Below are positions 1 to 39,368 of a stretch of DNA of 39,368 nucleotides, piece by piece; within the stretch, counting starts at the first letter, position 1, and every line of letters begins with the position of its first letter. The DNA lies in contig JAFURC010000025.1 of NCBI GenBank assembly GCA_017472015.1, positions 1-39,368 on the forward strand, written 5' to 3'. The stretch comes from Bacilli bacterium. Its GTDB lineage: Bacteria > Bacillota_I > Bacilli_A > RF39 > UBA660. The notes under the pieces are model-generated. The model was not told the origin of the DNA, searched no databases, and worked only from the letters and a program-made list of their open reading frames with translations. Made by a program: the position numbers and the translations under genes.

Positions 1-87
1 AGTTGCATATTAACTTGTAAAAAACAAAAAATTGATATTTTACAATCTATTAACAATGCTTTTAATAATCAATCTATTTTTGAGTAA
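1..87 (+). CDS. C-terminal fragment of an unidentified protein
   Basis: Frame 1 is open from the window edge for 28 codons and stops with TAA at 85-87. A rho-independent hairpin follows within ten bases, which supports a genuine gene end. The visible tail (..TCKKQKIDILQSINNAF..) is an amphipathic helix, as found at the end of many regulators, but no family can be named. It converges with the nuclease gene on the other strand. Confidence 0.5.
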   Translation, partial: SCILTCKKQKIDILQSINNAFNNQSIFE

Positions 88-91
88 TTTA

Positions 92-118
92 AAAAGTGAG
101 CAAAACTCACTTATTTTT
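92..118 (+). terminator. Hairpin terminator, probably bidirectional
   Basis: AAGTGAG, a five-base loop CAAAA, then CTCACTT form a perfect 7-bp stem at 94-112, followed by ATTTTTC on the + strand. On the - strand the stem is followed by TTTTAAA, so it can also serve the convergent nuclease gene. Confidence 0.75.
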
Positions 119-141
119 CAGTTCCTTGACTGAACTGTAAC

Positions 142-927
142 CTATTTAAATAGAGAATCTAATAAATTTTCAACAAAATCTAATATTAAATCTTTAATAG
201 TTTCCAAAATACTGCTAAGTAAAGAATCATTATTAGAATTATTACTATCATTACTGGGTTCTTCACTTTCGGTTGCATCCATATTAGAAACAATCTTACT
301 ATCTGACCAAATACCCATTTTTTTACTTTTAGCAACGCTTTCAATCTTTTGTAAATTACTTGTATATTCATAATTTTCATACAGATAAGCAACTTTTGCA
401 AGACCTTCACTTAAAAGAGTTTCCTGAACCATCTTATCGTCTGCATAAACCCAAACAAGTATTCTTCCATATTTATCTTCTTTATCACTTGCTTTATCAT
501 ATTCAACTTTAATACTTTTAGCATTCGTTAGTAAACGACAAGTATAATCACTGGCTTCTTTTCCATATGCTTCTACTTCTTTAGTTGGATGCACGCTTTC
601 TGGTGTATCAATTGCTAAAAATCTAGCAGTTTTAATACTACCATCACTCATTTTAAATTTAGCTGTATCCCCATCAACACATTTACTTAAAGTAACACTT
701 TCACTTTCATTCTTTTTATTAACATAACAACTTGGAGCCTCTAGTTCCTTACTATCTTTAATAACATATTTATCTCCATCTTTTTTAACAATATGCCAGT
801 GATCTGAGTGACTTCCATAATAAACACCATCACATAAAATAACACTTGATTGTTTAATTGAACCACTTGATGCTAAAACATTTAAACTAATTAAAAAAAT
901 ACTTATAAATAATAAAACTTTTTTCAT
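142..927 (-). CDS. Secreted thermonuclease (staphylococcal nuclease family)
   Basis: A 261-residue exported nuclease. Residues 1-20 form a signal peptide with a Lys-Lys start and hydrophobic core, probably cut after Ala/Ser near 19-21. Residues about 30-60 form a small Cys/His/Tyr-rich segment (CDGVYYGSHSDHWHIV). The SNase domain spans about 78-209: the Ca-binding Asp pair lies in VDGDT (D85, D87), and the catalytic Arg, Glu and Arg are R102, E110 (in IDTPES) and R155 (in YGRIL). An Asn/Ser linker at 220-235 leads to an amphipathic C-terminal helix that could hold it at the membrane. The start is preceded by GTGAGGG and an extended -10. The family degrades DNA and RNA outside the cell using calcium. 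All catalytic residues are present, so it should be active. Confidence 0.93.
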   Translation of the reverse strand: MKKVLLFISIFLISLNVLASSGSIKQSSVILCDGVYYGSHSDHWHIVKKDGDKYVIKDSKELEAPSCYVNKKNESESVTLSKCVDGDTAKFKMSDGSIKTARFLAIDTPESVHPTKEVEAYGKEASDYTCRLLTNAKSIKVEYDKASDKEDKYGRILVWVYADDKMVQETLLSEGLAKVAYLYENYEYTSNLQKIESVAKSKKMGIWSDSKIVSNMDATESEEPSNDSNNSNNDSLLSSILETIKDLILDFVENLLDSLFK

Positions 928-949
928 ATACCCTCACTACTATATAAGT

Positions 950-958
950 ATTATAGCA
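950..958 (-). promoter_or_regulatory. Extended -10 promoter of the nuclease gene
   Basis: On the - strand the sequence reads TGCTATAAT, a consensus extended -10, ending 22 bases before the nuclease start codon. No good -35 hexamer is visible, as is common with extended -10 elements. Confidence 0.55.
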
Positions 959-963
959 AATTT

Positions 964-1749
964 TTAGAAAAATTGATATTTTATTTTTAAATCTTGACAA
1001 TATTTTTCAATTTCTATTTTTAAATTATCAAAATAACTTGAATCATTAAGTAAATAAATCTTCGCATATTCCATATAATATTTACTATGTTTATCTTTAA
1101 TATATTTTAAAACCTCTCTTTTATAATCTTTTTTTAAAGTTAAAAAAGAAAACCTATATTCCAAAACATAATCACAAGTTTTATTAATTATTTCTTTATA
1201 ATCAGTTATATAGGGAAATATTGGTGAAATACTTAAAATTGTATAAATTCCATTTTCATGTAATTCTTTTAAAGTATCTAATCTATCTGGAATTGAACTA
1301 TATTTTTCAAGATCACTTCTAATTTTATCATCTAAAGTATTTAAAGACATAATTACTTTAACATTTTTGATTTGTTTTAATAAATCAAGATCTCTTAAAA
1401 TTAAAGAGTTTTTCGTTTCGATTATTAAATTAAAATCAAATTTAACTAATTCTTCTAATATTTTTCTTGTAACCCGATATTTTTCTTCATAGATATTATA
1501 ACAATCAGTAGTTGATGACATTAAATATGTTTTACCATTAACACTTCTTTTTTTTAAAACATAATTAGTAGTTTTAACATCTAAAAAATTTCCCCATTCT
1601 TCTTTATGACTTGTTAACTGTTTAATAAACGATGCATAGCAATAAATACATGCATTAGGACAACCAACATAAGGATTTATAACAAAGTCAATTCCTTCTA
1701 TTTTTGACTTTGTTATATAACGATTTACTTCAACTGTTTTAATTTTCAT
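964..1749 (-). CDS. Radical SAM protein of the spore photoproduct lyase-like family
   Basis: A 261-residue protein of the SplB-like radical SAM group. The segment NPYVGCPNACIYCYA carries the CxxxCxxC motif that binds the 4Fe-4S cluster and SAM, followed by the family's small aromatic patch. The rest fits a partial TIM barrel (..IIETKNSLILRDLDLL.., ..ILSISPIFPYI..). I chose the ATG at 1749 rather than the upstream GTG at 1758, because AAGGTGG lies five bases before the ATG and overlaps the GTG. True spore photoproduct lyase repairs UV dimers in spore DNA, but many short homologues of this type have no known substrate. It is the next-to-last gene of the left - strand series, 36 bp from the nuclease gene, which has its own promoter. 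Confidence 0.8.
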   Translation of the reverse strand: MKIKTVEVNRYITKSKIEGIDFVINPYVGCPNACIYCYASFIKQLTSHKEEWGNFLDVKTTNYVLKKRSVNGKTYLMSSTTDCYNIYEEKYRVTRKILEELVKFDFNLIIETKNSLILRDLDLLKQIKNVKVIMSLNTLDDKIRSDLEKYSSIPDRLDTLKELHENGIYTILSISPIFPYITDYKEIINKTCDYVLEYRFSFLTLKKDYKREVLKYIKDKHSKYYMEYAKIYLLNDSSYFDNLKIEIEKYCQDLKIKYQFF

Positions 1750-1835
1750 ATCATCCACCTTGCCCCTATTATAGCATATTTTTGTTTTAAAATTAATTAA
1801 AATAAAAGAAAAAAGAGTTAATTAAAAAGCTTTTA

Positions 1836-3020
1836 CTAACAATTAATTACTATTAAAGGAATCATTAACTCTTCTTTACTAAATCCTGAATGTGAACCTT
1901 TTATTTTTCCAATATATTTATCTTTATCAAATTCTGTATTAACAAAATAAAAACCTTTTTTACAAAAACTAATATATTCACCTAAATTAGATTTCATATA
2001 CTTGGATACTATGTCTTCACCAAATATGTTATTTTTTATAAATTCCTCTGTTTCAAAGATAAACATCTTATCATGATAATCTTTTTTAAATTCTTTTAAA
2101 AATTCATCTCTTTTTTCATTTTTTACATAATAGGTAGCCGTTCCAAAATCTATTCCTGGTTTGGCATAAAAATATTTATTGTATTTAAAAAAATCCATAT
2201 CAATTTCACCTATTACATCTATTTGCCCATGATCAGCCGTAATTATAATTTCTAAATCATTAATATTTTGTTCTTTTAATTTAATTAATTCACTTTCTAT
2301 TTTTTTTATAACAGTTTTAGTTTTTATGCTATAAACTCCATTGTAATGTGATTCATCATCAATATCACTTAAATACATATAAGTAAATGTTTCTTTGTTT
2401 AAATTACTTTGAATATTATTAGTTATTTTTTCAAATGCAGCAGGAATGGTATCATAAGGAATTCGATTATCATTTAATGTAAATTTTGAAAAGTCACTAT
2501 CAACTATGTCTTTCGGAAATAAAGCGGTTGTTTTTCTTTTTAATTTATTCATTAGAGAATTAGATACATAAATATCTTTTTCATCTATACCTAATTCTTT
2601 TAAACTTTTATTAGTTTCTCGATCTTTAAATAATAAAGTATAATAATTAATATTATGGTTGCGATAATAATTATACCATCCTATCATTCCATGAATAGCA
2701 GGATATTCAGAAGTTATTATGGAATTTAATACACAACCAGTAGTTGTTGGACAAACAGTAAGTAAATCACAAACTTTATTTTGTTTTAAAATACTCTCAT
2801 CACTAAGAGAATTTATTAGATTACTTCCCATTCCATCACAAAGTATAAGTAATATATGTTTTTTATTTTTAATATATTTTTCTATTTCCTTATTAACACT
2901 TTCTAATTTATAAGAATAACCACAATATTTATAAATAGTTCTTATAAGATCAATAATTGAAATATTTTCATAATTTGGTAACATTAAACCATTATTTTCG
3001 AAACATTCTTTTAAATTCAT
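1836..3020 (-). CDS. Alkaline phosphatase superfamily protein (type I phosphodiesterase/nucleotide pyrophosphatase-like)
   Basis: A 394-residue protein. Motifs in order: a first metal site LCDGMGSN, the nucleophile region VCPTTTGCVLNSI with Thr as the likely attacking residue, the invariant EYPAIHGMIGW, a second metal site in YLSDIDDESHYNG, then ITADHGQID and a final metal His in GSHSGFSKEE. That is the full set expected for the phosphodiesterase/nucleotide pyrophosphatase branch. No signal peptide or membrane segment is seen, so it is probably cytoplasmic. I chose the ATG at 3020 because GGAGG sits four bases upstream. The earlier ATG at 3035 has no ribosome binding site. It follows ThrRS by 39 bp. 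The substrate cannot be told from sequence. Confidence 0.85.
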   Translation of the reverse strand: MNLKECFENNGLMLPNYENISIIDLIRTIYKYCGYSYKLESVNKEIEKYIKNKKHILLILCDGMGSNLINSLSDESILKQNKVCDLLTVCPTTTGCVLNSIITSEYPAIHGMIGWYNYYRNHNINYYTLLFKDRETNKSLKELGIDEKDIYVSNSLMNKLKRKTTALFPKDIVDSDFSKFTLNDNRIPYDTIPAAFEKITNNIQSNLNKETFTYMYLSDIDDESHYNGVYSIKTKTVIKKIESELIKLKEQNINDLEIIITADHGQIDVIGEIDMDFFKYNKYFYAKPGIDFGTATYYVKNEKRDEFLKEFKKDYHDKMFIFETEEFIKNNIFGEDIVSKYMKSNLGEYISFCKKGFYFVNTEFDKDKYIGKIKGSHSGFSKEELMIPLIVINC

Positions 3021-3059
3021 AGGACCTCCAAACATTATATTTATTATAACATTTCTTAA

Positions 3060-4832
3060 TTAATTTTCAAAATCATTACCAACCTCAATCTTTATACTTT
3101 TTTTAGTATTTAATTCTTTAATAAAATCAAAAAAATTTGAAAATTGCATACTAATTGTATCTTGACTACCATAAACTCTAAAACTAATAGTATTATTTTC
3201 TTTTTCTTTATCACCAATTATTATAGTAATTGGATTTTTCTTTATTTGACTATCACGCATTTTATAACTTAATTTTTCATTCCTTTCATCAAGTAAAACT
3301 CTAAATCCTTTTTCATAGAATAATTCTTTTAATTCTTTAGAATAATCTAAGTGATAGTCGTTATTAACTGGAATAATATTTAATTGAACTGGAGATATCC
3401 AAAATGGTAAAGCCCCTTTAAAATGTTCTAATAAAATTCCAATAAATCTTTCAAGAGAGCCGTAAATTGTTCTATGAACCATAACTGGTCTTTTCTTAGT
3501 TCCATCCAAGGAAATATAAGTTAAATCAAATTTTTCTGGTAATTGATAATCTAATTGAATTGTTCCTGTTTGCCATTCTCTTCCTAAGGCATCAACCATT
3601 TTCAAATCTATTTTAGGTCCATAAAATGCTCCATCACCAGGATTTAAAATCCATTTATTAGGAAATTTTTCATCTAAAATTTTAGTTAAATTCTCTTCGG
3701 CTTCATTCCATTTATTAATATCTCCCATATAATTATCTGGTCTTGTTGATAAGTATGGTGTGAATTTTAAACCAAATATATCATAAAAATAAGTAGCAAT
3801 ATCTAAAATACTTGAGATTTCCTCAAATATTTGTTCATGAGTAATAAAATTATGCGAATCATCTTGATGAAATACTCTTACTCGAAGTAATCCATGCAAG
3901 GATGCTGAATTTTCATTTCGATGAATGGCATCAACATCATTAAATCTTAAAGGTAAATCTTTGTAACTTCTAATTTTATTTTTATATACTAAAATTGAAT
4001 TTGGACAACTCATTGGTTTTAATGCTTGATAGTTATCATCACCTTCTTCAAATATGAACATATCATCTTTATAATGATCCCAATGACCTGATGTTTTCCA
4101 TAAACTACTACTATTTAAAAGTGGTCCTGAAAATTCTTGATAACCTCGGTTTTCATGTTCGTATCTCCAAAAATCAACTAAAGTATTATAAATTTTTAAA
4201 CCTTTTGGAAGCCAATAAGGCATCCCAGGAGCAGTTTCTGAAAACATAAATAAATCAAGTTCTTGTCCAAGTTTTCGATGATCACATTTTTTCGCTTCTT
4301 CTATTAAATTAAGATAATTATTTAAATCCTCTTCTGTTTCAAAACAAATTCCATATATTCTTTGAAGCATTTTATTTGAAGAATCACCTTTAAAATATGC
4401 TCCACTTACTTTTAGTAATTTAAAATATTTTAATTCTTTAACACTTTCAACGTGTGGTCCTTTGCATAAATCTGTAAAATCTCCTTGGGTATAACAACTA
4501 ATAATTGTTTCTTCATTATTCATTTTAGATAATAAATCTAATTTATAAGGATCATTTTTAAACATTTCTTTGGCTTCTTCTAAACTTATTTCTTTCCTTA
4601 TAATTTTCTTACCATCTTTAGATATTTTTTTCATTTCTTTTTCAATTAAAACTAAATCGGTATCTCTTAATACTTCATTTCCTAAATCAACATCATAATA
4701 AAAGCCACCTTCAATTACTGGTCCTACCCAAAATAGAGCATCTTTATATAAATGTTTTATTGCTTGTGCCATTAAATGTGCACATGAATGATTCATAATA
4801 CTTAATCTTTCATTTTCTTTAATATTAATCAT
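3060..4832 (-). CDS. thrS: Threonyl-tRNA synthetase lacking the N-terminal TGS domain
   Basis: A class II synthetase that charges tRNA-Thr. At 590 residues it is about 50 shorter than usual because it begins directly at the editing domain, with no TGS domain. The editing-site residues are kept: HSCAH (H15, H19) and CKGPH (C123, H127). The catalytic domain has motif 2 (GLLRVRVFHQDDSH), zinc ligands C276, H327 and H453, and motif 3 (GSLERFIGILLEHFKGALPFW region). The anticodon-binding domain begins near 480. The start is well supported by GAAGGGAG seven bases upstream, and the short gap to the next gene leaves no room for a lost TGS region in frame. No T-box leader fits in the 63-bp intergenic gap. 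Confidence 0.97.
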   Translation of the reverse strand: MINIKENERLSIMNHSCAHLMAQAIKHLYKDALFWVGPVIEGGFYYDVDLGNEVLRDTDLVLIEKEMKKISKDGKKIIRKEISLEEAKEMFKNDPYKLDLLSKMNNEETIISCYTQGDFTDLCKGPHVESVKELKYFKLLKVSGAYFKGDSSNKMLQRIYGICFETEEDLNNYLNLIEEAKKCDHRKLGQELDLFMFSETAPGMPYWLPKGLKIYNTLVDFWRYEHENRGYQEFSGPLLNSSSLWKTSGHWDHYKDDMFIFEEGDDNYQALKPMSCPNSILVYKNKIRSYKDLPLRFNDVDAIHRNENSASLHGLLRVRVFHQDDSHNFITHEQIFEEISSILDIATYFYDIFGLKFTPYLSTRPDNYMGDINKWNEAEENLTKILDEKFPNKWILNPGDGAFYGPKIDLKMVDALGREWQTGTIQLDYQLPEKFDLTYISLDGTKKRPVMVHRTIYGSLERFIGILLEHFKGALPFWISPVQLNIIPVNNDYHLDYSKELKELFYEKGFRVLLDERNEKLSYKMRDSQIKKNPITIIIGDKEKENNTISFRVYGSQDTISMQFSNFFDFIKELNTKKSIKIEVGNDFEN

Positions 4833-4895
4833 ATTATTCTCCCTTCTATTAATTATTTAGAAAAGAATTTATATATAAAAGTATTTTAGTACATT

Positions 4896-5960
4896 TTATT
4901 CACAATACTTTCTGATTATTTTTTCATATATTTTTATTGTTTTATCATAAGAATCGATACTTATATATTCATCTTTTTCATGAGATGTATTAGGACCTGG
5001 TCCTAATATAATATTATTGCTTTTGTCTAAAAAACTTGCTTCTGTTACATAGTTAAAACACGTCACTTTTTTATTAGTTAAATTCTCATAAAATTTAATA
5101 TTTTCATTCTTTATCCCACTTGGATATACATTTGTTATTTCAGTTAAAATAGCATCATATTTATTAACTAATTTTAGAACTTGATCTTTTATTATTTCAT
5201 GTTGTTTTTTATCTATTGTTCTAAAATCAAATACTAGTTCACATTTATCAGGAACAATATTTATAACACTTCCACCATTAATAATACCGATATTCATAGT
5301 TGTATAAGGTATATTAAATAAACTATTTTGTTCTTTTTTTAATTCTTCAGAATATTTTAATAAATCATTAATGAATTTATTACATTCAACAATTGCATTT
5401 ACTCCATCTACTACATTTGAAAAATGAGTACCTTTTCCTGTAAAGGTTATTTTATATTCGATACATCCTTTGGTTCCAATTACTGGAATTAGATCTGTTG
5501 GCTCACCAATAAGAATATTTTTGGATAATAAATTTAAATGATTAGTTAATAGTTTTATTCCTTCAAAACTTTTTTCTTCATCAAAAGTTAAAACTATTTG
5601 AATTCCACGCTTTAATTTTTTTAAATCAATATTAGTAATTGCTGTTAAAAAGGCACTTATTCCCCCTTTCATATCACAGACACCTAAACCATATAAATTC
5701 CCATTTTCAATAGTTACCTTAAAGGGAGCATATTTCCAATTTGAATAAGAAACTGTATCAGTATGACCTAAAAAAGTTAAATTAGGATTACTCCCATATG
5801 TTGCTATTAAACAACTCTTATCATCTGAGTCATTTATTCGTTTTAAAGAAAAACCTAACTCTTCTAAATAAACGGAAATCCAATTAATCATTTTAGAATT
5901 TCCTTTATCATTTATAGTATTAAATGATACTAATTTATTTAATAATTCTATTTTATTCAT
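4896..5960 (-). CDS. M20 family metallopeptidase, ArgE/DapE-like deacylase
   Basis: A 354-residue two-zinc hydrolase. Ligands and catalytic residues visible: H66 and D68 in LGHTDTV, D96 in VCDMKGG, the base E128 with E129 in FDEEKSFEG, E153 in IGEPTD, and a late His in NTSHEKDEYI. A dimerisation lid lies about 165-275. The GEPTD signature places it nearer acetylornithine deacetylase and succinyl-diaminopimelate desuccinylase than carboxypeptidases, but the substrate is open. It is 63 bp upstream of thrS on the same strand. Only 22 percent of its length is shared in layout detail with the second M20 gene at 9633, so they are not a recent duplication as far as can be judged by eye. Confidence 0.88.
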   Translation of the reverse strand: MNKIELLNKLVSFNTINDKGNSKMINWISVYLEELGFSLKRINDSDDKSCLIATYGSNPNLTFLGHTDTVSYSNWKYAPFKVTIENGNLYGLGVCDMKGGISAFLTAITNIDLKKLKRGIQIVLTFDEEKSFEGIKLLTNHLNLLSKNILIGEPTDLIPVIGTKGCIEYKITFTGKGTHFSNVVDGVNAIVECNKFINDLLKYSEELKKEQNSLFNIPYTTMNIGIINGGSVINIVPDKCELVFDFRTIDKKQHEIIKDQVLKLVNKYDAILTEITNVYPSGIKNENIKFYENLTNKKVTCFNYVTEASFLDKSNNIILGPGPNTSHEKDEYISIDSYDKTIKIYEKIIRKYCE

Positions 5961-6039
5961 TATTTTCTATCCTTTCATTAATAATACAACAAATTACGTT
6001 AAAAATTTAATTTCATTCTAATTTTACGAATAATTATAT

Positions 6040-6840
6040 CTATTCAACTTTTTCTAATAATTCATTTATCGGAATAAATTGACTTGTTTCGGTTAATTTA
6101 TGTTCGTAATATTTATCATTAATCCAATATGCTTTAAATCCATATCCTTTTTCAAACCCATGTTCTCTAGCATCACTTGTAATAATTCTATATTTATCAT
6201 CAATAATTTCAATTGCTGAACAATTAGACATCATTATCCCTATAAGATTGTTTCTTTTTAGTTGATCTTTCGTTGAATTATATCTTCCTTTTTCATCACA
6301 ATGAGGAGTAAAAAAAGCATTTATCCAATTTAAGCATTCAACAATTTCAAAAGTTTTTTCTCCATTTTCTTCTTTACTTAAACAATCTGAATTACAAGAA
6401 TTAAACCAACATACTGCACCAGCAGAAACTCCACATATTACTTTTCCATTATCAAAGGCTTCTCTTAACAACATATCAATTTTTTTTTCTTTCCAAATAT
6501 TAATCATGGAAGATGTGTCACCACCACCTTCATATATTATATCCGCCCATTCAGTTAAAAACTTAACTTTTTCATGATCATCTAATTCATTAGTTTTTAT
6601 ATCTTTACAACTACAACCAAATTTATCTCCATATATTTTTTTCATTGTTTGAAAGTAACTTTCTTGAATATCTAAGGAAATTGCCATTGAATGAGCTAGA
6701 AACAAGAAATTAGGCTTTTCTTTTTTAGTTAACCTAATTATTTCTTTATCCATAGGTTCTGTTTCATATGGTGCATATTTACCATTTTCTAAAAGTCTTC
6801 CATTTTCTCCTCCAGCTATAGCAACTATTTTTCTGCTCAT
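6040..6840 (-). CDS. Peptidase S51 (peptidase E / cyanophycinase-like)
   Basis: A serine hydrolase of the S51 fold. The nucleophile lies in CGVSAGAVCWF, the expected GxSAGA motif, and a glycine-rich stretch (IYEGGGDTSSM) precedes it. Relatives cut Asp-X dipeptides (peptidase E) or beta-aspartyl bonds (cyanophycinase). It has no signal peptide and should be cytoplasmic. The start is uncertain: in-frame ATGs lie at 6861, 6852 and 6840. I chose 6840 because the protein would then begin MSRKIVAIAGGENG, as family members do. An AAAGGA lies 12 bases upstream, a rather long spacing. The first ATG has no ribosome binding site. It follows trpS closely and probably shares its transcript. Confidence 0.82.
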   Translation of the reverse strand: MSRKIVAIAGGENGRLLENGKYAPYETEPMDKEIIRLTKKEKPNFLFLAHSMAISLDIQESYFQTMKKIYGDKFGCSCKDIKTNELDDHEKVKFLTEWADIIYEGGGDTSSMINIWKEKKIDMLLREAFDNGKVICGVSAGAVCWFNSCNSDCLSKEENGEKTFEIVECLNWINAFFTPHCDEKGRYNSTKDQLKRNNLIGIMMSNCSAIEIIDDKYRIITSDAREHGFEKGYGFKAYWINDKYYEHKLTETSQFIPINELLEKVE

Positions 6841-6871
6841 AAAATTTTTCATTCCTTTCATTTAATAAAAA

Positions 6872-7975
6872 TTATTTACTCTTTATCTTATAATGATGAA
6901 CATATTCTTCTTTAAAATCATCATTTAGAAAATAATCAATACCAATTGCTTCTTTTATCTTATTTAAAATACAATTTGTATAATCGATACTAAATTTTGT
7001 TCCTTTTTCTAATATTTCAAATATATATTCTTTGTTTTTTTCAAATTCGTCTCTTCTAGTTCTAATCGGTTCTAGTATTTCTTGCATAACATTATTTAGA
7101 AATTTTTTTATTTTAACATCACCTAATCCACCACGTTCATAATGTTCTTTTAATTCTTGCAAATTTTTATATTCTGGTAAATATTTTTTAAAATGTTCAT
7201 CAGTTGCAAAGGCTTCTAAATATATGAATACTGGATTATTTTCTGTAACTCCAGGATCTTCAACCCTTAAATGATTAGGATCGGTATACATTCCCATTAT
7301 TTTTTTCTTAATTGTTTCACTTGAATCTTTTAAATATATACAATTCCCAAGTGATTTACTCATTTTTGTATTCCCATCAGTTCCAATAAATCGATAACAG
7401 ACTTCTTTATCAGGTAAAATGGCTTCAGGCTCTATCAAAATATTAGTTTTATAAATTCTATTGAAAGTTGATACTATTTCTCTCGTTTGTTCTATCATTG
7501 GCAATTGATCAACTCCAACCGGAACATATTTAGCCCCAAAAGCCGTGATATCTGCCGCTTGACTAATTGGATATGTCATGAACCCAACTGGTAAATTATT
7601 TTCAAATTTACGCATTTTTATTTCATTTTTTATAGTGGGATTTCTACCTAGTCTTGCCATTGTTACTAAATTAGAATAAAACATAGGTAACTGATAAAGT
7701 GCCGGAATTTGACTTTGTAAAAGAAATATCGTTTTATTTGGATCAAGTCCAACCGCTAAATAATCTAACATTACTTCCATGACATTTTCTCTTATTTTTT
7801 TAGGATTATCATAATTATCAGTTAAAGCCTGTAAATCTGCAATCATCACAAACTGTTGATAATTTCCTGTTTCTTGTAATTCAACTCTTTTCCTTAATGA
7901 TCCAACATAATGACCTATATGCAAAGGACCAGTTGGTCTATCTCCTGTTAATATAATATTTTTATTTTCCATCAT
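6872..7975 (-). CDS. trpS: Tryptophanyl-tRNA synthetase
   Basis: Class I synthetase that charges tRNA-Trp. The ATP-binding signatures are PLHIGHY (residues 17-23) and KMSKS (204-208). The segment GFMTYPISQAADITAF is typical of bacterial TrpRS. At 367 residues it is somewhat longer than the usual 330-340. AAGGAGAG lies five bases before the first of two adjacent ATG codons. It sits 32 bp downstream of the PLP decarboxylase, with no promoter or terminator visible between them, so it is probably transcribed from the regulated promoter at 9403-9491. A tRNA-Trp gene lies just beyond that promoter, at 9528. Whether this is the only TrpRS of the cell cannot be seen. Confidence 0.96.
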   Translation of the reverse strand: MMENKNIILTGDRPTGPLHIGHYVGSLRKRVELQETGNYQQFVMIADLQALTDNYDNPKKIRENVMEVMLDYLAVGLDPNKTIFLLQSQIPALYQLPMFYSNLVTMARLGRNPTIKNEIKMRKFENNLPVGFMTYPISQAADITAFGAKYVPVGVDQLPMIEQTREIVSTFNRIYKTNILIEPEAILPDKEVCYRFIGTDGNTKMSKSLGNCIYLKDSSETIKKKIMGMYTDPNHLRVEDPGVTENNPVFIYLEAFATDEHFKKYLPEYKNLQELKEHYERGGLGDVKIKKFLNNVMQEILEPIRTRRDEFEKNKEYIFEILEKGTKFSIDYTNCILNKIKEAIGIDYFLNDDFKEEYVHHYKIKSK

Positions 7976-8007
7976 ATTCTCTCCTTTTCACTATATTTTT
8001 TTAAAGT

Positions 8008-9399
8008 TTATTTTTTTATTAAAATTTTATTAGTCTCCTTATTCTTTTCTTTAGATAAATCTATAACTAATTGTTTAATTATATCCTTTGAATGGAATGG
8101 AAAAATAATTACATGAGCATATTCTTTATCAGTTCCTACAAATGTTGCTAACTGATATTTCTTACACAATTCATCACTTGGTTTTTCTATTAAAAATATA
8201 TTTCCTTTCGCATCACCTTGTATAAAATTAATACCATAATTATTTAATTCTTGAATAAAGTATTCTATATTTTCATCATATTCTAATTCAGAACTTCTTT
8301 TAAATACCTCTTTTATTTGTTGATAAGCAGAATATGGATTAAAATCTCTTGATCCTGATAGAGTCGTATCATTTTGACCTATATAATCAACATAATTATT
8401 TATCTTTTTTCTTTTAAAAATCAAAATTCCATTACTTCTTGTAATACCTAAATATTTATGAAAACTAACTGAGATAGAATCAACATCTATTTCTTTAAAA
8501 TTCAATTTTGGAGCATTTAATTGATTACTTGGTATTCCACCATATAAAGCAGCATCTACATGAATATAATTTGGAATTTCTCTTCTTTCTAATTCTTTTT
8601 TTATTAATTCTATATCATCAATTATTCCACCTTTAGTTGTTCCAAATGTTAAAAATATAATAGCGGGAACTTTTTCTTTTTGATAATTATTTACTACTTC
8701 ATTGATAAGTAAATCAACATCAATTTTTCCATTTTTAGTTTTTATTACTTTATTTTTTTCTGGATTACTATTACATTTATTAATACTATAATGAGCCTCT
8801 TCGGAATAATATAAATAAGCATTTGGATATTTTTTTAAACCCAAATTTATTCCTTGAATATTTCCTTCGGTTCCACCTGTTGTTATATAGCCGCAATAAT
8901 CATCAATAGTAAGATTAAGATTCTCTAATATTAATTTAACTATTTCCATTTCCATTTTTTTATTATCCATTTGATAATTTCCTTGTTCTTCCGGACTACC
9001 ACAATTATTCATAAAAAATAGTTCTGTTTCTAGTTTTTTCAAATATGAAACTGTTGCTGAACCCACGAGCATATTAGCAGGATATCCAAACATAAAATCA
9101 CGCTTTTCTTTAATCTCTGCTATCTCCTTTTTTACACTTTCAATATAACTTTCATCTTCCCTTTGCCATCGTTTTATCTCTTCACTAGTTTTACCTTTTT
9201 TCTTTAAATCGTTATAATCAAGTAAAGAACTTAGTTTCCATATAAAGAAATCAGATATTTCTCCTTGCATTTTTAATGCATTAACAATTTTTTTAATTTT
9301 TTCAATATCACTTTCTAATAGTGAAGTGTCATTAATAATTTTATTAAAATATAAATTATTAAATTCAAATAAATATTTCAAATTATCTAAATCATTCAT
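8008..9399 (-). CDS. PLP-dependent group II decarboxylase, histidine-decarboxylase-like
   Basis: 463 residues. From about 103 it follows bacterial PLP-type histidine decarboxylases: GYPANM, the NNCGSPEEQGNYQMD stretch, TTGGTEGN (173-180), the ring-stacking His in EAHYS (H203), the aldimine Asp in HVDAAL (D282), the PLP lysine in SFHKYLG (K315), and SGSRDFN. The substrate may be His, Ser, Trp or another amino acid, since closely related enzymes differ. An N-terminal extension of about 100 mostly helical, charged residues is not typical of the 378-residue histidine decarboxylases. The open frame continues upstream to 9579, but that part runs through a tRNA gene. GGAGG six bases before the ATG at 9399 fixes the start. 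Its promoter module is shared with the GNAT operon. Confidence 0.88.
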   Translation of the reverse strand: MNDLDNLKYLFEFNNLYFNKIINDTSLLESDIEKIKKIVNALKMQGEISDFFIWKLSSLLDYNDLKKKGKTSEEIKRWQREDESYIESVKKEIAEIKEKRDFMFGYPANMLVGSATVSYLKKLETELFFMNNCGSPEEQGNYQMDNKKMEMEIVKLILENLNLTIDDYCGYITTGGTEGNIQGINLGLKKYPNAYLYYSEEAHYSINKCNSNPEKNKVIKTKNGKIDVDLLINEVVNNYQKEKVPAIIFLTFGTTKGGIIDDIELIKKELERREIPNYIHVDAALYGGIPSNQLNAPKLNFKEIDVDSISVSFHKYLGITRSNGILIFKRKKINNYVDYIGQNDTTLSGSRDFNPYSAYQQIKEVFKRSSELEYDENIEYFIQELNNYGINFIQGDAKGNIFLIEKPSDELCKKYQLATFVGTDKEYAHVIIFPFHSKDIIKQLVIDLSKEKNKETNKILIKK

Positions 9400-9402
9400 A
9401 TT

Positions 9403-9491
9403 TTTCCTCCTGTTGGCTTTATAATAAACGAGAAAAAACAAAAAATAAAATACTAATTTTTTATACGCATTATAAAATTTTTCTATAATAA
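9403..9491 (-). promoter_or_regulatory. Promoter/operator module B in front of the decarboxylase
   Basis: This 89-bp block aligns without gaps to module A at 11436-11524. Shared parts, in transcription order, are TTATTATA, then 36 bases on the identical 16-mer TAGTATTTTATTTTTT, then after exactly 17 bases ATAAAGnCAACAGGAGG. Two dyads are seen: ATTATA-N9-TATAAT at 9469-9489 and ATAAAAA-N6-ATTTTAT (6 of 7 pairs) at 9445-9464. Paired AT-rich dyads upstream of a promoter suit a LysR-type regulator, and one is encoded 2 kb away. That link is inference. Confidence 0.6.
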
Positions 9492-9498
9492 AATTAAA

Positions 9499-9528
9499 AA
9501 AAATATTACATTTATATAACTTATAAAT
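9499..9528 (-). terminator. Weak AT-rich hairpin after tRNA-Trp
   Basis: On the - strand, ATTTATA, AGTTA, TATAAAT form a 7-bp AT-only stem immediately after the encoded CCA, followed by GTAATA and eight T. It may end the GNAT-M20-tRNA transcript before the decarboxylase promoter, but the stem is weak. Confidence 0.35.
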
Positions 9529-9601
9529 GGCAAGGGTAATAGAAATCGAACCTACATCTATGGTTTTGGAGACCATCATTCTACCATTAAACTATACCCC
9601 T
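9528..9601 (-). tRNA. tRNA-Trp (anticodon CCA)
   Basis: All four arms fold on the - strand. The acceptor is AGGGGTA/TACCCTT with discriminator G and an encoded CCA. The D arm is GTTT-AATGGTA-GAAT. The anticodon arm is ATGGT-CTCCAAA-ACCAT with anticodon CCA. The variable loop has four bases and the T arm is GTAGG-TTCGATT-TCTAT. Length is 74 with CCA. Discriminator G73 suits tRNA-Trp. The pair 53-61 is G-U because base 61 is U rather than the near-invariant C, and 49-65 is also G-U, so the T stem is weak. It lies 31 bp after the M20 gene on the same strand. Confidence 0.93.
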
Positions 9602-9632
9602 AATTAAACAAGTAAATTTTCAATAATAATTA

Positions 9633-10697
9633 TCATAATTTTTTTAGGTACATTAAATACAAATTATATAAATCATCTAAACTTTTAATATCAATATACT
9701 CATTTTCAGAATGTAAGTTTCCACCACTGGCATTCATTAATATACATGGTATATTTTTAGAATAGAAAAATCTTCCGTCTGATGCACTCTCACATTGAAA
9801 ATATTTTATTTCCTTTTTAAAATAATCTTTATAGGTATCTAAAAACAAATTATATAAAAAATTATTCTTTATAGTTTGAAAAGCATCACCTGATGCTAAT
9901 ACCTCTACTAAAAATTTATCATTAAATTCTTTTATACAATTTAAAATATCACTTTTCTTATCCTTTACAATATGTCTTATATCAAATATTGCATAACATT
10001 TATGTGGTACTTTATTAATTAAATTACCACCACTTATTTTCGATATATTTATACTAGTTTTATAATCAAATGATGATTTAGGTAATGGATATTTTTTTAT
10101 CAAATAGTTATATAATTCAATTATTTTTTTTATAGCATTATCACCATTCCATACTTGTGAGGAATGTGCTTCTTTTCCTTTATAAGATACTTTTATTTGA
10201 AGAACTCCTTTTTCTTCATCAATTATTTGAAAATTATTTCCAGCATCTGGTACTATAGCGATTTTACAAGAATAGTTTAAATTATCTAAAAAATACTTAG
10301 TTCCATTAAAACCTCCACGCTCTTCATCAGAAGTAAGTAATAATCCTACACTAATATTAAAATTGTTATCTTTAAGTAATTTTAACATAACTGCTACGTG
10401 TCCTTTCATATCAAAAGAACCACGACCATACAATTTATTTTCAATTATTTTTGGTTTAAAATCATCATCTTTAGCATCAACTACATCAATATGTCCAACA
10501 AATAATACATCAACTTCTTTATTATTAGTATTAGCAATATACATGCTTGTATCTCCATTACAAGAAAATTTTTTGATGTACAAATTAGTATTTTTGTAAT
10601 AATTTTCAATATAATTATATATTTTATCTATCTCTTTATAATTGGGATAAATTGTTTTAAACTCAATTAAATCATTTAAAATATCAATCATTTTCAT
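9633..10697 (-). CDS. M20 family metallopeptidase (deacylase/dipeptidase-like)
   Basis: A 354-residue di-zinc hydrolase with a complete set of active-site residues: H69 and D71 in VGHIDVV, D96 in SFDMKGH, E125/E126 in TSDEERGGF, D151 in VPDAGNN, and a late His in GGNLHSENEYI. The lid domain with KGKEAHSSQVWNGDNAI lies about 165-275. The VPDAG form of the fifth ligand differs from the GEPTD of the other M20 protein in this window, so their substrates probably differ. Its ATG overlaps the TGA of the GNAT gene (ATGA), which points to translational coupling and a shared pathway. An amide or N-acyl bond cleavage role is likely from the family. The substrate is unknown. Confidence 0.87.
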   Translation of the reverse strand: MKMIDILNDLIEFKTIYPNYKEIDKIYNYIENYYKNTNLYIKKFSCNGDTSMYIANTNNKEVDVLFVGHIDVVDAKDDDFKPKIIENKLYGRGSFDMKGHVAVMLKLLKDNNFNISVGLLLTSDEERGGFNGTKYFLDNLNYSCKIAIVPDAGNNFQIIDEEKGVLQIKVSYKGKEAHSSQVWNGDNAIKKIIELYNYLIKKYPLPKSSFDYKTSINISKISGGNLINKVPHKCYAIFDIRHIVKDKKSDILNCIKEFNDKFLVEVLASGDAFQTIKNNFLYNLFLDTYKDYFKKEIKYFQCESASDGRFFYSKNIPCILMNASGGNLHSENEYIDIKSLDDLYNLYLMYLKKL

Positions 10698-11395
10698 TTT
10701 TTTAATTCCTTTCTCTTTATATCTTTTTCAATAGCAAGTTTTTCTGGATTTAGTATAATTACTATTGATTGTGCATCATGTGGATTAATTTTTTCAAATA
10801 TTAAATCTATATTTTCATTTTTCTTTGTTTGCTGAATTTTTATATCAGGATATGCATTTTTACATATTAAATTCTCATCACTATTTGAAATAAAAGGATT
10901 GGCTTTGCATAATTTGATTATTTCATCTGGTATTACACCTGTTTCATTTGGATAATAATCATATATATCATTTAAACTAATAAAACTATTAAAACATCTT
11001 GGATTATGAGTTTTAGCAGTAATAACATCAGGATTTGTTAAAAATCTTGCATGATCAATTATATCTTTACTTAATCCATATCCTTGAACTTCTGGACTTA
11101 ATATAATTCCATGGCAATGTAAATTTTTTATGTTATTATAACTGACAAAATAATCACAAACTAAAAATCCCTTTATAATTGGTAGATTATCAGACGATTT
11201 TTCAATAATAAACAACTTTAAATAATTATCATTACCAAATATATGTTCTCTCACATCTTCATAATCTGTTGAAAAATGAGCCTTTAAAGCTATATTTAAA
11301 CAACTTTTTATAATATAATCTTTAAAATATTTCTCAATCATTTTATATTCAGAAATTAAATAATCATATTCAACTATTAAATATTTATCCTTCAT
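10694..11395 (-). CDS. GNAT-like N-acyltransferase
   Basis: A 233-residue protein. The central segment HCHGIILSPEVQGYGLSKDI has the GNAT beta4-alpha3 pattern, with QGYGLSK (104-110) as the acyl-CoA pyrophosphate loop, and the following ITAKTHNPRCFNSFIS resembles the beta5 Asn/Phe region of that fold. About 70 residues after the core are not recognised. No membrane segment is seen. The gene starts inside the stop codon of a 12-codon leader ORF and ends inside the start of the M20 gene, so leader, acyltransferase and hydrolase form one tightly coupled unit behind promoter module A. The family transfers acetyl or longer acyl groups to amines, which would suit a partner amine-forming decarboxylase. 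That pairing is inference. Confidence 0.72.
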   Translation of the reverse strand: MKDKYLIVEYDYLISEYKMIEKYFKDYIIKSCLNIALKAHFSTDYEDVREHIFGNDNYLKLFIIEKSSDNLPIIKGFLVCDYFVSYNNIKNLHCHGIILSPEVQGYGLSKDIIDHARFLTNPDVITAKTHNPRCFNSFISLNDIYDYYPNETGVIPDEIIKLCKANPFISNSDENLICKNAYPDIKIQQTKKNENIDLIFEKINPHDAQSIVIILNPEKLAIEKDIKRKELKK

Positions 11396-11430
11396 TTATA
11401 TTCCCCCATTCCTTTTTTTTCAAAATTCAT
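11392..11430 (-). CDS. 12-residue leader ORF overlapping the GNAT start
   Basis: Encodes MNFEKKGMGEYK behind the strongest ribosome binding site of the locus (AGGAGGGAG, seven bases before the ATG). Its TGA stop overlaps the GNAT ATG as ATGA. The GNAT start itself has GAATGGGGG upstream, only partly a ribosome binding site, so reinitiation from this leader may drive it. No run of a regulatory amino acid is present, so attenuation is not suggested. Confidence 0.5.
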   Translation of the reverse strand: MNFEKKGMGEYK

Positions 11431-11435
11431 ATAAA

Positions 11436-11524
11436 CTCCCTCCTGTTGCCTTTATATTAATTGATAACTAAGAAAAAATAAAATACTAAAATTTTATAAT
11501 AGATATAAAAAAATTTTATAATAA
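11436..11524 (-). promoter_or_regulatory. Promoter/operator module A in front of the leader-GNAT-M20 operon
   Basis: Gap-free counterpart of module B at 9403-9491. It has the identical 16-mer TAGTATTTTATTTTTT and ATAAAGGCAACAGGAGG at the same spacing. A perfect dyad ATAAAAT-N6-ATTTTAT lies at 11478-11497. Upstream lies a second imperfect dyad (TTATAAAATTTTTTTATA). It sits directly downstream of the LysR gene's terminator. Control by that LysR protein is inference. Confidence 0.6.
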
Positions 11525-11548
11525 AAAAACTAGCTAAATAACTAGTTT
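11523..11548 (-). terminator. Hairpin terminator after the LysR gene
   Basis: On the - strand AAACTAG, an eight-base loop, and CTAGTTT form a perfect 7-bp stem (11527-11548) followed by a run of T. It separates the ligase-LysR transcript from promoter module A. Confidence 0.7.
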
Positions 11549-11569
11549 AAAGTAAATAGATAAAGTTTA

Positions 11570-12481
11570 TTATGATTTAACTTCATCATTTATAATATTC
11601 CCTTTTTTTAATAATTGATAATAATTATGCTCTTTAATAAAATCGACAACAACTTTTATTTTATTATTTTCTAATCTTTTAATATATGAAATAAATAATT
11701 TGGATTTAGGTAACTCAATACTTGATTCAAGTTTTATTAAACTACCATTTTCTAATTCTTCTTCAATTACGGCTTTTGGAGAAATTCCAATTAAGTTATT
11801 ATCTTTCATTTTATTTAACATAAGGGGAGTTGATTGAATAGTTAAGTAATTAAAAGATGGATATTTTTTTTGAATTTCATTTGATATTCGATTTCTTTTA
11901 ATAATGCAAATAGGATTTTTCTTTAAATAATCAATATCAATTACTTTACTTTTTGAGTTTTTATAAGTAGATATGGTTGTAAAAAATATAGTATCATCAG
12001 CATATATTAAATTTGATACATAATCACCATCTAATTGATACTCATCAATTAATAAATCGATTTCCTTATTAACAAGTTTTTTCATTAATTCTTTTGAAGG
12101 TGCTATTACAAATTCAATTTCAAGTTCTGGATAAATTTTATTTAATTCACTTATATAAAAAGGTAACATTTTATTAGAAACTGCACTTCTAACTCCTAAT
12201 ATAACTTTTCCTGATATATTTTCATTATCCAAAATTATTGAATTAAAAATATCGAAAATACTTTTTAATTTATCATAAATTATTTTACCATCTTCAGTTA
12301 AAAGTATTTTATTTTTATTTCTAGTAAATAATTTTTTTCCAAGTTGATTTTCAAGAGTTTTGATACTATAACTTAAGGAAGGTTGAGAAATCATTAAGGA
12401 TTCTGCTGCTTTTGTAAAACTATTATATTTGGCTACTTCATAAAAATATTTGTATAAATTCAAATTAATATTAGTATTCAT
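11570..12481 (-). CDS. LysR-type transcriptional regulator
   Basis: 303 residues. The N-terminal winged helix-turn-helix is clear (YKYFYEVAKYNSFTKAAESL.., then MISQPSLSYSIKTLENQLGKKLF), followed by the linker helix and a two-lobed effector-binding domain from about residue 90 (SGKVILGVRSAVS.. onward). The effector is not evident. It begins one base after the ligase stop codon, with AAGGTGA inside the ligase gene, so the two are co-transcribed. Its position between the ligase and two matching operator modules suggests it controls the GNAT and decarboxylase units, probably in response to a substrate or product of the pathway. Confidence 0.93.
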   Translation of the reverse strand: MNTNINLNLYKYFYEVAKYNSFTKAAESLMISQPSLSYSIKTLENQLGKKLFTRNKNKILLTEDGKIIYDKLKSIFDIFNSIILDNENISGKVILGVRSAVSNKMLPFYISELNKIYPELEIEFVIAPSKELMKKLVNKEIDLLIDEYQLDGDYVSNLIYADDTIFFTTISTYKNSKSKVIDIDYLKKNPICIIKRNRISNEIQKKYPSFNYLTIQSTPLMLNKMKDNNLIGISPKAVIEEELENGSLIKLESSIELPKSKLFISYIKRLENNKIKVVVDFIKEHNYYQLLKKGNIINDEVKS

Positions 12482-12482
12482 T

Positions 12483-15419
12483 TTATTTCACCTTCTTTTT
12501 TACTTTACTAGTTTTATATTCCTGGAATAAACCAAAGAAAGATTGTATTTTATCAACAGAATTTAGGATTTGTTTAGGATATCCTAATTCTAAATATTTT
12601 TCTTTTGTTGGTTCAGAATATAAATTTTCATCTACTAGCATATAAACAATTTTTAATTTAGAAAAATCTATTTCAATCTCTTCATCATCTATTTTAACAC
12701 ATCTCTTTGGTTGTTTTTTTACTAATTCAATTAGATTTAAAAAACTATTCAACTTTTCTTGATTTACTAAATCAATTAAAGAATTAGAATCATTTTTCTT
12801 CAAAGTATAACCACGCAAACCTGAAACAAACAATATTGGAATACCATCAGAACGTACGTATAAAGAATTGATAATGGACTCTAGTTGGTAATCCGCATTT
12901 CCATGTATACACTTTTTATCTGCTAATCCCACCAAACTAAAATCCTTATCGCAATCCAATCTACACCATTTTTCCTTATGAGAAAATTTATCATTTAAAA
13001 CAACTATCGTATCATGTTCTCCTAACATTTTACCTTCTATTTCCGAGTTTAATTTATGAATTCTTAATCCCTCTTTAAGTGCCGATAATTTCATTCCAAG
13101 TACTGATATTTTATCAAATATAAAACATTCTTTTTTATCAATTAAATTTCCATCAAGGTAACAATTTCCATAATTATCAATAAAATATTCATGATTTAAA
13201 TATCTTTTAAAATATTCTATTTTCTTTTTCAAGTGTGATTCACTATAATATTTATTATCTTCTGCGCACTTACAATTATATATTCGATGATAATAAAAAT
13301 TATATGCACAATCAACTAAAACCATATCAGTAGACATATGACTATATTTTTTAGGTATTTCTAATGATGATTCAAATAGAATATTTTCATATGACGAAAT
13401 TTGAATAGGATAAAATATTACGCTATCTTTGGTAATTTGCGTTTTTCCAGTTAAATGTAAACTAATATAATTTATATCATTAGTTTTAACTCTACTTAAT
13501 TGTTTATTAAATATTTCTATAAAATTATCTTGTTCATATTTTTCTATAATGCTTTTAAAATAATGCTTATTATATACCAATTTTTTAAAATTTTTTCCAT
13601 TCATTAAATATGAATCGAATAATATGCGATCATCAATTTCTAAGTAAAAATACTTTTCATCTTCATTATATTTTATAAAATGACAATACTTTAACATTAA
13701 AACAATATCACTAAATGTTATATTATCACCTTTTTCTATTTTAAAAAGGTTATTAACTCGTATTATATTAGTTTTTTTACCTGTTGTACTTTCAAAAATA
13801 AAATTTACTATATCTAAAAATACTTTTTCATAATTAGTTATGTAATAATCAAAAATTTGTTGTTTTTCTATAAAAGGAATTATTTCTCTTTTTATAATTT
13901 TTCTCATTGCTAAACTTTTTGGAATTTTTTCAGATTCAATAATCATCGGTTTTTCTAAAGGAATAAAAGATAATTTTTCACATAATTCATAACATTTTGT
14001 AATAATAGGAATTATATTTTTGAAATTAGTACCAGATAGACAGTCTAAATCATAATTTATAGCAACAAATATTTTATCTTGATTTGGAATCTTGAGTGCT
14101 GCTACCTTTAGTCCTGTTAATCTACTAAATAAATTTTCAATTGCTGTTAAATAGTAATTAATTCCGTTTATAGTTGCAACTTCATTAGTTCTACAAATTA
14201 CATACAATTTATTATCAATATAAGTACCTATATCACCCGTTTTTATGCTATCTACAATTATTTCACCAAAATTATCTTTTACTTCTACCCCATTTACTAC
14301 ATTAGAACTAACAGGTAAACATGCAAAAAAAGTATAATCATCATATAAAACATTTATTTTCTTACTAACCCAAGTATTATTTTCTTTTATCATTTTATAA
14401 ACATTTATTTTATCATAGGTATATATTATTTCTCCCTTAGAAAGTGCTATTTGATTAATATAACTATTTTTTAAATTTATTTCTTCACAAGTTGATATTA
14501 CTCCCATTGTTTCTGTAGAACCATACAAATTAACAAACACATTTCGTTTTAATGAAGGAAATTTTTCTCTAATAGATTTTATAGTTTCCAAATTATTTAT
14601 TTCTCCACTTAAATAGAAATTTTTTATATTTGATAAATCTAAACTATCATTTCTTTCATCATTTAATAAATCTAATATATTTCTTGGCAATAGTAAATTA
14701 TTTACCTCTGCTTTAGATATTTCTCTAAAATCAAATAAATAATCTAAAACTACTTTATTTTTTAAAAGTAATGGAATTAAAATATTAAATACTATTCCTG
14801 AAATACTAGCGATTGAAATATAAGTATAAAAAGTATCTCCTACAGTATCTAAAAAATTGTTTAAATTCTTGTTTAACAAATCTTTTTCTTTAATTAACAC
14901 TAATTTAGATTTACCAGAAGTACTTCCAGATGTACATATAATAAATTTAGAATCATCATCATGCTCATTTTCAAATACCTGATGAATATTAGGAATAGAT
15001 TGTGCATATTTTACTAATCCAATATATTCTTCACTATGTTCATCTTTATAAAATGGAGTATTAGACAAAATATAGTCATAATTAAAACGGGTTAAATATT
15101 CATTAACTAAATTTTTGTTATCTATATTTTCTTTATTTGAATATATATTATTTTTTGAAATTAATATTGGAATCGCTTTACATTCTAAAAGAGCAAGAAA
15201 TATAGCAATTGAATCAATTGAATTATCTACTAAAACAAATTTTCGTTTATTTTTTAATTCAAGTTTTGAAAATAAATTTATATATTGATTAACAATTTTA
15301 TATAAATCATTATAAGTAAAATACTCAAAATCAAAAAGATTTTTTATATAAACAACATTATTTTTAGTTTCACAACAAGTTGCTCTTTCTTTTAATAAAT
15401 CATACAAACTTAATTCCAT
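12483..15419 (-). CDS. Large adenylate-forming ligase with an unrecognised C-terminal half
   Basis: 978 residues. Residues 1-515 form an AMP-binding (ANL) domain: the P-loop TSGSTSGKSK (163-172), YGSTE (299-303), the ribose-binding Asp in TGDIG (D396), the hinge region RTNEVATINGINYY (410-423), and IPKSLAMRKIIKR (499-511) with K507 as probable catalytic lysine. It should activate a carboxylic acid as an acyl- or aminoacyl-adenylate. Residues about 520-610 form a small helical and beta region placed where a carrier domain would sit, but no DSL-type serine motif is seen. Residues 620-978 contain several Cys and an Asp-rich stretch (RLDCDKDF) and match no family I know. No signal peptide. It is the first gene of the locus, behind a near-consensus promoter. 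Confidence 0.82.
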   Translation of the reverse strand: MELSLYDLLKERATCCETKNNVVYIKNLFDFEYFTYNDLYKIVNQYINLFSKLELKNKRKFVLVDNSIDSIAIFLALLECKAIPILISKNNIYSNKENIDNKNLVNEYLTRFNYDYILSNTPFYKDEHSEEYIGLVKYAQSIPNIHQVFENEHDDDSKFIICTSGSTSGKSKLVLIKEKDLLNKNLNNFLDTVGDTFYTYISIASISGIVFNILIPLLLKNKVVLDYLFDFREISKAEVNNLLLPRNILDLLNDERNDSLDLSNIKNFYLSGEINNLETIKSIREKFPSLKRNVFVNLYGSTETMGVISTCEEINLKNSYINQIALSKGEIIYTYDKINVYKMIKENNTWVSKKINVLYDDYTFFACLPVSSNVVNGVEVKDNFGEIIVDSIKTGDIGTYIDNKLYVICRTNEVATINGINYYLTAIENLFSRLTGLKVAALKIPNQDKIFVAINYDLDCLSGTNFKNIIPIITKCYELCEKLSFIPLEKPMIIESEKIPKSLAMRKIIKREIIPFIEKQQIFDYYITNYEKVFLDIVNFIFESTTGKKTNIIRVNNLFKIEKGDNITFSDIVLMLKYCHFIKYNEDEKYFYLEIDDRILFDSYLMNGKNFKKLVYNKHYFKSIIEKYEQDNFIEIFNKQLSRVKTNDINYISLHLTGKTQITKDSVIFYPIQISSYENILFESSLEIPKKYSHMSTDMVLVDCAYNFYYHRIYNCKCAEDNKYYSESHLKKKIEYFKRYLNHEYFIDNYGNCYLDGNLIDKKECFIFDKISVLGMKLSALKEGLRIHKLNSEIEGKMLGEHDTIVVLNDKFSHKEKWCRLDCDKDFSLVGLADKKCIHGNADYQLESIINSLYVRSDGIPILFVSGLRGYTLKKNDSNSLIDLVNQEKLNSFLNLIELVKKQPKRCVKIDDEEIEIDFSKLKIVYMLVDENLYSEPTKEKYLELGYPKQILNSVDKIQSFFGLFQEYKTSKVKKKVK

Positions 15420-15444
15420 AATAACTACCCCAAATTTATGACAT

Positions 15445-15473
15445 ATTTTACTATAATAAGTTCATATTGTCAA
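15445..15473 (-). promoter_or_regulatory. Sigma-A-type promoter of the ligase-LysR operon
   Basis: On the - strand TTGACA, exactly 17 bases, then TAAAAT. This is among the best promoters in the window and has no copy of the dyad modules, so the ligase and regulator are probably expressed constitutively. Confidence 0.75.
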
Positions 15474-15481
15474 ATAAATGT

Positions 15482-15507
15482 AAAGAAAAAGACATATTTC
15501 TATGCCT
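15482..15507 (-). terminator. Hairpin terminator after the Cys4 protein gene
   Basis: On the - strand GGCATA, loop GAAA, TATGTC form a 6-bp stem with one G-T pair, followed by TTTTTC. It lies just downstream of the 15513 stop codon and just upstream of the ligase promoter. Confidence 0.6.
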
Positions 15508-15512
15508 CTATA

Positions 15513-16136
15513 TTATTTTCTTATTAATACTTTTGGATTTTCAAATGATTCTCCACTTATTAAATTAGAATAATTTTCAACATTTCTATATCTTATAAAT
15601 AAGAAAGTCACCATATCTTTATATACTTGAATTGCTTCTTCTTGTTTATTTTCTTTTATTAAAATAAATGCTCTTGTTAAGTAATTTGTTAATAAAGATT
15701 TACATAACTCAATTACATTAGGATCTCTTAATAAATTATCTGCTATTTCTGGTCCAAATGTATCATATCCAACAGCTTCTTTTTCAGTTGTACTGTCTTG
15801 TCTAACTAGTTGAATTAATGTTTTAATTTCTTGATAAAATTCATAATCTTCAGAAATACCTAACACTTCACAGATAACAGTTAATATAAAGTATTTTTTT
15901 CCATGTAAATTATAATATAATTTTGTATAATCACGTTTGTTAGGATCAAGTGGTCCTTCATATTTTCGACAATTTTTAATTGGTTCATCTAATCTATGCT
16001 TATAATTAACATATGAGCAATATGCCTTCCCATCTCCATTTTTATCCTCTGCTTCTGCGCTATTCAACAAAACACAACTACCACATGTTCTTAAAAAATG
16101 TTCATTTAAACATCTTATACTATATTTATCAGCCAT
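15513..16136 (-). CDS. Uncharacterised Cys4 protein
   Basis: 207 residues, function not recognised. The N-terminal 60 residues carry CxxC at 18/21 (RTCGSCVLL), then C40 (YCSY) and C56 (NCRKYEGP), a spacing typical of a small zinc or Fe-S site, with an additional C9. The remainder is predicted helical and soluble, with KENKQEEAIQVYKDMVTFLF near the end resembling a TPR-like helix pair. The start at 16136 (MADKYS) is chosen because AAAGGAGAG lies at proper distance. The upstream ATG two codons earlier is too close to it, and the longer frame has none. It has its own promoter and terminator, so it is a single-gene unit. Confidence 0.75.
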   Translation of the reverse strand: MADKYSIRCLNEHFLRTCGSCVLLNSAEAEDKNGDGKAYCSYVNYKHRLDEPIKNCRKYEGPLDPNKRDYTKLYYNLHGKKYFILTVICEVLGISEDYEFYQEIKTLIQLVRQDSTTEKEAVGYDTFGPEIADNLLRDPNVIELCKSLLTNYLTRAFILIKENKQEEAIQVYKDMVTFLFIRYRNVENYSNLISGESFENPKVLIRK

Positions 16137-16166
16137 AATCATCTCTCCTTTTCTTTCTTGCGCTAT

Positions 16167-16195
16167 ATTATAACACAAATTAATCTAAATTGCAA
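16167..16195 (-). promoter_or_regulatory. Promoter of the Cys4 protein gene
   Basis: On the - strand TTGCAA, 17 bases, TATAAT, with TGT before the -10 (extended -10). The -35 overlaps the last codons of the upstream gene. Confidence 0.7.
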
Positions 16196-17099
16196 ACTTT
16201 TTATTTATCCAATCAATTCCAACTATATTAACATGAGTTTTAATAACTAAATAAATTTCATATAATAAATATTCATAATCGTCTTGATATTTTGTTATTT
16301 CAAGGATTTTTTCTTCTTTTAATTTACCACTTAAAACTTGATCATAAATATCAAAATAGTAACTAGGAAATAACATTCTAATATAGAAATAAATATAATC
16401 AACATTAGTCATCTTAATTCTTTTTAAATGATTAATAATTTCCATAACATCCATTTTCTTCCTAAAAAAACATGATTTAAAATATTCAGCAAGGTCTCTT
16501 ACTCTATAATCTATTATTAAATTAATTGGATTATAAAAATCAATTAAGTTATCATTTGCAAGTACTCTTTTATGACATATACTAATACTATTATTTTCTA
16601 AATTTAAATATTTTAAATAGCTAATAGCATTTTCTGTTAAACCAATATAATAATAAATAGAATTATAAATTATTTTATACTTATGCATTAAATGATTAAT
16701 AGAATATTCTATATTATCAATTTTCATACTCCATAAATATAACCAATTAGTTCTATTTAATAAATTTATATTAGTTATTCTTGTATTAAAATTAATAACT
16801 TCTTTTAAAGTAATTTGTTTTTTATCATGAATATTTAAAAGTACTAAAACATAATAATTATTTTTCCAATTAGTTAAAATATTTAAATCTTTATTTAAAA
16901 TAATTTTATTAATAGTATAATTATTATAAAGCATATAAGTATTTAAATTAAAAATATCATTTAATTCATTTAAAGAATTAGAATATCTATATAAACAAAA
17001 ATAATTATTTTGATAATAAAAATAATAATTCTTATCTATCATATTAATTCTATCAGTTATTATATAGTAATAATAATTTAATAAATCTTTCATAGGCAT
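16185..17099 (-). CDS. YutH-like protein (CotS/APH kinase fold, spore-coat associated family)
   Basis: 304 residues, unusually rich in Tyr and Asn. Three segments fit the YutH branch of the CotS/aminoglycoside-phosphotransferase fold: YYYIGLTENAISYL near 150, a degenerate catalytic region ISICHKRVLANDNL followed by NLIIDYRVRDLAEYFK, and YIRMLFPSYYFDIYDQVL near the C-terminus. The classical HGD catalytic loop reads CHKRV, so kinase activity is doubtful. In Bacillus YutH is linked to spore coat, and yutI (a NifU-domain protein) is its neighbour. A NifU gene lies about 1 kb away here, which supports the call. No ribosome binding site is seen before either ATG (17099 or 17093). It is divergent from the next gene. 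Confidence 0.55.
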   Translation of the reverse strand: MPMKDLLNYYYYIITDRINMIDKNYYFYYQNNYFCLYRYSNSLNELNDIFNLNTYMLYNNYTINKIILNKDLNILTNWKNNYYVLVLLNIHDKKQITLKEVINFNTRITNINLLNRTNWLYLWSMKIDNIEYSINHLMHKYKIIYNSIYYYIGLTENAISYLKYLNLENNSISICHKRVLANDNLIDFYNPINLIIDYRVRDLAEYFKSCFFRKKMDVMEIINHLKRIKMTNVDYIYFYIRMLFPSYYFDIYDQVLSGKLKEEKILEITKYQDDYEYLLYEIYLVIKTHVNIVGIDWINKKFAI

Positions 17100-17134
17100 C
17101 TATTAAAGTTTATGATTTTAATTTAATTTTATAA

Positions 17135-17163
17135 TTGACAATTAATCTATTATACGTTAACAT
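17135..17163 (+). promoter_or_regulatory. Promoter of the 277-residue protein gene
   Basis: TTGACA, 17 bases, TAACAT, followed 24 bases later by the start codon with AAAAGGA upstream. It lies in the 88-bp gap shared with the divergent YutH-like gene. Confidence 0.65.
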
Positions 17164-17187
17164 ATTACCGAAAAAAGGATTGGTTGT

Positions 17188-18021
17188 ATGCAATTAAGTG
17201 ATAAAATATATGAAAAAGAATATCAAAAAATAAATTCAATTCATGATTTATTAATTTATTTATATAAAATGTTAATCGGTGAATATACAAGTGGTAATAA
17301 AGATTTTGATGAAATGTTTAAAAACTTTAATACAAGAAAAAAGATGATTGGAAGATTTTTATTAGAAAGTTATGAAAATGGTTATAGAATAAATGATAGT
17401 AATTACTTAGACATTTCTAATTCAAACTTTTTAATAGATAATAGTAAAAACTGGTTATATGATAGATCTATTAATGTATCTAGTAATTCTTTTTGTAAAG
17501 TTTATTTTGGTATTAAAAAAGAAGATTATTTTAAAATAATAAAATCAATCGTGAAAATAATTGAAATAGTTAAAAATTATAATAATGGTCTTGGACAATG
17601 TAAATTTAGAACAATTCCATCTAATAACTCAGTTATTTTAAGATTTAAGGAAAAAGAGGCATTTATAACATTCATGAATATTATTCAAGATGACAAAGAT
17701 ATTTTAAATTCTCTTAGTAAACCTAATTTGTTTATTCCAAATATTGATGGTGTTGGAGTATCAACTGATTCAGGTGGAGCTTATACATTTGTTGTTGAAA
17801 TACTTTTAACTAATTATTTATTTTTATGTGTTGATAACAAACAAGAACCAACTTTAGATGATTTTACAAGATTTATTTTAAATACAGATTTCATGAAAGT
17901 TTTATTAATTGCTAAAATGTGTAATTATGATGAAGAAATTGCTTATGATTATAAAGAAAATTTAGTTGGAAAAATAAATGGTGAAGATGATAAAAAATTA
18001 ATAAAAATGATGTTTAGGTAA
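17188..18021 (+). CDS. Uncharacterised protein with a weak HopA1-like pattern
   Basis: 277 residues, soluble, with no signal peptide. An N-terminal helical region (1-95) is followed by an alternating alpha/beta part: CKVYFGIKKEDYFKIIKS, then CKFRTIPSNNSVILRF, then PNIDGVGVSTDSGGAYTFVVE. The order 'VYF..K.., KFR...NSVILRF, GVGxSxDxGGAYTF' resembles the domain called T3SS effector HopA1 family, which includes phosphothreonine/serine lyases of class V lanthipeptide pathways. This is only a pattern match by eye and may be wrong. It is followed 51 bp later by the NifU-domain gene on the same strand, so the two may be co-transcribed. Confidence 0.6.
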   Translation: MQLSDKIYEKEYQKINSIHDLLIYLYKMLIGEYTSGNKDFDEMFKNFNTRKKMIGRFLLESYENGYRINDSNYLDISNSNFLIDNSKNWLYDRSINVSSNSFCKVYFGIKKEDYFKIIKSIVKIIEIVKNYNNGLGQCKFRTIPSNNSVILRFKEKEAFITFMNIIQDDKDILNSLSKPNLFIPNIDGVGVSTDSGGAYTFVVEILLTNYLFLCVDNKQEPTLDDFTRFILNTDFMKVLLIAKMCNYDEEIAYDYKENLVGKINGEDDKKLIKMMFR

Positions 18022-18072
18022 TTGTATTAATTATAATTTTAAGTTAATATTATTAAAGAAAGGAATGTTATT

Positions 18073-18297
18073 ATGCAAGAAAAAATTGAAAATGTACTTG
18101 ATAAAATAAGACCATATTTACAAAGTGATGGTGGTGATATTGAATTTGTTAAGTTTGATGATGGAGTTTGCTATTTAAAGTTTTTAGGTCATTGTTCTAC
18201 TTGTCCTATGATGTTGATGACTTTAAATGATTTAGTTAAAGATAGTTTAATTAATGAAATTGATGAAATAGTTGATGTTAAGTTAATTACTGAATAA
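18073..18297 (+). CDS. NifU C-terminal domain Fe-S scaffold protein
   Basis: 74 residues, a lone NifU-like domain as in Bacillus YutI and the C-terminal part of NfuA, though shorter. It has the family start (IRPYLQSDGGDIEFV) and the cluster-binding CxxC in GHCSTCPMM. Two subunits share a 4Fe-4S cluster through these Cys pairs and hand it to target enzymes. Possible clients here are the radical SAM protein at 964 and perhaps the Cys4 protein. AAAGGA lies ten bases before the ATG, and a strong terminator follows the stop codon. Confidence 0.93.
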   Translation: MQEKIENVLDKIRPYLQSDGGDIEFVKFDDGVCYLKFLGHCSTCPMMLMTLNDLVKDSLINEIDEIVDVKLITE

Positions 18298-18319
18298 AAG
18301 ATTTTTTAATCTTTTTTTT
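18296..18319 (+). terminator. Strong hairpin terminator after the NifU gene
   Basis: AAAAGATT, loop TTTT, AATCTTTT form a perfect 8-bp stem beginning in the stop codon, followed by a run of T. Confidence 0.85.
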
Positions 18320-18360
18320 TATTTTTTTAAAAATTATGATAAAATGGTTATGGTGATGTT

Positions 18361-19041
18361 ATGAAAGATAAAATTAAAAGTATAGGATTATTTATATTAT
18401 TGTTTTTATTATTTTTATTTAGTGATTTAATCTATATTTTACCAATGGATTTATTAAATATTGATTATAATAGTTTAAGTTATAATATACAAACTTTATG
18501 CTCATTGATTTCTTCTTTAATACTAGGTATTATTATTATTTTAACGTATAAAAAATATTTAAAAGAAAAGTTAATTGATTATAAAAAGAATTTTAATGAA
18601 TATATGGAAATAGGTATGAAATTTTGGTTTTTAGGTCTTATCGGGATGAGTGTTACAAATATTTTAATAGGAACATTCTCTCCAGTTCAAGAAGCTAATA
18701 ATGAAGTTTTAGTTCAAGAAATGTTAAAACAAGCTCCATTCTTAAGTTTTTTAAGTGCAGCTTTTGTTGCTCCTTTCTTGGAAGAGATGTTATTTCGAAA
18801 AAGTCTTGGAGATATCTTTAAAAATAAAAAATTAATGGTTATCATGTCTGGACTTATATTTGGACTATTGCATGTTATCTTTAGTTTACAAACTCCTTGG
18901 GATTTATTATACACGATTCCTTATGGATTATTAGGAGCCTCTTTTGCTTATATGTTATATAAAAAAGATAATGTATTTATTCCAATTACTTTCCATGTTG
19001 TACATAATGGATTATTAACTTTAATTTCGATTTTATTATGA
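18361..19041 (+). CDS. CPBP/CAAX-family intramembrane metalloprotease
   Basis: 226 residues with about six to seven membrane segments (first about 8-28). The catalytic signatures are EEMLFRKS (E141, E142, R146), FGLLH with H171, and FHVVHNG (H212, H215), the three motifs of the CPBP (Abi) group. Relatives process prenylated proteins or peptides in the membrane and often protect against self-made bacteriocins. No bacteriocin gene lies next to it here. The ribosome binding site is weak (GGTGA). It ends with TGA, eight bases before the next gene, so the two are co-transcribed. Confidence 0.9.
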   Translation: MKDKIKSIGLFILLFLLFLFSDLIYILPMDLLNIDYNSLSYNIQTLCSLISSLILGIIIILTYKKYLKEKLIDYKKNFNEYMEIGMKFWFLGLIGMSVTNILIGTFSPVQEANNEVLVQEMLKQAPFLSFLSAAFVAPFLEEMLFRKSLGDIFKNKKLMVIMSGLIFGLLHVIFSLQTPWDLLYTIPYGLLGASFAYMLYKKDNVFIPITFHVVHNGLLTLISILL

Positions 19042-19048
19042 GGCTAAA

Positions 19049-19909
19049 ATGAAGACTAGACAAGAAAAGAATAAAAAGATAAGACAAAAAATAACTCGAG
19101 AAGATAGAAATAAAAAGATCAAAAAAATTGTTAAAGTTGTTAGCATTATTTTAATAGTAGTGACTTCGATTATTACTTATGGTATGTTTATAGGAGCTAA
19201 AATTATAAATATAAATGAATATAAAATAACTAATAACCAAATTCCTAATAGTTTTCATGGAGTTAAAGTTGTTCATATAAGCGATTTACTTTTTAATAGT
19301 TTGAGTAGTAAAGACTTAAATAGTTTAGAAAAGAAAATTAATAAATTAGAACCAGATATTTTAATTTTTACCGGAGATATTAAAAGACATGATTATGAAC
19401 TGAGTAAAGAAGATCTTGATTTACTTAATAATTTCTTTAAAAAATTAAATTCAAGTATTAAAAAATATGCTGTTTTTGGTGATAATGACAATGAAACTTT
19501 TAAAACCATCATGGAAAATAGTAACTTTGAAGTTTTAACTAATCAAGTATCTTTATTATATAATAAAGATACTACTCCTATTCAAATAATTGGTTTTGAT
19601 ACTAATAATTTAAATTTAGAACTAGCAACTAATAATAATTATTACTCAATTTGTATTATGCATAACCCAGATTATATTGATAATATTTTAGAAAAAGTAA
19701 ATTGTAATTTAGCACTTGCTGGTGATAATTTAGGAGGCGAAATAAAAATCCCTTTTTCAAAAGGAATTCTAAATCATAATAAATATATGATGGATTACTA
19801 CAAGATTAATAATACTGAATTTTATATTTCAAATGGTCTTGGTAATAATTATAATATCCGTTTATTTAATCATCCAAGTATTAATTTATATCGTTTGACA
19901 AAATATTAA
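19049..19909 (+). CDS. Membrane-anchored metallophosphoesterase-like protein, probably inactive
   Basis: 286 residues of the YkuE/YaeI type: a basic N-terminus, one membrane anchor (about 29-50) and a calcineurin-like domain outside the membrane. Most metal and phosphate ligands are replaced. The first motif DxH reads D79-L-L, GNH(D/E) reads GDND (144-147), and GHTHGG reads GDNLGG (225-230). Only D79, D110 in FTGDI and H205 in CIMHNP stay. The fold-defining segments are otherwise conserved, so the gene seems under selection as a binding or regulatory protein rather than decaying. It is co-transcribed with the CPBP protease. An active relative is encoded at 29127. Confidence 0.85.
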   Translation: MKTRQEKNKKIRQKITREDRNKKIKKIVKVVSIILIVVTSIITYGMFIGAKIININEYKITNNQIPNSFHGVKVVHISDLLFNSLSSKDLNSLEKKINKLEPDILIFTGDIKRHDYELSKEDLDLLNNFFKKLNSSIKKYAVFGDNDNETFKTIMENSNFEVLTNQVSLLYNKDTTPIQIIGFDTNNLNLELATNNNYYSICIMHNPDYIDNILEKVNCNLALAGDNLGGEIKIPFSKGILNHNKYMMDYYKINNTEFYISNGLGNNYNIRLFNHPSINLYRLTKY

Positions 19910-19929
19910 GAGTTTCTTAATATTTTTTT
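19903..19929 (+). terminator. Hairpin terminator of the CPBP-phosphoesterase unit
   Basis: ATATTAAGA, loop GTT, TCTTAATAT form a perfect 9-bp stem containing the stop codon, followed by six T. Confidence 0.85.
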
Positions 19930-20033
19930 CTTACGCGACTTTTCCAAAATTGATTCTGATTTTGCCATATAATTCCAAATAAAGTAATTTTTATATACAA
20001 AAAGTAATTTATATTTTATTATTTTATTTTTAT

Positions 20034-20073
20034 ATAAAAAAACTACTTCATATACTTAATAGTAAAAGTAGTT
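20034..20073 (-). terminator. Hairpin terminator of the two-component operon
   Basis: On the - strand AACTACTT and AAGTAGTT pair over the last codons of the histidine kinase (20041-20073), with a further TACT/AGTA pair inside, followed by a T run. Confidence 0.7.
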
Positions 20074-21245
20074 CCTTGATTTACTTTAGAAGATACACTT
20101 ATATAACCATTATTATGTTCAATTATAGTTTTTGCAAGAGATAAACCGATCCCAACACTATTATTATTTGAATTCTTTCCTTTATAAAACCTTTCAAATA
20201 AATGTTTTAAATCATCTTTATCCATGCCCTTACCATAATCTTTAATAATAATACTTGAATATAATTTATTCTCGTCATGTTCTATTTCAATCTTAGAATC
20301 ATTATAAGAATACTCAATACAATTTTTTAAAATATTTGTAATCGCTTCGATTTGCCACTTGAAATCTCCATACATTTGATTAGATAAATTACCATTACAA
20401 ATTAAATTAATATTTTTAAGTTCAGCTATCATAGAAACATTTTTAATCGCTTCTTTAACTAAATCATTTAAAGAAAATAATTTATTATTAAAAGTAATTG
20501 TATTAGCATCAAACTTTGATAACTTAAGTAAATTATCTACTAAAAAATTAATCTTTATAACTTCTCTTTTAATATCTTTTAAAAATTCTTGTTTTAAATC
20601 AGTATTAATTTCTCCATCTAAATTATCAAGCATAATAGAAATACTTGTAAGAGGAGTTTTTAACTGATGAGACAAGTCTTCTAAAGAAGTTTTTAAAAGT
20701 AATTTATCATGTTTAGAAATACGTGCTTGTTCTTTTAAATAAACTGTTATTTTATAAATTTCATTTTTTAAACTAGATAATTCATCAGTTGTATTAGTAT
20801 CAATTTCAAGTTTATAAATTCCATCATTAATACTTTTTAAATACGTTTCAATACTTTTAAGTTCTAAATCTTTCTTATTTAAATATTTAAAATAAATAAT
20901 CATTATAATAATGATCAAAACAAAAAATAAAATAAGATTAATAACTAAAAAATACTTAATAATTAATTCATTTTTTAATACTAAACTATTCTTTTCTAAA
21001 TCAATTCCATATTCATATAAAATATTTTCTTTATCTAAATTAGAATCATTTAATATTTTAATTATTTCTTCTTTTTGAATATTTGGATACTTATCTATTA
21101 TTAAACCAATAATATTATTTAAATATAAATTACTATGATAATTATATAAATTAATTATTTTTTTATTAATAAAGATAAATATAAAGAAAAATAAAATTAC
21201 AATTAAAACACTTATTAATAAATATTTTTTAAACTTACTTTTCAT
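20043..21245 (-). CDS. Sensor histidine kinase
   Basis: 400 residues. TM1 is about 8-27, an extracellular loop of about 70 residues follows (28-96), and TM2 is about 97-119. Then come a short linker, the dimerisation and phosphoacceptor helix with H193 in SHQLKTPLTS, and the ATPase domain with N box (NILKNCIEYSYND), G1 (KDYGKGMD), F box (LFERFYKG) and G2 (VGIGLSLAK). All functional motifs are intact. It overlaps the response regulator gene by 11 bases. The sensed signal is unknown, but the external loop is longer than in the bacitracin-sensor type that relies wholly on its transporter. Confidence 0.95.
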   Translation of the reverse strand: MKSKFKKYLLISVLIVILFFFIFIFINKKIINLYNYHSNLYLNNIIGLIIDKYPNIQKEEIIKILNDSNLDKENILYEYGIDLEKNSLVLKNELIIKYFLVINLILFFVLIIIIMIIYFKYLNKKDLELKSIETYLKSINDGIYKLEIDTNTTDELSSLKNEIYKITVYLKEQARISKHDKLLLKTSLEDLSHQLKTPLTSISIMLDNLDGEINTDLKQEFLKDIKREVIKINFLVDNLLKLSKFDANTITFNNKLFSLNDLVKEAIKNVSMIAELKNINLICNGNLSNQMYGDFKWQIEAITNILKNCIEYSYNDSKIEIEHDENKLYSSIIIKDYGKGMDKDDLKHLFERFYKGKNSNNNSVGIGLSLAKTIIEHNNGYISVSSKVNQGTTFTIKYMK

Positions 21246-21882
21246 CTACTCTATAACCTACTCCTTTAATAGTTTTAATAATATCAGTATCTAGTTTTTC
21301 TCTTATTCTTTTAATATAAACAGAAACAGTATTATCATAGACATCATTTCCCGTTAATTCAAATATTTTATTAATTATAATATCTCTTGTTATTACTTTA
21401 TTTAAATTCGTCATTAAAAGTAATAAGATTTTATATTCTAAAGTAGTTAAGATAATTTCTTTATTATCTTTTAAAACAATCATTTTATCTAAATCAAGTT
21501 TAATATTACCTACTTTTATATATTTATTAGTATTTTTTCTTATTATTTTACTAATTCTTGCTAATAATTCTCCTGTTAAAAATGGTTTAGTAATATAATC
21601 ATCAATTCCTAAATTAAAACCATAGACAATATCTTCTTCTAAATCTTTTGCTGTTAAAAAGATAGATGGAGTATTATATTTTTCTTTAATTATTTTATAT
21701 AAATCAAAGCCATTTCCATCAGGTAAACTAATATCAATTATAATTAAGTCAAAAGAATTACTTTCTAAAACTTTTAACGTTTCAGAAACACTAATAGTCG
21801 ATACAACTTCATAATTATTTTTACTTAATGTATAAGTTAATCCTTTTATAATACTTAAATTATCTTCGACTAATAAAATCAT
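21235..21882 (-). CDS. OmpR/PhoB-family response regulator
   Basis: 215 residues: a receiver domain (about 1-115) with the acidic pair in VEDN, phosphoacceptor D50 in IIDISLPDGNG, T77 and K99 in ITKPF, then a winged-helix DNA-binding domain ending in TIKGVGYRVD. I chose the ATG at 21882, six bases after GAGG, over a start four codons upstream. It overlaps both neighbours, upstream by 23 bases and downstream by 11. A direct repeat of the kind bound by this family lies in front of the ABC transporter genes at 27545-27579, a plausible target. Confidence 0.95.
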   Translation of the reverse strand: MILLVEDNLSIIKGLTYTLSKNNYEVVSTISVSETLKVLESNSFDLIIIDISLPDGNGFDLYKIIKEKYNTPSIFLTAKDLEEDIVYGFNLGIDDYITKPFLTGELLARISKIIRKNTNKYIKVGNIKLDLDKMIVLKDNKEIILTTLEYKILLLLMTNLNKVITRDIIINKIFELTGNDVYDNTVSVYIKRIREKLDTDIIKTIKGVGYRVDEK

Positions 21883-22129
21883 TTTGATCCTCATATATAT
21901 CTAGTTCTAATTTCATTAAAGATTCTTTTAAATTTTTTAACACATGTTTTAATTCCATCCCTAAAAGCTTTGATATTTCTTCATTAGTATAACTTTTATT
22001 ATCATAATAACCAAGTTTTAAATACATAATAAAAGCATTTTTATCACCTATTTTTTTCCTTAATGAAATATACTTTTCATCTCTTGTTATTCTTGCTAAT
22101 TTTCTTGTTATTTCAAATTCATTTTGCAT
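21860..22129 (-). CDS. Sigma-70 region 4-like small DNA-binding protein
   Basis: 89 residues. The C-terminal half (AFIMYLKLGYYDNKSYTNEEISKLL.., then LKHVLKNLKESLMKLEL) fits the helix-turn-helix of sigma factor region 4. There is no region 2, so it cannot be a full sigma factor. The first 30 residues are charged and helical. The ATG at 22129 lies six bases after GAGG. An upstream TTG overlaps that site and is unlikely to be the start. It is the first gene of an overlapping three-gene unit with the response regulator and kinase, so it may modulate their output or be regulated with them. Confidence 0.72.
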   Translation of the reverse strand: MQNEFEITRKLARITRDEKYISLRKKIGDKNAFIMYLKLGYYDNKSYTNEEISKLLGMELKHVLKNLKESLMKLELDIYEDQNDFISRR

Positions 22130-22167
22130 ATAATACCTCAATTCGAACTTATTTTAACATAAAAGAT

Positions 22168-22202
22168 ATAAAAAGAAAATGATCAAAATTAACCATTTTC
22201 TT
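22168..22202 (-). terminator. Hairpin terminator of the leucine-rich-repeat protein gene
   Basis: On the - strand AAGAAAATG, a 12-base loop, CATTTTCTT form a perfect 9-bp stem, followed by TTTATAT. Confidence 0.75.
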
Positions 22203-22211
22203 AAATTGCTA

Positions 22212-23966
22212 TTAGGAACAAGTTAAATTATCACTTTTGTTGATTATAACATCATCATTGAAGGCATTACAACTTAAATAAGTAACAGAATCGGGAATAG
22301 TTACTTCGGTTATTGTATGATTAGGACCATAGAAAGCATTGTAATAAATAGACTCTAACTTCGAATTTTTCTCAAAAGTTACATTTGTTAATTGATTATC
22401 ACAAAATGCACTACTATCTATTGTTATTACACTATTTGGTATCACTACACTTGTTAATTGATTACCTCTGAAAGCTTCACTTCCTATTGCTGTTACACTA
22501 TTTGGTATCTCTACACTTGTTAATTTATTTCCATAGAAAGCATAATCTTCTATTACCGTTACACTATTTGGTATCTCTACACTTGTTAATTGATTATTAG
22601 AAAAAGCACGATTACCTATCGTTGTTACACTATCTGGTATCACTACACTTGTTAATTTATTTCCATAGAAAGCATAAGAACCTATTGTTGTTACACTATT
22701 TGGTATCACTACACTTGTTAATTTATTTTCATAGAAAGCACGAGAACCTATTGTTGTTATAGTGTTAGGAATAACTATATTTTCTACATCATAAAAAATC
22801 GGTTCATATATTTCATATTTTAACTTACCTTGCAAAACAGTAACATTAATATCATTTATTTTTTCAGGAATTATTACATCCACACCACCTGTAGTTAAGT
22901 TATATGAAGTTAAAGTTATGCTAGCATTATTTTTATCAATTGCATTAATATCTAATTCTTCACTTGTATCTAAGTTTATATATTTATCTATACCTTGATA
23001 ATTAGAAATTATACCTTCATCCTGTAAATAATTATAATCGAGTGTTAAACCTAGCGAACTTAGTTGATTAGTAAAAGTTTTAAATGTAAATTCTTGAATA
23101 GTTTCACCATTACATAACGATTTCATTCCTAAATAATTTTCATCTGTTTCTTTATCATAACTTCCTGGTTCAATCCCAATTGATTGAAGTAGATATGAAG
23201 CACAAATATCTAATTGTTCTTCTGTTAAATTACTGTTTAAATCATAGACTGCTTCAATAGTTTTTGTATAACTAACTCCTTCATATTCTATATCATATCC
23301 AAAACAAGTTGCATCGGTTTCTATACTTTTTTCTTCCAAATCACCTTTAACATTTACTTTAATACTTGCATATAATTTATTCCAATCTAAATTTGCATAT
23401 TCTTCACTTGGATTAATATAGTAATCACATCCATCAGTTACTTCTCCACCACAAATATTTGTATATTCAGCAATTCTTACATATAACCTATATGTTTTAG
23501 AATAATTACCATCATCTGATCCGATTGTATCTACCCAAATTCTTTTATTAGTTATATCACTATAAGTACGATCACTAAATATTTCTGTTTCTAAATCTCC
23601 ATTCACTTCCACTAATTTAAATTTTAATAATTGAGAATCTATTGGAATGGTTCTATTTAAATCACTTCCTTCGTATTCTCCATTATCAAGAACTATTTCA
23701 TAATAAATATTTTTTTTATTATAAGTATTTTTACCACTTACTTTAAATTCAAAATAATCAGTTTCCGAATATTCTTTATTTGGCATTAAATTAGAAATAT
23801 TTATCGTTTTACTAGTTTCATTATAATACATATAAATATCTCCTGTTATCAGTTCACTATTTCGAAGACTTTCTTCTTGGTAACTAAATACCGCATAAGT
23901 AATTCCTAAAGTTATAACTAATATTCCTAATATTATACTTGGAAGTACAACTTTCTTTTTTTTCAT
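22212..23966 (-). CDS. Surface protein with SipW-type signal and BspA-like leucine-rich repeats
   Basis: 584 residues. The N-terminus is a long signal with the pattern of SipW-processed TasA/camelysin-type proteins (ITLGITYAVFSYQEESLRNSELITGDI). Residues about 45-215 form a beta-rich domain typical of that group. A Cys-containing middle region follows (about 215-370). From about 395 to 575 there are LRR_5 (BspA) repeats of 22 residues of the form NKLTSVVIPNSVTTIGSYAF, several nearly identical. Such repeats bind host or bacterial partners in other species. No LPXTG anchor is visible at the C-terminus. A good promoter and terminator bracket it as a single gene. GAAAGTGAGG is its ribosome binding site. 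Confidence 0.87.
   Translation of the reverse strand: MKKKKVVLPSIILGILVITLGITYAVFSYQEESLRNSELITGDIYMYYNETSKTINISNLMPNKEYSETDYFEFKVSGKNTYNKKNIYYEIVLDNGEYEGSDLNRTIPIDSQLLKFKLVEVNGDLETEIFSDRTYSDITNKRIWVDTIGSDDGNYSKTYRLYVRIAEYTNICGGEVTDGCDYYINPSEEYANLDWNKLYASIKVNVKGDLEEKSIETDATCFGYDIEYEGVSYTKTIEAVYDLNSNLTEEQLDICASYLLQSIGIEPGSYDKETDENYLGMKSLCNGETIQEFTFKTFTNQLSSLGLTLDYNYLQDEGIISNYQGIDKYINLDTSEELDINAIDKNNASITLTSYNLTTGGVDVIIPEKINDINVTVLQGKLKYEIYEPIFYDVENIVIPNTITTIGSRAFYENKLTSVVIPNSVTTIGSYAFYGNKLTSVVIPDSVTTIGNRAFSNNQLTSVEIPNSVTVIEDYAFYGNKLTSVEIPNSVTAIGSEAFRGNQLTSVVIPNSVITIDSSAFCDNQLTNVTFEKNSKLESIYYNAFYGPNHTITEVTIPDSVTYLSCNAFNDDVIINKSDNLTCS
22384..22780 (-). repeat. Tandem 66-bp repeats inside the LRR gene
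   Basis: The marker CTTGTTAATT recurs at 22450, 22516, 22582, 22648 and 22714, exactly every 66 bases, with a diverged copy at 22384. Each unit encodes 22 residues, and most units differ at only a few bases. Copy number could change by recombination without shifting the reading frame. Confidence 0.9.
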
Positions 23967-24330
23967 ATTTCCTCACTTTCTAATTTCAAACCATGCCCCT
24001 TTATTATAATTTAATTATAATATAAATATTATTTATTAACAAGATTTTTTTTAATAAAATAATTAATCCAAAAGAAAAACACATAAAAGAATGGCATTCT
24101 TTACTAGTTTACCATTTTCTATATGTTTTAATTTGTCGATTTTTATTATTTTATTTAATAAATAAAAATTTATACCCCCCCTGTAGTTGACTTTAAGTTA
24201 ACTTTTCGATTTCGATAAATTGGAAAAATTTTAGTTTTTTTAGAAATTATTTTTACCATATTTATCAAATCCTTTCTTATTTTTTTCTATATTAATAATA
24301 ACCTATTTTAAAGAATTTGACAATACCTAA
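23967..24330. other. 364-bp intergenic region between the LRR gene and the ABC permease
   Basis: No gene is supported. The part next to the LRR gene holds its promoter (24014-24042). The rest has AT-rich palindromes (AAAGAATG-G-CATTCTTT near 24088, AAGTTAACTT near 24195) and a CCCCCC run near 24177. No convincing terminator for the ABC permease gene was found in it. Confidence 0.5.
24014..24042 (-). promoter_or_regulatory. Promoter of the LRR surface protein gene
   Basis: On the - strand TTGTTA, 17 bases, TATAAT, with a further TATAAT nine bases downstream that could act as an alternative -10. Confidence 0.65.
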
Positions 24331-26856
24331 TCAAACATTTTCTTTTCTAATCGTTTCGATTATATCTTGCTTATTTATTTTTTTAATTGAATATTTCATT
24401 ATTATGAAGACAAGTAAAATAACTGCTATAATTGATATTAAAATGGCTTTTAAAGGTATTATAAAACCTTTATCATAGTTAGTAGCAAATCCTAGGTAAA
24501 TTATATATGATCCTAATATTCCTAAAATAATTCCATAAAATAGTGCTTTAAAGGAATAGAAAATAGTTTCTAAATTAATCATTCGATTAAATTCTTTTTT
24601 AGTCATTCCAATACTTTTTAAAATAGCAAATTCTCTTTGTCTTAAAGTTATATTAGCGCTTATTGTATTAAAGATATTCGTAACTCCTATTAAAGTAATA
24701 ACTGTAATAAAACCATATAAGAAAATTGAATACAAAATAACCATTGATTTTTCTTCTCTTTTTCTTTCGAATATATTATTTAGACTTATATTAGAATTAA
24801 GTTTTTTAATATCATCTTCTAAAGTAATTGCACTTTTAGTATTTAAAGCAAGTTGTTCTGGTATTAATTCTAAATTTTTATAGTATTCTTGATTTAGGAA
24901 TATAAATCCTCCTCTTGAATAATAATTTTCCATTCCAATTGGATTATTATCTAAAACAGCACCTATTTCTAAATTATATTTAATATCATTTATACTCCCC
25001 TTAATTATATCTCCTTCTTTATAACTATAAACCCGTTTATTAAGCATTTTATCATCTAAATAGTCTAAATAATTATCTTTTAAAATAACTTTATCTTTTA
25101 ATTTATTATAATTTAAATTATTTGATTCTAAATATCTTTTAAAAGAATTATCATCTAATACTTTAATAGTAATTGTATATTCTTTTTTATCATAACAATT
25201 ATAATCATCACATTCCAAGTTTTTAATATAAATTTCATATACAAATTCACTTACTTTTGATAAATCATTTACAATTATGGAATCAGTATCATATATTAAA
25301 CTATAATTATCAATATTATCTAAATTTAATATATTTTTAATATCATCAAAATCACTTGGATAAACTAAAATATCATAGTTATAATCTGTATAATAAACTC
25401 CACTTAAAGAAAAAGCATAGTTAATAAATGTATTCATGGTTATAAAAGTTAAAATAGATACTACTAAAGATATAACCGTTGTTCTATATTTCTTTTTACT
25501 TCGCTTTAAATTTTTATAAGCAATTACTCCTCCAGTTTTAAAGAATTTACTTATGTATCTTGGAGTTTTTAAATGTTTATCTTTGATTTTTATTTCATTA
25601 GAATTTTTAATTGCTTCAATTGGACTTATTTTACTAGTTTTAATAGCAACACGAATACTTGATAAGTAAATAGTTATAAGTCCTAGGATAATTGCTAATA
25701 TTATAGAAATAAATGATAATCTAAAAACAAATTCACTTCCTAAAACAAAGTCACCTACTAATTTATTCATGACAATTATTAAGATAAAATCAGCAAGTAT
25801 TCCTGATAAAATACCTAAAGGAATTCCAATTAAAGATAAAATAAAACCTTCTTTTAAAACCATATTTTTAATTTGTTTTTTAGTTGCTCCAATGCTTGAT
25901 AACATCCCAATCATTTTTGTTTTTTCAAGAGTTGATATAGCAAATGAATTTTTAATACAATAAATACTAGTTGCCATGATAATAATAATTACAATCGTTG
26001 CAACTGTTAATATTAAATTCATTGTTCCATCACTAAACTTAAATATTTCCCATCTTAGTAATTCATGATTTATATTTAAATTTTGATATTTTTTAGTTCC
26101 ATATAATTCTTGATAAATATCTAAGTAATCACTTGGATTTTTTAAAATTAAAAAACTATGTATATTATCACTTTCTAAATTAGTCGTAATGATACTATAA
26201 CCTGCTTCAGAATAGGCTTCAATACTATAATTTGGTCTTTTAATTATTCCTACTACTTTAACTTTGAAAGTTTTATCAACCTGAATATTTTCTTCACGAC
26301 ATATAATTTCTCCTTGATCGTTATATTTATATTCATTTGGTAAATAATTTTCCTTAGTAACTAAATTAGAACATGCATAACGAGATCCTAAATTAAGTTC
26401 TATGATATCCCCTATTTTATATTCAACTTTTCCATTAGTGCTAATTGTCTCACTTATAACAACTTCACGATTATTAGCCGGATATCTTCCATCGATTAAA
26501 GTAAAACCAAAGTTTAAAAAGTCACTTGGATCGCTAATTGATAATAATTTTAAATAAGGTTTATATTCATTTTGACTATTAATACTTGAATAACCTATTT
26601 CATGAATATCCATAGTTCTTTTAATATCGCGGTTTAGATTTAAATTTTCTAAATTACTTGGATTTGTTTTTAAATGAATATGAAAGTAACCCGTTTCATT
26701 TATAGCATTTTGAAGTAAAGTCTCCCGAAAACATGTAACCATTCCACCTACAGCTGTAATTAAAGCAATAGATAAGATAATTCCAATGATTGTCACAATT
26801 GTTCGTTTTTTATTTAAAATTAAGTTTTTAATCGTTAATTTAGTTAGAATTTTCAT
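24331..26856 (-). CDS. MacB/FtsX-type ABC transporter permease
   Basis: 841 residues. The first membrane helix is about 13-40, a large extracellular domain follows (about 45-275), three helices form an FtsX domain (about 280-405), another helix and extracellular domain lie at about 455-725, and a second FtsX domain closes the protein (about 730-830). The duplicated FtsX layout is typical of ABC3-type permeases that act on lipoproteins, peptides or antimicrobials at the membrane rather than classical import. I chose the ATG at 26856, six bases after GAGG, over an upstream TTG that overlaps it. It overlaps the ATPase gene by 17 bases. Confidence 0.92.
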   Translation of the reverse strand: MKILTKLTIKNLILNKKRTIVTIIGIILSIALITAVGGMVTCFRETLLQNAINETGYFHIHLKTNPSNLENLNLNRDIKRTMDIHEIGYSSINSQNEYKPYLKLLSISDPSDFLNFGFTLIDGRYPANNREVVISETISTNGKVEYKIGDIIELNLGSRYACSNLVTKENYLPNEYKYNDQGEIICREENIQVDKTFKVKVVGIIKRPNYSIEAYSEAGYSIITTNLESDNIHSFLILKNPSDYLDIYQELYGTKKYQNLNINHELLRWEIFKFSDGTMNLILTVATIVIIIIMATSIYCIKNSFAISTLEKTKMIGMLSSIGATKKQIKNMVLKEGFILSLIGIPLGILSGILADFILIIVMNKLVGDFVLGSEFVFRLSFISIILAIILGLITIYLSSIRVAIKTSKISPIEAIKNSNEIKIKDKHLKTPRYISKFFKTGGVIAYKNLKRSKKKYRTTVISLVVSILTFITMNTFINYAFSLSGVYYTDYNYDILVYPSDFDDIKNILNLDNIDNYSLIYDTDSIIVNDLSKVSEFVYEIYIKNLECDDYNCYDKKEYTITIKVLDDNSFKRYLESNNLNYNKLKDKVILKDNYLDYLDDKMLNKRVYSYKEGDIIKGSINDIKYNLEIGAVLDNNPIGMENYYSRGGFIFLNQEYYKNLELIPEQLALNTKSAITLEDDIKKLNSNISLNNIFERKREEKSMVILYSIFLYGFITVITLIGVTNIFNTISANITLRQREFAILKSIGMTKKEFNRMINLETIFYSFKALFYGIILGILGSYIIYLGFATNYDKGFIIPLKAILISIIAVILLVFIIMKYSIKKINKQDIIETIRKENV

Positions 26857-27526
26857 TAGTATCCTCAACTATCTTCCCATCAGCCAGTTTAATAATTCTA
26901 TCAGCTTGATTGGCTATTTCTAAATTATGCGTTATCATGATAATCGTTTGCTTATATTTTTTATTAAATGATTTAAGTGTTTCAACTATTAAAGAACTTG
27001 CTTTAGTATCTAAGTTTCCTGTTGCCTCATCAGCTAATATTATTGCTGGACTTGTTATCAATGCTCTTCCAATTGAAACTCTTTGTTGTTCACCTCCTGA
27101 TAATTCATTTGGTAAATGATTTTTTCGATTTTCTAAACCAAGTAATTTAATTATTTCCTCAAGTTTATTTTTATCAACTTCTTTGTTATCTAAATTAATT
27201 GGTAAAGTTATATTTTCAATGGTGTTTAAAATAGGAATTAAATTATAAAACTGATAAATTAATCCGACTTGTCTTCTTCTAAATATTGCCAGTTTCTCTT
27301 CACTTAAAGAATAAATATCCTCACCTTCAATATAAACTTTCCCACTTGTTGGTTTTGAAACTCCTCCTAGTAAATGCATTAAAGTTGATTTACCTGATCC
27401 ACTTGCACCAACAATTGAAACAAACTCTCCTTTTTTAACACTAAAAGAAACATCATCTAAAGCAACTACTTTTGTTAAACCTTTTCCATATGTTTTTGTT
27501 AAATTCACAACTTTCAATATTTCCAT
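26840..27526 (-). CDS. ABC transporter ATPase (MacB/LolD type)
   Basis: 228 residues with every ATPase motif: Walker A GASGSGKST, Q loop in LIYQFYNLIP, signature ELSGGEQQRVSIGRAL, Walker B IILADEATGNLD and the H loop ITHN. It pairs with the permease encoded immediately downstream. GAGGTG lies before the ATG. Together with the nearby two-component operon this resembles cell-envelope stress or peptide-defence modules, but the transporter is separated from the regulators by the LRR gene and is not the BceAB type (its permease has two FtsX domains with two large external domains). Confidence 0.95.
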   Translation of the reverse strand: MEILKVVNLTKTYGKGLTKVVALDDVSFSVKKGEFVSIVGASGSGKSTLMHLLGGVSKPTSGKVYIEGEDIYSLSEEKLAIFRRRQVGLIYQFYNLIPILNTIENITLPINLDNKEVDKNKLEEIIKLLGLENRKNHLPNELSGGEQQRVSIGRALITSPAIILADEATGNLDTKASSLIVETLKSFNKKYKQTIIMITHNLEIANQADRIIKLADGKIVEDTNENSN

Positions 27527-27544
27527 TATTCACCTCACAAGTTA

Positions 27545-27579
27545 AGTATATTAAACTAAAATGACATAAAAGTGACATA
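27545..27579 (-). promoter_or_regulatory. PhoB-like direct-repeat promoter of the ABC transporter
   Basis: On the - strand two identical TATGTCA heptamers repeat with an 11-bp period (27562-27568 and 27573-27579), followed by 11 bases and the -10 TATACT (27545-27550). There is no -35 hexamer other than the repeats. This is the geometry of activator-dependent promoters of OmpR/PhoB-family regulators, one of which is encoded at 21235. Confidence 0.6.
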
Positions 27580-27705
27580 GAATTAATTATCATAATTATC
27601 TAATTTTAACCTTTTGTAACTTTTAGAATTATTATATACAAGTTTTAAATACTGATAAATACTTTTTTATTATTATTTTCTTAATCATGGCATTTTTTAT
27701 CTTAA

Positions 27706-27729
27706 GAAAAAAGAGATCAAATGATCTCT
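27706..27729 (-). terminator. Hairpin terminator of the YjcZ-like genes
   Basis: On the - strand AGAGATCA, TT, TGATCTCT form a perfect 8-bp stem that includes part of the stop codon, followed by TTTTTTC. Confidence 0.85.
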
Positions 27730-27862
27730 AATATCCTCTATTACATCTACTTCCAAGTATTATTGCAAGTAAGATATATAAAACTACAATTATTAAAAAT
27801 CCATTGTCACCTCTGTTGTCGCAACATGAAGTAACAGTTTCAGTTGTACTTTGGCAATTCAT
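27728..27862 (-). CDS. Small YjcZ-like single-span membrane peptide
   Basis: 44 residues. A polar, Cys-containing N-terminus (MNCQSTTETVTSCCDNRGD) is followed by a membrane segment FLIIVVLYILLAIILGSR, the pattern of YjcZ-type sporulation proteins, and the C-terminus CNRGY. GAAAGTGAGG lies eight bases before the ATG, and a strong terminator follows. In sporulating Bacilli such peptides are made late in sporulation and found in spores. Their role is not known. The three Cys residues are unusual for the family. Confidence 0.7.
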   Translation of the reverse strand: MNCQSTTETVTSCCDNRGDNGFLIIVVLYILLAIILGSRCNRGY

Positions 27863-27883
27863 AAAAAATCCCTCACTTTCTTT

Positions 27884-27967
27884 TTATATATAATTACCTA
27901 GGATGATTATTAGTAAAATAAATAATACTAAGACAATAGCGTAAGATGATGTGTAATTATTACTCAT
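27884..27967 (-). CDS. Very small YjcZ-like membrane peptide
   Basis: 27 residues. A short polar start (MSNNYTSSY) is followed by the membrane segment AIVLVLFILLIIILGNYI, very like YjcZ family members. AAGGAGGAATTA precedes the ATG, an excellent ribosome binding site. It lies 21 bp upstream of the other small peptide gene and shares its direction, so the two are probably co-transcribed. Confidence 0.72.
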   Translation of the reverse strand: MSNNYTSSYAIVLVLFILLIIILGNYI

Positions 27968-28060
27968 AATTAATTCCTCCTTTTTTTAATATATTCACAT
28001 TATTTTATGGTAAATATTTTATTATGTGAGGGCAAAAAATAGAAATTATGTAAAAAAGAA

Positions 28061-28089
28061 TTGTTTTTTTATGAGTATTTTGTTATGAT
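28061..28089 (+). promoter_or_regulatory. Promoter of the PrsA-like gene
   Basis: TTGTTT, 17 bases, TATGAT, about 26 bases before the start codon. AAAGGAGG is the ribosome binding site. Confidence 0.65.
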
Positions 28090-28115
28090 TATTATGTTGT
28101 TTAAAGGAGGATACA

Positions 28116-29096
28116 ATGAAAAAAACATTAACATTTTTAGTCGCACTAATCCTTGTTATTTCAACACTTGGATGCGGCAAATCAACAAATCTTGAAGGTG
28201 GTGATAAAAATTTAGTAACATTTGAAGATAGTTCTTTAAATATTAAGACAAATGATTTATATGAAAAATTAAAAGATAAATATGGTATAAATTTCTTAAT
28301 AGATATGATTGATGAAAAAATCTTAAACAAAGAGTATATTGATAGTGATGAAATAAATGACTATGTAAAAATTCAAGTTGATACTTTAAGAAATTATTAT
28401 AAAACTGAAGCAGAATTCTTGGAATATATTAATAATTATGGTTATAAAGATGTATCTGAATTAGAAGAATATTTTAAATTAAATTATAAAAGAAATTTAG
28501 CTATTAAAGATTATCTTGAAAGTACTTTAAGTGATGATGATATTAAGAAATATTATGATGAAAAAATCATGGGTGATATTACTGGAAGTCATATTTTAAT
28601 CGAAGTAAATATAACTGATTCTATGACTGAAGATGAAAAAAGAACTGCTAAAGATGATGCTTTAAAGAAAGCAAATGAGGCAATTCAAAAATTAAAAGAT
28701 GGTACCACTTTTTCAGAAGTTGCCAAGGAATATTCAACTGACGCAGCTACTAAAGATAATGGTGGTAAGATGGGAACATTTAACCCACTAGAACTTGATG
28801 ATGTAACTCGTCAAGAATATGAAGGACTTGAAGTTGGTGCTTATTCAACTGAAGCCGTTGAAACAGAATACGGATATGAAATTTTCTTTAAAGAAGCTGA
28901 AAAAGAAAAACCAAGTTTAGATGAAGTAAAATCTACTATAATTGAAAAATTATCTGATGAAAAACTTGCAACTGATAGTACTTTACAATATAAAGGAATT
29001 GAAGCAATCCGTGAAAAGTATGGCTTTAGTATCCAAGATGAGGATTTAGAAGTCTATTATGAAAATACAATGAATAACTTACTAAGTGGTGAATAA
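28116..29096 (+). CDS. prsA: PrsA-like foldase lipoprotein (parvulin peptidyl-prolyl isomerase)
   Basis: 326 residues. The signal peptide ends in the lipobox STLGC (Cys20), so it is a lipoprotein on the outer face of the membrane. The N-terminal and C-terminal chaperone parts flank a parvulin domain at about 154-265: GSHILIEV, FSEVAKEYSTDAATKDNGGKMG and VETEYGYEIFF fit the family. PrsA helps exported proteins fold after leaving the Sec channel. SecG and several exported proteins are encoded in this window. It stands alone between its promoter and a strong terminator. Confidence 0.93.
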   Translation: MKKTLTFLVALILVISTLGCGKSTNLEGGDKNLVTFEDSSLNIKTNDLYEKLKDKYGINFLIDMIDEKILNKEYIDSDEINDYVKIQVDTLRNYYKTEAEFLEYINNYGYKDVSELEEYFKLNYKRNLAIKDYLESTLSDDDIKKYYDEKIMGDITGSHILIEVNITDSMTEDEKRTAKDDALKKANEAIQKLKDGTTFSEVAKEYSTDAATKDNGGKMGTFNPLELDDVTRQEYEGLEVGAYSTEAVETEYGYEIFFKEAEKEKPSLDEVKSTIIEKLSDEKLATDSTLQYKGIEAIREKYGFSIQDEDLEVYYENTMNNLLSGE

Positions 29097-29118
29097 TTAG
29101 TTATTCACTTCTTTTTTT
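29089..29118 (+). terminator. Hairpin terminator of the PrsA gene
   Basis: GTGAATAA, loop TTAG, TTATTCAC form a perfect 8-bp stem overlapping the stop codon, followed by TTCTTTTTTT. Confidence 0.85.
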
Positions 29119-29126
29119 GAGGATTT

Positions 29127-29981
29127 ATGAAATATATATATAAACAATATGAAATTGAAACTAAAAAGGATATTAAAGATAAAAAAATTGTAACTATAAG
29201 TGATCTACATTTTAATCCGAATATTACTAAATCTGAAATAGATGATTTAATATTAAAAATAAATGATAAATTACCAGAATATATCTTTTTATTAGGCGAT
29301 ATTACGACTTTTAATAATTTAGAAGATAATAAATTTAAAGAAAACATATTATATTTTTTTAAATTATTAGGTAGTATTTCCAAAACTTATTTAGTTCTTG
29401 GTAATAATGATTTTTTAAAAAATCCAAGCGAAAAACTTCATTATGTAAATAAAGATAAAATAATTGATTTTTATAGTAATTTAAATATTAAATTATTATA
29501 TAACTATGTAGTTCAAGATAATGATCTTAATATAATTGGATTTAATAAATTGCCTATTCATTACACATACGAACTTAAAGATATATTTAAATTAAGAGAG
29601 GAAATATCAGAAATAGTTGAAAAAATAAAACATTTACTAGACAACGATAAATATACAATTTTCTTAACACATTCGCATCTAGATATTTTAAAACTTCAAT
29701 TAGAGTTTTTTAAAAATATTGATTTAATCTTAGCAGGCCATACTCATAATGGTTTAGTTCCTAACTTTTTGGAAAATATTTTTCCAAAGAATATGGGAAT
29801 TTATACAGGAGGAAAATTATTTCAAAATAATATCCGAGGAATGATAAAAAATGATAATCAAACTATTATTGTAAATGGTGGTATTACTAAAATATCGGAT
29901 TCACATTCAAGTACAATAAAAAAATTAACTAAATCATTATATCCTGGGGAATTTGATTTAATTAATATTAAAAGAGTTTAA
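29127..29981 (+). CDS. Metallophosphoesterase with an intact active site
   Basis: 284 residues of the calcineurin-like fold with the expected ligands: D26-L-H28 in ISDLHFN, D58 in LLGDIT, GNND (92-95), H182 in FLTHSHL and GHTHNG (H205, H207). GNND in place of GNHD is the one deviation. There is no membrane anchor or signal peptide, unlike the gene at 19049. The substrate is unknown. Relatives act on lipids, nucleotides or phosphoproteins. GAGGA lies five bases before the ATG, right after the PrsA terminator, so expression may depend on readthrough. Confidence 0.9.
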   Translation: MKYIYKQYEIETKKDIKDKKIVTISDLHFNPNITKSEIDDLILKINDKLPEYIFLLGDITTFNNLEDNKFKENILYFFKLLGSISKTYLVLGNNDFLKNPSEKLHYVNKDKIIDFYSNLNIKLLYNYVVQDNDLNIIGFNKLPIHYTYELKDIFKLREEISEIVEKIKHLLDNDKYTIFLTHSHLDILKLQLEFFKNIDLILAGHTHNGLVPNFLENIFPKNMGIYTGGKLFQNNIRGMIKNDNQTIIVNGGITKISDSHSSTIKKLTKSLYPGEFDLINIKRV

Positions 29982-30012
29982 AAAAATCTACTTTAAAACT
30001 GTAGATTTTTTT
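29982..30012. terminator. Bidirectional hairpin terminator
   Basis: AAAAATCTAC (29982-29991) and GTAGATTTTT (30001-30010) form a perfect 10-bp stem with A and T runs on both sides. It serves the phosphoesterase gene and, on the - strand, secG. Confidence 0.88.
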
Positions 30013-30227
30013 TACATAAATTCCATTACTAAACTAATTACAAAGAAAGCAATACCTAGAATTAAAGTTATACGACTTATAACAAGTTCACTCCCTCTTT
30101 CTTTTCTTTTATTGAATAAATCCATATTACCACCACTAATAATTTGACTCGCGGGTTCAGCTTTACCACTTTGAAGTAGAACAATAATGATTAATAAAAT
30201 GGAAATTACTAATAATACTATTTGCAT
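30012..30227 (-). CDS. secG: Preprotein translocase subunit SecG
   Basis: 71 residues with two membrane helices (about 2-18 and 50-68) and the conserved cytoplasmic loop LLQSGKAEPASQIISGGNMDLF, in which SGG and the Phe/Lys/Arg stretch after it fit SecG. It is an auxiliary subunit of the SecYEG channel. Its own promoter lies in the 3' end of the neighbouring VanZ-like gene. Confidence 0.93.
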   Translation of the reverse strand: MQIVLLVISILLIIIVLLQSGKAEPASQIISGGNMDLFNKRKERGSELVISRITLILGIAFFVISLVMEFM

Positions 30228-30250
30228 ATGATCATCCTTTCACTTTTAAT

Positions 30251-30279
30251 AAAATAGCATAAATTACTATATTTTGCAA
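30251..30279 (-). promoter_or_regulatory. Promoter of secG
   Basis: On the - strand TTGCAA, 17 bases, TATTTT, with TGC directly before the -10 (extended -10). Confidence 0.65.
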
Positions 30280-30737
30280 GTTTTTCTAAATTTATTTTTT
30301 AATATAATAGGAATAAAAGCAATACTTGCACCTATTGTATCAATTAAAATATCAGTGATTTGAAAACTTCTTCTTGGAATAAATAACTGATGAATTTCAT
30401 CACTAATTGCATAAAGAAAACAAAATATTAAACTTAAATAAATTCTTTTTTTTATATTAAACTCATACATTGCATAATAAGTCAATAAATAAAGAATAAA
30501 ATATAAAAACATATGAGCACTTTTTCTAACTAAAAAAGCTATATAATTAAGGCTTGTAATATCAATATTTTGATTAAATAATTTGAAAATTTTATCTAAT
30601 AAATTAATTATCGTATTACTACTATTTTCAGATACACTCCCTTGTTGATTTGAAAAATAAAATATCAATAAAAGCCAAATAATTAAAAAAATTAAACTAA
30701 TTATTTTATTAAATTTATCTTGATTTTTTAGTTTCAT
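30267..30737 (-). CDS. VanZ-like membrane protein
   Basis: 156 residues with four membrane helices. The family features are FSNQQG in the first loop, VRKSAHMFLYFILYLL and CFLYAISDEIHQLFIPRRSFQITDILIDTIGA, where the His, Asp-Glu-His and Arg-Arg-Ser residues are typical of VanZ proteins. Members can lower teicoplanin susceptibility, but most have no known role. I chose the ATG at 30737, six bases after GAGG, which places the start 23 bases inside the upstream gene. Confidence 0.87.
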   Translation of the reverse strand: MKLKNQDKFNKIISLIFLIIWLLLIFYFSNQQGSVSENSSNTIINLLDKIFKLFNQNIDITSLNYIAFLVRKSAHMFLYFILYLLTYYAMYEFNIKKRIYLSLIFCFLYAISDEIHQLFIPRRSFQITDILIDTIGASIAFIPIILKNKFRKTCKI

Positions 30738-31179
30738 AATTATCCTCATAACTAATTCTTTCATTTAAATAATAAGCACGGACAGTTACTTCTTGTTCTA
30801 AAAATTTTATTTTTTTATCAAGATCTTTTAATTGCTCTTTATTCAGGAATTCTAAATATTTATTTAGCATTTCTCTTTTAAATCTCTCGACTTCATTTAA
30901 AGCAATCATCATAGAACTTCCTGGATCATCATCTGAATCATATATATTTATAATTAAATCTATTAATTTTTTTAATTTAAGACTTATCTTTTTATTAACT
31001 AACTTTTCAATCAACGTTGGATTAATTATTACCATTTTATTAACATTAATGGCATCTTTTAATTTAATATTTTTATTCTTTGGAGTCATATTAAACCCTT
31101 TTAAATTACTGCACTTAAAATAAGTTATTGATTTCTTATCTTTTTCTTTAACAATTAAGTAATGAATCGTGTTAGTCAT
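30715..31179 (-). CDS. Uncharacterised soluble protein downstream of trmD
   Basis: 154 residues, not recognised. The N-terminal 50 residues look like a small beta domain (MTNTIHYLIVKEKDKKSITYFKCSN..) and the rest is predicted helical and strongly charged, with an acidic DSDDDPGSS loop in the middle and a probable coiled coil at about 95-140. There is no signal or membrane segment. It begins one base after trmD and overlaps the VanZ-like gene, so it is part of the same transcript. Confidence 0.72.
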   Translation of the reverse strand: MTNTIHYLIVKEKDKKSITYFKCSNLKGFNMTPKNKNIKLKDAINVNKMVIINPTLIEKLVNKKISLKLKKLIDLIINIYDSDDDPGSSMMIALNEVERFKREMLNKYLEFLNKEQLKDLDKKIKFLEQEVTVRAYYLNERISYEDNYETKKSR

Positions 31180-31180
31180 T

Positions 31181-31846
31181 TTAATCCTCCAATAAATCTG
31201 GTCTTAATTCCTTAGTTTTTTTTATTTGCTCACTAAGTCTATAATCATTTATTTTTTTATGATCACCACTTAGCAAAACTTCGGGTACTTCCATCCCTTC
31301 GTATACTCTTGGTTTAGTATAAGTTGGATAATCTAAAAGTTTATTATTAAATGATTCACTTTCTAAACTATTAGAATCAATTACTCCATCCAAAAGTCTT
31401 GTAATACTATCGGTTATTAACATACTTGGAATTTCTCCACCGGTTAAAATAAAATCTCCAACACTAATAAATAAATCACATATTGATTTAATTCTTTCAT
31501 CAAATCCTTCATAATGGCCACAAATTAAAATTAAATGTTTCTCGTTCTTTAATTCTAAAGCCATTTGTTGATTATAAGTTTTCCCTTCAGGAGTTAGCAT
31601 GATAACTTTACTATTTTCATCTCTTAAAGATTTAACACAGTCAAATATTGGTTGACACATTAAAACCATACCAGAGCCTCCACCATATGGCGTGTCATCA
31701 ACTTTACCATGAGGATCAAGTGTATAATCACGAAAATTATGAACATTTATTTCAATTAATTTTCTATCAATTGCTCTTTTAATAATCGATTCATTTAAAA
31801 AGCCATCAAACATATTTGGAAAAAGAGTTAAAATATCAATTTTCAT
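31181..31846 (-). CDS. trmD: tRNA (guanine37-N1)-methyltransferase TrmD
   Basis: 221 residues. The SPOUT trefoil-knot SAM site is visible (LICGHYEGFDERI and SVGDFILTGGEIPSMLITDSITRL), together with the N-terminal start IDILTLFPNMFDGFLNESI and the DTPYGGGSGMVL loop. The enzyme methylates G37 next to the anticodon in tRNAs for Leu, Pro and Arg to keep the reading frame. Length is slightly below the usual 240-250, with a short C-terminal domain. Its ATG overlaps the rimM TGA stop. Confidence 0.97.
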   Translation of the reverse strand: MKIDILTLFPNMFDGFLNESIIKRAIDRKLIEINVHNFRDYTLDPHGKVDDTPYGGGSGMVLMCQPIFDCVKSLRDENSKVIMLTPEGKTYNQQMALELKNEKHLILICGHYEGFDERIKSICDLFISVGDFILTGGEIPSMLITDSITRLLDGVIDSNSLESESFNNKLLDYPTYTKPRVYEGMEVPEVLLSGDHKKINDYRLSEQIKKTKELRPDLLED

Positions 31847-32313
31847 AGTAATCCACTAACCTCCTCAATTATAATTTTTTTATTCTTTATATCAATTTCT
31901 TTTATTAATTCAAATGGAACTAAAGAAGAATTAACTACTAATAACTTTTTATCTTTTGTAATATATCTAATATCTTTAACTTTACCAACTAAATTACTTT
32001 TCATATAAACATCTAAATTAATTAAATCTATATCTAAATATTCATCTTCATCTAAATTAATTAAATCTTTATTTATATAAACTAAACTTCCTTTTAAATT
32101 AATAATATCATTTATATTAGTAATTCCTTTAAATGTTACCATATCATATTCCTGATGAACACGATAAGTATTTATAATAAATTCTTGGTTATCAATTATT
32201 AAAATATTTCCAGTTTTAAATATTTTTTCTTTATAATTAATATTAGATTTAATTCTAATTTCCCCTTTAATACCATGAGTTTTTACATATTTACCAATTA
32301 AAATTTTTTCCAT
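31843..32313 (-). CDS. rimM: Ribosome maturation factor RimM
   Basis: 156 residues. The N-terminal barrel starts with the family signature IGKYVKTHGIKGEIRIKSN, and the PRC-barrel half includes YLDIDLINLDVYMKSNLVGKV. It assists assembly of the 30S subunit head. Standard genetic neighbour of trmD. AGGTGA lies before the ATG. The TGA stop overlaps the next start. Confidence 0.94.
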   Translation of the reverse strand: MEKILIGKYVKTHGIKGEIRIKSNINYKEKIFKTGNILIIDNQEFIINTYRVHQEYDMVTFKGITNINDIINLKGSLVYINKDLINLDEDEYLDIDLINLDVYMKSNLVGKVKDIRYITKDKKLLVVNSSLVPFELIKEIDIKNKKIIIEEVSGLL

Positions 32314-32316
32314 AAA

Positions 32317-33042
32317 TCACCTATTTAATTCATATAATAGAATACTTGTTGCAACTCCAACATTTAAAGATTCTACACGACTGTTCATTTTTATATATAA
32401 ATTTTTATCACACATACTTTTAATTTCTCGACTTACTCCTTGACCTTCATTTCCCATAACAAGAGCAAATTTATCTACATCAAGTTCTTTAACATCAATT
32501 CCATCTTTAACATCGGTTCCAAGAATTGTATAACCATCTTGTTTCAAATTTAAAATAATATCTTTTAAATCGGATCTTATAATATTAACTTTAAATAACA
32601 TCCCTTGAGTTGATCGTATTACTTTATCATTATATAAATCAACCGAATTTATACTTAGGATAATATCAGAGACATTAAAAGCTAAACTACTTCTAATAAT
32701 AGTTCCTAAATTACCAGGATCTTGAATATCATCAAGAATTAAAACTTTATTACCAGTTATCTCTTTAGGTTCTAAAAATTTAACTACTCCAATTACACTT
32801 GGAATACTTTCCATATTAGATAATTTTTTCATAATATTTGAAGAAACATAAGTAATTTCATAAGAATAATTAAAATTTTCTCCTTCTAAAACTAATAAAT
32901 CAACTAATAAATTATTCTTTATAGCTTCCTCTATTAAATGAGTTCCTTCGATTAAAAATAATTTTTCAGAATCACGATATTTCTTATTTTTTAATTTTAA
33001 ATATTTTTTAATTTTTTTATTATCTAAACTAGTAATTAACAT
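32317..33042 (-). CDS. SpoU/TrmH-family RNA 2'-O-methyltransferase
   Basis: 241 residues. A short substrate-binding N-terminal domain (EGTHLIEEAI) is followed by the SPOUT domain with the three SpoU motifs: LDDIQDPGNLGTIIRSS, FALVMGNEGQGVS and IKMNSRVESLNVGVATSILLYE. Substrate is probably 23S rRNA or tRNA, but it cannot be assigned precisely. I chose the ATG at 33042, preceded by GGATGTGAT. The frame extends to a TTG at 33072 without a ribosome binding site. It is the first gene of the rimM-trmD unit, three bases before rimM. Confidence 0.92.
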   Translation of the reverse strand: MLITSLDNKKIKKYLKLKNKKYRDSEKLFLIEGTHLIEEAIKNNLLVDLLVLEGENFNYSYEITYVSSNIMKKLSNMESIPSVIGVVKFLEPKEITGNKVLILDDIQDPGNLGTIIRSSLAFNVSDIILSINSVDLYNDKVIRSTQGMLFKVNIIRSDLKDIILNLKQDGYTILGTDVKDGIDVKELDVDKFALVMGNEGQGVSREIKSMCDKNLYIKMNSRVESLNVGVATSILLYELNR

Positions 33043-33266
33043 AAAATCACATCCATTAATATAATAACACAATAAGTTTAAAAATTATAGGTTTTCAATA
33101 ATAAAAAAATTAAAAACCCCTTATTTTTTCTATTTATTAAAACTTTTAATTATAAATTTTAATTTTTAATACCAATAATTGGTAAAAATATTTACTTTAT
33201 TTTTAAGTAAATTTATTTCTTTAATTATCTTTTTTATTTTAAAACATAAAATTAATTGGTGATTAC

Positions 33267-34346
33267 ATGAAAAAATTTGATAAATTACTTTTTTTTAGTG
33301 TTCTATTATTAATGATTTTATCACTTTTCATGATTTATTCTGCTAGTTTCGTTTGGGCTGAATATAAATTTAATAATCCTTTTAAATATGTTATTAATCA
33401 AGGAATATTTGTTATAATTGGTATTATTTTAATGATAATTATTTCAGGAATTGATCATAATATTTATTTAAAAAAAGCTAATATTATTCTACTTACTTGT
33501 ATTACTTTATTAATACTTGTTTTAATACCAGGAATAGGAATAGTTAGAAATGGAAGCAGAAGTTGGTTTGGAATCGGGTCTTTCGGAGTTCAACCAAGTG
33601 AATTTTCTAAACTTGGTTTAATAATTTTTACAAGTAAATATTTATCTAAAAGTAATAAATTTTTAAAAGATTATAAAAAAGGAGTTTTTCCTATTTTAAC
33701 TATTTTATTTTTAATCTTTGCACTTATTATGCTAGAACCTGATTTTGGAACAGGAATGATTATTGTTTTAACAGTAATTGCTATGTTATTTGTATCAGGT
33801 GTTAATATGAAATTTTTTATTTATTTAGGAGTTATTGGTGTAATTGGAATAGTTATTTTAATAATTATTGCACCATACAGAATGGATAGAATAACATCAT
33901 TTATAGATCCTTGGTCAGATCCCTTAGGAACTGGGTTTCAAATTATTCAAAGTTTATACGCGATTGGTCCTGGAGGATTATTCGGAGTTGGTTATTTAAA
34001 TAGTAGGCAAAAAAGTTTTTATTTACCTGAACCACAAACTGATTTTATTTTCTCAATTATCGCAGAAGAATTTGGTATAGTTGGTGCTTTAATAGTCTTA
34101 GGTTTATTTCTAGTTATTCTAATAAGATCCTTAAGAATCTCTTTAAGACAAGAAAACTTATTTAGTAAATATTTATCATTTGGTTTAACTTTTCAGTTAA
34201 TTGTTCAAGTTATCATGAATTTATCAGTTGTAATTGGGCTTATTCCTGTAACCGGTGTTACTCTTCCCTTTTTATCATATGGTGGATCTAGTTTACTTAC
34301 TAGTTTAATTGGAATTGGCATAATTTTAAATGTTTCAAAAAAATAA
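33267..34346 (+). CDS. ftsW: SEDS-family peptidoglycan glycosyltransferase, FtsW type
   Basis: 359 residues with about ten membrane helices. Signatures: GSRSWFGIGSFGVQPSEFSKL, LEPDFGTGM, then FIDPWSDPLGTGFQ and YLPEPQTDFIFSIIAEEFG, which are of the FtsW/SpoVE rather than RodA form, and TGVTLPFLSYGGSSLL. It polymerises lipid II at the division septum together with a class B PBP (not in this window). It stands alone. The 224 bp upstream are AT-rich with two short hairpins (ACCAATaATTGGT near 33171 and ATTTACTT/AAGTAAAT at 33190-33212). GGTGAT is the ribosome binding site. Confidence 0.9.
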   Translation: MKKFDKLLFFSVLLLMILSLFMIYSASFVWAEYKFNNPFKYVINQGIFVIIGIILMIIISGIDHNIYLKKANIILLTCITLLILVLIPGIGIVRNGSRSWFGIGSFGVQPSEFSKLGLIIFTSKYLSKSNKFLKDYKKGVFPILTILFLIFALIMLEPDFGTGMIIVLTVIAMLFVSGVNMKFFIYLGVIGVIGIVILIIIAPYRMDRITSFIDPWSDPLGTGFQIIQSLYAIGPGGLFGVGYLNSRQKSFYLPEPQTDFIFSIIAEEFGIVGALIVLGLFLVILIRSLRISLRQENLFSKYLSFGLTFQLIVQVIMNLSVVIGLIPVTGVTLPFLSYGGSSLLTSLIGIGIILNVSKK

Positions 34347-34348
34347 AT

Positions 34349-34373
34349 TAAAAAAATCCATATAAAATGGATT
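34349..34373 (-). terminator. Hairpin terminator of the 34372 gene
   Basis: On the - strand AATCCAT, loop TTTAT, ATGGATT form a 7-bp stem overlapping the stop codon, followed by TTTTTAA. The + strand side has no T run, so ftsW is less clearly served. Confidence 0.75.
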
Positions 34374-34839
34374 AATCAAGATAAGTCGGTTCAATTGATA
34401 CTTTTGATTTATCAATTACAAACTCAAATTTATCTATTTTTTGATAGTTAAAACTAGCATTTGCTTGAATATAAATATACTCAGAAACTTTTAAATCTTG
34501 AATTAAATAATGATATGTATAGATGATTTTATTATTTTGATACATATTAATATCTAAAGTTTTATTTGAAATAGTTGTTTCACTTTTATTAATTAATTTA
34601 AAAACCATATTAATTTTATTAGGTGTATTTTTTTGAACTTGAAAGTCAGAAATATCAAAAGTACTAATACTAATTACATTATTTTGAACCTGATTATTAT
34701 TAGCATCATTATTAGGATTGTTTGAATTATTATTTTCTTTTTTATCTCGATTATTTAAAAATACTAAAGTAAGAGAAATAAATAAAATTATCAAGAAAAT
34801 AATTACACCAATTTTAATCATTTTAGAATTTTTCTTCAT
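34372..34839 (-). CDS. Membrane-anchored uncharacterised protein
   Basis: 155 residues: a Lys-rich start, one membrane helix (about 9-28), an Asn-rich spacer (about 35-53) and a beta-rich external domain of about 100 residues (VISISTFDISDFQVQ.., INMVFKLINKSETTISNKTL..) resembling small immunoglobulin-like accessory domains of the FxLYD kind. Function not recognised. A strong promoter and a terminator make it a single-gene unit. Confidence 0.75.
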   Translation of the reverse strand: MKKNSKMIKIGVIIFLIILFISLTLVFLNNRDKKENNNSNNPNNDANNNQVQNNVISISTFDISDFQVQKNTPNKINMVFKLINKSETTISNKTLDINMYQNNKIIYTYHYLIQDLKVSEYIYIQANASFNYQKIDKFEFVIDKSKVSIEPTYLD

Positions 34840-34865
34840 ATTACCTCCGACTCTTTAATGTATTA

Positions 34866-34894
34866 ATTATAACAAATCAATAATTATTTGACAA
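34866..34894 (-). promoter_or_regulatory. Promoter of the membrane-anchored protein gene
   Basis: On the - strand TTGTCA, 17 bases, TATAAT, with TGT before the -10. GGAGGT follows as the ribosome binding site. Confidence 0.75.
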
Positions 34895-34897
34895 TAA

Positions 34898-35683
34898 TCA
34901 ACGAAAAAAAAGCATATAAAATTTAGTAATAATTACTTGAAAAAAAGGTGCTCTATATATAAATTTATTAGAATTATCTAAAACTGATTTAACTATTTTA
35001 TAAACAATGCTATTTAAATTATCAGAACCAATTAATCTAAATAATTTCTTTTGTTTTAAAGTTATACTTTCTAAATCAAAGTATTTACTTTTAGATTCTT
35101 TTTTATTAAAAAAAACATAGTCATTAAAGCCTGTATTATAAATACCTGGTTCAATTAATTTAACCTCAATATCATTAGTAATTAACTTTAATTCTTTTCT
35201 TAAAGATGTTGCTAAAGCAATTAAACTAGCTTTAGTTGCCGAATAACTTCCAAGAAAAGGAACTGGAATAATTCCGATAATTGATGAGATAAAAATAATT
35301 TTACCTTTTCTTTTATTAGCAAATAAATCGGCTGCATATATTTGACTTAGGCGAATAGTTGAAAAAACATTTACTTCAAAATTTTCTTTTAATTTTTTTA
35401 AATCAATTTCTAAAATTGAATCCGAATAACCAACTGCGGCATTATTAATTAAGCAATCAATATCTAAATTAGTTATTTTTTTGCGATCTGATTCATCTTT
35501 TATATCTAATTTAAAACAAGATATATTTAGATTTAATTTTTTTAGTTTCTCTAATTTTCTATTTAAAGTTTCTTCTTGTTCTTTAGTATGAACTGTTAAA
35601 ATTACTTCATGACCAAGTTTTGCTAAAGTAAGTCCAGTTTTATAACCGATTCCACTTCTAGCTCCTGTTATTAATATTTTCAT
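34898..35683 (-). CDS. Short-chain dehydrogenase/reductase
   Basis: 261 residues. The cofactor motif GARSGIGYKTG (TGxxxGIG-like), NNAAVG, the catalytic Ser in ISSIIG and YSATK (YxxxK) are all present, so this is a classical SDR. The Arg after the first Gly-Ala and the basic surroundings may favour NADPH. The C-terminal 30 residues are hydrophobic and aromatic (FFQVIITKFYMLFF) and may touch the membrane, as in lipid-modifying SDRs. Substrate unknown. Confidence 0.9.
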   Translation of the reverse strand: MKILITGARSGIGYKTGLTLAKLGHEVILTVHTKEQEETLNRKLEKLKKLNLNISCFKLDIKDESDRKKITNLDIDCLINNAAVGYSDSILEIDLKKLKENFEVNVFSTIRLSQIYAADLFANKRKGKIIFISSIIGIIPVPFLGSYSATKASLIALATSLRKELKLITNDIEVKLIEPGIYNTGFNDYVFFNKKESKSKYFDLESITLKQKKLFRLIGSDNLNSIVYKIVKSVLDNSNKFIYRAPFFQVIITKFYMLFFR

Positions 35684-35713
35684 TTTTTTATTACCTTTTA
35701 TAGTATAACCAAG

Positions 35714-35747
35714 TTAAAAAAAACTATTGAAAAATAATTCAATAGTT
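35714..35747 (-). terminator. Hairpin terminator of mraY
   Basis: On the - strand AACTATTGAA, six-base loop, TTCAATAGTT form a perfect 10-bp stem overlapping the stop codon, followed by a T run. Confidence 0.88.
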
Positions 35748-36726
35748 AAATCCATACTCCAAATATTATACCTGCCATAGCAAGAATTAAGCCAACTAAC
35801 CAAAACATACGAACAATATCAACTTCGGGCATTCCTAATTTTTCAAAATGATGATGAACTGGTGTCATTAAGAATAATCTTTTGTTAAAACATTTTACCC
35901 AAATTACTTGAAGAATTACAGATAAAGTTTCAAATACAAAGACAAAAGCAACAATTAAAAGAGTTATTTCTCTGTGAGTTAATATGGCTATTATTCCCAT
36001 AACCGCACCAAGTGCAAGAGAACCAGTATCTCCCATAAATACTTTAGCTGGATGAGCATTATAGAATAAAAATCCTATTAAAGCACCGGTTAAAATTAAA
36101 GCAAATATTCCCATATCTATATACCCTACCATCAAGGAAATTAAACTAAAGGCAATAAAGGCAATGGCTGACAATCCTCCAGCTAGTCCATCCAAACCAT
36201 CAGTTAAGTTAACAGCATTACTACTACCAACTAAGATAAAAAGAATAAATATTCCATAAAGCCATTTCATTTCTATATTAATTCCAAGAGTTGAGACAAC
36301 AAGTCTTGTTTGTCCCCCATTTTGAATAAATAAATAGAAAACAATCAAAGCAACAATAAGTTGCATAAATAACTTTTGAACTGTTGTTAATCCTTCATTT
36401 TTACCATGTTTAAGACTTAAAAAATCATCTAAAAATCCAATAAACGCATAACTTATAAAAACAAACAAAACGATTTTTAAATCTTCTGTTAATTCCATTC
36501 TTCCAGTTAGAAGTAAAAAAAGTATAACAAGTAAGGTTGGTAAAATGAAAATTAACCCTCCAAAAGTAGGAGTTCCTTCTTTTATTTGATGACGATTTGA
36601 AACATAACTACTAATTCTTTGTCCTGCATGAAGTTTTTTTAATATAGGTATTAATATAAAACCTAAAATAACAGCTGATAAAAATCCTAACATTATTGCA
36701 AGTACTGATTTTGTTAATAGATACAT
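35746..36726 (-). CDS. mraY: Phospho-MurNAc-pentapeptide transferase MraY
   Basis: 326 residues with ten membrane helices. Signatures: HQIKEGTPTFGGL, IGFLDDFLSLKHGKNEGL (catalytic Asp-Asp), VNLTDGLDGLAGG, FYNAHPAKVFMGDTGSLALG and PVHHHFEKLGMPE. It makes lipid I, the first membrane step of peptidoglycan synthesis. Unlike in most Bacilli it is not flanked here by mur or fts division-cluster genes. AGGAGTGA precedes the ATG. Confidence 0.97.
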   Translation of the reverse strand: MYLLTKSVLAIMLGFLSAVILGFILIPILKKLHAGQRISSYVSNRHQIKEGTPTFGGLIFILPTLLVILFLLLTGRMELTEDLKIVLFVFISYAFIGFLDDFLSLKHGKNEGLTTVQKLFMQLIVALIVFYLFIQNGGQTRLVVSTLGINIEMKWLYGIFILFILVGSSNAVNLTDGLDGLAGGLSAIAFIAFSLISLMVGYIDMGIFALILTGALIGFLFYNAHPAKVFMGDTGSLALGAVMGIIAILTHREITLLIVAFVFVFETLSVILQVIWVKCFNKRLFLMTPVHHHFEKLGMPEVDIVRMFWLVGLILAMAGIIFGVWI

Positions 36727-36805
36727 TATTTCACTCCTATCGATATAAGTATACTACAAAACTAACTAGTTATTAATAAGAAAAATTCGACTTGACATTT
36801 TTTGA

Positions 36806-36831
36806 CAATAGAAAAAGACACATCGTGTCTT
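36806..36831 (-). terminator. Hairpin terminator of the HAD-like gene
   Basis: On the - strand AAGACAC, loop GAT, GTGTCTT form a perfect 7-bp stem followed by TTTCTATTG. Confidence 0.75.
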
Positions 36832-36836
36832 ATCTC

Positions 36837-37775
36837 TTATCTCTTAAGTGTTTTTGGTTTTTGTAATATTTCACTATTTGCATCACCATAGCCACATCTT
36901 TCAAGTTCTCTATAAATGCTTTCTGGTTTAGTTGATTTTACCATAGCAAATTCATATGGATTTGGTTTATTACCTGGATTTACATAAATTGGAGTTCCAC
37001 CATGATTATAAATATCTACACAATTATCCATACTATCATCAACTATTACAACACCATGTAAATTATCAAATCCATATATTTCTTTAATTTTTAACCCTTT
37101 ACTATTTCTTGGACGTCTTACACCATCTATGTGTTCTGAATTGTGGAAACGTAATCCATAATGAGGTATATTACTTTCCATTCTATGAATCGCTTCACCT
37201 TTAGCCTCAAATTCACGACCATGCATATCATCAAGTCCATTATGTGCTGTTAAACTAATTAATCTTTCACCAAATATATTATATAATTCACGCACATTTT
37301 CTTTTGTATATGGGAACCAATTACATTCGCGATAAATTTCATCATATGGAATTTTTCCTTTTCCTAAAGGTAATTTTCCATCTGCTTCTACTGTTGCATC
37401 ACGATTTTCTAAAAACATTTCTTTATCAAATTTTACTGCTCTTAGACACTCGTCAATTTCAGATAATGGTCTTATATAGTATTCATATTCAAAATCAGCA
37501 TCATATGTATCCTCTGTTCTAATTACATCATTCCTAATAATATTAAAATCTGGTAATGTAGGTATAACCCCTTCTTTTTTTGCTTTCTCAATTTCTTTTT
37601 CAATTAACGTTCTTTGATGTTGAACAATATTAATTGTTCTCTCTCTCATTTTTAAAACTCCTGATGAAAAACTAGGCCAATTTCTCTCTACATGAAATTG
37701 TATCAATGGAGAAGATCTAAACAACACATCATCATTATCAAGTACAAATAATTTTAAATTTTTAAAACTTAACAT
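36837..37775 (-). CDS. HAD-superfamily-like protein
   Basis: 312 residues. Motif I reads FVLDNDDVLF (DxD), motif II is probably the Thr in SLTAHNG, and motif IV is VVIVDDSMDNCVDI. The long middle insertion (about 50-170) is helical and unlike standard cap domains. The end GGTPIYVNPGNKPNPYEFAM completes the core. It should be a phosphatase or similar enzyme, but the substrate is not known. The base composition looks slightly richer in G+C than its neighbours. The start at 37775 is chosen from GGGAGG five bases upstream. A frame extending to 37811 lacks one. An upstream ORF overlaps the start. Confidence 0.75.
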   Translation of the reverse strand: MLSFKNLKLFVLDNDDVLFRSSPLIQFHVERNWPSFSSGVLKMRERTINIVQHQRTLIEKEIEKAKKEGVIPTLPDFNIIRNDVIRTEDTYDADFEYEYYIRPLSEIDECLRAVKFDKEMFLENRDATVEADGKLPLGKGKIPYDEIYRECNWFPYTKENVRELYNIFGERLISLTAHNGLDDMHGREFEAKGEAIHRMESNIPHYGLRFHNSEHIDGVRRPRNSKGLKIKEIYGFDNLHGVVIVDDSMDNCVDIYNHGGTPIYVNPGNKPNPYEFAMVKSTKPESIYRELERCGYGDANSEILQKPKTLKR

Positions 37776-37815
37776 AAAACCCTCCCAATAAAGAAATATT
37801 TGTTTTATCAAACAT
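37762..37815 (-). CDS. 17-residue upstream ORF overlapping the HAD gene start
   Basis: Encodes MFDKTNISLLGGFYVKF. AAAAGGAAG lies three bases before its ATG. Its TAA falls 11 bases inside the HAD gene, in a different frame, so ribosomes ending here could reinitiate at the HAD start. It lies directly behind a consensus promoter, so it would certainly be transcribed. Confidence 0.4.
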   Translation of the reverse strand: MFDKTNISLLGGFYVKF

Positions 37816-37834
37816 ATCTTCCTTTTGACTGAAG

Positions 37835-37863
37835 ATTATAACATATAAGTCAAGTTTTGTCAA
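37835..37863 (-). promoter_or_regulatory. Consensus sigma-A-type promoter of the HAD gene
   Basis: On the - strand TTGACA, exactly 17 bases, TATAAT: a full match to both consensus hexamers, the only one found in this window. High constitutive expression is likely. Confidence 0.85.
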
Positions 37864-37898
37864 ATTATGATGAATAATTTTTTTTAAACTCTTTTTCT

Positions 37899-37907
37899 TG
37901 TTATAAT
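37899..37907 (+). promoter_or_regulatory. Extended -10 promoter of the Cof-like HAD gene
   Basis: TGTTATAAT lies 15 bases before the start codon, so the leader would be only about 9 bases long. GGTGG serves as ribosome binding site. Confidence 0.6.
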
Positions 37908-37922
37908 TTAGTTGGTGGTATT

Positions 37923-38648
37923 ATGAAGTTATTAGTAAGTGATTTTGATGGAACTTATTATGTAGATGATGAAAATATTTTAAAAAACAATTTAAAAATA
38001 AAGGAATTTCGAGGTAATAATAATTTATTTATGTTATCAAGTGGAAGAAGTTTTAAATCTTTAAAAGAAATGTGTATGAAATATAATATAGAATATGATT
38101 ATTTATCCTGTGGGGATGGTTCTATTCTATATGATAAATTTGATAATATTATAATTAAATATAATTTAAATAAAGAAATTATAAATGAATTTTTAAAACT
38201 TAAAGAATTAGTTAATATTAAAAAAATTCAATATTCATATCCTGATGATTATTATAACGAACTTCAAGATGAACCATTAATTGGTTGTAATATTGTAATA
38301 GAAAATCAAAATATTACTAAAGAATTTTTAGATAAATTAAATAAACTAGAAAATAAATACATAGAATATGACTTTTTAGTTTATAAACATGATGATGTTA
38401 CTTTCTTTTGTTTAAAAAACAAAGGAATTAATAAAAGTACAACAATTAATTATTTAAAAGATTCTTTAAGTATTTTAAATGATGATATTTATACTTTTGG
38501 TGATAATGATAATGATTATTATATGTTAAAGTATTTTAATAGTTATCATATTGGCAATGTAACTGATAAACTAAAAGAAGTTACCATAAAAGGTTATAAT
38601 CAAGTATATGAGTTTTTTGATGATATAAAAGAAACTATCAAAAATTAG
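37923..38648 (+). CDS. Cof-type HAD phosphatase
   Basis: 241 residues. Motif I VSDFDGTYYVD, motif II LSSGRSFKSL, the Lys of motif III in NKGINKST and motif IV TFGDNDNDYYML are those of the Cof/YbiV subfamily, whose members dephosphorylate sugar phosphates, flavin mononucleotide or pyridoxal phosphate. The cap domain lies at about 75-170. Soluble. The gene is transcribed divergently from the other HAD gene, with 107 bp between them. Confidence 0.92.
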   Translation: MKLLVSDFDGTYYVDDENILKNNLKIKEFRGNNNLFMLSSGRSFKSLKEMCMKYNIEYDYLSCGDGSILYDKFDNIIIKYNLNKEIINEFLKLKELVNIKKIQYSYPDDYYNELQDEPLIGCNIVIENQNITKEFLDKLNKLENKYIEYDFLVYKHDDVTFFCLKNKGINKSTTINYLKDSLSILNDDIYTFGDNDNDYYMLKYFNSYHIGNVTDKLKEVTIKGYNQVYEFFDDIKETIKN

Positions 38649-38979
38649 ATGAAATTTGATATTTTTTTTTTTATTAATTTTTAATTGATTTTATAAATTT
38701 GATTAAAAACTTAATATTATCTAATCAAATATATTAAGAAATCGTACAAATATTAATCAATTTCACCAAAATAACCCATTATTAATTTTATCCATTTCTA
38801 TTTTCTAATAATTGTTAAAATTTAATTTTTATATTTAACAGCCTTACTATTTATCAATTTTATTACTTATGAATTTAATAATAATCCTGATAAATATTAA
38901 TGTATATTTAATATATGATTAATTTATTTTAAAGTATATAAAAATATATAATTTAACTAACTTTTTTACTCGAAATTTT
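38649..38979. other. AT-rich gene-free stretch
   Basis: No supported gene on either strand. It holds a T tract just after the HAD stop codon and a set of interleaved inverted repeats (TTTGATTA at 38698, CTTAATAT at 38710, TAATCAAA at 38722, ATATTAAG at 38731). The remainder appears to be unstructured AT-rich DNA. Confidence 0.45.
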
Positions 38980-39004
38980 AAAAGGTGAACAATCTTCACC
39001 TTTT
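38980..39004. terminator. Perfect 10-bp hairpin, bidirectional terminator
   Basis: AAAAGGTGAA, loop CAATC, TTCACCTTTT. A and T tracts sit in the stem ends, so it can work in both directions. It separates the gene-free stretch from the small peptide gene's leader (39005-39156). Confidence 0.7.
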
Positions 39005-39156
39005 GATCTTTGTAAACCCTTGAAAAATAAGGAAAAAAATTTTTTTCACTTTTTAAACAAAACGCCTAAAAAAGCGAGTATATTATTATTGGAGGGATAA
39101 TTAAAGAAAGTGAGGGGAAAAAAATAATTTAACTCTCTAAATGAAGGAGGAAATAT

Positions 39157-39255
39157 ATGAAAACTAAAGAATTATTAACTAGAGAAGAATTAGAGGAAAT
39201 TGATAAGACCTTTACTATGGTACCATTGACCAGTTATGAGAAGAAAAAATTATGA
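39157..39255 (+). CDS. 32-residue peptide gene with a strong ribosome binding site
   Basis: Starts MKTKELLTREELEEIDKTFT and ends KKKL with TGA. The ribosome binding site AAGGAGGAAATAT is nearly perfect. The charged, helical first half resembles the leader part of ribosomal peptide precursors. The short second half carries Thr, Ser and Met but no Cys. No matching modification gene is in this window. The stop codon lies inside the first arm of a long hairpin. Confidence 0.55.
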   Translation: MKTKELLTREELEEIDKTFTMVPLTSYEKKKL

Positions 39256-39320
39256 GAAGTTAGAATAATTATTCCTTATTTATCAAGGATTTAATGAGAT
39301 TTTACTTCTCATAATTTTTT
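39248..39320 (+). terminator. Long-loop hairpin at the end of the peptide gene
   Basis: AATTATGAGAAGT (39248-39260) and ACTTCTCATAATT (39304-39316) form a perfect 13-bp stem around a 43-base loop, followed by a T run. A small CCTT/AAGG hairpin sits inside the loop. It is a terminator or an attenuator whose arm can be covered by a ribosome ending translation of the peptide. Confidence 0.65.
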
Positions 39321-39360
39321 GTGTATTATAATACTCTGTATTCGAAAAAGAAAAGGAGTG

Positions 39361-39368
39361 ATGAAAAA
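39361..39368 (+). CDS. Possible start of a gene cut by the window edge
   Basis: ATGAAAAA follows AAAAGGAG, though with only two bases between them, which is short. A TATAAT lies about 30 bases upstream. Too little is visible to say more. Confidence 0.3.

Follow-up and report, generated by a model that had tools for sequence, protein, structure and literature searches.

A promoter module shared by two gene units and its predicted control by a neighbouring LysR-type regulator in a Bacilli gene island

LysR-type transcriptional regulators (LTTRs) and their promoters are well known. In the pltR/plt cluster of Pseudomonas, a LysR-type regulator encoded within the cluster controls a small-molecule pathway from a 22-bp lys box at -74 to -53, with a T-N11-A site around -65 (PMC3382589). 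At the BenM/CatM promoters benA and catB of Acinetobacter, an upstream T-N11-A site is combined with a second site over the -35 (Site 2 of BenM overlaps the -35; PMC6628147), and catB has no consensus -35. Inducer shifts the LTTR tetramer between subsites (PMC11739112). In amine clusters of lactic acid bacteria, a tyrosine decarboxylase gene lies beside the aminoacyl-tRNA synthetase gene tyrS (PMC3315439).

The window analysed here is a stretch of 39,368 nucleotides from a Bacilli bacterium (genome G000), in which an unusually clear footprint of this promoter type was found. As in plt, a LysR-type regulator gene is present in the cluster and a T-N11-A dyad is centred near -65; as at catB, a consensus -35 is missing. 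In contrast to plt, the dyads are A/T-only and three of them overlap, one block is shared by two separate promoters, a ligase gene precedes LysR on the same strand, and binding is predicted. Half-sites are ATAC-N7-GTAT in the BenM/CatM promoters and of TATA type here. A decarboxylase gene again adjoins an aminoacyl-tRNA synthetase gene, but unlike in the tyrS clusters this is TrpS next to a histidine/serine-decarboxylase-like gene (its PDB relatives are serine and histidine decarboxylase), with an LTTR-type promoter and a ligase-LysR head; by analogy, the TrpS and tRNA-Trp neighbours recall the enterococcal tyrS-decarboxylase clusters (PMC3315439). The two copies of the block in the window, modules A and B, are interpreted as LTTR-controlled promoters that are bound by the neighbouring LysR protein and form a local regulon, most likely with inducer-dependent activation of two units. 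We assign this reading a probability of roughly 85%. Coordinates are collected in Table 1.

Table 1. Features of the window and modules of the sister islands.
Feature	Position	Strand	Basis or remark
Module A, predicted promoter of group II decarboxylase gene	9403..9491	-	matches module B 68/89, gap-free
Module A upstream dyad TATAGA-N5-TTTATA incl. T-N11-A	9471..9487	-	in register in 7 copies
Module A overlapping dyads TTATA-N5-TATAA and ATAAAA-N8-TTTTAT	9445..9475	-	register conserved; spans about -60 to -30
Module A -10 hexamer TATTAT	9421..9426	-	TATAAT-like, same column in 7/7 copies
Module A ribosome-binding site AGGAGG	9406..9411	-	sequence
Module B, predicted promoter of 233-aa protein/M20 unit	11436..11524	-	between LysR gene and cargo
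Module B upstream dyad TATAAA-N5-TTTATA incl. T-N11-A	11504..11520	-	7-copy comparison
Module B overlapping dyads TTATA-N5-TATAA and ATAAAAT-N6-ATTTTAT	11478..11508	-	A/B alignment, 7-copy comparison
Module B -10 hexamer TAATAT	11454..11459	-	7-copy comparison
12-codon leader ORF MNFEKKGMGEYK	11392..11430	-	sequence; putative function only
Hairpin and T run directly before module B	11526..11550 (limits approximate)	-	fold -7.3 kcal/mol, z -2.4
LysR-type regulator, 303 aa	11570..12481	-	Pfam HTH_1 2.3e-19, LysR_substrate 1.3e-9; orthologues in G015, G016, G588
AMP-binding (ANL) ligase-like protein, 978 aa	12483..15419	-	Pfam AMP-binding 6.1e-18; upstream partner of LysR
233-aa protein, first full gene after module B	10694..11395	-	acetyltransferase-like by eye only
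M20 (ArgE/DapE-type) amidohydrolase, second gene after module B	9633..10697	-	Pfam Peptidase_M20 1.3e-24
tRNA-Trp(CCA) gene, between M20 gene and module A	9528..9601	-	
Group II pyridoxal-phosphate decarboxylase, first gene after module A	8008..9399	-	Pfam Pyridoxal_deC; start codon 9399
Module C, G015	L075 10194-10282		in front of Imp-YgjV membrane protein gene
G016 modules (two)	L076 12762-12850 and 11365-11453		
G588 modules (two)	L109 9363-9451 and 9964-10052		

Read on the minus strand, modules A and B were matched without gaps at 68 of 89 positions (76%); the highest agreement among other 89-mers of the window, on either strand, was 50 positions (A and B out of register set aside). The 90 bp on either side of the two modules gave no more than background agreement, 29/90 and 33/90, and the module is therefore a bounded block. 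The original prediction had described two gap-free, nearly identical 89-bp modules with differing flanks; gap-free alignment and differing flanks were borne out, and "nearly identical" was too strong. Its shared 16-mer is present inside a longer shared 17-mer, TTAGTATTTTATTTTTT, and both modules finish in TATAAAGnCAACAGGAGG, the common end it had named. The dyad ATAAAAT-N6-ATTTTAT, claimed for both modules, is exact in B and has one arm mismatch in A. A third dyad further upstream, TATARA-N5-TTTATA, was absent from that account and is a key element. The ligase promoter, which had been said to lack the module, does lack it, in sequence and by matrix scoring, and is an ordinary TTGACA-17-TAAAAT near 15444-15472.

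Genome counts were obtained by pattern scans of the window's genome (1.33 Mb). Using TTATAN5TATAAAAN2TTAGTATTTTATTTTTT with up to 3 mismatches, only modules A and B were matched in this genome, and no match was found in 57 relatives; this first, A/B-specific pattern was too strict, and sites in sister genomes were missed. A looser 28-base pattern gave one extra match in the window's genome, with 3 mismatches (C38:12939), inside an ORF for a 246-aa protein. The full module fits only two places in the genome. The genome-wide search that had been proposed thus yielded A and B as the only full sites, and a module widespread before unrelated genes, named beforehand as the refuting case, was looked for genome-wide and not found.

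The regulator encoded at 11570-12481 scored above the Pfam cut-offs for both LTTR domains (HTH_1 69.5 bits, LysR_substrate 38.2 bits). About 400 family genomes were searched for it, and close orthologues (49-53%) were found in three other genomes only, namely G015 (MAG RUG14259) and G016, which are congeners of the window's genome, and G588, which belongs to another genus. The orthologue was present in 3 of 17 genus genomes; beyond an E value of 1e-100, the 386 family genomes yielded it in G000 and G588 only. When the four LysR proteins were combined in a profile search, neither these 386 genomes nor the other genus members nor 391 relatives of G588 gave another close orthologue. All four orthologues have the same recognition-helix stretch, LMISQPSLSYSIK.

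The G015 and G016 islands consist of two flanking genes, the ANL ligase and LysR, followed by a differing gene set. The same flanking genes, for a 302-304-aa protein and a CPBP-like membrane protein, were seen in three species (window 16185-19041, L075 17270-19227, L076 17277-19254), so the island occupies one fixed chromosomal place and its cargo is variable. The G015 and G016 islands, on fetched contigs, were scored with a matrix made from A and B only; one position in G015 and two in G016 scored +13.9 to +22.9, and all others -6 or less. All three stand directly before genes, in G015 for an Imp-YgjV membrane protein and in G016 for a histidine-phosphatase-family protein and for a group II decarboxylase. 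Together with A and B, these sites share TATARAN5TTTATAN6ATARAAN4AGTATTTTAT. A scan of the family (386 genomes) for this pattern, allowing 3 mismatches at most, gave 35 matches. In this family-wide scan the G588 island was located by the DNA motif alone; it holds two ANL ligases, the LysR orthologue (49%), an Imp-YgjV protein, a 342-aa protein and an M20 amidohydrolase, and the seventh site (9964-10052) lies immediately after its LysR gene. The two ligase-like genes of G588 are arranged in tandem upstream of LysR (L109 10998-15641), with about 29% identity to the window ligase in either case.

A module thus accompanies the LysR orthologue within the same island in 4/4 genomes that have the orthologue, and in three of these four islands it is the first feature to follow LysR. 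In G015 it lies about 2.5 kb from LysR, and a second LysR, fused to radical SAM, intervenes. This 607-aa ORF (L075 10873-12696), directly following the island LysR, combines a complete LysR (HTH_1, LysR_substrate) with a radical SAM domain, an unusual fusion. The seven modules of the four islands were also scored with leave-one-genome-out matrices. Scores were 44.0 and 38.4 for modules B and A (best non-module position of the window -1.6), 58.1 in G015, 56.6 and 28.4 in G016, and 21.6 and 11.8 in G588; the best non-module position per island ranged from -1.6 to -12.5, against +11.8 to +58.1 for modules.

Across six sites, 32 of 89 columns were invariant, compared with about 0.6 expected from composition. 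From 5' to 3', the module contains TATARA-N5-TTTATA, an overlapping TTATA-N5-TATAA-type dyad, ATARAA-N8-TTTTAT, 18 variable bases, a -10 and a ribosome-binding site. T-N11-A lies in register within the first dyad in 7/7 copies. The -10 hexamers occupy one fixed column (TATTAT, TAATAT, TATTAT, TATTAT, TATTGT, TATATT and TACAAT), and the distance from the first base of the AGTATTTTAT arm to that of the TATAAT-like -10 is 28 bases. The transcription start was placed 7 bases after the -10 hexamer, at 9414 for module A and 11447 for module B, on the basis of the -10 alone; relative to it the centre of the first dyad falls at -65 and that of the third at about -41. The third dyad, near the -35 zone, has 4 to 8 of 10 symmetric pairs across copies, and a TTGACA-like -35 was absent from all seven copies. 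At 23% G+C, A/T dyads are easily read into sequence, but their conservation is not explained in this way; a simple promoter/terminator scan was uninformative in such A+T-rich DNA. With a T-N11-A dyad near -65 of the putative start, a second site over the -35 and a linked LTTR gene, the seven copies have, as judged from sequence, the layout of an LTTR-regulated promoter.

Hairpins with T runs are found just before modules B, C, E and G, and no such signal was seen before module A, which follows a tRNA gene; the hairpin before B probably serves as terminator of the ligase-LysR unit. These hairpins point to transcription starting at the modules rather than to a leader. An RNA leader (riboswitch, T-box or attenuator) in place of a DNA-binding site might be suspected from the TrpS, ThrRS and tRNA-Trp genes in the neighbourhood and from the 12-codon ORF after module B. 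However, the -10 lies downstream of the dyads and leaves a leader of about 15 nt, terminator-like hairpins precede several modules, and no Rfam family except tRNA reached its gathering score in the window, which makes an RNA element highly improbable. The 12-codon ORF is served by the strong AGGAGG of module B and its stop overlaps the next ATG (ATGA); translational coupling or a leader peptide is possible. The TrpS gene (6872-7975) adjoins the decarboxylase and tRNA-Trp genes; a second TrpS copy is present at G000:C2:6992-8032, and the window TrpS is 62% identical to TrpS from a distant family of the class, compared with 55% to the other copy of the genome. Besides TrpS, each genus island has a different aminoacyl-tRNA synthetase: ThrRS in the window (3060-4832), HisRS in G015 (L075 6193-7494, by eye, with tRNA-His at 6093-6168) and MetRS in G016 (L076 5176-6834, by eye).

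The module goes with the regulator and not with the cargo genes. The G015 decarboxylase, 55% identical to that of the window, has no module in front, nor has the decarboxylase relative of G062. When the decarboxylase was tried as a guide to the module, using relatives in G015, G062 and a Clostridia bin, no core match was found near the decarboxylase at any of the three loci, and the module therefore does not travel with it. For the 233-aa protein, no Pfam or NCBIfam match was obtained, and no orthologue was found in viral contigs, plasmids or genome contigs. PADLOC found nothing. Modules C (G015) and E (G016) have 77 of 89 positions in common and stand before different genes, with flanks agreeing at only 43/90 and 26/90, so the block does move. 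A general promoter, or a dispersed repeat whose copying has no regulatory meaning, could move in this way, but the rest of the window's genome is free of the module, with two copies only, and the conserved columns are the dyads and the -10 while the stretch between them varies; this explanation is barely credible. Rather, the module looks like a promoter block that is reused for whatever cargo an island holds. Cargo across the islands comprises decarboxylases, M20 amidohydrolases, putative acetyltransferases, membrane proteins, tRNA synthetases and tRNAs. Tentatively, and with somewhat more doubt than belief, the locus may be a plug-in metabolic locus of an undescribed kind, in which a conserved ANL ligase and LysR head is joined to a transplantable, mobile LTTR promoter cassette and to species-varying cargo.

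Specificity was examined at other LysR genes. In the family-wide motif scan, a LysR gene lay within about 1.5 kb in 9 of 29 matched loci outside the window, which include four orthologous ATPase-LysR operons and so represent about six independent events; among control loci, a non-random convenience set fetched for other reasons, the figure was 0/42. This comparison is supportive, not decisive. Around more distant LysR genes, 18 of 19 loci had no such core and one had a similar core, which argues for site specificity. The ATPase/kinase-like and LysR operons in four other genomes (L111, L112, L113, L116) have a similar dyad block upstream, probably the own site of that operon's LysR. Because related LTTR operons of the family have similar sites, the half-sites are not private to the island LysR, and a different LTTR or an unrelated regulator might bind the module. 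One candidate for sharing the site would be another LTTR of the window's genome (C26:4840, 32%), though none of the sites was found in its 8-kb surroundings. Against another regulator stand the 4/4 co-occurrence with the island LysR orthologue, the similar core at just 1 of 19 loci around other LysR genes, and the position of the module first after the LysR gene in 3/4 islands, and we consider it improbable. A single regulator, most simply the LysR protein, had been proposed originally, and this is supported by genome uniqueness, co-occurrence, LTTR geometry in 7/7 copies and the tracking of the regulator rather than the cargo.

In the favoured model of control by the island LysR, the protein would be made from the ligase-LysR transcript, under its ordinary promoter, and would bind the module as a tetramer. 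For one dimer, the LTTR recognition site would be the upstream T-N11-A dyad, with its centre near -65; the other would occupy the overlapping dyads near -54 and -41, as activation subsites covering the place of the missing -35 hexamer. RNA polymerase would start from the TATAAT-like -10 and give a very short leader with AGGAGG. As there is no usable TTGACA, both promoters would most likely need the regulator and an inducer from the island's own chemistry, and unit B, with the 233-aa and M20 genes, would be switched on together with the decarboxylase unit A. The same LysR might act at the same site mainly as a repressor over the -35 zone, with inducer lifting the block, given that the dyads overlap the -35 position and that LTTRs can repress via an RBS and a secondary site (PMC11739112). 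A bare promoter should, however, be weak when no copy has a TTGACA-like -35; this favours activation and makes repression unlikely.

For a Bacilli lineage that is unstudied (a congener is a rumen MAG) and in which regulation is hardly known, an operator, a regulator and a regulon are predicted. The motif is a search handle and by itself led to an island of this type outside the genus. An orphan ligase-LysR pair is tied to likely target genes, and this narrows the field in which product and inducer of the island have to be sought. If the cassette is truly transplantable, it would show a route for placing new genes under one regulator.
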